In this document: one piece after another, positions 1 to 49,584 of the stretch
Numbering within the stretch: position 1 is the first letter of the stretch
Layout of the letters: the number at the start of each line of letters is the position of its first letter
From: Thermodesulfobacteriota bacterium
Lineage (GTDB): Bacteria; Desulfobacterota; Dissulfuribacteria; Dissulfuribacterales; QOAL01
Direction: 5' to 3'
Length of the DNA: 49,584 nucleotides
Assembly: GCA_013154175.1 (NCBI GenBank)
Contig: JAADCZ010000011.1
Span: forward strand, 1 to 49,584
Notes under the pieces: generated by a model
The model's database searches: none
Told to the model about the DNA's origin: nothing
What the model saw: only the letters and a program-made list of their open reading frames with translations
Program-made: the position numbers and the translations under genes

Positions 1-2
1 CA

Positions 3-1016
3 GAGGGAATCAATCTGGCTGGATTGTGCTGTACTGGAAACGAGTTGCTCATGAGAAAGGGAGTCCCAATGGCAGGCAATCATCTCATGACAGAGCTTGC
101 CATAGTAACTGGGGCGGTGGAGCTCATTGTGGTTGATTACCAGTGCATCATGCCAAGCCTTGTTCAGGTTGGAAAATGTTATCACACAAAGCTTATCACT
201 ACGGCAGACAAGGCCCGTTTTACAGGGGCCGAGCACGTTCCCTTTGATATGGCCAATGGGCTGGAGCAGGCCAGGAAGGTGGTTCGCATGGCCATTGAGC
301 GCTACCCCCTCAGGAACAGGGAGAGGGTGGAAATTCCAGGGGAGCCAGTGGAGCTCATGACGGGTTTCTCTGTCGAGGCCATTGTTGAGGCCCTGGGAGG
401 TTCACTGACGCCGCTAATCGAAGCCATAAAGGCTGGCAAGATAAGGGGGGCTGTGGGAATCGTCGGATGCAACAACCCCAAGTACAGGCACGATTATTGC
501 AATTTAAACCTTGCCCGTGAGCTTGTTAAAAAGGATATTTTGGTGTTGGTCACCGGTTGCGTTACCGTTGCTGCAGGAAAGGGTGGCCTGCTGGTGCCAG
601 AGGCTGCGGAGCTTGCTGGGCCAGGGCTGCAGGAGATCTGCAGGGCCCTTGGCATACCGCCGGTCATCCATATGGGAAGCTGCGTCGACAATGCGCGCAT
701 ACTTCAGCTTGCTGCCCTGCTAGCCAATGAACTTGGTGTGTCCATAGCGGATTTGCCCCTGGCAGCCTCTTCTCCTGAATGGTACTCGGAAAAGGCAGCA
801 ACCATTGGTACATATGCAGTGGCATCGGGCATCTATACCCATCTTGGGCATCCGCCAAACATTACCGGTTCCGAGGTGGTTACCCAGTTGGCCCTTGAAG
901 GCCTGGATGAGCTTGTGGGTGCATGTTTTTGCATAGAGCCTGATCCATTCAAGGCCGCTCAATTGATAGATGAGAGGATTTCTGCCAAGAGAAAGGCCCT
1001 TGGTCTTGAAGGTTGA
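3..1016 (+). CDS. cooS: Anaerobic carbon monoxide dehydrogenase catalytic subunit, C-terminal part (5' end outside window)
   Basis: This is the C-terminal ~337 residues of a Ni-Fe CO dehydrogenase, which interconverts CO and CO2 at the NiFe4S4 C-cluster. The reading frame is open from the first base, so the start lies upstream of the window; the family is about 630-640 residues long. Visible C-cluster ligand motifs are GLCCTGN (residues 7-13 of the fragment), VVDYQC (about 43-48), VGCNNPK, VTGC and MGSCVDN. The downstream SEKA motif carries the lysine that acts near the active site in characterised enzymes. No cooC, cooF or acetyl-CoA synthase gene follows on this side; about 220 bp with a new promoter separates it from the next gene. 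Membership of the CooS family is very secure. Whether it serves CO oxidation or the Wood-Ljungdahl pathway cannot be told from here. Confidence 0.96.
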   Translation, partial: EGINLAGLCCTGNELLMRKGVPMAGNHLMTELAIVTGAVELIVVDYQCIMPSLVQVGKCYHTKLITTADKARFTGAEHVPFDMANGLEQARKVVRMAIERYPLRNRERVEIPGEPVELMTGFSVEAIVEALGGSLTPLIEAIKAGKIRGAVGIVGCNNPKYRHDYCNLNLARELVKKDILVLVTGCVTVAAGKGGLLVPEAAELAGPGLQEICRALGIPPVIHMGSCVDNARILQLAALLANELGVSIADLPLAASSPEWYSEKAATIGTYAVASGIYTHLGHPPNITGSEVVTQLALEGLDELVGACFCIEPDPFKAAQLIDERISAKRKALGLEG

Positions 1017-1172
1017 TGGTTCCATCAGGCGTTAAAAGGAGAAGAAAAAAGCAATTATGAGAATCTTTAAGCAGTTGAAAGCAGCGTGCTATTGCATTAA
1101 GACTAACATATTATTAACATAACATACTTTTTGCATTGAATAGGTAGTATTTGTCAATCCGTGGGAAATATT

Positions 1173-1201
1173 TTGTCATACGGTGACAGGTTAAATAATA
1201 A
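1173..1201 (+). promoter_or_regulatory. Candidate sigma-70 promoter for the epimerase/WecA-fusion pair
   Basis: A TTGTCA box at 1173-1178 and a TAATAA box at 1196-1201 are separated by 17 bp. They lie in the AT-rich gap between cooS and the epimerase, about 35 bp before the epimerase start codon. This fits a housekeeping promoter for the two downstream sugar genes. It is a consensus match only; no transcript start is known. Confidence 0.4.
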
Positions 1202-1234
1202 AAAGAGCGGTATAAGTTCTTACAGGGGTGATTG

Positions 1235-2203
1235 ATGAAAATCCTTGTTACAGGAGGAGCTGGGTTTATAGGTTCAAATTTGTGCGATTTGCTTTTGGAC
1301 CGTGGTGAGGAAGTGTCCATTATTGATGATCTGTCCACTGGCAGTCTGGACAACATATCCCACCTCTTTGACAATCCACGCTTCAGCTACACCATTGATA
1401 CAATTTTGAATCAGGACGCAATGGACAGACTGGTTGCCGATTGCGACTGTGTGGTACATCTGGCTGCAGCAGTTGGAGTGAAACACGTCCTGGAAAATCC
1501 CCTATCTTCCATCGAGACGAACATACTTGGTACCGAGATAGCCCTTAAACTGTCAAACAAGTACAAAAAGAAGATACTCGTAGCCTCCACCTCCGAGGTT
1601 TATGGCAAGCACATGCATGCCCCTCTCAAGGAGGATGACAACCTGATTTATGGGCCACCCAGCACCATGCGCTGGAGCTATGCAGCCAGCAAGCTGGTGG
1701 ACGAGTTCACGGCACTTGCCTACCACCGCACCAAGAAGCTGGAGGCCATCATAATCAGGTGTTTCAACACCATTGGCCCCAGGCAGACCGGCATGTATGG
1801 AATGGTGGTGCCACGATTCATACAACAGGCCCTCAGGGATGAACCCATCACCGTTTATGGTGATGGTAAGCAGACCCGCACCTTTACCTATGTTGGAGAC
1901 GTGGTTGAGGCCATTTACCGACTTATAAAGTGCAAAGAGGGCGCTGGGGAAGTGGTCAATATTGGTGGAACCGAAGAGATTAGCATTGCTGATCTTGCAA
2001 AGAAAATAAAAGAGCTTGTGGGAAGCAAGTCCGAGATAGTTTTCATTCCCTACGATCAGGCATACGGCAAGGACTTTGAAGACATGATGAGGAGGGTGCC
2101 ATCCCTCGAAAAGCTCAACTCGCTGATAGGTTTTACCCCTGTCACCCCTCTGGATGACATCCTCCGTTACACAATAGAGTATTTCAGGTCAAGGGCCTCG
2201 TGA
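1235..2203 (+). CDS. NAD-dependent nucleotide-sugar epimerase/dehydratase (extended SDR)
   Basis: A 322-residue extended short-chain dehydrogenase/reductase acting on a nucleotide sugar. The Rossmann motif GGAGFIG is at residues 7-13, the active-site serine is in TSEVYG, and the catalytic YAASK pair is near residues 149-153. The segment GPRQTGMYG and the FTYVGD motif place it with UDP-glucose 4-epimerase, UDP-glucuronate decarboxylase and dTDP-glucose 4,6-dehydratase relatives; the exact reaction cannot be fixed from sequence. The ATG at 1235 is preferred over the TTG one codon upstream because an AGGGGTG ribosome-binding site sits about 6 bp before it. Only one base separates its stop from the start of the WecA-like fusion gene, so the two are co-expressed and probably act in the same surface-glycan pathway. 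Confidence 0.9.
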   Translation: MKILVTGGAGFIGSNLCDLLLDRGEEVSIIDDLSTGSLDNISHLFDNPRFSYTIDTILNQDAMDRLVADCDCVVHLAAAVGVKHVLENPLSSIETNILGTEIALKLSNKYKKKILVASTSEVYGKHMHAPLKEDDNLIYGPPSTMRWSYAASKLVDEFTALAYHRTKKLEAIIIRCFNTIGPRQTGMYGMVVPRFIQQALRDEPITVYGDGKQTRTFTYVGDVVEAIYRLIKCKEGAGEVVNIGGTEEISIADLAKKIKELVGSKSEIVFIPYDQAYGKDFEDMMRRVPSLEKLNSLIGFTPVTPLDDILRYTIEYFRSRAS

Positions 2204-2204
2204 T

Positions 2205-4133
2205 ATGGCCATTCCTCTGGCTCAACTGGTAGGCTATTTCCTGCTTGCCTTTTGTCTTAGTGCCATCCTGACCCCTCTGGTAATAGTTTTTGCCAAAAAG
2301 ACGGGGTTGGTTGCCATGCCCCGGAAGGATCGGTGGCACGACACCCCCACTGCCTTGTATGGGGGCACGGCGATCTTTCTTGCCTTTGTTATTCCCTTTG
2401 TGACGGCAAGCCACGTCTTGGTTGGGGAGAATCTATATCTCCTCGTAGGGGCCATCATGTTTTTCATGATAGGGCTCTTGGATGATTTTTTGGAGTTCAC
2501 CCCCCAAAGCAAGTTTATAGCCCAGCTTATATGTGTGGTTCTCCTTGTTGGATCAGGCCTCAAGATAAATCTGCCTGGTTACCCTGTGATATCCATCTGT
2601 TTGAGCGTGTTTTGGCTCCTTGGCATGGCAAATGCCCTCAACATACTGGACAACATGGATGGACTTTCCTCTGGAATCACCATGATTGCCAGTCTCTCCC
2701 TGGCAGCATACGGGGTCATATTCGGAAATCCCAATGTAGTGATACCTTCGGTGCTCCTGGCAGGGGCTTGTCTTGGTTTTTTCATGTACAATTTCAAGCC
2801 TGCCAAGATATTCATGGGGGACTGTGGCAGCCTTTTCTTGGGATTCATGCTGGGGGCCCTGGCCATAGTGAGCACCCATTTTCAGGGCCCGGTCACCTTT
2901 GGTTCCGACGGCTACTATGCGGGTTTGTCAAATGTCGTCCTGATGCTGGCAGTGCCTATTTCAGTGCTCATAATTCCCATCTTTGACACTGCCCTGGTCT
3001 CCTTCTCGAGGCTTCAGGCCGGCCGTTCCATATCCCAGGGTGGCAAGGACCATACTTCCCACAGGCTGGTGCTCCTTGGGCTTTCAGAGGAAAGGGCGGT
3101 ACTCACCTTGATGGTGGCTGCGGCAATAGTGTCTGTCATTACCCTTTATATGGCATCCCACTCCATGGAAGGGCTTCTGGCCGTACTGAGCATAACCGTG
3201 GTTGTATGCATCTTTTTTGGTGTATTCCTGAGCTATCTCAACAATGACGTCTATGACGAAGGGGCCAATGAAGGCAAAAGCCGTTCAGGAATAGCAGGTG
3301 TCATGTCTATGATTTTGAACAAACGCCAAATACTTCAGGTTTGTGTAGATCTCTTCCTTCTCACCGTCGGTTACTACACAGCCTATCTCCTGAAGTTCGA
3401 TGGAGAGATAAGCCCCTATAACCAGGCCCTGATAGAGAAGACCTTGCCCTTGGTGCTCGGGGTGAAGGTATGCTGTTTGTGGGCATTTGGTCTGTACAGG
3501 GGGCAGTGGCGTTTTGCAAGCCTGGATGACACCTTCAAGATAATCAAGGCAGTACTCACGAGCTCTGCGATCATAGTTGGAATTTTGGTCTTCAGATACC
3601 GCTTCTATGGCTTTTCAAGGATTGTATTCTTCCTCGATGCGGTTATGACCTTCCTCCTCATAGGGGGCATACGTTTTCTCCTGCGCATGTTCAATGAATA
3701 TTTCGTGCGTCAGGCAGAGAAGGGTCATTCCATTCCCATCCTGATATATGGTGCCGGTGACGGCGGCGATCTATTCCTCAGGGAGCTAAGAAAGAGAAAA
3801 AATCATGATTATATGCCTGTGGGTTTTCTGGATGACGACAAGGCAAAGCACGGCCAGGAGATCCACGGTGTAAAGGTACTTGGTTCTGGAAAAGACCTTG
3901 AAAAACTGGTGAAACGGCATGGCGTGCGTGTGGTCTTTGTAGCCATTCTGTCATCACCGGGCACCCTATTTGAAACAATTTCTGAAAGATGCTCCAAGAT
4001 TGGGGTCAAATGCGTCCAGATTCGTCCTCTTGTCGTTTTCGAAGACCTGGATTCTGATGCTCCTGCGGTCCACCACCAAAAGGGTCAAGTCAAGGTCTTG
4101 TCCCTCAAGAAAACGGGCCAAAACGCCCATTAA
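2205..4133 (+). CDS. WecA/MraY-type phosphoglycosyltransferase fused to a PglF/CapD-type N-terminal membrane and Rossmann region
   Basis: A 642-residue membrane protein with two parts. Residues 1 to about 350 are a polytopic UDP-sugar:undecaprenyl-phosphate sugar-1-phosphate transferase: LLDDFLEFTPQSK, NILDNMDGLSSG, FMGDCGSLFLG and the late KDHTSHRL histidine motif are all present, so this half should be active in charging the lipid carrier. From about residue 368 a second set of four membrane helices begins, followed by a Rossmann fold with the motif GAGDGG and the sequence VGFLDDD. This matches the N-terminal region of PglF/WbpM/CapD-type nucleotide-sugar dehydratases. The protein stops where the catalytic SDR domain of that family would begin. 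The immediately upstream gene encodes a free SDR epimerase. The first half is assigned securely; the role of the second half is unknown, possibly regulatory or scaffolding. Confidence 0.88.
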   Translation: MAIPLAQLVGYFLLAFCLSAILTPLVIVFAKKTGLVAMPRKDRWHDTPTALYGGTAIFLAFVIPFVTASHVLVGENLYLLVGAIMFFMIGLLDDFLEFTPQSKFIAQLICVVLLVGSGLKINLPGYPVISICLSVFWLLGMANALNILDNMDGLSSGITMIASLSLAAYGVIFGNPNVVIPSVLLAGACLGFFMYNFKPAKIFMGDCGSLFLGFMLGALAIVSTHFQGPVTFGSDGYYAGLSNVVLMLAVPISVLIIPIFDTALVSFSRLQAGRSISQGGKDHTSHRLVLLGLSEERAVLTLMVAAAIVSVITLYMASHSMEGLLAVLSITVVVCIFFGVFLSYLNNDVYDEGANEGKSRSGIAGVMSMILNKRQILQVCVDLFLLTVGYYTAYLLKFDGEISPYNQALIEKTLPLVLGVKVCCLWAFGLYRGQWRFASLDDTFKIIKAVLTSSAIIVGILVFRYRFYGFSRIVFFLDAVMTFLLIGGIRFLLRMFNEYFVRQAEKGHSIPILIYGAGDGGDLFLRELRKRKNHDYMPVGFLDDDKAKHGQEIHGVKVLGSGKDLEKLVKRHGVRVVFVAILSSPGTLFETISERCSKIGVKCVQIRPLVVFEDLDSDAPAVHHQKGQVKVLSLKKTGQNAH

Positions 4134-4164
4134 TTGCCATAGAATTGGCAGGAAGGAGGGCAAC

Positions 4165-5109
4165 ATGAGAGTGATTCTTCCAAGTTTCGAGGTGCTCGAC
4201 CATTATTTCCGTGAAGGCCGGGTCCTAGAGCAGATCGAGCGCTGCGGCAGGGTGTGCTACAAGAGTGAAGACAAAATCACAGAAGAAAGTGCAGTGCCCT
4301 TTATCAAGGGTATAATCAAGAGAGGGCATGAATCCGTTATCGAAATGGCCAACCTGGTTTTGGAGGTCACAGCGCCAGAGGAGACCTTTTACAATGATTT
4401 TTTTGTGCATATTCCACGGTTTTGTCAGGCTTCCCGCCTGTCCACTGGACGCTTTTTGATTTCTGGCAATCCCCGTTCATTCAGGGATCTGGCTAGAAGG
4501 CTGCCTGATGCCCCGCTCATCGCTGCCATGAAGGAGGAGCTAGAAGGGCATTATCCAGTGCTCTTTGAAGACATCAAGGTTTCTGCCGAGGCAAACCCCA
4601 AGATTGATGTGAAGCTCCTGTCACCCCAGGAGGTTGATGCCCTCGATGTGCCCCTGCTGGTGAAGCATAGATGCCTTCTATGCCACATAATTGTGAACCG
4701 GGCAGTGACCCATGAGCTCGTAAGGCACAGGGTTGCTTCCTATCTCCAGGAATCTCAAAGATATTGCCGCTACGGAGAAGACAAGTTTGGCGGCGAGGTC
4801 ACCTTTATAAAGCCCTGTTTCTTTCAGGAAGGCTCTGGGGAATATCAGCTATGGGAAAAGGCAATGGAAGAGACAGAAAAGATATATCTCGAGCTGCTCA
4901 AGACATCATCCCCACAGGCCGCCAGGACGGTGCTGCCCAATTCATGCAAGACAGAGATAATGGTTCACGCCACCCTGGAGGAGTGGCAGCATATTTTCAG
5001 GCTCAGGGCCTCTAAGGCGGCAGATCCTTCCATGAGGGAGATAATGCTCATGATGCTGCCTGAATTTGAAAGGCGTTTTCCACAGGTTTTCGAGGGGATA
5101 GCTGCTTAA
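4165..5109 (+). CDS. thyX: FAD-dependent thymidylate synthase ThyX
   Basis: Flavin-dependent thymidylate synthase, converting dUMP to dTMP with methylene-tetrahydrofolate and reduced FAD. The family signature RHR followed by seven residues and S reads RHRVASYLQES at about residues 187-197. It is 314 residues long, more than the roughly 220-250 of many ThyX proteins, with a longer N-terminal half. The ATG at 4165 is chosen because the strong GGAAGGAGGG ribosome-binding site lies just upstream; longer readings would overlap the preceding gene. It lies 31 bp after the WecA-fusion stop. ThyX instead of ThyA is common in anaerobes and thermophiles. Confidence 0.94.
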   Translation: MRVILPSFEVLDHYFREGRVLEQIERCGRVCYKSEDKITEESAVPFIKGIIKRGHESVIEMANLVLEVTAPEETFYNDFFVHIPRFCQASRLSTGRFLISGNPRSFRDLARRLPDAPLIAAMKEELEGHYPVLFEDIKVSAEANPKIDVKLLSPQEVDALDVPLLVKHRCLLCHIIVNRAVTHELVRHRVASYLQESQRYCRYGEDKFGGEVTFIKPCFFQEGSGEYQLWEKAMEETEKIYLELLKTSSPQAARTVLPNSCKTEIMVHATLEEWQHIFRLRASKAADPSMREIMLMMLPEFERRFPQVFEGIAA

Positions 5110-5127
5110 TTAAAGAGTGAAGTGGTT

Positions 5128-5430
5128 ATGAGTAATCAGGCTGAATTTTTAAATAAGATTAAAGAAAACTATCCTGTCCTAACTAGGGAATTTGGTGTAA
5201 AACGGATCGGGATTTTTGGTTCGGTTGCTCAGAATAAAGAAGGCCCTGAGAGTGATATTGATATCGTTGTTGAATTTGACAGACCAATTGGTCTAAGATT
5301 TGTCAACTTTGTTGAGTATATAGAGAACCTTTTTGGCAGAAAAGTTGATGTGTTGACACAGGACGGTATAGAAAATATCCGTTTAAAGGATATTTCGACA
5401 GATATTAAAAGGCATATTATTTATGTCTAG
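5128..5430 (+). CDS. MNT-type minimal nucleotidyltransferase, antitoxin of a HEPN/MNT pair
   Basis: A 100-residue minimal nucleotidyltransferase. The catalytic pattern is GSVAQ followed by SDIDIVVEF, matching the GS-x(10)-DxD signature of MntA-type antitoxins. In characterised type VII systems MntA adds AMP to a tyrosine of the HEPN toxin and silences it. The ATG at 5128 fits a purine-rich AAAGAGTGA site better than the GTG two codons earlier. Its stop overlaps the start of the HEPN gene by 8 bp. The stretch is visibly richer in A+T than the flanking thyX and nadB genes, which suggests recent gain. The family call is secure; activity as an antitoxin is inferred from the pairing. Confidence 0.88.
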   Translation: MSNQAEFLNKIKENYPVLTREFGVKRIGIFGSVAQNKEGPESDIDIVVEFDRPIGLRFVNFVEYIENLFGRKVDVLTQDGIENIRLKDISTDIKRHIIYV

Positions 5431-5770
5431 TCGTAGAGACATAAATTTTATCGATGATATTTTGATAAGTCTTGAGAAAATTGAGCAATATGTAGCTGGA
5501 TATTCGTATGATGAATTCCTAGAAGATAGTAAGACTCAGGATGCTGTAATAAGAAATATAGAAATCATTGGTGAAGCCAGTAAGAAAATATCATCAGATC
5601 TAAAAAGTAAATATGCCAATATTCCTTGGAAAGCGATTGCCGGTACCCGTGATCGCTTGATTCATGGGTATTTTGGTGTGAATATAGATATTGTATGGCA
5701 AATAGCAACGATTGACGTTCCTTTGCTTAAGAAAGAGATCAAGAAAATAAAAGATGAATATACGGGTTGA
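5423..5770 (+). CDS. HEPN-domain (DUF86) putative ribonuclease toxin
   Basis: A 115-residue HEPN protein of the DUF86/HepT family. The catalytic RNase motif R-x4-H-x-Y reads RDRLIHGY near residues 72-79, and GEASKKIS upstream is typical of the family. In type VII toxin-antitoxin modules HepT cuts RNA and is inactivated when the partner nucleotidyltransferase adenylylates the tyrosine of this motif. All key residues are intact. The gene overlaps the MNT gene by 8 bp, so the two are translationally coupled. It has the same AT-rich composition as its partner. It is followed by 39 bp before nadB. Confidence 0.88.
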   Translation: MSSRRDINFIDDILISLEKIEQYVAGYSYDEFLEDSKTQDAVIRNIEIIGEASKKISSDLKSKYANIPWKAIAGTRDRLIHGYFGVNIDIVWQIATIDVPLLKKEIKKIKDEYTG

Positions 5771-5809
5771 TATCTGGCTTGCCTGATAGCTGCCCAGGTC
5801 AATTAATAG

Positions 5810-7438
5810 ATGCAGACGGATTTTTTGGTAGTTGGAAGTGGAATAGCTGGTCTTTCCCTTGCCTTGCACCTGGCAACGAAGGGAAACGTCCTGGTTGTGA
5901 CCAAAAAGAATCGTTCTGACACAGCCACAAGGCTTGCCCAGGGTGGTATAGCTTGCGTCCTTGGCAAGGATGACAGCTTTGTGTTGCACGAATATGACAC
6001 GATGGTGGCAGGGGATGGTCTGAGCCATGAAGATGTGGTTCGGACCATTGTTCGCCAGGGCCCTGAAAGGATACGGGAGCTTGAAGGGCTGGGAGTGAGG
6101 TTCACTCGAGGGCCAGATGGCTTCTATGAGCTTGGAAAGGAAGGGGGGCATAGCCGAAGACGGATAGTCCACAGTGGGGATTTTACAGGCCTTGAGATTC
6201 AACGGGTGCTCGTGGAGCAGGCCTTGGCCCACCCTAACATAGAAATCCTTGAAGACTTTGTTGTGGTGGATCTTTTGACCTCCTGCAAGATTGAGTGCAA
6301 GCAGGATTCTGCTCCATCTGAGGCAGCAAAGGATCCGTGTTCCCAGGACAGATGCCTTGGCGCCTATGTGCTGGATGCTTCAACAGGAAGGATACACGCA
6401 ATACTGGCAGATGTTACCTTTCTGGCTACTGGTGGGGCTGGAAAGGTCTATCTTTACACGAGCAACCCTGATGTGGCCACAGGCGATGGAATAGCCATAG
6501 CCTATCGGGCCGGGGTGCGTATAGCGAACCTTGAGTTTGTGCAGTTTCATCCTACCCTCTTGTATCACAGAAAGGCCAAGAATTTTCTTATTTCAGAGGC
6601 CCTTCGGGGTGAGGGTGCCCGCCTTATTGACTGGGAAGGCAGGCCCTTTATGGAAAAATACGATTCTGTGAACAAGGAGCTTGCAGGTAGGGATGTTGTC
6701 GCAAGGGCAATCGATAGCGAGCTCAAGCGCAGCGGCAAGGAGTGCGTGTATCTGGATATAAGTCATCGCTCCAGGGATTTCATAATTAGGCGATTTCCAA
6801 ACATCTATGAGACCTGCCTCAAATTCGACATAGACATCACAAAGGAGCCCATTCCAGTGGTTCCAGCAGCCCATTACATGTGCGGAGGGGTTGTTACCAA
6901 CAGCTGGGGGGAAACAGATCTGATGGGCCTCTTTGCAGTTGGCGAGACTGCATGTACCGGGTTTCATGGCGCCAATCGCCTGGCATCAAATTCACTCCTG
7001 GAAGGAATGGTCATGGCTCACAGGGCAGCTAAACGGGCTGTTGAGGTGTGGGACAAGTTAAAGGACCTTCCTCCGGTCAAGGTTCCGCCCTGGGATTCTG
7101 GGGGGGCCGTAGACATGGAGGAGGCGGTTCTTATCTCCCATAACTGGGACGTAATCAGGCGCCTCATGTGGAACTATGTGGGCATAGTTAGGTCATCAAA
7201 ACGTCTCCAGCTTGCTGCCCAACGTATCAAGCCCATTCTGGAAGAGATAAACCAGCATTACTGGGATTACATCATCACAAGGGATTTTCTTGAGCTTAGA
7301 AATCTGGCAATGACGGCACAGCTTATTATTCAGTCTGCAGCCAGCCGCAAGGAAAGCCGAGGAGGGCATTATAATCTGGACTTTCCATTTAAAGACGATT
7401 GGAACTGGCGAAGGGACACTGTGCTGCGCAGGAGTTGA
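5810..7438 (+). CDS. nadB: L-aspartate oxidase
   Basis: FAD flavoprotein that oxidises L-aspartate to iminoaspartate, the first step of de novo NAD synthesis; in anaerobes fumarate is the likely electron acceptor. The 542-residue length matches the family. Motifs: FAD-binding GSGIAGLSLALHLA at residues 9-22, the substrate-site TRLAQGGIA, HSGDFTG, RGEGARL, and near the C-terminal flavin site AAHYMCGGV and GANRLASNSLLEG. An insertion near residues 158-186 is unusual because it carries four cysteines in the pattern CxxxC...CxxxxC. No nadA or nadC lies next to it, so the rest of the pathway is encoded elsewhere. No strong ribosome-binding site is seen before the ATG. Confidence 0.95.
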   Translation: MQTDFLVVGSGIAGLSLALHLATKGNVLVVTKKNRSDTATRLAQGGIACVLGKDDSFVLHEYDTMVAGDGLSHEDVVRTIVRQGPERIRELEGLGVRFTRGPDGFYELGKEGGHSRRRIVHSGDFTGLEIQRVLVEQALAHPNIEILEDFVVVDLLTSCKIECKQDSAPSEAAKDPCSQDRCLGAYVLDASTGRIHAILADVTFLATGGAGKVYLYTSNPDVATGDGIAIAYRAGVRIANLEFVQFHPTLLYHRKAKNFLISEALRGEGARLIDWEGRPFMEKYDSVNKELAGRDVVARAIDSELKRSGKECVYLDISHRSRDFIIRRFPNIYETCLKFDIDITKEPIPVVPAAHYMCGGVVTNSWGETDLMGLFAVGETACTGFHGANRLASNSLLEGMVMAHRAAKRAVEVWDKLKDLPPVKVPPWDSGGAVDMEEAVLISHNWDVIRRLMWNYVGIVRSSKRLQLAAQRIKPILEEINQHYWDYIITRDFLELRNLAMTAQLIIQSAASRKESRGGHYNLDFPFKDDWNWRRDTVLRRS

Positions 7439-7470
7439 ATCATCCTGCTGGCTGCTTTAGACTCTGGCTA

Positions 7471-8169
7471 ATGCGAAAAAGTCGTCTCATCCTCGTTATC
7501 GGTGCCCTGGGTGTCTCCATCCTCGTTCTGACACTGTTCGGGGCCAATATCAGCAAAATCGTAGAGTGGGGCCTGTCCATCCTCGAGAAAAAGGAAGCCA
7601 TACGCCAATTTGTCCTGTCTCTAGGGCCCTTTGGCCCACTGGGCTTTATCCTTATTCAGGCGCTTCAGGTGGTATTTTCCCCGATACCCGGTGAGGCAAC
7701 CGGGGTGGTTGGGGGTTTTCTCTTTGGAAAATGGCTAGGACTCCTCTATTCCACTATTGGTCTGGGCCTTGGCTCTTTCATTGCCTTTTCCATCTCGAGA
7801 TATTTTCGTCGTTATGTAGAGGGCTGGCTTAAAAAATCTGAATGGTATTGGAAGCTTGAGGGGCTCCTTGAGCACCAGGGGATTTTCATCTGTTTCTTTC
7901 TATTTGTCTTTCCAGGCTTTCCCAAGGATTTTCTTTGCTATTTTTTGGGGCTTACAAGGATGCCCTGGCAGGTGTTCGTCTTTATCTCCACAGTTGGACG
8001 AATTCCAGGCACGCTTATGCTCAGCTGGCAAGGTGCGGAGCTATACAATGGCAACTGGGCAGGGGTGATCTCGATTCTTGTCGTGACCCTCATCGTTGTT
8101 GGGCCAGCCTGGTATTACAGAGAAAAGATTTATGCCTGGGTAGAGGCCAAGACAAAGGAAATGTCCTGA
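7471..8169 (+). CDS. TVP38/TMEM64 (VTT-domain) membrane protein
   Basis: A 232-residue integral membrane protein of the DedA/TVP38/TMEM64 (VTT, SNARE-associated) superfamily. An N-terminal helix (about residues 7-25) is followed by the family core FSPIPGEATG near residue 70, the glycine-rich GGFLFGKWLGLLYS segment, and later helices including FPGFPKDF, typical of the re-entrant loop region. Related proteins act in lipid scrambling or envelope homeostasis; the substrate here is unknown. The ATG at 7471 is taken because longer readings run back into nadB. Its TGA stop overlaps the larC start by one base. Confidence 0.85.
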   Translation: MRKSRLILVIGALGVSILVLTLFGANISKIVEWGLSILEKKEAIRQFVLSLGPFGPLGFILIQALQVVFSPIPGEATGVVGGFLFGKWLGLLYSTIGLGLGSFIAFSISRYFRRYVEGWLKKSEWYWKLEGLLEHQGIFICFFLFVFPGFPKDFLCYFLGLTRMPWQVFVFISTVGRIPGTLMLSWQGAELYNGNWAGVISILVVTLIVVGPAWYYREKIYAWVEAKTKEMS

Positions 8170-9362
8170 TGAAAGTGGGTTATCTGGACTGCTTTTCAGG
8201 AATAAGCGGAGACATGCTCCTTGGGGCATTCATAGACGCAGGTTGGAACAAAGACGAGCTCCTGGGCCTCCCATCGCTGTTGGGCCTTAATGCCACCGTT
8301 GAAATAAAAAGGGAGTCAAGAAATGGCATTTCGGCAGTGAGGGTGGAGATAATCCCTGGAGATGACCAGCCCCACAGAAGACTCGACGACATTCTAAAGA
8401 TTTTAACGGATGCCCGCCTTCCCGAAGGGGTAAAGGGTAAGGCAAAGGGCGCCTTTGAGCGGCTTGCCGAGGCGGAGGCCAAGGTTCACGGCTGCCCCAT
8501 CAGGGATGTTCATTTTCATGAAACCGGGGCCGTTGATGCAATCATCGATATAGTCGGGGCCTTTATGGCCAAGGAGTCCCTTGGGCTCAAGAGGCTTGTC
8601 TGCTCCCCTCTTCCCCTTTCAAGGGGGTTTGTAAAGTGTCAACACGGCACCTTGCCCTTGCCCGCTCCGGCGGTTTTGGAGCTCCTAAAGGGTGTAGAGA
8701 CCCATTTTGTCCATGAAGAAGATGAGCTCGTTACGCCTACAGGTGCCCTTTTGGCCCGTGAGTTGGCAAATGATTGGGGGCTTCCCCCTGCCATGAAGAT
8801 CGATGCAACGGGTTATGGTGCAGGCTCGAGGAATCTCGCATCGAGGCCAAATCTGTTGAGGTTGATAGTTGGCGAGGTAGAAGGGGGAAAGGATGGCCTT
8901 TTTGGGCAAGTTGTTGAACTCAAGACGGTTATCGATGACATGAACCCGGAACAGGTAGGTTTTCTAATGGAAAGGCTCTTTTCTTCAGGTGCCGTTGATG
9001 CATGGCTTACCCCGGTTTTCATGAAAAAGAACAGGCCGGGCGTGGAGCTTACAGTCTTAAGTCAAGAGGAGGATCTGGAAAGTCTTTCCCATGTCCTTTT
9101 TTCGAACTCGACCACTACAGGAATCAGGTTTGGCAAGACGGACAGGATGGTCCTTGAAAGATATCCGGTGAAAGTAAAGACCAAATGGGGCAAGCTCAGG
9201 GCCAAGGCAATAGTTAGGCCACAGGGGAAGGTGGAGATTGTGCCCGAATATGAAGAGTGCAGGGCGATAGCCAAGGAGCATGGATTGCCCATCGGGGAGG
9301 TCTACAGGGCAGTGATCTGCAGTGGAGACACTTGGCAGCCAGAGGAGGAAGGCGAGGAGTAA
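8169..9362 (+). CDS. larC: Nickel-pincer cofactor biosynthesis protein LarC (DUF111)
   Basis: LarC is the CTP-dependent nickel insertase that completes the nickel-pincer nucleotide cofactor of lactate racemase-type LarA enzymes. The N-terminal YLDCFSGISGDM motif (residues 5-16) and the HFHETGAVDAIIDIVG motif (about 116-131) are diagnostic. The protein is 397 residues in one unbroken frame, unlike Lactobacillus plantarum, where LarC1 and LarC2 are joined by programmed frameshifting. The ATG at 8169 shares one base with the preceding stop, so longer upstream readings are rejected. No larA, larB or larE is in the window. Confidence 0.92.
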   Translation: MKVGYLDCFSGISGDMLLGAFIDAGWNKDELLGLPSLLGLNATVEIKRESRNGISAVRVEIIPGDDQPHRRLDDILKILTDARLPEGVKGKAKGAFERLAEAEAKVHGCPIRDVHFHETGAVDAIIDIVGAFMAKESLGLKRLVCSPLPLSRGFVKCQHGTLPLPAPAVLELLKGVETHFVHEEDELVTPTGALLARELANDWGLPPAMKIDATGYGAGSRNLASRPNLLRLIVGEVEGGKDGLFGQVVELKTVIDDMNPEQVGFLMERLFSSGAVDAWLTPVFMKKNRPGVELTVLSQEEDLESLSHVLFSNSTTTGIRFGKTDRMVLERYPVKVKTKWGKLRAKAIVRPQGKVEIVPEYEECRAIAKEHGLPIGEVYRAVICSGDTWQPEEEGEE

Positions 9363-9363
9363 G

Positions 9364-9834
9364 ATGGCTGAGACACCATTTCAGAAAGTATCCAGGTATT
9401 TGGCCGTGGGTTTTGGGGCGGGTTACGTGCCCAAAGCCCCTGGCACTGCAGGGGCCGTGGTTGGTATCCCCGTGGGGCTGGCAATCAATCAGGCTTCGGG
9501 GCTCATGGTTTCCCTTTTGTTGCTGCTTCTTCTCTTTGTCATCTCGTGTGTGTCTTCCCACGTCATGGCGAAAAGTGTCGGCAAGAAAGACCCGCAGGTG
9601 GTGGTGATAGATGAAATTATAGGCATGGCCATAGCCCTTTGGCAGCTACCCTGTTCCATGGCTGTGGTGTTAGTTCAGTTCATGCTTTTCAGGCTGTTTG
9701 ACATCTACAAACCTTTTCCGGTAAAACAGATGGAGGATATTTTCACAGGGGGGGCAGGAATAGTCATGGATGATGTAATGGCAGGCATTATGGCAAATGT
9801 ACTTTTTAGGGTTGGGGGCCTGATTTTGTCATGA
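9364..9834 (+). CDS. pgpA: Phosphatidylglycerophosphatase A
   Basis: A 156-residue membrane enzyme that dephosphorylates phosphatidylglycerophosphate to phosphatidylglycerol. Visible motifs are the N-terminal APGTAG segment, VIDEIIGM with the acidic pair, DIYKPFP and MDDVMAG, which together form the PgpA active site. It starts one base after the larC stop and its own stop overlaps the cinA start by four bases (ATGA), placing it inside a larC-pgpA-cinA-thpR operon. pgpA next to cinA is a common bacterial arrangement. Confidence 0.93.
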   Translation: MAETPFQKVSRYLAVGFGAGYVPKAPGTAGAVVGIPVGLAINQASGLMVSLLLLLLLFVISCVSSHVMAKSVGKKDPQVVVIDEIIGMAIALWQLPCSMAVVLVQFMLFRLFDIYKPFPVKQMEDIFTGGAGIVMDDVMAGIMANVLFRVGGLILS

Positions 9835-11105
9835 AGGGGCAGATCATAGCCATTGGGGACGAGCTGATATCTGGCAGAATCGTAAACACCACCAGCAGTT
9901 TTGCCGCATCTAGACTCTTTGCCGCAGGTCACGTCATTAAAAAGATAACCGTAGTTGGTGACGATCCAGACGACATCAAAGAGGCCCTTCTGGCCGGACT
10001 GGAAGAGAGCCAGTTCTTGATTGTAAGCGGCGGTCTTGGCCCTACCACAGACGACATAACCAACGAGTCAGTATCACGGGCACTGGGCCTTCCTTTGGAA
10101 AGAAATACCCAGGTGGAAAGTCAGATCAGGGAGATGGAGGAAGAGCTTGGGGAACATGCCCCTGAACAATTCAAACAAAAGTTGGTGATGTTGCCCAAGG
10201 GCGCCAAGGTACTCAAGCCAGATGGCCACATGGCAGGCTATGAGCTCAAGTATCGGGACGTGTACATGTTCTTTTTGCCTGGGGTCCCGGAGCAATTCCG
10301 CCTGCTTATGGTGGAAAAGGTTTTGCCAAGGCTCAATGAGCTTGATACCACAAGGCCCTATGTGGCCCAAAGGGTGTTCAAGCTTTTTGGGCTGCAGGAG
10401 ATAGAAATCAACTTGCGAATCGAGGCACTGGCCATATCGGGCAAGGGCGTAAAGATTGGTTACTACCCTGTATTTCCAGAGGTCCATATAACAGTCACTG
10501 TCATAGGGGAGTCGGAGCCTGAGGTTTTGAGGCATCTCGAATCGGCAGCCAAGGCGATAAAGGACGAATTTGAGGAATTTATCGTGGCTGAAAGTGATGA
10601 GGGAAGTCTGGCAGCGACCCTTGGGGGCCTCCTTGAGACAAATGGGCTCATGTTGGCAGCTGCCGAATCCTGCACAGGGGGGCTCCTTGGTGCTACCCTC
10701 ACCTCGGTGCCTGGCAGTTCGGGCTGGTTCGATAGATCCATGGTGACCTACAGCAACAGGGCAAAGATGGAGCTTCTCGGGGTGTCAGAGGCCACCCTCA
10801 GAGAGTTTGGTGCTGTTAGCAAGCAGACAGCCCTTGAGATGGTGAAAGGTGCCCGGGAGCGCTCTGGCTGTGAGTGTGCCCTGGCTATCACAGGGATTGC
10901 AGGGCCAGATGGTGGAACCCCAGACAAACCCGTGGGCACTGTCTTCATCGCTCTTTCGGTAAATGATACGGAGCTAGTACATCGCTTTTTGTTTCAGGGT
11001 GATCGTTGGCAGATACGGCGGCTTACAGTTGAGACCAGTCTCGATTGGTTGCGGAGATTTTTGAAATATGATTCGGTGCTTCCTGGCTATAAACCTGTCG
11101 AATGA
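9831..11105 (+). CDS. cinA: CinA family protein, nicotinamide-nucleotide amidohydrolase
   Basis: A 424-residue two-domain CinA. The N-terminal domain resembles molybdopterin-binding MoaB/MogA folds (GDELISGRIVNT near residues 8-19 and SGGLGPTTDD near 65-74), which in characterised CinA hydrolyses ADP-ribose. The C-terminal domain (from about residue 265) is the NMN deamidase with the catalytic AAESCTGG motif. It recycles pyridine nucleotides, a role that fits the nearby nadB. It overlaps pgpA by 4 bp and thpR by 38 bp. Confidence 0.94.
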   Translation: MKGQIIAIGDELISGRIVNTTSSFAASRLFAAGHVIKKITVVGDDPDDIKEALLAGLEESQFLIVSGGLGPTTDDITNESVSRALGLPLERNTQVESQIREMEEELGEHAPEQFKQKLVMLPKGAKVLKPDGHMAGYELKYRDVYMFFLPGVPEQFRLLMVEKVLPRLNELDTTRPYVAQRVFKLFGLQEIEINLRIEALAISGKGVKIGYYPVFPEVHITVTVIGESEPEVLRHLESAAKAIKDEFEEFIVAESDEGSLAATLGGLLETNGLMLAAAESCTGGLLGATLTSVPGSSGWFDRSMVTYSNRAKMELLGVSEATLREFGAVSKQTALEMVKGARERSGCECALAITGIAGPDGGTPDKPVGTVFIALSVNDTELVHRFLFQGDRWQIRRLTVETSLDWLRRFLKYDSVLPGYKPVE

Positions 11106-11637
11106 GACTGAAAGGTATCTTTCAAAGACAATAAATGAATGTCGGCCCTGGTTTGGCAAGAGGGTCAGGTGGGTTCGCCCTGAGAATTGCCATCTAACCC
11201 TGAAGTTTTTGGGGGATGTTGAAGAGTCTGCCCTTTCTTCAATCGACAATGCAGTAAAGGGTGTAGTGTCTGGCTATAAAGACTTTGAAATAGGGCTTGG
11301 AAGGGCCGGAGTATTTCCCCATCAACGTTCACCCCGGGTGTTATGGCTGGGGCTGACTGGCGAGCTCAATACCCTAGGAAGGCTGCAAAGGGATATTGAC
11401 TTAAGCCTTGCTCCCCTTGGCTTTGAGCCAGAAAAGCGGACCTTTGTCCCTCACATCACCCTTGGAAGGGTAAAGGGGGGTCGAGGGCCCCTTGTGGACA
11501 TTCAAAAATTTCTTAAGATTGACCCGCCAGATCTTAAGACCCACGTGCAGAAGGTTCATCTCTATCAGAGCATTCTGAAGCCATCTGGGGCTGAATATCG
11601 CCCCTTGGCCACCTTTCCCCTTAAAGATTCCCAATAA
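11068..11637 (+). CDS. thpR: RNA 2',3'-cyclic phosphodiesterase (2'-5' RNA ligase family)
   Basis: A 189-residue protein of the 2H phosphoesterase superfamily with both signature motifs: HLTLKF at about residues 43-48 and HITLGR at about 129-134. ThpR-type enzymes open 2',3'-cyclic phosphates on RNA and can ligate tRNA halves in vitro; the physiological target is unclear. The ATG at 11068 lies inside the end of cinA (38 bp overlap) and is preceded by a GGAGA site, so expression is coupled. cinA-thpR-recA is a frequent order, but here recA does not follow. Confidence 0.92.
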   Translation: MIRCFLAINLSNETERYLSKTINECRPWFGKRVRWVRPENCHLTLKFLGDVEESALSSIDNAVKGVVSGYKDFEIGLGRAGVFPHQRSPRVLWLGLTGELNTLGRLQRDIDLSLAPLGFEPEKRTFVPHITLGRVKGGRGPLVDIQKFLKIDPPDLKTHVQKVHLYQSILKPSGAEYRPLATFPLKDSQ

Positions 11638-11742
11638 GCCTCTTCTGTTTCATCTCATATTTTTTGTCAGTTTAAGTTTTTCTGCCGGTTTCCGAAAAGA
11701 AAAAAAGAGAAAATTTCAATTTGGAATCTGGGAGACGTCCTT

Positions 11743-12273
11743 TTGGAGCACGAAGTTAAGAAAGAGGAGGCAAGCCTTGGCAAGGCCTTGAGGTTTTCGG
11801 CAGCCCAGAGGCAATGGGCCTGCGAGGTGGGCAAGGTGCGGGAGATAGTCAGGTCCGCAACCATAACCGCTTTGCCCAACTCCACAGACATGGTTGCAGG
11901 GGTCATTAATGTGAGGGGAGAGGTGGTTCCTGTCATAGATCCGTGGCCCCAGGGGCGCTCTGATTCTGAACCAGACAGCAACAAGAAGACAGTAATCATC
12001 CTGCAGACCCATGATGAACACATTGGTCTCAGGGTGGATCACGTGTATTCCATAGAGGACATTCAGGCCTTTGATCTGAACAGTTCCATGGATAGCGATA
12101 CGGCATCTTTGCACGAAATGGTTTCCTGCAACGTGTACCTTTCGGATACCGACTCTGTCCCACTGGTGGATGTAGGGTTGATTTTGGAGTCTGTAAGGTC
12201 GGTTGGCCAGAAAGAGGCGCAGGAAACAACTGGGCAAGATCATGCTTTTTCAGCGGCAGGAGGCATTCAATGA
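11743..12273 (+). CDS. cheW: CheW-like chemotaxis coupling protein
   Basis: A 176-residue CheW-domain protein that links methyl-accepting receptors to the CheA kinase. The core reads [10 protein letters not shown] at about residues 27-36 and [14 protein letters not shown] at about 54-67, both conserved CheW strands, followed by a standard second half and a ~25-residue tail. No in-frame ATG precedes the domain; the TTG at 11743 has a GGGAG site 8 bp upstream and is taken as the start. Its stop overlaps the receptor start by four bases, so the two form a dedicated receptor-coupler pair. No cheA, cheR or cheB is in the window. Confidence 0.88.
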
Positions 12274-14609
12274 AGGGGCGATTCGTAAGTTTGCAAAACA
12301 TGAAAATTCAGAACAAGGTGCTGTTCCTAATCTTCTTGACAGCCCTTGTTGCACTGGTGACCCAGGCTTACCACTTCTATTCCATCCACAGCCTGTTGAA
12401 AAAGGATGGAGCCAAACAGCTGGAACTCGCTGCAATTGGTCTTGCAGAGTCCTTTAACAGTTACTGGGAGAACAGGCTGAACGATATCGAGACCCTTTCC
12501 ACCCTCGATTCCATAATTGCAGCTGCAACAGATGGAAGCGGTGTAAGTGGAGCAAATAGCCTCCTTTCCAAGATGGCAGCCAAATACTCCTATTACAATG
12601 CCATTATGGTGGTTCAGGATGATTCAGTGGTTGCCGCAAGCAAACCGTCCTTTATAGGAAAGCGGATCAAGTTCCCGGTAAAGGGCCTGCATAAAACCAA
12701 CCTGATTGGCCCTGTGCCAAATCCATTTGGCAAGGGAGAGAAGCTCTTTTTGTTAATCAAAAGGATAAGGACAAACTCCTATCACAAGGCCTATGTAATT
12801 GCCTCCATTCAGCCCGACTCACTTATAAATCACCTGCGTAAATGGCAAGCCGGTTCCAAGTTCTGTTTCATCGATGGAGCAGGCCGAATCATCTCCGCAG
12901 TGGAAAAGGGCCTTATTGGCTCGACAGCCCCATCCTGGATGTTGTCGGCCCTGGGTAAGGCCCAGAAGTCTGCAGTGATTGTGGAGTCTGATGATGAGCC
13001 AATGGCCATGGCTGCCCGTGAGGTGGAAAGTTGGCGAAGACTTACGGGCAAGCAGGCCTATGCCATATCTTACATGAAGGAAAGCGCTCTCTTCTCATCC
13101 ATGAAGGACTTGTTGCAGCCAACCCTGATAGCAAACGGCCTTGTTTTCCTGATGCTGTTACTACTTGCCTATCTTTTGAACAAGGACGTTGCAAAGCCCA
13201 TCGTAGAGGCTGCAACATTTCTCAACAATACAGCCAAACATCTCGATCTTACCCAGCGTCTGAAGGTTCGAAGCAGCGACGAGGTGGGTGAGATGGCCGA
13301 ATCTGTCAACAAGTTCCTGGCAAGTCTCCAGGATGCCTTCAAGGACGTTATCAAGACCACTGTAGAATTCAGCGAGGCCAGTTCCGATGTCTATGAGGTT
13401 GCAAAGCGCATTACAGAGAATGCAACCCAGCAGGCCAGCAGGGCAGATGAAATACGTCAGCGCGTGGCCCTCATGGGTCAAACCGCCCAGGAAGTTGCCC
13501 AGCATGCGGAATCCTCGGCCAAATTGGCCAAGGAGGCTGCCCAGGTAATCGAGGAGATGGCCAAGACGAATCTCAAGATTACAGAGGTGTCGGAACACAA
13601 CAAAGAGGGCGCAGAAGGCGTTGCAAAGACCGTTGCCGCAATGGGCGAGACCGCAAAGAAGGTTCAGGAAAGGGCAGTAAGGCAGTCTGAGGCAGCTGAG
13701 CAGACGGCAAATGCCTTGAACAGTATGGCCCTTGAGCTTGAAGATATGGCCCAGGAGGCCAAAAATGCAGCGGCTCAGGCCCAGCATACCCTAGACAGTG
13801 CTGCCAGGGGGCGTGCCGCCATGATTGAAACCGTCAAGGGTATGCAGGACATTGCCAGGAGTTCCGAGCAGGTCAGGGAAATCGTCGACCTCATCTCTGA
13901 CATTGCCGAGCAGACAAACCTCCTGGCTCTAAATGCAGCCATTGAGGCTGCCAGGGCCGGAGAGCATGGACGAGGTTTTGCAGTAGTTGCCGAGGAAATT
14001 CGAAAGCTTGCAGACCGTACGAGCGAATCCACCAAGGAGATTGAAAGCCTCATTCAGGGAAGCCGCGACAGTGTTGCAAAGGGACTCAAGCTTGCGGCAG
14101 AGAGTGAGAAGGCCCTGGCTGAACTGTTGAGCACAGTTGAAAACAGCAGCCGCGTCACCGTAGGCATTGCAAATATTTCAGACAAACAGACCCAGTCCAT
14201 TCAGGATCTATTGTCTTCCATGGATAACCTGAAGATACAGTCGAGTGCCATTGTGGATATGACAAACAAGCAGGCTGAAAGGCGTAAAATGGCAGAGGCA
14301 GCAATCTTGGAGCTGGAGAAACTCAGCGACGACATCAGCTCCATTGCCAATTCCACGACTCTCACTACACGGACCGCTGTTGAAACCGTTGATAAGGTTG
14401 TATTAAACTCCAGCGAAATTACTTACCGAACCTCCAAGCAGAAAGAGAGAAGTGCTGCCCTGCAAAAGCTCATGGACACTGTCGCCGCAGTTGCACTTCA
14501 GAATGCAAAGGGTGCAGAAAGCGCCCTCAAGTCCATGGAAGAGTTACAGATGAAGGCAAAACAGGTGGAAAAGATTATCAGGAAGTTCAAGGTTTCATCC
14601 TTTCAATAA
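12270..14609 (+). CDS. Methyl-accepting chemotaxis protein with periplasmic Cache-type sensor
   Basis: A 779-residue transmembrane chemoreceptor. Helix 1 is at about residues 15-33, then a ~250-residue periplasmic sensor region of Cache type, helix 2 at about 287-305, a HAMP linker to about 358, and a long coiled-coil signalling domain. The hairpin tip contains [20 protein letters not shown] (about residues 547-566), the highly conserved site for CheA/CheW binding. A second possible start is the ATG at 12300. The ATGA overlap with cheW indicates coupled expression. The ligand is unknown. Confidence 0.93.
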
Positions 14610-14710
14610 TATATTTCGAAGGTCGTTGGTTTGGAGATGTTACTGTGCAGAGGCCACTGAGCAACTATTCCCTGTTTTTTTAAGTTGCCAGAAAAATTTA
14701 TATGTGGTAG

Positions 14711-14726
14711 CTGTTCATCGGAACAG
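14711..14726. promoter_or_regulatory. Perfect inverted repeat upstream of the Fur-family gene, candidate operator
   Basis: The 16-bp sequence CTGTTCATCGGAACAG is a perfect 6-bp inverted repeat around a 4-bp centre, ending 17 bp before the ATG of the Fur/PerR-family gene. Its position over the ribosome-binding and promoter-proximal region suits an autoregulatory operator. It does not match the classical Fur box, so the assignment is tentative. Confidence 0.35.
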
Positions 14727-14743
14727 TTCTTAATTAATAAAAG

Positions 14744-15220
14744 ATGGCAAAAAAAACAAAAAAATCACACGATGCAAATAGCGCCAGGCTATCGGTGGAC
14801 GAGCTGCGCCGGATTTTTGAAAATGCCGGCCTGAGGCTGACCCATCAGAGGATAATGGTCTACAATGCAGTGGTTGACTCAAAGGAGCATCCGTCTGCCG
14901 AGACCATTTATGAACAGTTGAAAAAGGATATTCCCACAATATCCCTGGATACGGTCTACAGGACTTTGTCCACCCTTGATCGACTTGGCCTTATAAAACG
15001 ATTGCAGCTTTTTGACTATATCCGGTTTGAGCCCGATCTTTCCAGGCATCATCACTTTATATGCAAAAAGTGTAAGAAAATTATAGACTTCCATTGGCCT
15101 GAAATAGACGGTGTCTCCATCCCTGAAACCTTGAAGTCAGTAGGCGAGGTGCAGGACCAGATGGTGGAGGTGCGCGGTATCTGCAAGGAATGTCTTGCCC
15201 AAGAAGGCGGCGAGAAATAG
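14744..15220 (+). CDS. Fur/PerR family metal-dependent transcriptional regulator
   Basis: A 158-residue Fur-superfamily repressor. The winged-helix DNA-binding part covers about residues 17-95 (GLRLTHQRIMVYNAV and TISLDTVYRTLSTL). The regulatory part has the histidine-rich RHHHFICKKC and a second CKEC pair near residue 147, which form the structural Cys4 zinc site. The spacing and HHHFIC motif resemble PerR-type peroxide sensors more than iron-sensing Fur, but this is not decisive. An inverted repeat just upstream suggests autoregulation. No target gene such as rubrerythrin or ahpC is adjacent. Confidence 0.88.
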   Translation: MAKKTKKSHDANSARLSVDELRRIFENAGLRLTHQRIMVYNAVVDSKEHPSAETIYEQLKKDIPTISLDTVYRTLSTLDRLGLIKRLQLFDYIRFEPDLSRHHHFICKKCKKIIDFHWPEIDGVSIPETLKSVGEVQDQMVEVRGICKECLAQEGGEK

Positions 15221-15311
15221 AAAGGCCTCTTTTTTAGGGGCTCTGGGGCAAAAAGCGCTTGTTGAAAGAAAATCCCTGTGTTTCTGCTGTTTCTATTGTT
15301 TCTGCCTTGTC

Positions 15312-16610
15312 TTAAACCTTGTGGTCGAGATATTGGGCCACGAGTTGGGCCTGGGAAGTGGCCGAACCCTGCCCCAGTTTTTCCAGGGCCCTTCTGGCCC
15401 TAAGCCCTGCCTTTTCTCTGAGCCCGTCATCTGAAAGCAGATAGGCAAATACCTCTCCAAGCCCGTCAGGGTCCTTTGCCACAAACCCCCCCTGTTCCTC
15501 AATAAGAGCCTCTGTGGCCTCCTTGAAATTTTTTGTGTGGGGCCCAAAGACAACTGGTTTTGCCCATGCTGCAGGTTCCATGACGTTTTGGCCGCCAAGG
15601 GGCGCAATGGAGCCACCAACAAAGGCAATGTCGCATATGGAGTAAAGCCTAAAAAGCCAACCCATCTCGTCAACCAGCAGGTAATCAATGTCTTCACAGG
15701 AAGTTTGGGACGCTTCTGTGACTTCTCTAATGGTGGCATATTTGGCACTGCGGTCCTTGAGGAAGGTGTTTATATCCTTGGCCCTGTCAAGATGTCTTGG
15801 AACCAGGATGGTGAGGGGGCGTAGATGCCTTATTTTTTTAATGGCCTCGAAGATGGCCACGTGTTCCTGTTCCCTGATGCTTCCTGCCACTATGACAGGC
15901 CTTTTACCATAAAGTCCCAGTTTCTTTGTCAAAACTTGCGCATCTTCCCTACGAGGTTTGTCCAAGAGGCTTTCATATTTGGCATTGCCACAAACCTTAA
16001 CACATGACGGATGGGCACCAATTGAAACAAGCCGCTCCTTGTCCACCTTGGATATTGCACAGATGGAGTCAAAGAGTTGCAGCACCTGGCCAAATAGGAA
16101 ACGGGCGCGCAAATATGAAGGATATGAACGGTGGGAAATCCTGCCATTTAGGAGCAGAAGAGAGGCCCCGTGGTTTTTAAGGGCAAGGAGCAGATTTGGC
16201 CACAACTCCGTCTCCAGGGTGCAAAAGACCTTTGGGGCCACTTCCTTGACTGTTTTTTCAACCAGCTGTGGAAGGTCGAGGGGGCATAAGAAAACAGGCA
16301 TTTTGCCACCTGAGATCCTTTTTGCATGGTGAAGGCCAGCAGTCGTAAAGGTGGATACAACGAGCTTGGTATGTGGCCTTATCTCCAGCAACCTAGAGGC
16401 TATCGCCCACAAGGCCTCCATCTCTCCAACAGAGGCTCCGTGCATCCAAAGGTCAACATCACCAAGTGGCCTCCCTTGCGTGAAGGGATGTCCCAGCCTT
16501 TGACGCCAAATGTCCGGCTTGGATGAAAACCTCTTATAGACAGCAAATGCAGGTAAGGCGAGCCAACCTGCACCACGGGTGATGAGCGAATAAGTCTTTA
16601 GCCATCTCAT
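15312..16610 (-). CDS. waaA: 3-deoxy-D-manno-octulosonic acid transferase (Kdo transferase)
   Basis: A 432-residue GT-B glycosyltransferase (WaaA/KdtA) that adds Kdo from CMP-Kdo to lipid A precursor on the inner membrane. An N-terminal membrane anchor is followed by GASVGE at residues 58-63, containing the catalytic glutamate, then ETELWPNLL. The C-terminal domain carries FVGGSIAPLGGQNVMEPA; the usual GGHN is GGQN here. It overlaps the preceding rlmB by four bases and is the last gene of the minus-strand block, converging on the Fur-family gene. Whether it adds one or more Kdo residues cannot be read from sequence. Confidence 0.94.
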   Translation of the reverse strand: MRWLKTYSLITRGAGWLALPAFAVYKRFSSKPDIWRQRLGHPFTQGRPLGDVDLWMHGASVGEMEALWAIASRLLEIRPHTKLVVSTFTTAGLHHAKRISGGKMPVFLCPLDLPQLVEKTVKEVAPKVFCTLETELWPNLLLALKNHGASLLLLNGRISHRSYPSYLRARFLFGQVLQLFDSICAISKVDKERLVSIGAHPSCVKVCGNAKYESLLDKPRREDAQVLTKKLGLYGKRPVIVAGSIREQEHVAIFEAIKKIRHLRPLTILVPRHLDRAKDINTFLKDRSAKYATIREVTEASQTSCEDIDYLLVDEMGWLFRLYSICDIAFVGGSIAPLGGQNVMEPAAWAKPVVFGPHTKNFKEATEALIEEQGGFVAKDPDGLGEVFAYLLSDDGLREKAGLRARRALEKLGQGSATSQAQLVAQYLDHKV

Positions 16611-17356
16611 TGCTGCATGGTTTTTTTCCTCTTTAGTTCATATAGGGCCACAGCTGCCGCATTTGAGACATTTAAGGAATCAAGGGCCGGATTGATTGGT
16701 ATGCGCGTCAGGTCATCGAGGATCTTTCTTATGTTTTTACGAATACCCCTTGCCTCAGAGCCTAGCACCAGACATACAGCCCCTTTTACATCCATATCCC
16801 AAATGGGCGTCTGCCCCCTGGCGTCTAGTCCAATGGTGGGAATGGCCATTTTCTTGGCTGCATCCAGGGCGGAAAACAGGTTTTGGGCCGTGTTTAGCCT
16901 GGTGTGAAACAGGGCTCCGGATGATGCCTTGATGACTGTGCCGTTTATGGGGGCATTTTGTTTTGAGGGTATGATGATGCCACTAACCTCAAAGGCAACC
17001 GCCGCCCTGATGACTGCTCCCAGATTTTGAGGGTCTTCTATCTGATCGCATACCAGCACACTTTCACCGCTTTGTTTGGCCCTTTCGAGGATTTGGTCTG
17101 CATCCACTTCCCAAAATTTTTCAACCAGTGCACAAATTCCCTGGTGAACAGCTCCCTTTGGGAGGCGAAGCCTGTGAAAGTCATTAACCCGCTCAACTGC
17201 GAGCCCCTTGGTTGAAATGAGTTCCAGCAGTGCCTTTTGATTCTTCTTTTTCCCAAAGGTTGGTAGAACTAGTATGCGCTCGATGCAATCCGGTCTGGTG
17301 GCCAATGCCTCCTCGACCGGGTGAACACCCCATATCCATATCGAATCTTCGCCCAT
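16607..17356 (-). CDS. rlmB: TrmH/SpoU family RNA 2'-O-methyltransferase, RlmB-like
   Basis: A 249-residue SPOUT methyltransferase. An N-terminal L30e-like substrate-binding domain (about residues 1-85, starting with WGVHPVEEAL) precedes the knotted SAM domain with the three SpoU motifs: EDPQNLGAVIRAA, LVLGSEARGI and IPINPALDSLNVSNAAA. RlmB methylates G2251 of 23S rRNA in E. coli, and this protein has the same layout and length. It lies 29 bp after gmk and overlaps waaA by 4 bp. Confidence 0.91.
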   Translation of the reverse strand: MGEDSIWIWGVHPVEEALATRPDCIERILVLPTFGKKKNQKALLELISTKGLAVERVNDFHRLRLPKGAVHQGICALVEKFWEVDADQILERAKQSGESVLVCDQIEDPQNLGAVIRAAVAFEVSGIIIPSKQNAPINGTVIKASSGALFHTRLNTAQNLFSALDAAKKMAIPTIGLDARGQTPIWDMDVKGAVCLVLGSEARGIRKNIRKILDDLTRIPINPALDSLNVSNAAAVALYELKRKKTMQQ

Positions 17357-17385
17357 GTCTTTTCAGGGGGTGGGTAGTTGGGCCA

Positions 17386-18021
17386 TTAGATGGAATCCCA
17401 CTCTTCCGGGTCGGGTTTGAGGGCTGCCAGGTCTATTTTACCGCCTATGACCCTCCTGGTTTTGTTTCGTTCTGCAATAATTATGGACTTTAGTTCCTCG
17501 AAGGCGACCTGGAGCTGGTCATTTACAATGGTGTAGTGATAGTTTGGGACTTCTTCCATCTCCAACAGGGCGTTTTTGAGTCGGAGCTTTATCTTTTCCC
17601 TGTCTTCACTGCCCCGCGCCACTAGCCTTCGCTTGAGCTCCTGCCATGAGGGCGGCAAAATGAAGATGGTTACGGCGCCAGGCAATTTTTCCTTAACCTG
17701 TTTGGCCCCCTGGGTATCTATGTCCAGTATGACATCCAGCCCCTTTGCGAGCTTGTCCATGACCTGGCCCCGGTGGGTTCCGTAGAAATTGCCGTGGACC
17801 CTGGCCCACTCCAGAAAGGCGTCCTCTGCCACAAGTCGTTGAAACTCTGCTTCTGACACAAAAAAGTAGTCTTTTCCATCCACCTCACCAGGCCTGGGTG
17901 GTCTGGTGGTGTGGGATACGGAAAAGACAATGTTGTCCAGCTCCTTGACCAGCATGGAGCAAAGTGTGCTTTTGCCTGCGCCAGAAGGAGCTGAAATGAT
18001 GAATAGGTCACCCCTGTCCAT
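17386..18021 (-). CDS. gmk: Guanylate kinase
   Basis: A 211-residue guanylate kinase converting GMP to GDP with ATP. The P-loop APSGAGKS is at residues 11-18, followed by the GMP-binding region SHTTRPPRPGEVDGKDYFFV and the lid and closing segments RLVARGSEDREKI and NYHYTIVND. Length and motifs are all standard. It lies directly after remA, an order shared with many Firmicutes and Desulfobacterota, usually with yicC upstream as here. Confidence 0.96.
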   Translation of the reverse strand: MDRGDLFIISAPSGAGKSTLCSMLVKELDNIVFSVSHTTRPPRPGEVDGKDYFFVSEAEFQRLVAEDAFLEWARVHGNFYGTHRGQVMDKLAKGLDVILDIDTQGAKQVKEKLPGAVTIFILPPSWQELKRRLVARGSEDREKIKLRLKNALLEMEEVPNYHYTIVNDQLQVAFEELKSIIIAERNKTRRVIGGKIDLAALKPDPEEWDSI

Positions 18022-18036
18022 GGGCCAGATGTTTTC

Positions 18037-18312
18037 CTAGTCGCCTTCTTCGGCCCTGCTCAACAGATCAGAGCTGAGTCTCTGGGAGATAGTTTCTGCC
18101 TGAATGGCGGACAGAATGACATGGTTGGAATCGGTGATTACGATGGACCTCGTTCTGCGGCCTTGGGTAGCGTCAATCAGCTTGCTGTTCTGCTTGGCCT
18201 CCTCCCGAAGGCGTTTCATCGGGGCTGAGGATGGGTTGACAATGGCAACTACCCTTTCTGCTACTACAGTATTTCCGAAACCAATATTTAGGAGTTTACA
18301 TTTACAGCTCAT
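18037..18312 (-). CDS. remA: RemA family protein (DUF370/YlzA)
   Basis: A 91-residue member of the RemA/DUF370 family. The diagnostic segments are [18 protein letters not shown] at the N-terminus, [23 protein letters not shown] and [16 protein letters not shown]. In Bacillus subtilis RemA is a DNA-binding activator of biofilm matrix genes; outside Firmicutes its role is not well known. The ATG at 18312 has a GGTAGGTG site just upstream and is preferred over the GTG two codons earlier. It lies between yicC and gmk, the usual neighbours. Confidence 0.88.
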
Positions 18313-18334
18313 ATTCACCTACCTCTGTCTTTGG

Positions 18335-18362
18335 GTTATGCATTTTTTGCGTTTTTTGACAA
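18335..18362 (-). promoter_or_regulatory. Candidate promoter for remA-gmk-rlmB-waaA
   Basis: Read on the minus strand, TTGTCA (18362-18357) and CATAAC (18340-18335) are spaced by 16 bp in the AT-rich 94-bp gap between yicC and remA. This gap is the longest in the block, so an internal promoter is plausible. The match is modest. Confidence 0.28.
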
Positions 18363-18406
18363 TTTCTTCAATTTTTTCAAAAAATTATATTAACTCGTTT
18401 TTTGCT

Positions 18407-19288
18407 CTATACAATATTTTGTAACTGCTCGCGTATCTTTTCAACCTCAGATTTTATTTCTACAACCAAGTGCGAGATTACAGAATCACACGATTTCGAC
18501 GTTATGGTGTTGACTTCCCTGAATATTTCCTGCAGGAGAAAGTCCAGCTTTCTACCTATCTGTTCGTCGATTTCGAGATACTTGTAAAATTGGCTTATAT
18601 GGCTTTTTAGTCTGACAAGCTCCTCGTTAATGTCAAGCCGATCCGCCAGGACTGCAGCCTCAACGATAAGCCTCTGTTCATCCAGCTGCATATCGGAAAG
18701 CCTGGAAAGAATCCTTTCCTTTAGCTTCTCCTGTTGAAGTGCCAGGTTTTCCTGGGCCCTGGCCTCAATCTGTGCGGCAAGCTCCTCTATGCGTTTTAGC
18801 CGGCTGCGTATGTCTCGCTCTGTGGCGGCCCCTTCCTTCCGGGCCATATCCAGGGCAGAGATTGTAAGCTCTTCGAGGGGTTCCTTCAACCTTTGCCATA
18901 AAGTATCTATGTCGATTTGTTCTTCCTTGGGAATTATAGCATCCCTGAGAAGCATGAGGAGCTCGGACATCTTCAGCCGATGTTCGATTCCCAGTGCATC
19001 TCCAAGCTCTGCAACTGCCTCCAGGTACCCCTTTGCTAGCCCAAGCTTTGGTTCGAAGGCTGCCGGGGCGTCCCCAAATGTTTCATAGTTGATGTAAAGA
19101 TCGACCCTGCCCCTGATGAATTTTTCCTTTAGATACCTGCGGATCCTATCCTCCAGACCGGACATTTCCCTGGGAGCCCTGAGATGCAAATCAAAGTATC
19201 TCGAATTGACGGATTTTAGCTCTAGGCTCAAGGTCCAGTCGGGGCCTGAGGCCTCCGCCTTGGCGTAAGTTGTCATGCTTCTAAGCAT
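18407..19288 (-). CDS. yicC: YicC family endoribonuclease
   Basis: A 293-residue YicC protein. It opens with the family signature MLRSMTTYAKAE, then LELKSVNSRYFDLHLRAP, and ends with the conserved DUF1732 region GRKLDFLLQEIFREVNTI, which contains acidic metal-binding residues. E. coli YicC is an endoribonuclease acting on small RNAs such as RyhB; the target here is unknown. It starts six bases after the DUF4416 stop. Confidence 0.93.
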   Translation of the reverse strand: MLRSMTTYAKAEASGPDWTLSLELKSVNSRYFDLHLRAPREMSGLEDRIRRYLKEKFIRGRVDLYINYETFGDAPAAFEPKLGLAKGYLEAVAELGDALGIEHRLKMSELLMLLRDAIIPKEEQIDIDTLWQRLKEPLEELTISALDMARKEGAATERDIRSRLKRIEELAAQIEARAQENLALQQEKLKERILSRLSDMQLDEQRLIVEAAVLADRLDINEELVRLKSHISQFYKYLEIDEQIGRKLDFLLQEIFREVNTITSKSCDSVISHLVVEIKSEVEKIREQLQNIV

Positions 19289-19294
19289 TATGGG

Positions 19295-19834
19295 TCAACC
19301 TCTCTGTGTTTTAATCAAGTCAAGATAGAGTCGTCTTGCCCTTGTCAAGAAATCAATTGCAATCTCAGACCTGTAATCTGGATAGGTCCAGTCAAGGAAT
19401 GAAAAGCCACCCTTTTGATAGATAAGGGTCAGATCTCCAAAGATTCCCTTGCCCAGATAAATCCTATGGGTGAAGTTTTTTGTGGTGGCAAGGACGAGCC
19501 TTTCGGCTGTGAGAATCCCTGGGTCTATATTAACCATCCTTGAGCCATTGACCATCCATTTTTCTTCAAGGGCCATGGCCTGATGTTTCATATCAGCTAG
19601 CGAATCTTGTGCCATTAATGTCTCAAATGCAAAAAAAGAGCGAAGTAACCCCTTGCCCATCTCCCTTTCGTAGTAGCTTGTCCAGGTGAAGGGTACAGGG
19701 CCGACCTCAAGGATTATGTTTCCAAAGGATGCCTCGGTGCTGGACTTTATTTCTGAAAGGCTCACCTGGGGAGAATAGATGACTCCGCAGATTACAAGGG
19801 CCTTTGGAGGGATTTTCAAATCTTTTTTGGCCAT
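19295..19834 (-). CDS. DUF4416 family protein
   Basis: A 179-residue cytosolic protein of unknown function that fits the DUF4416 family, found mainly in Desulfobacterota and related phyla. Recognisable segments are the N-terminal KALVICGVIYSP, the middle FTWTSYYEREMG, ANIDPG-like VNIDPGILTAERLVLATTKN and the C-terminal FLDWTYPDYRS. No catalytic motif is obvious. It sits between rfaE1 (8 bp) and yicC (6 bp), so it is co-transcribed with LPS and RNA genes. Confidence 0.82.
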   Translation of the reverse strand: MAKKDLKIPPKALVICGVIYSPQVSLSEIKSSTEASFGNIILEVGPVPFTWTSYYEREMGKGLLRSFFAFETLMAQDSLADMKHQAMALEEKWMVNGSRMVNIDPGILTAERLVLATTKNFTHRIYLGKGIFGDLTLIYQKGGFSFLDWTYPDYRSEIAIDFLTRARRLYLDLIKTQRG

Positions 19835-19842
19835 AGAAACCC

Positions 19843-20868
19843 TTATTTTTCAAGATGTTCCAGGGAAACGGTATCTATTGCGTCCTTGAGCTCGTTTCTG
19901 CTGACTGTTGCAGTGCCCACCTTGCCCACGACTATGCCTGCTGCAAGATTTGCCAAAAATGCGGCTTCGCAAGGTGTAAGGTCGCTGGCCAGCCCCAGGG
20001 CCATCAGGGAGATGACAGTATCACCTGCACCTGTAACGTCAAAGACCTCCCTGGCCATGGTGGGTATGGTAAAGAGCCCCTTGCCCTTTTGCCATAGGGC
20101 CATGCCTTCAGGCCCGCGTGTGATGAGTAAGATTTCCAGCTCCAGGGCCTCGGATATGGAAAGTGCAGCCTCTTCTATCTCTTTGTCTGAGTTTATGGGC
20201 ATGGAGGCCATGTCTTCTGCCTCCTTTTTGTTGGGCGTAAGCACCGTGGCGCCTTTGTAGAGGCTGGAATTTACGGGTTTTGGGTCGACAAGGGTTGGGA
20301 TGTTATTTTTCTTGGCAAATCCAACGATAAAATCCATCACTGGTTTGCAAATAACCCCCTTGTTGTAATCAGAGATTACGATGCAGTTACATTCCTGAAA
20401 GGCCTTGGCCAGTTTTTCCTTGAGGTTTTGAACCGTACTTTCAGAAATGGGGCCGTTTTTTTCCCTGTCCACTCGTACTACCTGCTGCCCTCTGGCCACG
20501 ATTCTGGTCTTTAGTGTGGTGGGTCTGGTGGCATCCTGCTCGAGGGCAGAGGTGTCTATGCCCTTTTCCTTGCAAATCTGGAAGATAGTCGCCCCAAAGG
20601 CATCGGTGCCAACGACCCCAGAAAGGACTGGAATGGCCTCGAGGCTCCTGAGGTTGTTCGCCACATTGGCAGCACCGCCAAGAAGGAAGGATTCCTTTTC
20701 CACCTCCACCACTGGAACAGGGGCCTCTGGAGATATCCGGCTCACCTCGCCCCAAACGAACTGATCGAGCATTACATCCCCAACCACCACTATCTTTTTG
20801 TGGCCAAAGGACTCCACTGCATCTATAAGCCGAGATTTTAGTTTATCTGGATGAGTCTTGGTTTCCAT
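19843..20868 (-). CDS. rfaE1: D-glycero-beta-D-manno-heptose-7-phosphate kinase (RfaE domain I)
   Basis: A 341-residue ribokinase-fold kinase that makes heptose 1,7-bisphosphate for LPS inner core. Motifs: VVVGDVMLDQF near the N-terminus, SRISPEAPVPVVEV, the substrate loop GGAANVANNLRSL and the catalytic DVTGAGDT near residue 280. It is only the kinase half of the E. coli HldE fusion; the adenylyltransferase half is not in the window. An in-frame ATG at 20892 would lengthen it by eight residues; neither start has a clear ribosome-binding site, and both overlap the preceding Trm112-like gene (26 or 50 bp), so coupling is likely. Confidence 0.92.
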   Translation of the reverse strand: METKTHPDKLKSRLIDAVESFGHKKIVVVGDVMLDQFVWGEVSRISPEAPVPVVEVEKESFLLGGAANVANNLRSLEAIPVLSGVVGTDAFGATIFQICKEKGIDTSALEQDATRPTTLKTRIVARGQQVVRVDREKNGPISESTVQNLKEKLAKAFQECNCIVISDYNKGVICKPVMDFIVGFAKKNNIPTLVDPKPVNSSLYKGATVLTPNKKEAEDMASMPINSDKEIEEAALSISEALELEILLITRGPEGMALWQKGKGLFTIPTMAREVFDVTGAGDTVISLMALGLASDLTPCEAAFLANLAAGIVVGKVGTATVSRNELKDAIDTVSLEHLEK

Positions 20869-21046
20869 ATTGTTCAACTGGAATCGCTTCATCTATGAGC
20901 ATGACGGGGATTCCCTCTCTGATCTCATACACGAGTCGACATGTGTGACAGATGAGTGCTTCTGCATCTTCACTGAGTTCCACTGGACCTTTGCACTTTG
21001 GGCAGGCCAGTACCTGAAGAAGCTCTCTACTTATGGAAGCCGACAT
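20843..21046 (-). CDS. Trm112 family zinc-ribbon protein
   Basis: A 67-residue protein of the Trm112/YcaR family. It begins ELLQVLACPKCKGP, has a second cysteine pair CHTC, and ends in the family hallmark REGIPVMLIDEA. Eukaryotic and archaeal Trm112 activates several methyltransferases; in bacteria such proteins often stand next to LPS genes such as lpxK and kdsB, which fits this locus. The ATG at 21046 has a GGGGGA site. Its end overlaps rfaE1. Confidence 0.86.
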   Translation of the reverse strand: MSASISRELLQVLACPKCKGPVELSEDAEALICHTCRLVYEIREGIPVMLIDEAIPVEQYGNQDSSR

Positions 21047-21080
21047 AGATTCCCCCTAGCAAAATTTTGGTGAAGCTAAT

Positions 21081-22145
21081 CTATTTGAAGAAACGGGTCT
21101 TGCAAAGTTCTTTGACGGCATTGAAGGCCTCCTGTGCACCTACGGCCTTCATGCAAGAGTTGTGGCTGCAGTTTCTCTTGAAACATGGGCTGCAGTCAAG
21201 CTTTTTCCGCAGGACTATGTGGCCCCTTCCAAAGGGCCCGGTTCTCCAGGGGGCCGTTGGGCCAAATATGGCCACAATAGGAAGACCCGTTGCGGCAGCC
21301 AGGTGCATTGGCCCGGTGTCGGTTGAAACACCAGTGACTGCCATGGTGAAAAGGGCAGAAAGGGTCTTGAGACTCGTGCGCCCAGTGATGTTTCGAGCAC
21401 GTCCCCCTGAAAGGCGTTCAATTTCCTGGCCAAGGTGGTTGTCGCCCGAAGCACCTACGATGACACTCTCCAGGCCTAGCTCCTTATGGATGAGGGTGGC
21501 CACCTGGGCAAAGGAGGCATTGACCCACCGTTTCGTGGGCCATACCGTGCCTGGTATGAGTACGACGAACCGCTCTGGTTTTATGCCCAAAGAATCGAGG
21601 AGTTGCCTTGCCTCATTTTTGTCTTTCTCAGTCAGTGGCACCAGGAATTTCGGCTCCACCTCTGCTGCACCCACTGCCCTTGCCAGATCGAGGTATCGCA
21701 AAACTGCATGTCTGTCTGGGTTGTAGGGCGGGATTTTTTTGTTGAGAAACAGATGGCTGAATTCCCTAGCCTTGTCGAATCCGGCCCTGGTCTTGGCACC
21801 GGATAAGAGGGCAATGATGCCGCTTTTGAAAAGCCCCTGAAAGTCCACTGCCAAGTCGTAGTTTCTTGAGCTGAGCTTCTGTCTAAGACCAGCAAGTTCC
21901 TGGGCAAGTCTTGGCCAGGACAGAGGGCTTTTGGCAAGTCTTCCAAGCCTGCGCCTGGGATAGACAAAGACCCTTTCTATCAGGGGGTGGCCTTCGAGCA
22001 GAGACGCTCCCACCTCGCCGGTAATCCAGTCGATGGAGCATTGGGGCCAGCTTTGCTTGAATGCATGGAGCACCGGAAGGGTTTGAACGATATCCCCCAG
22101 GGCACTCAGCTTGATTATTAGTAATCTGGAAGGTTGCCTTGACAT
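21081..22145 (-). CDS. waaC: Lipopolysaccharide heptosyltransferase I (GT9)
   Basis: A 354-residue ADP-heptose glycosyltransferase of family GT9. The N-terminal LLIIKLSALGDIVQTLPVL motif with its catalytic aspartate and the C-terminal STDTGPMHLAAATGLPIVAI (nucleotide-sugar site) are typical; the tail has a cysteine cluster CSPCFKRNC. The KLSALGD form of the first motif favours heptosyltransferase I over II. It overlaps gmhB by 28 bp. Specificity is inferred from the motif and the presence of a separate WaaF-like gene. Confidence 0.88.
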   Translation of the reverse strand: MSRQPSRLLIIKLSALGDIVQTLPVLHAFKQSWPQCSIDWITGEVGASLLEGHPLIERVFVYPRRRLGRLAKSPLSWPRLAQELAGLRQKLSSRNYDLAVDFQGLFKSGIIALLSGAKTRAGFDKAREFSHLFLNKKIPPYNPDRHAVLRYLDLARAVGAAEVEPKFLVPLTEKDKNEARQLLDSLGIKPERFVVLIPGTVWPTKRWVNASFAQVATLIHKELGLESVIVGASGDNHLGQEIERLSGGRARNITGRTSLKTLSALFTMAVTGVSTDTGPMHLAAATGLPIVAIFGPTAPWRTGPFGRGHIVLRKKLDCSPCFKRNCSHNSCMKAVGAQEAFNAVKELCKTRFFK

Positions 22146-22723
22146 TTGTCAACAATCCACTGGCAGGCTTCCCCGAGGTTCTGGGCAATGAGTGCAGTTC
22201 TCCCCTTGGCCTCTTCTGTCATCTTATCGAGGGTGCCTCTGCCATAGCCCGTTAGCACAAGGATCGATTTCAATCCCGCTCTCCAGCCCGTCTCAAGATC
22301 CCTTAAGCTGTCTCCCACCATAAAGGAGCCCTTGGTGTCGATGGAAAGCTCTTTAGTTGCCTTATCAATCATGCCTGTTTCTGGTTTTCTGCATGAACAG
22401 TTGCGTCTGTAGGGTGGTTCACCCTCGTCTGGATGGTGGGGGCAGTAATACCAAGCATCGATGTGTGCCCCCTTTTGCGCCAGCATGCGCCCTATCTCTC
22501 TGTGTGTTTCTTCTACAAAAGCCCTGTCGAAAAAACCCCGTGCAATCCCCGACTGGTTGGTCACCACAATGACCTTGAAGCCGGCCCTGTTTAGGAGGGA
22601 AATACCATCTGCCGCTCCTTCCATGAGCCTTATGTCTTCAAGCCTGCTCAGGTATGAAACCTCTTTGATTATGGTTCCATCCCTGTCCAGAAAGACTGCC
22701 TTGTTTAACGGGGTCATCGTCAC
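22118..22723 (-). CDS. gmhB: D-glycero-beta-D-manno-heptose 1,7-bisphosphate 7-phosphatase
   Basis: A 201-residue HAD-family phosphatase. The nucleophile motif DRDGT is at residues 13-17, VVTNQSGIARG follows, and the zinc loop CPHHPDEGEPPYRRNCSC matches GmhB enzymes. KPETGM and VGDSLRDLETG complete the HAD site. It acts right after the RfaE1 kinase of this cluster. A GTG at 22723 overlapping the waaF stop (GTGA) has a GAGGA site 9 bp upstream; an ATG two codons later is the alternative start. Confidence 0.92.
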   Translation of the reverse strand: MTMTPLNKAVFLDRDGTIIKEVSYLSRLEDIRLMEGAADGISLLNRAGFKVIVVTNQSGIARGFFDRAFVEETHREIGRMLAQKGAHIDAWYYCPHHPDEGEPPYRRNCSCRKPETGMIDKATKELSIDTKGSFMVGDSLRDLETGWRAGLKSILVLTGYGRGTLDKMTEEAKGRTALIAQNLGEACQWIVDKCQGNLPDY

Positions 22724-23760
22724 GACAGCAGTTCCTCACACGCCTCCAAGACTTCTTCGACTGTGATGCCGAGCATGCAGATGAAATCCTTGTTGCACTC
22801 CCTGCTCATACACGGAGAGCATGGTAGTTCATGCTTAATAATCTTTGCCTTTGGGCTCCAGGGGCCTGTGGCTACATGGTTGGTGGAGCCAAACAGGGCG
22901 ACCAGAGGGATGGAACATGCTGCAGCCACATGCATCAGCCCCGAGTCGTTGGTAACCATGAGGGACAGACATGAAATGACGCTAATGGCCTCATGCAGCG
23001 TTGTCTTGCCACACAGGTTTATGCCCTTTTCGCCAATTGGCTTACATATCATGGAGCCTGTGGGCTCGTCCTGCTCTGTGCCAAAGACGACGACCGTGGC
23101 ATCCTTGAAGGTCTCAACGATGGATGAGGCCAGTTGTCTGTACTTTTCCCCGGGCCAGCACTTTGCAGGGCCATATGCCGCACCTGGATTTATGCCAATC
23201 AGCCTGTCCTTTCCATTCCACCCCTGGGCAGTCAAGATCTCCCGGGCCCTTTCGAGGTGAGAGTCTGGAATGCTCAATTTGATGGAGAGGTCAGGCTTCC
23301 AGTGATTGGCGTCCTTGGCGAAGAGTTTTTCTATAAGGTTTAAATAGTAGTAAACGTGATGACGTTGGTTCTTGTCCTTTGGTACGGGAATGGCCTTTGT
23401 AAGGATGACAGAGCGAAAGTCTGTATTGTACCCGTATATTTTGGGGATTCTCGCCAGTTTGAATACAAGGGCGGATTCAAAGGAGTTTGGCAGTGCAATT
23501 GCGACTTCGTACCCCTCCCCTCTTATCATCTTTGCCGCCTCTGTGATTCTACCAAGGGGAGTCAGGCCCCGCGGGGGTCTGTATGGGATGACGCGATTGA
23601 CATAGGGCCAATATTCATAGACCGGTGCAGACCAGTTTATGGCCAAAACATCAATCTGGGCCTCTGGCAAGAGACTCTTCAGGCCTGCAAGGGCGGGCAG
23701 CGTCATTACTGCGTCCCCTATCCAATTTGTTCCTCTGATTATTAGCTTTGTTGGCTCCAA
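22720..23760 (-). CDS. waaF: Lipopolysaccharide heptosyltransferase II (GT9)
   Basis: A 346-residue GT9 enzyme that adds the second heptose of the LPS inner core. The N-terminal IIRGTNWIGDAVMTLPAL motif is characteristic of WaaF, INPGAAYGPAKCWP is the central loop, and VTNDSGLMHVAAACSIPLVA the sugar-nucleotide site. The C-terminal CSPCMSREC pair resembles that of waaC. The start codon is TTG with an AGGA site. It is the first gene of the minus-strand LPS block and is divergent from a small gene. Confidence 0.91.
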   Translation of the reverse strand: MEPTKLIIRGTNWIGDAVMTLPALAGLKSLLPEAQIDVLAINWSAPVYEYWPYVNRVIPYRPPRGLTPLGRITEAAKMIRGEGYEVAIALPNSFESALVFKLARIPKIYGYNTDFRSVILTKAIPVPKDKNQRHHVYYYLNLIEKLFAKDANHWKPDLSIKLSIPDSHLERAREILTAQGWNGKDRLIGINPGAAYGPAKCWPGEKYRQLASSIVETFKDATVVVFGTEQDEPTGSMICKPIGEKGINLCGKTTLHEAISVISCLSLMVTNDSGLMHVAAACSIPLVALFGSTNHVATGPWSPKAKIIKHELPCSPCMSRECNKDFICMLGITVEEVLEACEELLS

Positions 23761-23790
23761 TGGAGTTCCTGTCTGGCAAGCGATAAAAGA

Positions 23791-23796
23791 ATTATA
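23791..23796 (-). promoter_or_regulatory. Perfect TATAAT -10 element ahead of the waaF operon
   Basis: On the minus strand the hexamer TATAAT lies about 30 bp before the waaF TTG start, which would give a leader of about 24 bases. No good -35 box is found 16-18 bp upstream, so the element may depend on other features. It is the most likely promoter for the waaF-to-yicC block. Confidence 0.3.
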
Positions 23797-23860
23797 TACA
23801 ATTAAGCCACCGATTTTTGGCCTTAGTTTTTAAAAAGAAAAGTACAAGTTGGCAACTAGA

Positions 23861-24058
23861 ATGGGAAAAAGTAAAAACGACAACAAAAAAACGGAGCAAG
23901 GGGAGCAGGAGCTGGAGTTGCTTCAGATTCATGTGCGTGCGGACCTCTACCGGGCGTTTCGCAGATGTGTCTGGATGATGGTTTACGAAACAGGCCTGCC
24001 CATAGTAGAGGTCCACAACAGGCTTATAGAGGATCTTCTGAAAAAGAATGGTTGTTGA
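23861..24058 (+). CDS. Small protein of unknown function, possibly ribbon-helix-helix-like
   Basis: A 65-residue protein I do not recognise. The N-terminal 18 residues are charged and disordered-looking (GKSKNDNKKTEQGEQ). They are followed by a short strand-like stretch LLQIHVRADLYRAFRR and two predicted helices ending VEVHNRLIEDLLKKNGC. A polar strand and two helices of this length fit a ribbon-helix-helix DNA-binding fold, but the match is weak. The ATG at 23861 lacks an obvious ribosome-binding site. It is divergent from waaF and converges on the next gene with a 26-bp gap. Confidence 0.5.
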   Translation: MGKSKNDNKKTEQGEQELELLQIHVRADLYRAFRRCVWMMVYETGLPIVEVHNRLIEDLLKKNGC

Positions 24059-24084
24059 CGGGGTTAATTGGCTTGATCCCGCTG

Positions 24085-24777
24085 TTAATCAAAGATTTCC
24101 AGTTCCTTGTTGATCTTGTCCACCAGGTTCATGTCGAAAAGAGCAATGGTAGGCAGGAACCACGAGATGTTGAAACGGGGGTCTCCGTCCTTGTTCTTTC
24201 CAAAGAATGCCAGAGAGATTCTGCCAAAACCGGTTTCCTTCTCTATCTTCTTTGCATCTTTCAGGAATTTTTTGGCCCATGAAGGAAGTTTGTTGTATGG
24301 AACGGGCTTTCCTTCCTGGCCCCTCTGCCTTCTAAGTTCAGCAGCAGAACCAAGGCTTCTAAGGGCTTCTATGACTCTGTGGCACTTCCTTTTCTTCAAG
24401 AAGGCGAGCAGAATGGTGCCTGCTGGAAGCCTCAAGATTTCAATGTTTTCCTTGCCCTCTCTCAACTCGACGACCAGGTGTGCAATACCCTCCATCATTT
24501 CTATATGGGCATAGACCTTTTTGTTCTTGGGAAGGGAGTCAAGAAGTTCCATGACTTCAAAGGTGCTCTCTCCGTCCTTGTAGGAATCCCCTGCCTTTTT
24601 CTTGTCTTTTACAGCGGTAAAATAGGTCTGTTTTCCATCCTTCCTGCCAAAGATGAGGTCAAAACCCCACTTTTTAAGGGAAGATAGGCTGAATTCCCTT
24701 TCCTTCTCCGGCTGACCAAGGGTCTCGAATACCAGGGTATTGTTAACCTGAATTTCCCTCAACTCTTTTATTTTCAT
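24085..24777 (-). CDS. Hypothetical protein, unrecognised
   Basis: A 230-residue soluble, lysine-rich protein with no signal peptide or membrane helix and no catalytic motif I can name. It begins MKIKELREIQVNN and has an alpha/beta-looking centre (KVYAHIEMMEGIAHLVVEL, ENIEILRLPAGTILLAFLKK). A basic helix rich in arginine follows near residues 135-155 and the end is aromatic. The start is well supported by an AAAGGAGG site seven bases before the ATG. It is divergently oriented from hdeD, sharing a 289-bp AT-rich region, and so could be regulated together with the stress genes. Coding is secure because of base composition and the ribosome-binding site; function is unknown. Confidence 0.72.
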   Translation of the reverse strand: MKIKELREIQVNNTLVFETLGQPEKEREFSLSSLKKWGFDLIFGRKDGKQTYFTAVKDKKKAGDSYKDGESTFEVMELLDSLPKNKKVYAHIEMMEGIAHLVVELREGKENIEILRLPAGTILLAFLKKRKCHRVIEALRSLGSAAELRRQRGQEGKPVPYNKLPSWAKKFLKDAKKIEKETGFGRISLAFFGKNKDGDPRFNISWFLPTIALFDMNLVDKINKELEIFD

Positions 24778-25066
24778 CCTTTGCCTCCTTTGTTTTTTGG
24801 TTGAGCATTAAACATTAACCATCTGCAGCATCAAATCCAGAAAAAATCATCAAAAAATAACTATTTTTATAGGGGATGTATGGTCATTGACATGAAAATT
24901 TAATTTTTAACGACCTAAATTTTTTGAAAATACTTTCTTGACTTTTCTGAATCCGAACCAATTTTTTCAATTACACCACATGCTCACATTTTTGTTAATC
25001 CCTAGGGGAGGTTCTTTACAAAAAAGGCATAATCAGAATTAAAATATAAAAGGAGGAAGAAAGATC
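24778..25066. other. AT-rich divergent regulatory region between the hypothetical gene and hdeD
   Basis: This 289-bp stretch has no gene. It is markedly AT-rich and contains a perfect 7-bp inverted repeat (AAAAATA at 24853-24859, TATTTTT at 24862-24868), a consensus -35 hexamer TTGACA at 24887-24892 without a convincing -10, and a TTTACA box at 25015-25020 followed 17 bp later by AT-rich sequence that could serve as the hdeD promoter. The hdeD ribosome-binding site AGGAGGA is at its end. Exact promoters cannot be fixed. Confidence 0.4.
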
Positions 25067-25696
25067 ATGGCAGATACTATGTCGAAGGTCAAATTTGAAT
25101 GGGGAGATGTCAAAAAGAATTGGAAATGGCATCTTCTCTTGGGATTTTTTTTCGTAATTACAGGAACCATCGGGTTGGTATTGACGCCCATAGCCACCCT
25201 TTCTAGCGTTCTGCTCTTTGCAGCTTTCATGATGGCTGGTGGTGTTTTACAGCTTGCAGAGGCAGTTGGCGCAACAAAGGGATGGAAGAGCAGACTCCTT
25301 AATATTATTGCCGGGCTGGTGTATATTGCAGGTGGAGTCGTCTGTGCCATGAATCCAGTGGCGGCATCTCTGGCTCTGACCGTTATATTGGCAGTAGCTA
25401 TATTTATTATTGGAGTTTTTAGGGTTGTTGTCGCCTTTCAGCACAGGCAAGAGCTTCGCGATTGGGGCATCGTTCTGATAAGTGGTTTGGCATCCATTGC
25501 CATTGCCGTACTGATTGCCATCTCATGGCCCTATTCAGCACTTTGGACACTTGGAATCTTTATTTCCGTCGACCTCATCTTCAATGGATGGAGCCATATC
25601 GTAATTGCCCTGGCAGCAAGGAAGAGCCTTGAGGAGAGTGAAAAGGAAAAGGAGACACCTTCCGGACAGGAAGTTGCTGGTTCGGCTTCTGCCTAA
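25067..25696 (+). CDS. hdeD: HdeD family acid-resistance membrane protein (DUF308)
   Basis: A 209-residue membrane protein with six predicted helices arranged as three helix pairs, the hallmark of HdeD. Repeated patterns such as FFVITGTIGLVLTP, IIAGLVYIAGGVVCAMNP and LISGLASIAIAVLIAISWP mark each unit. E. coli HdeD contributes to acid resistance at high cell density; the mechanism is unknown. A charged tail (about residues 188-209) follows the last helix. The ribosome-binding site AGGAGGA is strong. It is followed after 56 bp by a yfdX-family gene and probably shares its terminator. Confidence 0.88.
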   Translation: MADTMSKVKFEWGDVKKNWKWHLLLGFFFVITGTIGLVLTPIATLSSVLLFAAFMMAGGVLQLAEAVGATKGWKSRLLNIIAGLVYIAGGVVCAMNPVAASLALTVILAVAIFIIGVFRVVVAFQHRQELRDWGIVLISGLASIAIAVLIAISWPYSALWTLGIFISVDLIFNGWSHIVIALAARKSLEESEKEKETPSGQEVAGSASA

Positions 25697-25752
25697 GCGA
25701 GTTTGTAGCAATATATAGCCAAAAACAAAGAAACCTAAAGGAGGAATTTGTT

Positions 25753-26688
25753 ATGTTCTATGTGAAAGGTGCAAAAGCAGCAATTGCCACTCTAGTCATG
25801 ACACTTAGCTTGCTACTGTTCCTGACACCTGTAAACGGTGTTGCCCTTGCCAAGGAGGCTGGTTCCCAGGCTAATAAAAGTGGCATGAAGACGTCAGCAG
25901 AGGTGTCAAAGGGTGCTGTAGAGAAGGAAAAGAAGAAGGCCGAAGACATCAAGAAGGAACTGAACAAGAAGGCCGTCGAGGCAGTTGCCAACACCTACAA
26001 GGTCTTGGAGCTGCTCAATCAGAACAAGTCCAAAGAGGCCCTCGATCTTCTGAAAAATGTCATTGGCGAGCTGGAAGTGGTACTTGCTGCCAATAAAGAG
26101 GTGGCTCTGGTGCCCATCAACACCTACACAGTGGTCGTTGATACCGAAATGGACGCCAAGCAGATTGCAGCTGCCCTAAAGGATGTGAAAAGGCTTCTCA
26201 ATGAGGGCGATGTCCAGGCAGCAAGAAGGCTGCTCAACACCCTTCAGAGTGAGATTGACATTGTTACAGAGAACCTGCCCCTTGCCACCTACCCAGATGC
26301 TATGAAGCTTGCTTCCAAGTACATTGTTGATGGCAAGATTGAGCAGGCAAAAAGTGTCATCTCCATTGCACTCAATTCCATGGTGGTCAAGACCATCGTT
26401 ATCCCATTGCCACTTGTAAGGGCTTCAGACCTGATTGCTGAGGCATCCAAGGTTGCCAAGAAAGACAAGGAGCAGGCTCTCAAGTACCTCGACGAGGCAG
26501 AGAAACAGCTCAACATTGCCAAGATTCTTGGTTACGGCAAGGGAGATCCTGAAGTCTACAAGGATTTCGAAAAGAGGATAGAGGCCATCAAGAAGGAGAT
26601 AAAGGGCAAGAACAAGGCTGAAAAGATGTTCGAAGAGATCCTCCAGAAACTCAAGGAGTTCAAAAAGAAGCTGGCAGCATCCCATTAA
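25753..26688 (+). CDS. YfdX family periplasmic protein
   Basis: A 311-residue exported protein of the YfdX family. A signal peptide is visible (residues 1 to about 33, hydrophobic core LVMTLSLLLFLTPVNGVALA). The mature part is almost wholly helical: a lysine/glutamate-rich coiled-coil region (about 50-75), then the YfdX core of antiparallel helices with ALDLLKNVIGELEVVLAA and DVQAARRLLNTL. A second charged helix lies at the C-terminus (KRIEAIKKEIKGKNKAEK). In enterobacteria yfdX belongs to the EvgA acid and drug-resistance regulon, which matches its pairing with hdeD. It ends 25 bp before a strong terminator. Confidence 0.85.
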   Translation: MFYVKGAKAAIATLVMTLSLLLFLTPVNGVALAKEAGSQANKSGMKTSAEVSKGAVEKEKKKAEDIKKELNKKAVEAVANTYKVLELLNQNKSKEALDLLKNVIGELEVVLAANKEVALVPINTYTVVVDTEMDAKQIAAALKDVKRLLNEGDVQAARRLLNTLQSEIDIVTENLPLATYPDAMKLASKYIVDGKIEQAKSVISIALNSMVVKTIVIPLPLVRASDLIAEASKVAKKDKEQALKYLDEAEKQLNIAKILGYGKGDPEVYKDFEKRIEAIKKEIKGKNKAEKMFEEILQKLKEFKKKLAASH

Positions 26689-26712
26689 TTAGTATATATT
26701 TCTGCCGCAAAG

Positions 26713-26748
26713 ATAGGCCCGTGGGTTTTGCCTGCGGGCCTATTTTTT
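26713..26748 (+). terminator. Rho-independent terminator of hdeD-yfdX
   Basis: A perfect 9-bp stem, ATAGGCCCG (26713-26721) with CGGGCCTAT (26735-26743), is followed by a run of T (26743-26748). It lies 25 bp after the yfdX stop and separates the hdeD-yfdX unit from the next pair. Confidence 0.85.
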
Positions 26749-26826
26749 GTGTTTTTCGAGTAAAAGTCCCTTCTTGGGGCTTTTTCTTTTTTACATCGAA
26801 ATGATATACCTTAAACCAAGGAGGAA

Positions 26827-27987
26827 ATGCGTATCAAAGCAAACTTGCAAGGAGATAAGGGAGGCGTCGTCTCCATTGGGCTTGTGGTGGATGCCAAGGA
26901 TGAGATGGGGCTCAAATGGTCCTCGTGGCTGAAGTCGAACCTTGAAGCCGAGCTCCAAAAGGAGTTCCCCCAATTTTTATGGCAAATTACCTTGATCAAG
27001 AGACACGATTTTCCAAACGAAAGCCCGGTGGATCCATTGATTCTTCTGGAATTTGGTTCTGATCTAAAGATTGAGTACGGCTTCGACTTCGTACTGATGA
27101 TAACATCCATGCCCTTGAAGTCGCGTTTCAGCCAAGGAGCAAGTGGAGTGCCATCAAACATGCTGGAGACAGCAGTAATCTCCCTTGGAAAGATATTGGA
27201 ACTCGAAAACAAGGAGAAGATAGGCAAGGCCTTCATGGCCCTAACCAAGCACCTCCTGGGGCATCTGTGGGGGCTTGATCACAATCAAAAAAGTGTCATG
27301 CGCCCAAGAAAGTTTTGGGACGGTGAGCCTCCATACGACTGGAGTCCAGAAGAAAAGCAGGAGATAATTCGTCATCTGAGTCAGGTGGCTGACCCTCGGC
27401 TGGAAGAAAAGGGCGATATAAAGAGCAGATGGAGGTTTTATCTCCAGGTACTTCTACAGGAGGGCCCTTCCATAGCAAAGGATATCTTTCTGTTTCGGTC
27501 GGTCCTCATGATGTTTCATCTTAGCCGGTTTATTGCAGCAACCGTAGTTTCAGTGATTTTTCTGTTCTTGAGCGCTGAGGCCTGGGAAATGGGTGCGGCA
27601 ATGCGCACTGGATGGCTGGATTTTTTTCTGTTGGCAGTGATTATTGCTGCCACCTTGTCCATCTACTATGGTCAAAATCTCCAGGCCATTGGAAAGAGTG
27701 ACAAGATGAAGGAGCAGGCGGTGAGGTCGAAGATTGTGTTGTTTGGTACCTTGTTGGTTGGAATGGCTGCCTTTTGGGTCAATCTTTTCGTAATTTCGTT
27801 TGTTATAATCAAACTACTTCCTGCAAGCGTTCTTGCTGGCTGGGCAGGCCTTGGGACAAAACCGTTGCCGGCCCTTCATTTTTCAAAGCTGATGGCAACC
27901 TTTGGCGTGCTTGCCTCGGCCGTTGGAGGTAACCTGGAAGAAGAGCATGATATAAAGGCATTGTTGGTGTTCACAGAGGAGACTTAA
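26827..27987 (+). CDS. Membrane protein with a degenerate metzincin-like domain
   Basis: A 386-residue protein that I cannot place in a named family. Residues 1 to about 200 look like a soluble archaemetzincin-type fold: strands VVSIGLVVDAKD and FDFVLMITSMPL, then HLLGHLWGLDH at residues 142-152. This keeps the three zinc-binding histidines and the glycine of the metzincin HExxHxxGxxH signature but has leucine in place of the catalytic glutamate. A methionine eight residues after the motif (SVMRP) could be the Met-turn. Three or four membrane helices follow (about 235-255, 262-281, 303-331, 355-370). The AGGAGG sequence is only two bases before the ATG, so the real start may be slightly downstream. 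It is followed after 4 bp by a K+ channel gene. Confidence 0.72.
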   Translation: MRIKANLQGDKGGVVSIGLVVDAKDEMGLKWSSWLKSNLEAELQKEFPQFLWQITLIKRHDFPNESPVDPLILLEFGSDLKIEYGFDFVLMITSMPLKSRFSQGASGVPSNMLETAVISLGKILELENKEKIGKAFMALTKHLLGHLWGLDHNQKSVMRPRKFWDGEPPYDWSPEEKQEIIRHLSQVADPRLEEKGDIKSRWRFYLQVLLQEGPSIAKDIFLFRSVLMMFHLSRFIAATVVSVIFLFLSAEAWEMGAAMRTGWLDFFLLAVIIAATLSIYYGQNLQAIGKSDKMKEQAVRSKIVLFGTLLVGMAAFWVNLFVISFVIIKLLPASVLAGWAGLGTKPLPALHFSKLMATFGVLASAVGGNLEEEHDIKALLVFTEET

Positions 27988-27991
27988 CACC

Positions 27992-28906
27992 ATGAAAAAG
28001 GCTGTGGCCGAATACTTTGACAGTGCTTGGGGAGGAGTTGCCAACAAGTTGGTCTCGGGATTCCTCGTAATCATCATATTCACCAGTTCCATCTGTCTGG
28101 TGCTCACCACGGAACCCTCCATTGAAGAGAAGTATGGTTACTATTTGTGGCTGTTCGAGGCCTTCTCCAGCTTTGTCTTCATGGTCGAATATTTGTTGAG
28201 GGTGTGGAGTTGTCCTGAAGAGACCAATGAGGACAGTTGCTGGAAGGTCCGGTTTCGTTACATCTTCTCCTTCATGGGCATGGTGGATTTACTCTCCTTC
28301 CTGCCCTTCGTCCTGCTGGTCATGGGGTGGTCCCAGACACCTCAACTAATGCTCCTGCAGCTGTTGAGGCTCCTGAAGCTTACCCGCTACTCCGTTGCCT
28401 TTGACTTGTTGGCCGATGTCTTGAAGGATGAGGCAGAATCCCTCCTGGTTTCTGTAATGCTGATGTTCATAATCCTGATATTTGCCTCGGTGGGAATCTT
28501 CATTTTCGAACATGACGTACAGCCTGATGCCTTTGGTTCCATACCAAAGGCCATGTGGTGGGCTATAGTCACCCTTACGACAGTGGGTTACGGAGACGTG
28601 ACCCCAATAACAGTGCAAGGTAAAATCTTTGCCACCTTTATAACAGTTGCGGGTGTGGGCCTGGTATCCCTGCCAGCTGGTATTATCGCCTCTGGTTTCA
28701 CAGAGCAGTTGAGGCTTAGAAGGGAAAAATTCGAGCTGGAAGTCGAGCAGATGCTGGAGACAGATGGCACCCTTACCGAGGAGGAAATGGGCCAACTCGA
28801 GCAGGATCGCCAGCGTCTTGGAATCAGTAAGGATAATGCCGAACTCATAATCAGCCAGGTTGCCCAGAGGGAACGAAGGAAAAGGCCCTCGTCAGAGGAA
28901 GTCTAG
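27992..28906 (+). CDS. Voltage-gated-type potassium channel (six-helix, ion transport family)
   Basis: A 304-residue ion channel subunit. Six membrane helices are visible, with a pore loop carrying the K+ selectivity filter TVGYGD at about residues 196-201. The S4-equivalent helix (LLQLLRLLKLTRYS) has only a few positive charges, so voltage sensing may be weak. A cytosolic C-terminal tail of about 65 residues is acidic and coiled-coil-like. It probably forms a tetramer in the inner membrane. The 4-bp gap after the metzincin-like gene indicates one transcript and a functional link. Confidence 0.9.
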   Translation: MKKAVAEYFDSAWGGVANKLVSGFLVIIIFTSSICLVLTTEPSIEEKYGYYLWLFEAFSSFVFMVEYLLRVWSCPEETNEDSCWKVRFRYIFSFMGMVDLLSFLPFVLLVMGWSQTPQLMLLQLLRLLKLTRYSVAFDLLADVLKDEAESLLVSVMLMFIILIFASVGIFIFEHDVQPDAFGSIPKAMWWAIVTLTTVGYGDVTPITVQGKIFATFITVAGVGLVSLPAGIIASGFTEQLRLRREKFELEVEQMLETDGTLTEEEMGQLEQDRQRLGISKDNAELIISQVAQRERRKRPSSEEV

Positions 28907-28945
28907 AAGACTAAACAATGCAAAAATCGTGGGCATGAATAGAAA

Positions 28946-31870
28946 ATGAAAGAGGTCCTGGATGCCTATAGCTTGAACCTATCCCTTGCAGTCCAAAATA
29001 GTTATCCGCCAGAACTGAGACAAAGGGGCAGGCAGATACTCACGGACATTCTCGCCAACTGCCAGGATGCCAAGGCCCACCTGACAGCACACAAAGAAGA
29101 AATTCTCGAAAAGGTCTTACCCCTAAGCATTTTTGTTAAAAGACAGCTTCAGTTGAATCCCGATTATCTCCTAAGGCTCCTTCATGGGGGCTACCTGTCG
29201 CAGAGCCTGGGCATTGACGGACTCGAGGTTTTGGCCTCGAAAATGCTAGAGCTTCAAGAGACCGAAGATGATTTTTCCAGGGCCCTCAGGCGTTTTAGAA
29301 ACTTTGTCATGACGCAAATAGCCATCAGGGATATCGGTGGGCTAGCCCCATTATCAGCGACCCTTGGGGAATTGTCTGATCTTGCAAGGATTTGCCTTGA
29401 GCGGACACTTTGCTGGCTTGAGCAGGACATGGCAAAATCCTACGGTTACCCCCAGGATGAGGAAGGCAAACGGGTGAGGCTCGCCATTATCGGTATGGGA
29501 AAGCTTGGTGCAAGGGAGCTTAATTTTTCTTCTGATATCGACATCATCTTTGCCTACAGAGAGCGAGGTAAGACCAGCGGCGGTGCAAGGGTCTTGTCTA
29601 ATGAAGAGTATTTTTTGCTCCAGGCAAGAAGGCTCATTCAGATTCTGTCGCGTACCACTCCAGAGGGCTTTGTATTTCGTGTTGATACGAGGCTTCGTCC
29701 CTTTGGGGATTCAGGCCCCCTTGTCCTGAGCTTTGATGCCATGTGCGAATATTATGAAAATCATGGCCGACAATGGGAAAGATATGCACTCGTGAAAGCC
29801 TCTGCCGTGGCAGGAGATATAAGAGGCGGCCAGGGGCTCCTTCAGTCACTTGGGCCATTTATCTATCGAAAATATATCGATTACAGCACGGTTGAGGCCC
29901 TCAAAGAGATGAAGGCCATGATACTTGCTGAACAGGCAGGAAAGAGTAGCTGTATAAATGTGAAGCTCGGGCCAGGCGGTATTCGGGATGTTGAGTTTGT
30001 GGTCCAGACCTTTCAGCTCATAAAGGGTGGAAGGGTAAAGGCCCTGCAGGTTCCCGGGCTCCTGGATGCCCTTGAGGTAATAAAGTCTCTGGGCCTTCTC
30101 GATGAGAAGACGTGCATAAACCTTGGACGGGCCTATGTCTTTTTAAGGGTCACAGAGAACAGATTGCAGGAATATGAAGACAGGCAGGTTCAATGCCTGC
30201 CAGATGACGGGCAACGAAGGCAGATTCTAAGCACGGCTCTGGGGTATGACTGCTGGGACGATTTCTACGAAGACTTTCTGAGTCATACGCGCAATGTGGA
30301 AAGGGTCTTCAAGGGGCTTTTTCATGATGATTATGAAACCGAAAGTCAAGAGCCCGAGGGTGAGGCCAAGGCAATCCAGCAGGCCACGGTCATCTGGTCA
30401 GATCCAGTGGATGAGGCCTCCCTCGATGCCTTGGCCAGGCTCGGTTTTCAGGAACCAGAGGCAATTTCCAAGTACCTGAGAAATTTCAAGGAGTCCAAAA
30501 AGGTCAAGACCCTTTCGGGCCAGGTCCAGGAGCTTCTCGACAAGCTGGTTCCAAGGCTGATTGCTTCCGCCTCCGACACGGAAAATCCCGACAGGGCACT
30601 GAGAGCGGCACTGGCAATTTTCGAGGCCATCTTAAAGAGAAGCATATATCTTGTTCTTCTCTATCAAAATCCCCCTGCTCTTAATAATCTCGTCTATTTG
30701 TGCAGCAAGAGCAGGCTCATTGCACAACTCTTGGAGCGCCAGCCCATTTTGCTGGATGAGCTTGTAAACGAAGAGAGCCTTTTTCGAAGATATGAAAAGG
30801 ATGAGCTCGAGGGCCTTTTGAGGGCAACCCTCGCTGCTCTTTCCCGCAAGGATTTGGAACACTGGCTCGATGAGCTGAGACGCTTCAAAAAGGCCAATGT
30901 GTTAAGGGTGGCGGCCTGTCAGCTAAAGGGTGTCGTGGGTGTGGAGGATGTGGGCAGGGAGCTTTCCAACCTTGCCGAGTGCACCCTTGCCGAGACTTTT
31001 TCCGGGGCATGGTCAGATGTTGAGGCCAAGGCCCCTGATTATTTTGAAAAGAATATCTCAAATACCCAGGGCGGGCTTGCCATTATTGCCTATGGCAAAC
31101 TTGGAAGTCGGGAGATGACCTATTCTTCCGATCTGGATCTCGTCTTTCTCTACAACCAAGATAGGTTCGGAGCCCTGGGAGAGGCCCAGAGGGCCCAGCT
31201 GAACTATTTCTATTCCCGTGTTATCCAAAGACTCATCTTTTTCCTTTCCACTCGAACCTCCCAGGGAGTGCTGTATGAAATAGACACCCGATTAAGGCCC
31301 AATGGCTCCCAGGGCATACTGGTGAGCAGCCTCGATAATTTCCGCCAATATCAATCCGAGCGTGCCTGGACGTGGGAGCATCAGGCACTCATAAAGGCAA
31401 GATACATCCTTGGAGACACGGATTGTGGCAGGGCCTTCGAGGATATCAGGGCCAGTGTCCTCAGAATGAGGCGCGATGACAAGAAACTTCGTGGCGAGAT
31501 TGCGGAGATGAGACAAAAGATAATCCGCTCCTTTGGAAGCGCTGCTGGCCAAAAGGGTAAGTTCCATATAAAGAAATCCCCGGGTGGTCTTGTGGATATC
31601 GAGTTTATCATCCAGTATCTTGTCTTAAAGGGCGCATTCCATGAGGAATCGCTCGTTCAGTATCGGGGTACCTGTGAGCTTATAGATGTGCTAAGGGGGG
31701 TTGGTATGCTAGAGAAGGGCCAGGCGGAGATATTGAAACAAGCCTTTTTGCTTTATCAGGAAAGGGTGAGCCTAAAGGCCCTGGATATTGAGGAGCCCGT
31801 GGTACCTTTAGAAGAACTTGACGAAACACGAAAAGGAGTATTAGAGACCTGGAGCCAGATTTTAGGCTGA
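28946..31870 (+). CDS. glnE: Bifunctional glutamine synthetase adenylyltransferase/deadenylylase
   Basis: A 974-residue GlnE that adds or removes AMP on glutamine synthetase in response to nitrogen status. Two nucleotidyltransferase domains are visible: the first with GMGKLGARELNFSSDIDIIF at about residues 182-201 and RVDTRLRPFG, the second with YGKLGSREMTYSSDLDLVF from about residue 715 and EIDTRLRPNG. Regulatory helical domains separate them. Length matches E. coli GlnE (946). No glnA or glnB is adjacent. The ATG at 28946 directly follows a short out-of-use ATG whose frame closes at once. Confidence 0.95.
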   Translation: MKEVLDAYSLNLSLAVQNSYPPELRQRGRQILTDILANCQDAKAHLTAHKEEILEKVLPLSIFVKRQLQLNPDYLLRLLHGGYLSQSLGIDGLEVLASKMLELQETEDDFSRALRRFRNFVMTQIAIRDIGGLAPLSATLGELSDLARICLERTLCWLEQDMAKSYGYPQDEEGKRVRLAIIGMGKLGARELNFSSDIDIIFAYRERGKTSGGARVLSNEEYFLLQARRLIQILSRTTPEGFVFRVDTRLRPFGDSGPLVLSFDAMCEYYENHGRQWERYALVKASAVAGDIRGGQGLLQSLGPFIYRKYIDYSTVEALKEMKAMILAEQAGKSSCINVKLGPGGIRDVEFVVQTFQLIKGGRVKALQVPGLLDALEVIKSLGLLDEKTCINLGRAYVFLRVTENRLQEYEDRQVQCLPDDGQRRQILSTALGYDCWDDFYEDFLSHTRNVERVFKGLFHDDYETESQEPEGEAKAIQQATVIWSDPVDEASLDALARLGFQEPEAISKYLRNFKESKKVKTLSGQVQELLDKLVPRLIASASDTENPDRALRAALAIFEAILKRSIYLVLLYQNPPALNNLVYLCSKSRLIAQLLERQPILLDELVNEESLFRRYEKDELEGLLRATLAALSRKDLEHWLDELRRFKKANVLRVAACQLKGVVGVEDVGRELSNLAECTLAETFSGAWSDVEAKAPDYFEKNISNTQGGLAIIAYGKLGSREMTYSSDLDLVFLYNQDRFGALGEAQRAQLNYFYSRVIQRLIFFLSTRTSQGVLYEIDTRLRPNGSQGILVSSLDNFRQYQSERAWTWEHQALIKARYILGDTDCGRAFEDIRASVLRMRRDDKKLRGEIAEMRQKIIRSFGSAAGQKGKFHIKKSPGGLVDIEFIIQYLVLKGAFHEESLVQYRGTCELIDVLRGVGMLEKGQAEILKQAFLLYQERVSLKALDIEEPVVPLEELDETRKGVLETWSQILG

Positions 31871-31901
31871 AACAAAATAAAACGATATTGGAGGCCCCCT
31901 T

Positions 31902-34016
31902 TTGCTTTCAAACAAGCCTTGGATAGAAATAATCTTCATATGTTTTATTCTCGTACTCGGGTTTCTGGTGAGAATGGAGGATCTTAGGGATTGGAAAGCC
32001 AACCCTGTAAGGGCCCTCTACAAGGGGGAGCCCCTTCTCACCACCTTTGATGGATACTATTACCTCACCTTGGCAAGGGACCTTGCAGAGGGAACATACA
32101 GACCAATCGACGAAAAGCGGGCTGTTCCAGACTGCCCTCCAAGGCCGCAGCCACCGCCTTTGCTTTCATCCATTGGCTCAGCAGTGCAGCAGGTAACAGG
32201 CGCCTCCTTCAACTGGGTCGGTGCGGTAACCCCTGCGGTGTTAGGTCTGCTGCTTTTCTTTCCTGTCTATGGAATAGGCCGATTTTATGGCGGGCCCATT
32301 ATGGGTTGCGTGGCCGGGCTATTTTCCCTCATGTCCTTTTATTATGTCTATCGTAGCAGTCTCGGATGGTTTGATACGGATTGCATGAATGTGACCTTTG
32401 CGATGGCTGCTGTGTTTTTTGCCCTCAAATTTGGCGAGGTCAAGGACAGACGTCGATATTTGTGGTTCCTTGGGGTCCTTTTAAATTATGCCCTTTTTAT
32501 GTGGTGGTGGGATCAGACTCCCCAAGTTGCAACTGTGATTGCCCTTTTGCCAGTGACTGTGGCAATGGTCTTTTTCTACAGGCCAGAGAAAAGAGAAGGT
32601 ATCGTGTTCTTGTCGAGCCTGGGGGTTTTGGGGCTAGCCTTCTTCTTTATAAAGGGCATGGATCTGCCCATTAAATCTGTTGAGGACATCCTATCCACTT
32701 ACAAGTACATATCCAAGCAGGTCGCTGGGGATTTCCCAAATATTGGAGTATCCATTTCGGAGCAGGCCGTGCCGTCCTTGGCCGAGATCATATCCAAGAC
32801 GACAGACAGCGTGCTAGCCTTTATAACCGGGGTTATAGGTCTGTTTTTCCTGGCGTATCGTGCAAGGTTCAAGGCCTTGTACCTGGCGGTGCCAGTTCTG
32901 TTGAGCGGTCTTTCCTTCTTCTTTGCCAAGAGGTTCATGATCTTTCTGGCCCCAACCCTGGCCTTGGGCATAGGCTGCATATTGGTGGAGATATTCTTTT
33001 TCCTCAAAAGGTTCAAAGATAGGCCTGTAGTCGGGTTTGGAGCCCTGGTGCTATTGGTTGGCCTTCTCATTTATCCGTCTGTGCAAAGGGATTTTGCAAA
33101 GACCTTCTGGCCAAAGGAGCCCCCATTTCTGGTGGCTGGAATGGTCGAGGCTGGGAAAAAGACCCCTGCAGAGTCGGTGATATGGGCCTGGTGGGATCAT
33201 GGCTATCCAATGATTTATTGGGCCAGGCGTGCAACTATAAATGATGGCCAAGTCCACGAGGGGGAAAGGTCTGTATTTAACGGCATACCCTACGCAACGC
33301 CCAGTGATAGGTTGGCTGCCAACCTGATGAACTTCTTTGTACACAGAGGCATAAGAAAGGGAACACATCTGGTTTACGAAGCCTTTGACGGAAATACCAC
33401 AAAGGGTTTTCGTTTCATCAAGGAGGTACTTGGGGCAGGGCCAGTCAATGCCGAAAGGATCATTGCCTCAGCAGGCCTAAAACCCCAGGAAGGTATAAAG
33501 ACTGTTGAGGATTGGCTGGCATTTTTCTTCCCCAAGCCAACGAGACCGGTCTATCTCTTTAATGATTGGCGCCTTACGGTGACAAACTATTGGTGGTACT
33601 GGCTGGGCACCTGGGACCCAGGGCGTCACGATGGGGTGCATCCCACCTACCTGCCCTTTTACAACACAAAACTCACGGCTAAATCCATAACGGCCTTGCA
33701 CAGAAGTGGTTCGAACCTGAAGGCAGATCTCGAAAAGGGCGTTGCTGCAGTTGGTGACAAAGTGGTTTCCCTAAAGGTGATCCACATTCGCTACCCCAAT
33801 CGGATTGAGACGAAGACCTACCCCGTCAGCCAGGGCTATTATCTGGAGGTCATCCCTGGTGGGTATTCGGCCCTTATGAGCCCCAATATAGCGGAATCGG
33901 TCTTTAATAAACTGTTCCTGCGTCACCAGTACGACCAGCGGTTTTTTGAGCCCGTGGAGCTCAAGACTCCCCTGTTTCAGATATGGAAGGTGAAACCCGA
34001 GTGGTACTCTAGCTAG
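31902..34016 (+). CDS. STT3/PglB-type oligosaccharyltransferase
   Basis: A 704-residue membrane protein of the STT3 family, the catalytic enzyme that moves a lipid-linked glycan to asparagine in target proteins. About 11-13 membrane helices fill residues 8-395, followed by a periplasmic globular domain. Catalytic features: the first-loop aspartate in TFDGYYYL (D50), the DxD motif in GWFDTD (about D157/D159), the loop glutamate motif SISE, and the acceptor-binding WWDHG motif near residue 430. Campylobacter PglB is of similar length (713). The start is a TTG with a TGGAGG site 7 bp upstream. It lies 31 bp after glnE and converges with an HD-domain gene, overlapping it by 8 bp. No glycan-assembly cluster is adjacent. 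The family is secure; N-glycosylation is inferred. Confidence 0.92.
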   Translation: MLSNKPWIEIIFICFILVLGFLVRMEDLRDWKANPVRALYKGEPLLTTFDGYYYLTLARDLAEGTYRPIDEKRAVPDCPPRPQPPPLLSSIGSAVQQVTGASFNWVGAVTPAVLGLLLFFPVYGIGRFYGGPIMGCVAGLFSLMSFYYVYRSSLGWFDTDCMNVTFAMAAVFFALKFGEVKDRRRYLWFLGVLLNYALFMWWWDQTPQVATVIALLPVTVAMVFFYRPEKREGIVFLSSLGVLGLAFFFIKGMDLPIKSVEDILSTYKYISKQVAGDFPNIGVSISEQAVPSLAEIISKTTDSVLAFITGVIGLFFLAYRARFKALYLAVPVLLSGLSFFFAKRFMIFLAPTLALGIGCILVEIFFFLKRFKDRPVVGFGALVLLVGLLIYPSVQRDFAKTFWPKEPPFLVAGMVEAGKKTPAESVIWAWWDHGYPMIYWARRATINDGQVHEGERSVFNGIPYATPSDRLAANLMNFFVHRGIRKGTHLVYEAFDGNTTKGFRFIKEVLGAGPVNAERIIASAGLKPQEGIKTVEDWLAFFFPKPTRPVYLFNDWRLTVTNYWWYWLGTWDPGRHDGVHPTYLPFYNTKLTAKSITALHRSGSNLKADLEKGVAAVGDKVVSLKVIHIRYPNRIETKTYPVSQGYYLEVIPGGYSALMSPNIAESVFNKLFLRHQYDQRFFEPVELKTPLFQIWKVKPEWYSS

Positions 34017-35202
34017 ACTCGGGTTGTGAAAATATTGAAGCCAGCCCGGGCCTGTGTCTGTATTTGTCCTCCAGGCCCCTTATGGCCTCTTCGAGATGGG
34101 GTGAGCGGATGCCGTGGGAGAGGGAAATTGCAGCCTCCCAGTAGGCAGCCATTTCGTCTGCAATCTTGATTATTGTGCCATCCAACGGGTCGAATTCGTC
34201 CCTGTTCCACTCGGGCCCAATCTCGTCCACCTGTTTCGGTCGGCCATGCTCCATGATTTTATTTTTGAACTGGTCTTCCAGGAAATAGACGATCTCCTGG
34301 TGCCACTGGCCAGGAAGCAAGGGAAGAATCTTTTCTTCCAGTTTTTTCTTTTCATATTCGAGTATGACCTCCTCGAGGCCAGCCACCTCCCTTTTTACCG
34401 GGGAGATGATGTCCCTGGTGTAGACCTCGGGAAGATCATGAAAAAGGGCAGAGAAAAAATTGTTATAAATTCGCTTCTTGCAGGGCTTTTCAGTGCAAAG
34501 TGGAGTCAGCAGATATGTAAAGTAGGCCACTACGAGCATGTGCCCCAAGACAGTAGTCTGGGGAATGCGCGGGGTCTTGGACCATCTTTTTTGAAACCTA
34601 AGCTGGCTTACCAGGTCCACGAAATGGTGGGACTTTCCCCCCAGTAGTATCTTTTGCACCCCTGCAAGCTCGTAGTAGTCTTCGATCTTGTCCTCAATTT
34701 CCCGCTTTGTTTCATCGATGCCGTACATTTTTGGAAAGGCATTGTAAACCAGTTCAAATTCCCACTTCGTGGCCAGATAGTGGGCTGCACTTAGTATCCT
34801 TTTCTCTGGAGAGGAAACGTCTTGGGATTCCAGATATGCTTCCATCTCATTTATGAGAGGGTTGCCTGTTGCAAGGCTTTTTAGCGCGGAAAGTTCCTCC
34901 CTTACCTGTCCGAGCACGTACTCGTTTAGCTCTTTGCCGGCCTTTTTCATTAGGTAGTGGAAGACTGGAGGTTTGATGTCGGTTAGGACCACCCTTTGCA
35001 GAAATTCGAAAAAGCCCCCTTCTATGATTCGAAGCCAGTTTATTTCCTGGATTTGTTCCTGAAAGCGGCCAAGCATGTATGCTATGAGCATTTTGTGGGC
35101 CTGCTTGTCCAGCTCAGTGAGCTCTACGGGCCTGACATGGTCATTCCATCTTTGGATGCTTGCGGCTTCGAAAATTCTTGTAATGAGATTAGTGGGTATC
35201 AT
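34009..35202 (-). CDS. HD-domain phosphohydrolase, YfbR-like
   Basis: A 397-residue protein of the HD superfamily (HD_3, YfbR-like). The metal-binding core is seen as HMLVVAYFTYLL followed by SALFHDLPEVYTRDI, with the HD pair at about residues 256-257. A later conserved aspartate occurs in IIKIADEMAAYWEA. YfbR-type enzymes are 5'-deoxynucleotidases, but this protein is about twice their length because of a ~180-residue helical N-terminal extension, so the substrate is uncertain. The ATG at 35202 has a GGAGG site 8 bp upstream and is preferred over the ATG at 35217, which would lie within that site. Confidence 0.85.
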   Translation of the reverse strand: MIPTNLITRIFEAASIQRWNDHVRPVELTELDKQAHKMLIAYMLGRFQEQIQEINWLRIIEGGFFEFLQRVVLTDIKPPVFHYLMKKAGKELNEYVLGQVREELSALKSLATGNPLINEMEAYLESQDVSSPEKRILSAAHYLATKWEFELVYNAFPKMYGIDETKREIEDKIEDYYELAGVQKILLGGKSHHFVDLVSQLRFQKRWSKTPRIPQTTVLGHMLVVAYFTYLLTPLCTEKPCKKRIYNNFFSALFHDLPEVYTRDIISPVKREVAGLEEVILEYEKKKLEEKILPLLPGQWHQEIVYFLEDQFKNKIMEHGRPKQVDEIGPEWNRDEFDPLDGTIIKIADEMAAYWEAAISLSHGIRSPHLEEAIRGLEDKYRHRPGLASIFSQPESS

Positions 35203-35237
35203 AGGGGCAACCTCCATCTTGACATAAAATATAATTC

Positions 35238-35265
35238 TTGTTATCAGACAAATCCATCATATAAC
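35238..35265 (+). promoter_or_regulatory. Candidate promoter of tRNA-Val
   Basis: TTGTTA (35238-35243) and TATAAC (35260-35265) are spaced by 16 bp, placing the transcript start about 7 bp before the mature tRNA. A perfect TTGACA at 35219-35224 lies further upstream and could pair with TATCAG at 35242-35247 as an alternative. Confidence 0.4.
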
Positions 35266-35279
35266 TATTTAGTGAATGA

Positions 35280-35354
35280 AGGCGCGTAGCTCAGGGGGAG
35301 AGCGCTACCTTGACGCGGTAGAAGTCGGCGGTTCGATCCCGCCCGCGCCTACCA
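35280..35354 (+). tRNA. tRNA-Val (GAC anticodon)
   Basis: A 75-nt tRNA with all arms drawn by hand. The acceptor stem AGGCGCG pairs fully with CGCGCCT, the D arm is GCTC/GAGC, the anticodon stem CTACC/GGTAG surrounds the loop TTGACGC (anticodon GAC, valine), and the T arm GGCGG/CCGCC holds TTCGATC. The discriminator A and CCA end are encoded. It is followed by a strong hairpin about 90 bp downstream. Confidence 0.96.
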
Positions 35355-35442
35355 AATTTTTATTCCACTAACGGAATCGGGCCATTAAAAGGCTTCATAA
35401 GTTAATAAGCATTTACTTTGTCAAATAAAATTTGTAAGAAAG

Positions 35443-35489
35443 AGGCATCCGGTAGGTCAAAAGCTGAATTTGGCCCGGATGCCTTTTTT
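35443..35489 (+). terminator. Strong hairpin with T-run between tRNA-Val and thrS
   Basis: AGGCATCCGG (35443-35452) pairs perfectly with CCGGATGCCT (35475-35484), and an inner 6-bp stem (35456-35461 with 35469-35474) extends it past a 3-base bulge. A run of T follows from 35485. It could end the tRNA transcript or act as an attenuator in a thrS leader; no T-box specifier or terminal T-box sequence and no threonine-rich leader peptide were found. Confidence 0.75.
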
Positions 35490-35533
35490 ATTAGGCTGCT
35501 TGAAAAAATCATCAGGCAAGGATACCAGTTCAA

Positions 35534-37495
35534 ATGATAAAAGTTAAATTAGATGACGGCCAGGTAGTGGAGGTTGAAGAGGGTAAAAGTGCCGGTGAGG
35601 TGCTTTCCCAGCAGTTGAGCAAGAAACAGCGTAAGCGGCTCATCTTGGCAAAAGTTGACGGTGAGCTCAAGGATCTTTCCTACAAGCTCGAGAAAGATTG
35701 CGATCTGGCCCCGGTTTTTCTAGGCGATGAAGAGGCCCTAGAGGTCCTGAGGCACTCTGCAGCCCATCTCATGGCCCAGGCGGTGAAGAGCATTTTCCCA
35801 GAGGTTCAGGTTGCCATAGGGCCAGCCATCGAGCAGGGCTTTTATTACGACTTCAATACCCCGCAGCCCTTCTCACCAGAGGACCTTCAAAAGATTGAAA
35901 AGAAAATGAAGGCCCTTTCCAAGGAAGCGCATCCTGTGGAAAGGCTGGAAATGGGAATCGACGAGGCCATTTCCTTTTTCAAGGAAAAGAACGAGCCATA
36001 CAAGGTCGAGCTTCTGGAGGAGCTCAAGGATGAGGGGGCTGACAAGGTCTCGCTTTACAGGCAGGGAGAGTTCGTGGATCTTTGTAGGGGGCCTCATCTT
36101 CCTGATACAGGCAAGGTCTCTGCCTTTAAGTTGCTAAGTGTTGCTGGTGCCTTCTGGCGGGGTGATGAGAACCGCGAGATGCTCCAGCGCATCTACGGCA
36201 CTGCATTTTTTGACAAAAAGGAGCTCAAAGAGCACCTCGAGCGCCTCGAGGAGGCAAAGAGGCGGGACCACAGAAAGATAGGAAGAGAGCTGGAGCTCTT
36301 CTCCATAGAAGAATCCATTGGCCCAGGGCTCATACTTTGGCACCCAAAGGGGGCCTTGGTGCGCAAGATAATGGAGGATTTCTGGCGCGATGAACATCTC
36401 AAGAGGGGCTACAGCCTTCTCTTCACACCGCATATAGCCAAGCGAGATCTTTGGAAGAAGAGCGGGCATCTGGACTTCTACTCTGAAAATATGTATGCCC
36501 CCATGCAGATAGATGAGGTGGAATACCAGATAAAGCCCATGAACTGCCCCTTTCATATTGCCATCTACAATTCCAGAAAGCGCAGTTATCGGGAGCTTCC
36601 CCTCAGATGGTGCGAGCTTGGAACGGTCTATCGTTATGAGAGGACGGGAACCCTGCACGGTCTCATGAGGGTTCGTGGCTTCACCCAGGACGATGCCCAC
36701 ATCTTTTGCATGCCTCAGCAGCTGGATGCGGAGATTGCTGAAATACTCGATATGACCCTGTACATGCTCCAGGTGTTTGGCTTTAGCAAGTATGATATTT
36801 ATCTTTCCACCAGGCCAGATAAGTATGTGGGAAGTGACGAGCACTGGGAGCTTGCCACAAATGCCCTTAAAAGGGCCCTCGAGGCCAAGGGGCTCGATTA
36901 CGAGATCGACCCAGGTGAAGGTGTCTTTTATGGGCCCAAGATCGACATCAAGATAAAGGACTGTCTCGACAGGTCTTGGCAGTGTTCCACCATACAGGTG
37001 GACTTCAATCTGCCAGAAAGATTTGATGTAACATATACTGGTGAAGATGGTCAGGAACATGCTCCAATAATGGTACACAGGGCACTTCTTGGTTCCCTGG
37101 AGAGATTTTTTGGCGTAATGATCGAACACTACGCCGGGGCCTTCCCCATATGGCTCTCTCCGATACAGGCAAGGGTTATGACCATTACCGACAGGCATGA
37201 CCAGTGGGCCAAGGAGGTATTCGATAAGTTAAGGGCAGGCGGCATAAGGGCCGACCTTGATCTTAGGAACGAGAAACTTGGCAAGAAGATAAGGGAAGCC
37301 CAGTTGGAAAAGATTCCATATATGTTAGTTTTGGGAGATCAAGAGGTATCAGACAGGACGGTGAGTCCCAGAACAAGGAGAGGAGAAACACTTGAGGCCA
37401 TGTCTGTTGACAGCTTCATTGAGCTGCTCAAGAACAAGGCCGAGGAAGAGAAAATGGGAGGTGTCACATCACCAGAGAACAACAAGCACGAGTAA
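35534..37495 (+). CDS. thrS: Threonyl-tRNA synthetase
   Basis: A 653-residue class II synthetase. The N-terminal TGS domain (about residues 1-62) is followed by the editing domain ([11 protein letters not shown] near 73 and [12 protein letters not shown]), then the catalytic core with the zinc cysteine in MNCPFH, the motif 2 arginine in YRYERTG, the zinc histidine in DDAHIFC, and the late [13 protein letters not shown]. The anticodon-binding domain fills the last ~110 residues. All key residues are present. It heads the thrS-infC-rpmI-rplT-pheS-pheT operon, the same order as in E. coli, and its last 28 bases overlap the deduced start of infC. Confidence 0.97.
37456..37470 (+). promoter_or_regulatory. 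Ribosome-binding site and non-canonical ATC start of infC
   Basis: Inside the end of thrS the heptamer GGAGGTG (37457-37463) is a perfect match to the usual anti-Shine-Dalgarno sequence and lies 4 bases before an ATC codon at 37468. That codon opens the frame that reads into the conserved IF3 N-terminus. No ATG, GTG or TTG exists in this frame between the upstream stop (37420-37422) and 37549. Confidence 0.75.
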
Positions 37496-37989
37496 ATAGG
37501 GGGATTAGGGCGTCACAGGTACGCCTGGTAGACGAAAATGGTCAGCAGGTGGGCATAGTGTCCTTGGAAGAGGCCTTGGCTCGGGCCAACGATGTTGGGC
37601 TGGACCTGGTAGAGGTGGCTCCAAATGCCAAGCCACCTGTGTGCCGCCTCATGGATTACGGCAAGTATCGCTACGAGCAGAGCAAAAAGGCCCAAGAGGC
37701 CAAGAAGCGTCAGACAGTAATCCAGGTCAAGGAAGTGAAGATGCGTCCAAGGACGGACGTTCACGACATGAACGTCAAGAAGAAGAAGATAGTCAAGTTC
37801 CTGAACCAAGGAAACAAGGTTAAGGTGACTGTCCAGTTCCGGGGCAGGGAGATAGTTCACCCGGAACTTGGGGCAGAGATGCTCAAAAAGATCGCCGAAG
37901 AGATGTCCGACATCTCGGTGGTGGAGCACATGCCCAATATGGAGGGGCGCACACTCACAATGGTCCTTGCCCCCAAAAAGGCCCGTTGA
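37468..37989 (+). CDS. infC: Translation initiation factor IF-3
   Basis: IF3 binds the 30S subunit, prevents early joining of subunits and proofreads start codons. From the ATC at 37468 the protein is 173 residues (E. coli 180) and begins [20 protein letters not shown], which matches the IF3 N-terminal domain up to GIVSLEEAL. The linker and C-terminal domain follow with [23 protein letters not shown] and MVLAPKK. Beginning at the first GTG (37549) would delete about 27 conserved residues, so ATC is preferred. A non-AUG start in infC allows IF3 to limit its own synthesis, as shown for AUU in E. coli; Myxococcus xanthus infC is reported to use AUC. Confidence 0.93.
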
Positions 37990-38038
37990 TCAACCTAGGC
38001 CGTGGCCCGAGCTGCGGGATCTAGTCTGCCTTTTGAGG

Positions 38039-38116
38039 CAAACGGCAACAGTTTTTTTGATTTTAGGCGTTGACCTCCCTTGGGTTTGAGGTTAAATAAT
38101 GCCGTTTGTGCCTAAA
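38039..38116 (+). promoter_or_regulatory. rpmI leader with potential pseudoknot, candidate L20 autoregulatory site
   Basis: Two stems interlock in the 150-bp gap between infC and rpmI. Stem A pairs CAAACGGCA (38039-38047) with TGCCGTTTG (38100-38108). Stem B pairs TTTAGGC (38062-38068) with GCCTAAA (38110-38116), extended by two pairs beyond a bulge. A local hairpin TTGACCTC/GAGGTTAA lies between. The arm order A-B-A'-B' defines an H-type pseudoknot ending about 10 bases before the rpmI ribosome-binding site. In E. coli L20 binds a pseudoknot here to repress rpmI-rplT. Confidence 0.55.
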
Positions 38117-38139
38117 TCTTTAAAAGTGGGAGCAAGATT

Positions 38140-38337
38140 ATGCCAAAACTCAAGACAAAGAGGGCTGCGGCCAAGCGTTTCAAAAAGACCGGAACAGGAA
38201 AGTTTGTTTTTAACCGGCCAGGACACAGCCATATTCTCACAAAGAAAAGCAGAAAACGCAAAAGGTACCTGAAAAAGGACAGGGTTGTTTCAGAGGCCAT
38301 GATGGATCATGTAAAGAGGATGCTGCCCTATTCCTAG
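38140..38337 (+). CDS. rpmI: 50S ribosomal protein L35
   Basis: A 65-residue basic ribosomal protein. [20 protein letters not shown] at the start and [14 protein letters not shown] in the centre are the standard L35 sequence, and the length is typical. It lies between infC and rplT as in most bacteria. The GGGAG site 8-12 bases before the ATG follows directly after the putative regulatory pseudoknot. Confidence 0.97.
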
Positions 38338-38366
38338 CAGGGTATCGACATTATAGGTTTCAGTAG

Positions 38367-38395
38367 AAGGCTGCATGGTGTTCCACTGCAGTCTT
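38367..38395 (+). promoter_or_regulatory. Stable hairpin between rpmI and rplT
   Basis: AAGGCTGCATGG (38367-38378) folds back on CCACTGCAGTCTT (38383-38395) with one G-T pair, one bulged C and a TGTT loop. The following ACTTTT is too short for a clear terminator. It lies in the 103-bp gap between rpmI and rplT, and could be a processing site, a partial attenuator or part of L20 control. Confidence 0.5.
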
Positions 38396-38440
38396 ACTTT
38401 TCAGATTCCTTAGAGTTTTTATGTTCAAGGAGTAATACAA

Positions 38441-38794
38441 ATGCCAAGGGTAAAAAGAGGTTTTAAGGCCAGACGGCGCAGAAAGAAGATATTGAAATTG
38501 GCCAAGGGTTTTCGTGGAGCCAGAAGTCGTTGTTATCGTCAGGCCAAAGACAGTGTTGAAAAGGCCCTGTGTTATGCATACAGGGACAGGCGTCAGAAGA
38601 AACGCTCATTCAGGAGACTCTGGATTGTCAGGATTAATGCCGCCTGTAGATTGAATGACATTTCCTACAGCAAGTTTATTGGCGGGCTTGCCAAGGCGAA
38701 TATAGGCCTGGACAGGAAGATTCTGGCAGATTTGGCCGTTACCCAGCCTGGAGCCTTTTCAGCCCTAGTTGAAAAGGCAAAGGCGGCACTTTAG
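38441..38794 (+). CDS. rplT: 50S ribosomal protein L20
   Basis: A 117-residue ribosomal protein, with the basic N-terminal extension [20 protein letters not shown] followed by the globular domain containing [13 protein letters not shown]20 is needed for early 50S assembly and in E. coli represses its own operon. It starts after an AAGGAG site and is followed by pheS after 17 bp. Confidence 0.97.
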
Positions 38795-38811
38795 GCTCAG
38801 GTCTCCTATAC

Positions 38812-39822
38812 ATGGAAGACCGGCTTAAATCCATCGAGGATGAGGCCCTAAGGGCACTTGAAGATGCCCAAGACAAGGAAGCTGTCGAGGCAGTTAAGGT
38901 CCGGTATCTTGGGCGCAAGGGGCTTCTGACCGGAGTTCTCAAGGGTCTTGGGCAGCTTCCAAAGGAAGAGCGGCCAAAGATTGGTCGCCTAGCCAATGAG
39001 GTCAAAACCAGGATAGAGAAGGCACTCAAGGAGCGTCTTGAGGCCCTTTCCTCTGCAGGTGGGCCGAAACTCATCAAGGGTTTCGATCCAACCCTGCCCG
39101 GGAGGAGGTTGCCGGTTGGGCATCTTCATCCCATTACCAAGGTCTTGAATGAGGTTTGCGGAATATTCGAGCGTCTTGGTTTTTCCACCGCCCAGGGGCC
39201 AGAGATAGAGCTTGATTTTTACAACTTCGAGGCCCTAAACATTCCTCCCGACCATCCTGCCCGTGACATGCAGGATACCTTTTACGTAGATGACAAGGTC
39301 CTGCTTCGTACCCATACATCCCCTATCCAGGTGCGAACAATGGAGATTATGGAACCCCCAATCCGTATCATTGCCCCTGGGAAGGTGTATAGGTGCGATT
39401 CAGACATCACGCACACCCCAATGTTCCACCAGGTAGAGGGGCTGATGGTGGATGAAGATGTGTCCTTTGCCCATCTTAAGGGTATTTTGACCCATTTTGC
39501 CCAGGAAATTTTCCATAAGGACACCAAGGTGCGCTTTCGTCCGAGCTTTTTCCCCTTCACTGAACCAAGTGCGGAGATAGACATCCAGTGCGTTATATGC
39601 AGAGGGGAAGGGTGTCGGGTGTGTTCCCAGACAGGCTGGCTCGAGGTCCTTGGTGCCGGTCTTGTCCATCCTGCAGTTTTCAGGCACGTGGGGATTGACC
39701 CGGAAAGGTACAGCGGCTTTGCATTTGGGCTTGGCATTGAAAGGATAGCCATGCTCAAATATGGTATCAACGATATCAGGCTCTTCTATGACAACGACAT
39801 GAGATTCTTGAATCAGTTTTAG
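38812..39822 (+). CDS. pheS: Phenylalanyl-tRNA synthetase alpha subunit
   Basis: A 336-residue class II catalytic subunit. An N-terminal coiled coil (about residues 1-85) for tRNA binding is followed by [10 protein letters not shown] and DFYNFEALN. Motif 2 lies around the [19 protein letters not shown] segment, and motif 3 [10 protein letters not shown] near residue 310. Four cysteines in [12 protein letters not shown] are an unusual CxxC-type cluster found in many bacterial PheS. The tetramer with PheT charges tRNA-Phe. It is 17 bp after rplT, so no separate leader or attenuator fits between them. Confidence 0.96.
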
Positions 39823-39830
39823 GTGGTAAG

Positions 39831-42242
39831 ATGCTGGTACCTTCGTCGTGGCTTAGGCAGATGGTGGCTATTGAGGCCGATGATAATGAGCTGGCCGAGT
39901 CCCTCACTTTGGCAGGGCTCGAGGTCGAGGCGGTGGAGCCGGCCTATCCGTGGCTGCTTTCCGCTGAGGCAGCGCGCATATCAAGGGTTGAAACCCTAGA
40001 TGGTGCAAAGAACATAACTGCCTGCACCGTGGAGACCTCCAATGGCGAGGTCCAGGTGGTATGCGGGGCTCCGAATGTCCAGGAGGGAATGCTTACTGCC
40101 TACGTGCCTCCGGGCACCCAGATGCCAGACGGCAAAGAGGTTTCAGAAAGCGTCCTTTATGGCCGGACTTCCCAGGGGATGCTGGCCTCGGAATATGAAC
40201 TCCTACTGGAAGGAGATGCCTCGGGCATTTTTGATATTCTGAAAAAGTATCCTGAGGCCCGCTTGGGTCAATCCATTGCAGACATAACAAAGATCCACGA
40301 TACAGTTTTTGAAATTGGCGTTACCCCCAATAGGCCCGATTGTTTGAGTATTCTTGGGGTTGCCCGGGAGGCAGCAGCCCTTTTTCATGCCAAGGTGTCC
40401 TTCAGTGAACCTGGTCTGGATGAGGACCAGCCACTTGAAGGAGTGCCCATCCGAATAGATGATCCTGACCTTTGTAACCGTTACGTCGGGGCAGCCATAA
40501 CAGGCGTGAAGGTGGCACCTTCCCCTGGCTGGCTTGCAAGAAGGCTCCTGGCAAGCGGTGTTCGCCCCATAAACAATATTGTTGATGTTACCAATTATGT
40601 GCTTCTCGAGCTTGGCCAGCCCCTGCACGCCTTTGATATGAACAAACTGGCCGGCCCGGAAATTATTGTGAGAAGGGCCAGGCAGGGCGAAAAGGTCGTT
40701 ACCTTAGATGGCAAGGAAAGGGAGCTTACAAAGGAGATGCTCCTGATTTGCGACAGGGACAGGCCTGTTGCCATAGCAGGGGTCATGGGAGGCCTAGATT
40801 CCGAGGTGACTGAACTCACCCGCGATGTACTCATTGAAAGTGCATGGTTTTATCCACCAAACATCAGACGTACTGCAAAGGCCCTCAAGCTATCAACCGA
40901 GGCATCATACAGGTTCGAGCGCGGGGTTGACCCTGCCATTCAGAAGGTTGCGGCCCTAAGGGCGTGCCAGTTGATTCTTGAGCTGGCAGGAGGCACCTAC
41001 CAGGGTGTCAAGGATGAAAATCCAGTTCCCTACACCCCTAGGGAGGTGGAGTACAGACCCAAGAGGATAAACAGGCTCCTTGGAACGGACATATCTGCCC
41101 AAGACATGGCAGCCATACTTGAATCTCTGGAATTTGAGGTGGAAAAGGCGGACGAAGACCTTTACAAGACCGTTCCGCCATCATTCCGCGGGGATGTCAA
41201 GGCCGAGGAGGACATCGTAGAAGAGGTTGCCAGATGTCACGGCTTTTCAAAGATTCCAACGCAATCACCAGTGGCAACCCTCATTGTCAAAAGGCCTGAA
41301 TCCTTCAAGCCCTTTATGGATCGGGTAAGAGGGGCCCTGGCAGGAGAGGGCTTTAGCGAAATCATATCATACAGCTTCATTGCACCATGGGATTTGAAAA
41401 ATCTTAAACTTCCAAAGGAAGATATAAGAAACAAGGCTGTGAAGCTGAAAAATCCCCTGGCTGAAGATCAGTCCATCATGCGGACCACCCTGGTGCCATG
41501 CATGCTGTCCACCATTTCCAGAAACCTTAGGCGTAGAAATCTATCCCTGTCCCTGTTTGAAGTGGGGGCCGTGTTCATAGACAAGGGCCCAGGTGTGATC
41601 CCCGATGAGCATCAAAGGTGCTGTTGTGCCATTACTGGGTCCAGGTTTCCAGAATCATGGGCCTGGCCAGAGCAGGAAGTTGATTTTTTTGATATAAAGG
41701 GAACCGCAGAGAATCTTCTGGACATTCTCAATTGCCAAGACTGCGTATTCATCCCTTCGCAATCACCCGAGACCTTTTACGTCCCTGGAACACAGCTTGA
41801 CATTAAGGCAGGCGATGTCGTGCTTGGCACACTAGGGCAAATAGACCAGGCCGTGGCCAAGTCCTTTGGCATCTCCCAGAAGGTTTTTTTAATGGATTTG
41901 TCCCTAAGTGCCCTGGCAGAAGTTGCCACTGACAGAAAGACCTTCTCGCCCCTGGATCGTTTTCCATCGGTCGAAAGGGATCTGTCCATCATCTTGGACG
42001 ATTCGGTTCGTGCCCAGGATGTCCTTGATTTTATTGCTCAAAACCGTTCTAGTTATCTTGAGAGTTTCTACATCTTCGATGTCTACAAGGGTAAGCAGGT
42101 TCCAAAGGGCAAGAAGTCTTTGGGGATTCATTTTGTCTACAGGGCCAAGGACAGAACCTTGTCAGAGCAGGAAGTAGAAAAGGAACACGAGCCTCTAACC
42201 AAGGGCGTGCTAGAAAATTTCAAGGGCAGTCTGAGAAGTTAA
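39831..42242 (+). CDS. pheT: Phenylalanyl-tRNA synthetase beta subunit
   Basis: An 803-residue subunit with the usual order: an EMAP-type tRNA-binding domain (about residues 40-150), the B3/B4 editing domain (NRPDCLSILGVAREAA, about 163-178, and GVRPINNIVDVTNYVL), the B5 domain, a catalytic-like core, and the anticodon-binding FDX-ACB domain at the C-terminus (PLDRFPSVERDLSIIL). It follows pheS by 8 bp and precedes ihfA by 2 bp. Confidence 0.96.
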   Translation: MLVPSSWLRQMVAIEADDNELAESLTLAGLEVEAVEPAYPWLLSAEAARISRVETLDGAKNITACTVETSNGEVQVVCGAPNVQEGMLTAYVPPGTQMPDGKEVSESVLYGRTSQGMLASEYELLLEGDASGIFDILKKYPEARLGQSIADITKIHDTVFEIGVTPNRPDCLSILGVAREAAALFHAKVSFSEPGLDEDQPLEGVPIRIDDPDLCNRYVGAAITGVKVAPSPGWLARRLLASGVRPINNIVDVTNYVLLELGQPLHAFDMNKLAGPEIIVRRARQGEKVVTLDGKERELTKEMLLICDRDRPVAIAGVMGGLDSEVTELTRDVLIESAWFYPPNIRRTAKALKLSTEASYRFERGVDPAIQKVAALRACQLILELAGGTYQGVKDENPVPYTPREVEYRPKRINRLLGTDISAQDMAAILESLEFEVEKADEDLYKTVPPSFRGDVKAEEDIVEEVARCHGFSKIPTQSPVATLIVKRPESFKPFMDRVRGALAGEGFSEIISYSFIAPWDLKNLKLPKEDIRNKAVKLKNPLAEDQSIMRTTLVPCMLSTISRNLRRRNLSLSLFEVGAVFIDKGPGVIPDEHQRCCCAITGSRFPESWAWPEQEVDFFDIKGTAENLLDILNCQDCVFIPSQSPETFYVPGTQLDIKAGDVVLGTLGQIDQAVAKSFGISQKVFLMDLSLSALAEVATDRKTFSPLDRFPSVERDLSIILDDSVRAQDVLDFIAQNRSSYLESFYIFDVYKGKQVPKGKKSLGIHFVYRAKDRTLSEQEVEKEHEPLTKGVLENFKGSLRS

Positions 42243-42244
42243 AT

Positions 42245-42577
42245 ATGAAAGAAGGCAAAAATACTGTTACGAAACTGGAGATTGCCCAGAGACTGAGTAG
42301 TGAGCTGGGTTTTTCTGTACGATCCGCTTCCAAAGTGGTCGATAGTCTCTTCAAGGTGATGGAAGAGGGCTTGAATGCGGGCGAGCAAATAAAAATTGTT
42401 CGATTTGGTACCTTTTCCCCCCTTTTAAAAAAATCTAGAAAGGGTATAAATCCTACTACAGGAGAGAGTATCCACATTCCAGCACGCAAAACCGTATCAT
42501 TTAGGCCGAGTCCCCTGTTGAAAAAGAGGGTAAATGCTCAAAAAGGACCGCAAATACTACCGAATAGGCCAGGTTAG
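42245..42577 (+). CDS. ihfA: Integration host factor alpha-type DNA-binding protein (HU/IHF family)
   Basis: A 110-residue DNA-bending protein of the HU/IHF family. The helical half reads TKLEIAQRLSSELGFS, and the DNA-gripping arm RKGINPTTGESIHIPARKTV contains the conserved proline that inserts between bases. Position after pheT is the same as for ihfA (himA) in enterobacteria, which supports the alpha assignment. A C-terminal extension of about 15 residues overlaps the next gene by 44 bp. Confidence 0.9.
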   Translation: MKEGKNTVTKLEIAQRLSSELGFSVRSASKVVDSLFKVMEEGLNAGEQIKIVRFGTFSPLLKKSRKGINPTTGESIHIPARKTVSFRPSPLLKKRVNAQKGPQILPNRPG

Positions 42578-42899
42578 TGAGATATTGGGGGTAGAACCCC
42601 ACGTTTTGCGGTTCTGGGAAAGTCAGTTCAAGCAGATTCAGCCTAGAAGGATATCGAGGCAGCGTCTCTATCGCAGCCAGGATCTTAAAATCCTCAAGAG
42701 AATAAAAGAGCTTCTTTACGAAGAAGGTTTCACCATTGCCGGTGCCAAAAAGAAGCTCCAGGAAGAATTCTCGTCAAAGTCAAGGTCAGAACCAGAAAAA
42801 ACCAAGGCAAAGCCTGTGGCATGTGATAATATTCTTGAGGAAATTAAAAGGGAGCTGCTAGAGATTCAAAAAATATTATCGGGGAGTGACAGGCAGTAA
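42534..42899 (+). CDS. MerR family transcriptional regulator
   Basis: A 121-residue MerR-type regulator. The winged helix-turn-helix is clear (YYRIGQVSEILGVEPHVLRFWE at about residues 8-29, then RRISRQRLYRSQDL), and a coiled-coil helix follows. The effector domain is very short and lacks cysteines for metal sensing. A gene of this type after ihfA is common in Desulfobacterota and other Proteobacteria. It overlaps ihfA by 44 bp and uses a GAGGG site inside it. Confidence 0.88.
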   Translation: MLKKDRKYYRIGQVSEILGVEPHVLRFWESQFKQIQPRRISRQRLYRSQDLKILKRIKELLYEEGFTIAGAKKKLQEEFSSKSRSEPEKTKAKPVACDNILEEIKRELLEIQKILSGSDRQ

Positions 42900-42904
42900 A
42901 GACC

Positions 42905-44017
42905 ATGCAAAAGCTCGATGAAGAACAGCTCAAGAAACTTACCCAGCTGAGAAAACGGATCGATGAAATCGACAGGGATCTCGTATCCCTGTTGCAGGAA
43001 CGGCTCAAGGTTGCCGAGGAGATCGGCAGGACCAAGGCCAAATCCCTGGCCCAGCCCCTTGATCCAGTAAGGGAGCGGGAGGTAATCAATCACATTTTAG
43101 AGTATAACAAGGGCAAATTTCCTCCAGATGGTCTCCAGGTCATATTCAGCGAGATAATCTCTGCATGCCGCAATGCCCAGAGGCCTGCAAGGGTTGGATT
43201 CCTTGGCCCAGAAACAACCTTTACCCACATGGCGGCAACAGAATTTTTTGGCCATGCCCCTGAATTCATACCAGAATCCAATATCAAAGAGGTATTTGAA
43301 GAGGTCGAGCGCAAACGTATCGATTTTGGCGTTGTGCCCGTCGAGAATTCGGTTGAAGGAACCGTTGCCCTGACCCTGGATGGTCTGTGCGACTATGACA
43401 TAAAGGTGTGTGGAGAGATATATTTGCCAATCTCCCATGATCTCATAAACAAGAGCGGCCGCATAGATACCATTCGGCGCATCATGTCCCATCCCCATGC
43501 CCTTGCCCAGTGCCGCATATGGCTGCAGCGCAACCTTCCAGCGGTTCCCACCGAGGAGGTTGTAAGCACAGCCCAAGCAGCAAGATGGGCTGCAGTGGAT
43601 CCTTCCGTTGCAGCAATAGCGAGCCCCCTTGCCGCAAGGACATACAACCTCTACACAGTTGCAAAGAGTATCGAGGACTTTGCAGGCAATACCACCCGTT
43701 TCCTGATTCTTGGCCATGAGTGCCCGAGACCAAGCGGCCACGACAAGACCTCCCTTCTCTTGAGCCTGGAGGACAGACCCGGCTCCCTCTTCAGGCTCCT
43801 GGAGCCCCTGGCCCACAAGGGCATAAATCTTACCAAGATTCAGTCGCGTCCTGTAAAGGATGAGCCGTGGCGCTACCTCTTCTATGTCGATATTGCAGGG
43901 CACATAGAAGACGAGCATGTAAAGGAAGGTGTCGAGGCCATCAGAAGCGGCTGCACGTTCCTGAAATGGCTCGGTTCCTACCCTGTGGGGCTCAACAAAG
44001 GAAGGACCAGCGGGTAG
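42905..44017 (+). CDS. pheA: Bifunctional chorismate mutase/prephenate dehydratase
   Basis: A 370-residue P-protein that converts chorismate to phenylpyruvate. Domain order: AroQ chorismate mutase (about residues 10-95, LRKRIDEIDRDLVSLLQERL), prephenate dehydratase (about 100-280, GFLGPETTFTHMAA, PVENSVEGTV and the catalytic NTTRF motif), and a C-terminal ACT domain (about 290-365) for phenylalanine feedback. The usual ESRP of the effector site is QSRP. It follows the MerR-type gene by five bases, linking phenylalanine synthesis with the Phe-tRNA synthetase genes. Confidence 0.95.
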   Translation: MQKLDEEQLKKLTQLRKRIDEIDRDLVSLLQERLKVAEEIGRTKAKSLAQPLDPVREREVINHILEYNKGKFPPDGLQVIFSEIISACRNAQRPARVGFLGPETTFTHMAATEFFGHAPEFIPESNIKEVFEEVERKRIDFGVVPVENSVEGTVALTLDGLCDYDIKVCGEIYLPISHDLINKSGRIDTIRRIMSHPHALAQCRIWLQRNLPAVPTEEVVSTAQAARWAAVDPSVAAIASPLAARTYNLYTVAKSIEDFAGNTTRFLILGHECPRPSGHDKTSLLLSLEDRPGSLFRLLEPLAHKGINLTKIQSRPVKDEPWRYLFYVDIAGHIEDEHVKEGVEAIRSGCTFLKWLGSYPVGLNKGRTSG

Positions 44018-44026
44018 GTCCGCAAG

Positions 44027-45559
44027 TTAGTTTTGTTGGCCCTTTGTCGTTGCCAACAGACTCTTCATGAGTTTGGCTTCGCTATAGGGCTTTGAGAGAA
44101 AGTAGTCCATGCCTGCTTCCATGCACAGCTTTCGGTTTTTTGTGCTGGCTGTAAGGGCAATAATGGGGACGTGGGCATAATCCTTCATCGAGCGAATCTT
44201 TTTGGTGAGGATATATCCATCGCTATCTGGCAGGTTGATGTCCATGAAGATGGCATCAAAGGTGTGCCTGCTGACTGCACTCATCGCAGCCTTCCCGGTA
44301 GAGGCCACCACAGGCTTTATCCCAAATTTCTTTAAAAGCTCAACTACTATCCTCTGATTTATTCGGTCGTCTTCCACCACCAGTACCTTCATTCCCTGGA
44401 GCTGTCTCTGCTGGGAGACAAGGGGAACTTCCTCTTCATCTGACTCTTGTGACAGGAATGGACAGGAGAGTTGGTCCTTCTCCATCCTTAGAACCCTGAG
44501 GACTTCGAGCATGATTTGGCGCCCCTTTGACGGGGCCATTACAAAGCCCTTTGCAGACTTGCCATTGTTATCATCGGAGAGCCTGGCAGATATGTCCATC
44601 ATGTTGATGGCCGGAATATCAAAAAATACCACTGGATAAGGCCCAGGGTTCCATTTCAGGATGTCTGTCTCAGCCCTCTGTTTCTGGATAAGCTCCCAAT
44701 CGATCAATGCAACACGTTTTTGACTCGAGTTTGCATCCTTCTCGAGGGTGCGTTCTGCATCGTCTATGGAAAAGGATTCCACTACCTGGAAGCCACACCC
44801 TGCCAATCGTCTCGCAATAAGAGTGGAGGAAAATCCATTTGTGCTCACTAGGCAGGCAATTGGGGTGGGGTAGATGGGCTTGCCCCAGGGGATGTCGAGG
44901 GGCTCCATGGCAATGGCGAACCTGAACTTGACCCCTTGGTGGTGTTCAGTGATTTTGAGCTCATCGCCAAGCTCCAAGAGGAGTCGCTGACAGATGAGAA
45001 TCCTCGGATTCCGAAGAATGTCCTGGGGAGACATGGGGTTTTGGAGTTTGGTGGCCAAAACGTCGAAAAAGATACGCTCACCTTCTGTCTCAGGTTCAGA
45101 TTCAGTGCCAATGGAAATATGAAGATTTTGCCCCCCCATTTGTCTCATGGAGTAGTTGAGTATCTGGGTCAAGATTTGTCTAATTCTGCCCCTGGGGCCA
45201 GAAAGCCATTCTGGAGTATCCTTTTTGAAGGAAACCGTGATAATGGCTCCTTTGGCCCGGCTTGGCCCGTCAATTGTTTCCTTGACATCTTCCAGCAGAT
45301 CAGTGAGGGAAAAGCCCTGATTGCCATGGGGGGCGTCCAGATCGTCCTGGGAGAGTTCAATTATGTCGTCCAGCAAGGTCAAAAGCGTGTTGGCGGATTT
45401 CTCGATGGTTTTTAGATAGTTTTTTATGGATGGGGAAATCTGTTCCCGGCTGGCCAGTTCCGTCATGTTCATTATGGTGTTGACAGGGGACCTGATCTCA
45501 TGGTGAAGGTCTGCCATGAGGGCAAGTAAGGAGTCGTCGGTCCTTTTGCTGTTGTCCAT
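44027..45559 (-). CDS. Hybrid histidine kinase-like protein with degenerate ATPase and C-terminal receiver
   Basis: A 510-residue cytosolic signalling protein without sensor or membrane helices. A HisKA dimerisation helix carries the phospho-acceptor histidine in LHHEIRSPVN (H20). The following region has the position and length of a HATPase domain, but the N box (IRQILTQILNYSM) is altered and no DxGxG or GxGL box is found, so ATP binding is unlikely. A receiver-like domain with partial motifs (ALIDWEL) follows, then a complete receiver: VVEDDRINQ, phospho-acceptor in MDINLPDSDG (about D439), ALTAS and KP. It starts 15 bp after the larger kinase and is probably part of the same phosphorelay. 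Confidence 0.85.
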   Translation of the reverse strand: MDNSKRTDDSLLALMADLHHEIRSPVNTIMNMTELASREQISPSIKNYLKTIEKSANTLLTLLDDIIELSQDDLDAPHGNQGFSLTDLLEDVKETIDGPSRAKGAIITVSFKKDTPEWLSGPRGRIRQILTQILNYSMRQMGGQNLHISIGTESEPETEGERIFFDVLATKLQNPMSPQDILRNPRILICQRLLLELGDELKITEHHQGVKFRFAIAMEPLDIPWGKPIYPTPIACLVSTNGFSSTLIARRLAGCGFQVVESFSIDDAERTLEKDANSSQKRVALIDWELIQKQRAETDILKWNPGPYPVVFFDIPAINMMDISARLSDDNNGKSAKGFVMAPSKGRQIMLEVLRVLRMEKDQLSCPFLSQESDEEEVPLVSQQRQLQGMKVLVVEDDRINQRIVVELLKKFGIKPVVASTGKAAMSAVSRHTFDAIFMDINLPDSDGYILTKKIRSMKDYAHVPIIALTASTKNRKLCMEAGMDYFLSKPYSEAKLMKSLLATTKGQQN

Positions 45560-45574
45560 ATCAACACCTACATT

Positions 45575-48500
45575 TTAAGATTGGATCTTAGAATTCAGCT
45601 TTGCCAGAATTTCCCTGGCAGATTCATACTCCAAATCTTTAATATGACGGTCCAATTGCGACAGTAGCGGCTCTAAATCTTTGTCGTGGATTTTACCCCG
45701 GATTTCCTCCCATACTTCTTCACATTCAATATCGTTTAATTCAAGAAGTTCGTCAAGGTGAAGTATGAGATTTTTCAGTTCTAAATTATTTAATGTTTTA
45801 CCTGTTTCATGGTATTCAGGCTCGTCACTGTCTGCCCCTGGGGTTTCGTCATGGAGGATTTTTTGGCCAAGCTGTGAGATGTGGCTCAGAATTTCCGGCA
45901 ATATCTCATCTTTCAGTTTCTCCCAGTCTTGGGTGGAATGTTCAGCCCTTTCAAAGAGTTGCTGCAGCTCCCCAAGTGCCAGGTTTGCGCTCACTCCCTT
46001 CAGGGTGTGAAAGAGTCTTTTCATTTCCGCCATGTTGCCAGCCTCCTTTAGCTGGGCAACTTTTTTATCGATACTAGCATGCTCCGACAGGAAGTTTCTC
46101 AACAACTTCAGATACAGCGATGAATTTGAGCCGAATCTTTGTTTTGCCTCCTGGGTATTTATTCCTGGCAGCTCTGGATAGTATTCAGAAGCCGTGTCCT
46201 TCTCATCCTGGGCCAGGAACATTTTGTCCGGCTTGATCCATTTGCTCAGGACCTCTAGCACAGATTCAGGCGTTACTGGTTTCAGGACGAAGTCGTTCAT
46301 CCCAGCCTGAAAGCATCGTTGTCTGTCTTCCTTGAAGACGCCTGCAGTCATGGCAATTATGGGGATGCTCGAAAATTCTTCTCTTGCCCTCAGGTGTTTT
46401 GTGGCCTCATATCCATCCATTTCAGGCATCTGGATATCCATGAAAATAATGTCATAGCCGGGATGCGCCTTCTCAAGGGCCTCTTGGCCATTGGAGGCAA
46501 AATCCACCTTGGCACCATACTTTTCCAATATCTCTTTTGCCACCATCTGGTTTATTTCATTATCTTCCACCACCAAGATCTTGAGATCCCTGAATCGCAC
46601 GTTTTGTGTGGCCTGGGAATCAAGGTCTCCGTGGGGTTCGGGCAGGACCAGGTCCGCAAGTTTGTTTGCAATCCTTTTTATGGTGGCAGGCTTGGTTGAA
46701 GTGGCAAAGTTCTTTCTAAGAAGCTGATCCTTGAATTTAGACTCAAAACCAAATGGCACCAGCAGGAGGAGCCTGTTCATGGCGGAAGATCTGGCAAGCT
46801 GAATGGCCTTGTCCATCTGGGTCGAATTGACATCCACCAAATAGACGGCATTGGTGTTGAAGTCGTTGTAATCGCCTATGTCTTCATATTTCCTTTCTTT
46901 AATGGTCTTCTTTGGCACGCCTAGTCTCAAGAGTGTGTTTTCCAGACTCCTGGCGATATCGGGATTTGGGGTGACAATGAAGAATGGCATCTCTTCCTGG
47001 AGTTCCACTATGGGTTTTTGCCATGGATCCTTCTGCTTGGATTTCTTCAGTGTCACCTCAAAGGTGAATGTGGTGCCTTTTCCAATTTCACTTTGTACCT
47101 GAATGGTTCCGCCCATGAGGGAGGCTATGCGTTTGCATATGGTCAGTCCCAGGCCGGTTCCGCCAAATCTTCTGGTTGTCGAAGAGTCTGCCTGGGTAAA
47201 CATATCGAAGAGATATTCCAATCTGTCCTTTTCAATGCCTATGCCCGTGTCTGAAACCCTAAATGAAAGGTGGGAGCATTCGGCATCTTCACCCCGCTGA
47301 ATGCACTGGAGGAGGACTTGCCCCTGGTCAGTGAATTTGATGGCATTGGAGACAAGGTTGGTGAGAAGCTGCCCAAGGCGCATTGGGTCACCAATTAGGG
47401 GGTTGGGCACATCAGGGGCTATATCGATAATGAATTCTATGGATTTTTCAGAGGCAATTTCCGTAAACATGTCAGCCATGTTTTCCATGACGTCCAGGAG
47501 CTGAAAATCCGTCTCTTCGAGCTCCATCTTGCCTGCCTCTATCTTGGAAAGGTCCAGGATGTCATTGACAAGGTTTAGAAGGGAGTGGGCAGAGGCCTTG
47601 ATGATGTTTAGGTAGTCTCTGAGCTTATCAGGCAAGTCCATCTCGAGGGCAAGGGCGGTAATACCCGTAATGGCATTGAGGGGAGTCCTGATTTCATGGC
47701 TCATATTGGCCAAAAAGTCCGATTTTGCCTTGCTTGCCCGTTCTGCCCTTTCCTCTGCAAGGCGCATTTCCTCTGCCTGTTGCATGAGTAAGGCGTTTGA
47801 TTTTTCGAGCTCGAGGGTCCTTTGGCGCACCTTTTCCTCTAGGGTCTTGGCAAACTCTTCCAAGCGCAGATTTGCCTCTTCGAGTTTCCGGGTGTATTCG
47901 GCCTGAATGCGGTCCTTTTCCTTTTGTAAAAGGCTCAACCTGTCACTCAAGGCCATGGACAGGAGGATAACCTCCCAGGCGGAGCCCACCTGAAGACCCC
48001 AGACAGTCACAAAGTTGTTGGGAAGAAGTCCAAAGGATTTCATCGCGTATATGGAGGCTCCTGCCATGGATATCGACCAGGCAAGGGCATAATAGCGAGC
48101 AGGGCGATAGCCCCTGTAGAGGCACAGGAAGCCTGCGAGAATATGAACCAAAACGGTCATGGTTATGAGGGTTGCTGCCTTGATGCTTATCTCGTAGGGG
48201 ACTACGAGGCTCAAAATGGCACAAATGAGTGAGACAACCATGAAAAACGCCAAGATTTTATCCAAGATTGGGGCGTACCTGCGAGAGTTCAGGATTTGTC
48301 TCGTGAACATGGTGCCAAACAGGTATGAAACGAGAATGAAAAAAGGCAGGCTTTCATTGGCCCAATAAATGCTGTTTGGCCAGAAATATTTAAAGGCAAG
48401 GCCAGTGAGGTCTAGCTGGAAAAGGAAATAGAAAATGACGAAAAGGACATAGTAGAGATAAACGGCCTCCCGGATGGTGAAGAAGAGTATGAGGTTGTAG

Positions 48501-49147
48501 GCCAGCATGGCGAACAAGATTCCAAAGTAGAATCCAAGGGCGGTTTCCTCATCTTCCACCTTGTCTATGAATCCTGCTGGCGTATAAAGCCTGGCTGGCA
48601 GGTTCAGCGAGCTCGACGTTTTCACCCTGAGGAAATAGTCTTGGGTGGAATTTCCAGGAATTTCCAGGATGAAGACTAGATTTCGGTATTTTATGGGCCT
48701 GTGGTAGAAACTTTGCCTATCCCCCTCCTTGTAGATTCGGTACCCAGAGCCGGGCAGGGGTACATAGAGGTCCACATAGTCGAGGAGCGGATATTCTATT
48801 TCCAGGTATCGGGTAACATTTTTGGGCCCTGGATTATAGAGGGTGAATTTGAACCAGAAGACAGAAGACGTGAAGCCAAAGCCAGGGGAGGTGCGCTTGC
48901 ATTTCTTGAATTTGCCTAGATGGGACGCCCTGACCACATCCATAATGTTCATGGTGCCCTGTTTGTCTTCCAAGTATTGGATGTGGGGGCCCAAAAAGAA
49001 TTGCTCGCCTATTGAGAGGATATTTATTGGTTCTTCCTGGGGCCAGGCCAGGGGCTGAAGAAACGGGGCAAGAACCAGACAGACTGCCAGAACGAGGCAT
49101 TTGCCAAATGCCCTTGATGCAAGTTTTCCAATGGCTTTGGTTTTCAT
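45575..49147 (-). CDS. 7TMR-DISM hybrid histidine kinase with receiver and HPt domains
   Basis: A 1190-residue multi-domain sensor kinase. A signal-anchor helix (about 17-35) is followed by a periplasmic 7TMR-DISMED2-type domain (about 40-195), seven membrane helices (about 200-410) and a coiled coil. Next come HisKA (SHEIRTPLNAI, H near residue 483) and an intact HATPase domain (NLVSNAIKF, DTGIGI, GTGLGL). A degenerate receiver (LVDVN) precedes a full receiver (VVEDNEINQ, acceptor in MDIQMPEMDG near D900), and an HPt domain ends the protein (FHTLKG, H near 1048). The input domain of this class binds carbohydrate-like or other small ligands in related proteins. It follows the SDR gene by 26 bp. 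Confidence 0.93.
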   Translation of the reverse strand: MKTKAIGKLASRAFGKCLVLAVCLVLAPFLQPLAWPQEEPINILSIGEQFFLGPHIQYLEDKQGTMNIMDVVRASHLGKFKKCKRTSPGFGFTSSVFWFKFTLYNPGPKNVTRYLEIEYPLLDYVDLYVPLPGSGYRIYKEGDRQSFYHRPIKYRNLVFILEIPGNSTQDYFLRVKTSSSLNLPARLYTPAGFIDKVEDEETALGFYFGILFAMLAYNLILFFTIREAVYLYYVLFVIFYFLFQLDLTGLAFKYFWPNSIYWANESLPFFILVSYLFGTMFTRQILNSRRYAPILDKILAFFMVVSLICAILSLVVPYEISIKAATLITMTVLVHILAGFLCLYRGYRPARYYALAWSISMAGASIYAMKSFGLLPNNFVTVWGLQVGSAWEVILLSMALSDRLSLLQKEKDRIQAEYTRKLEEANLRLEEFAKTLEEKVRQRTLELEKSNALLMQQAEEMRLAEERAERASKAKSDFLANMSHEIRTPLNAITGITALALEMDLPDKLRDYLNIIKASAHSLLNLVNDILDLSKIEAGKMELEETDFQLLDVMENMADMFTEIASEKSIEFIIDIAPDVPNPLIGDPMRLGQLLTNLVSNAIKFTDQGQVLLQCIQRGEDAECSHLSFRVSDTGIGIEKDRLEYLFDMFTQADSSTTRRFGGTGLGLTICKRIASLMGGTIQVQSEIGKGTTFTFEVTLKKSKQKDPWQKPIVELQEEMPFFIVTPNPDIARSLENTLLRLGVPKKTIKERKYEDIGDYNDFNTNAVYLVDVNSTQMDKAIQLARSSAMNRLLLLVPFGFESKFKDQLLRKNFATSTKPATIKRIANKLADLVLPEPHGDLDSQATQNVRFRDLKILVVEDNEINQMVAKEILEKYGAKVDFASNGQEALEKAHPGYDIIFMDIQMPEMDGYEATKHLRAREEFSSIPIIAMTAGVFKEDRQRCFQAGMNDFVLKPVTPESVLEVLSKWIKPDKMFLAQDEKDTASEYYPELPGINTQEAKQRFGSNSSLYLKLLRNFLSEHASIDKKVAQLKEAGNMAEMKRLFHTLKGVSANLALGELQQLFERAEHSTQDWEKLKDEILPEILSHISQLGQKILHDETPGADSDEPEYHETGKTLNNLELKNLILHLDELLELNDIECEEVWEEIRGKIHDKDLEPLLSQLDRHIKDLEYESAREILAKLNSKIQS

Positions 49148-49173
49148 GAGATCAAGGTTCCCACGAAGGCTTT

Positions 49174-49584
49174 CTATGACTTATCCGTTTCAGGTGGACG
49201 ACTTCCGCCAAAGACGGACTCTCCTGGCTGTACCACGCCCTGAGGCATGTCCGGGACATCTTCACCACCCAAGATGTACCCTCCGTCAAGCACTATCCTT
49301 GCACCAGTCATAAACGGTGCTCCAAAACATAGAAAATCCACTGCCTTACACGCATCTTCCAGGGTGCCCACCCTTTTCAAGAGGGTATGGGAAATGAGTG
49401 CCTGTTTTTCCTCCTCAGACATAACGCTCCATCCCCTTGTGCCTGGTCCGTGTCTTGTCTCGAAAAAGCCCAGCATAAGCTCGTTTACGCGTACGTTTGG
49501 AGCTCCCATCCGTGCCCACTGTCGGGTAAGAAGCCCGATGGACCTGTTGGCAAGGCTGTAGCAATCGTTAAAGACCGCTGCTGC
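49174..49584 (-). CDS. Short-chain dehydrogenase/reductase, C-terminal part (5' end outside window)
   Basis: The last ~136 residues of an SDR-family protein; the frame is open to the window edge, so the Rossmann nucleotide-binding part is missing. Recognisable features are the substrate-site helix NRSIGLLTRQWARMGAPNVR, the VRVNELMLGFFET stretch after it, and the C-terminal MTGARIVLDGGYIL. At the catalytic YxxxK position the sequence reads YSLAN, with asparagine for lysine. The ~25-residue tail after the DGG motif is longer than usual. Reaction and substrate unknown. Confidence 0.82.
   Translation of the reverse strand, partial: AAAVFNDCYSLANRSIGLLTRQWARMGAPNVRVNELMLGFFETRHGPGTRGWSVMSEEEKQALISHTLLKRVGTLEDACKAVDFLCFGAPFMTGARIVLDGGYILGGEDVPDMPQGVVQPGESVFGGSRPPETDKS

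Follow-up and report, generated by a model that had tools for sequence, protein, structure and literature searches.

A family of membrane-anchored pseudo-archaemetzincins, one clade of which is probably accessory to a Kv-type K+ channel encoded next to it

Background

We describe here a new family of membrane-anchored pseudo-archaemetzincins, one clade of which is probably accessory to a K+ channel. The family is represented in the window, by which we mean the whole stretch of 49,584 nucleotides that was analysed, by a gene that we call A, lying directly upstream of a channel gene, K. Our computational analysis shows that A, whose predicted fold is that of a metzincin, has lost both the catalytic glutamate and the Cys4 zinc finger, that its gene is tightly coupled to K across the clade and set among stress genes, and that it is dispensable for the keeping of K.

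In archaemetzincins a glutamate is established as the catalytic base, and the Cys4 zinc finger HCX4CXMX17CXXC is a fingerprint of the group (PMC3427221). CarG of Myxococcus xanthus is an inactive archaemetzincin that retains two zincs and is tightly complexed with the protein that a translationally coupled gene encodes (PMC8156234). ADAM11, ADAM22 and ADAM23 are inactive metzincins that interact with Kv1 channels (PMC5906670, PMC11266112).

Results

Gene A encodes a predicted metzincin fold related to archaemetzincins

The features of the window to which the text refers are the following.

25067..25696, + strand: DUF308 (HdeD-type) membrane protein gene upstream of A, recurrent near A-K
25753..26688, + strand: YfdX-family gene upstream of A, recurrent near A-K
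26827..27987, + strand: gene A, 386-aa membrane-anchored pseudo-archaemetzincin (open reading frame, AlphaFold model, profiles)
26863..27396, + strand: N-terminal metzincin-fold domain of A, about residues 13-190, predicted cytosolic, zero cysteines
27250..27282, + strand: HLLGHLWGLDH, residues 142-152 of A, metzincin histidine triad and glycine with Leu143 for the catalytic glutamate
27298..27300, + strand: Met158 of A, Met-turn equivalent (VMRP), from profile comparison and a 51-member alignment
27421..27987, + strand: C-terminal helical module of A, residues 199-386, four predicted transmembrane (TM) helices and a conserved GGNLEEE...TEET tail
27992..28906, + strand: gene K, 304-aa 6-TM Kv-type K+ channel with a cytosolic C-terminal tail (Ion_trans, TVGYGD)

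Homologues of A were gathered from relatives, from named genomes, and from Chloroflexota, the window's phylum and Deinococcota. The AlphaFold model of A (pLDDT 84.3) aligned to archaemetzincin 2x7m with a VIA-align Z of 20.4 (2.2 Å over 170 residues); Z for the four solved archaemetzincin entries was 20.4, 19.0, 18.6 and 16.2, against at most 14.6 for every other metzincin. By hhalign, the A family matched bona fide archaemetzincins at E 6.7e-10, and a search of PDB sequences (hmmsearch) placed AmzA first (3zvs, E 1e-4). The NCBIfam archaemetzincin model recognised 25 of 31 family members (best 1.5e-9) and, in a whole-genome scan, picked up three A genes (roughly 1e-4 to 8e-4); the window's own A reached 0.13 with this model (NF033823, 12.2 bits, below the curated cut-off of 145). 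Profiles of the A family also retrieved, unprompted, ordinary archaemetzincins of 175-180 aa (L061-L064, L079, L080). No Pfam family matched A, even at E up to 1, and the NCBIfam model Myxo_non_zincin, which covers CarG-like inactive archaemetzincins, gave no match to the window's A and weak matches to five other members (best 0.0073). The predicted model and the sequence profiles thus agree in assigning to the N-terminal domain a metzincin fold akin to that of archaemetzincins, as had been guessed in an earlier note made from the letters alone.

Loss of the catalytic glutamate and retention of the histidine triad

The earlier note had also read the motif, with leucine in place of the catalytic glutamate, and a possible Met-turn, and both readings were borne out: Leu143 (codon CTC) occupies the position of the metzincin glutamate, and Met158 lies six residues past the third histidine. 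The pattern HxxxHxxGxxH appeared in just 27 of 200,000 shuffled versions of the A protein. Across 51 homologues, His142 and Gly145 are conserved in 51, Met158 in 49, His152 in 48 and His146 in 43. Position 143 is Leu in 27 of these members, Val in 6, Cys, Ile and Phe in 4 each and Thr in 2, with Ser, Asn, Met and Glu occurring once each; the catalytic glutamate is therefore missing from 50 of the 51, which rules out a sequence error as the cause of its absence. The sole glutamate-bearing member, L029 (Anaerolineae), has an intact HELGHLWGLDH; since the corresponding residue of its sister, L097, is Met, we do not favour the view that L029 is a remnant of an ancestral active clade. Cysteine is absent from the whole window protein, and with it the Cys4 zinc finger.

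In the clade associated with the channel, His142, His146, His152 and Met158 are each found in 18 of 18 sequences, position 143 being V, C, L, I, S, T or N, and no more than 34 of the 184 positions in the N-domain are invariant. Outside this clade His146 is replaced by Asp or Arg in eight members and His152 by Thr or Arg in three (Herpetosiphon-like members carry Asp at the second histidine, and two members from the Deinococcota search Thr at the third), which indicates that metal binding is not required across the whole family. It is likely that catalysis was lost early in the A family and that a presumed metal binding was retained in the channel clade and is decaying elsewhere. Pairwise dN/dS of A, at 0.06-0.28 over both halves of the protein, denotes purifying selection. 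As bona fide archaemetzincins are also present in some A-carrying genomes, A is no simple replacement of one. A soluble-looking archaemetzincin relative with a degenerate site (HHLGHVLGLPRP, then HCTNRCVM) was also observed in Chloroflexota (L100:354-1154, + strand).

The membrane module of A

The four predicted TM helices span residues ~232-250, 261-282, 303-330 and 348-370. F247, S278, Y280 and H351 are residues peculiar to the channel clade. The three or four helices proposed in the earlier note correspond well to a hydropathy scan, which gave three in the window's A and four in many homologues, and to the AlphaFold model, in which the C-terminal half is all helical with four long helices. 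No signal peptide was found in A, and Lys/Arg residues are few in the predicted outside loops and number 3-7 in the inside loops; on these counts, the N-terminal domain and the TM2-TM3 loop should face the cytoplasm. Predicted alone, the C-terminal module gave a pLDDT of 83.1 and had no clear fold relative among solved structures (best Foldseek E 0.51, best VIA Z 5.2).

Gene K encodes a Kv-type channel

The TVGYGD K+ channel that the earlier note placed four bases after A is indeed there, the TAA of A and the ATG of K being separated by 4 nt. K matches Ion_trans (5.1e-29) and Ion_trans_2 (8.5e-15) in Pfam and KCNQ4 in the PDB (1.8e-33), and its filter, at residues 197-202, is intact across all paired loci. 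An S4-like segment (QLLRLLKLTRYS) is present, and the voltage-sensor residues, the S4 charges R126, K129 and R132 and the S2/S3 acidic residues E66 and D99, are invariant in nine sequences. With domain, filter and voltage-sensor residues all in place, K is by its sequence a predicted Kv-type (6-TM) K+ channel. Residues ~247-290 (28730-28861) form a conserved cytosolic tail, DG-x-L-T-x-E-E...LG-I/L, that is found in genomes lacking A as well and is possibly a second regulatory element.

The A-K pair is specific to one lineage of the family

K lies directly downstream of A in 15 of the 18 tree rows of one clade (support 99/94), and in almost every paired locus the gap between the two genes measures -4 to +13 nt. 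The three unpaired rows are L024, where K is on a different contig of the same genome, L028, where A reaches the contig end, and L026, for which a K orthologue was looked for and not found. L012 was excluded from the tree on account of an in-frame TAG within A, and there too K adjoins A. The gammaproteobacterium L030 also falls in the clade; its branch is long, and its exact placement accordingly less sure. In the sample from the window's order, a K orthologue occurs in 11 of 11 A-bearing genomes; the presence of A is patchy (11 of 41 genomes sampled). Relatives of A in Chloroflexota, Deinococcota and Desulfacinum have other neighbours and no adjoining K. The A-K pairing is specific to one lineage of the A family: the conserved pairing envisaged in the earlier note held within A's own clade, in those 15 rows plus one disrupted copy, and failed outside it.

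Two genomes of the same genus, G002 and G007, carry YfdX-K-glnE without an intact A, and G002 retains a fragment of the A C-terminus at the expected site (L086:1380-1502). The retention of K in these genomes argues that A is accessory to K and dispensable for keeping it; taken with the cases of A that have no adjoining K, it indicates that neither strictly requires the other. In G014 (L012/L002) a single in-frame TAG breaks A and leaves the channel intact, through either decay or assembly error.

The pair lies among envelope-stress genes

The flanks of the loci were surveyed for YfdX, DUF308, PsiE and FtsH. YfdX and DUF308 (HdeD-type) genes lie upstream in the window, L013, L015-L018 and L023; in L014 YfdX occurs alone, at a contig end, and in L025 it is downstream. 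In L017-L022 and L030 K is followed on its own strand by a PsiE-family gene that overlaps it or lies close by, which suggests an A-K-PsiE operon. An FtsH gene is present in L022 and ClpB in L027. YfdX and/or PsiE, of which most of these genomes have one copy each, were found near 14 of 16 paired loci, a count that includes close relatives and hence non-independent cases, the Desulfobulbaceae and gammaproteobacterial ones being distant, against 0 of 8 loci outside the clade. Our inference is that the pair contributes to ion homeostasis as part of an envelope-stress gene set.

Other genes were observed in these surroundings. A UPF0128 gene lies near A in the window (24085-24777, - strand), L013, L015 and L016, and about 1.3 kb from A in L035 (Thermaceae). 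A second channel gene, with pentapeptide repeats and Ion_trans_2, lies some 3 kb upstream of A-K in L025 (L025:779-1783, - strand), and the window, although bacterial, also encodes a STT3/PglB-like oligosaccharyltransferase (31902-34016, + strand).

Discussion

We think it reasonably probable that A is a cytosol-facing, metal-binding pseudopeptidase fused to a 4-TM module and co-translated with K as its accessory (beta-like) subunit, within a stress gene set. We infer a physical A-K complex, retention of metal, a ligand and an effect on gating. In the mechanism that we propose, the TM module of A would pack against K within the membrane, and the pseudo-metzincin domain, probably keeping a metal through its three histidines, would bind a cytosolic ligand (a peptide, a protein end or the metal itself being the candidates) without cleaving it. 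Occupancy of A by this ligand would alter the gating or abundance of K, and the pair would act in an envelope and ion-homeostasis stress set together with YfdX, DUF308/HdeD-type and PsiE proteins.

The domain might instead be a pure scaffold that binds neither metal nor ligand and stabilises or positions K or neighbouring membrane stress proteins. Pseudopeptidase scaffolds have precedents (PMC11266112), and members with Asp or Thr at the zinc histidines still keep the fold-defining residues; we nevertheless consider this rather unlikely for the channel clade, where all three histidines and the methionine are invariant (18/18) in a domain with so few invariant positions (34/184). It also seems unlikely to us that A and K are envelope-stress proteins that are co-expressed and act separately, with no physical complex. 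YfdX, DUF308, PsiE and FtsH do share the neighbourhood, and K was kept after the decay of A in G002, exists without an intact A in G007 and lies on another contig in the L024 genome; against this, A is joined to K much more closely and with much less variation than the pair is linked to YfdX or PsiE, and the pairing persists between the gammaproteobacterial L030 and Desulfobulbaceae. That A is still an enzyme, its three-histidine metal site performing some other hydrolysis without the classic glutamate base, we hold to be improbable: retention of the triad in the channel clade and the intact motif of L029 speak for it, but the glutamate is the established base of archaemetzincins (PMC3427221), and drift at position 143 among V, C, L, I, S, T, N, F and M leaves no conserved substitute base. 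An anti-phage or toxin-like two-gene system with K as the membrane-depolarising effector, to which the patchy presence (11/41 genomes) and the sensor-plus-channel arrangement might point, is very improbable and was rejected for want of PADLOC support (a lone match of E 0.04 for A and none for K), the surrounding genes being housekeeping and stress genes and K surviving the loss of A.

The accessory-subunit reading can be set beside several known systems. Archaemetzincins (M54; AmzA, PDB 2x7m, 3zvs, 4axq and 3lmc), the closest to A in both structure and sequence profile, share with it the fold, the histidine triad, the Met-turn and a probable cytosolic location; A differs from them in the missing catalytic glutamate and Cys4 zinc finger, in a Met loop two residues shorter and in the 4-TM fusion. 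CarG is, like A, an inactive archaemetzincin-type protein whose gene is coupled to a functional partner; unlike A, it has HQxxH, keeps its cysteines and two zincs and has no membrane module, and its partner is a transcription factor, CarG having no DNA-binding of its own. ADAM11, ADAM22 and ADAM23 resemble A in carrying an inactive metzincin in a Kv-associated membrane protein, whereas they are eukaryotic and single-pass, with an extracellular protease-like domain linked to the channel via LGI1 and scaffolds, so that the likeness is convergent. DPP6 and DPP10, which have a serine-peptidase fold, are likewise peptidase-derived inactive membrane proteins and, with Kv4, Kv auxiliary subunits, but their domain is extracellular. 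CarG, the ADAMs and DPP6 thus show the principle and are not functional relatives of A.

The neighbourhood itself resembles the transmissible stress-tolerance locus (tLST) in combining YfdX, HdeD-type, PsiE-like and FtsH genes with an exit route for K+, which is KefB in tLST and the channel K here, KefB not being seen in these loci. The likeness rests on YfdX, DUF308, PsiE and FtsH; the tLST core is dna-hsp20-clpG, and the tLST description consulted does not include A.

Conclusion

Animal K+ channels offer well-known examples of accessory subunits derived from dead enzymes; in the literature that we searched we found no described case of a bacterial K+ channel accessory subunit of such origin. 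As a tentative extension, A-K may represent a bacterial class of Kv auxiliary subunit, built from a dead metal-binding archaemetzincin and a new 4-TM module independently of ADAM22 and DPP6, that would make K+ flux respond to proteotoxic or metal stress in the cytosol. A K+ channel is now placed in the YfdX/HdeD/PsiE stress neighbourhood, whose known locus has the KefB antiporter as its ion component. The family, unnamed in Pfam, has a conserved operon partner and a clear predicted fold, and its loss of catalysis can be traced, which makes the question of how a protease may become a channel regulator testable in a simple system.
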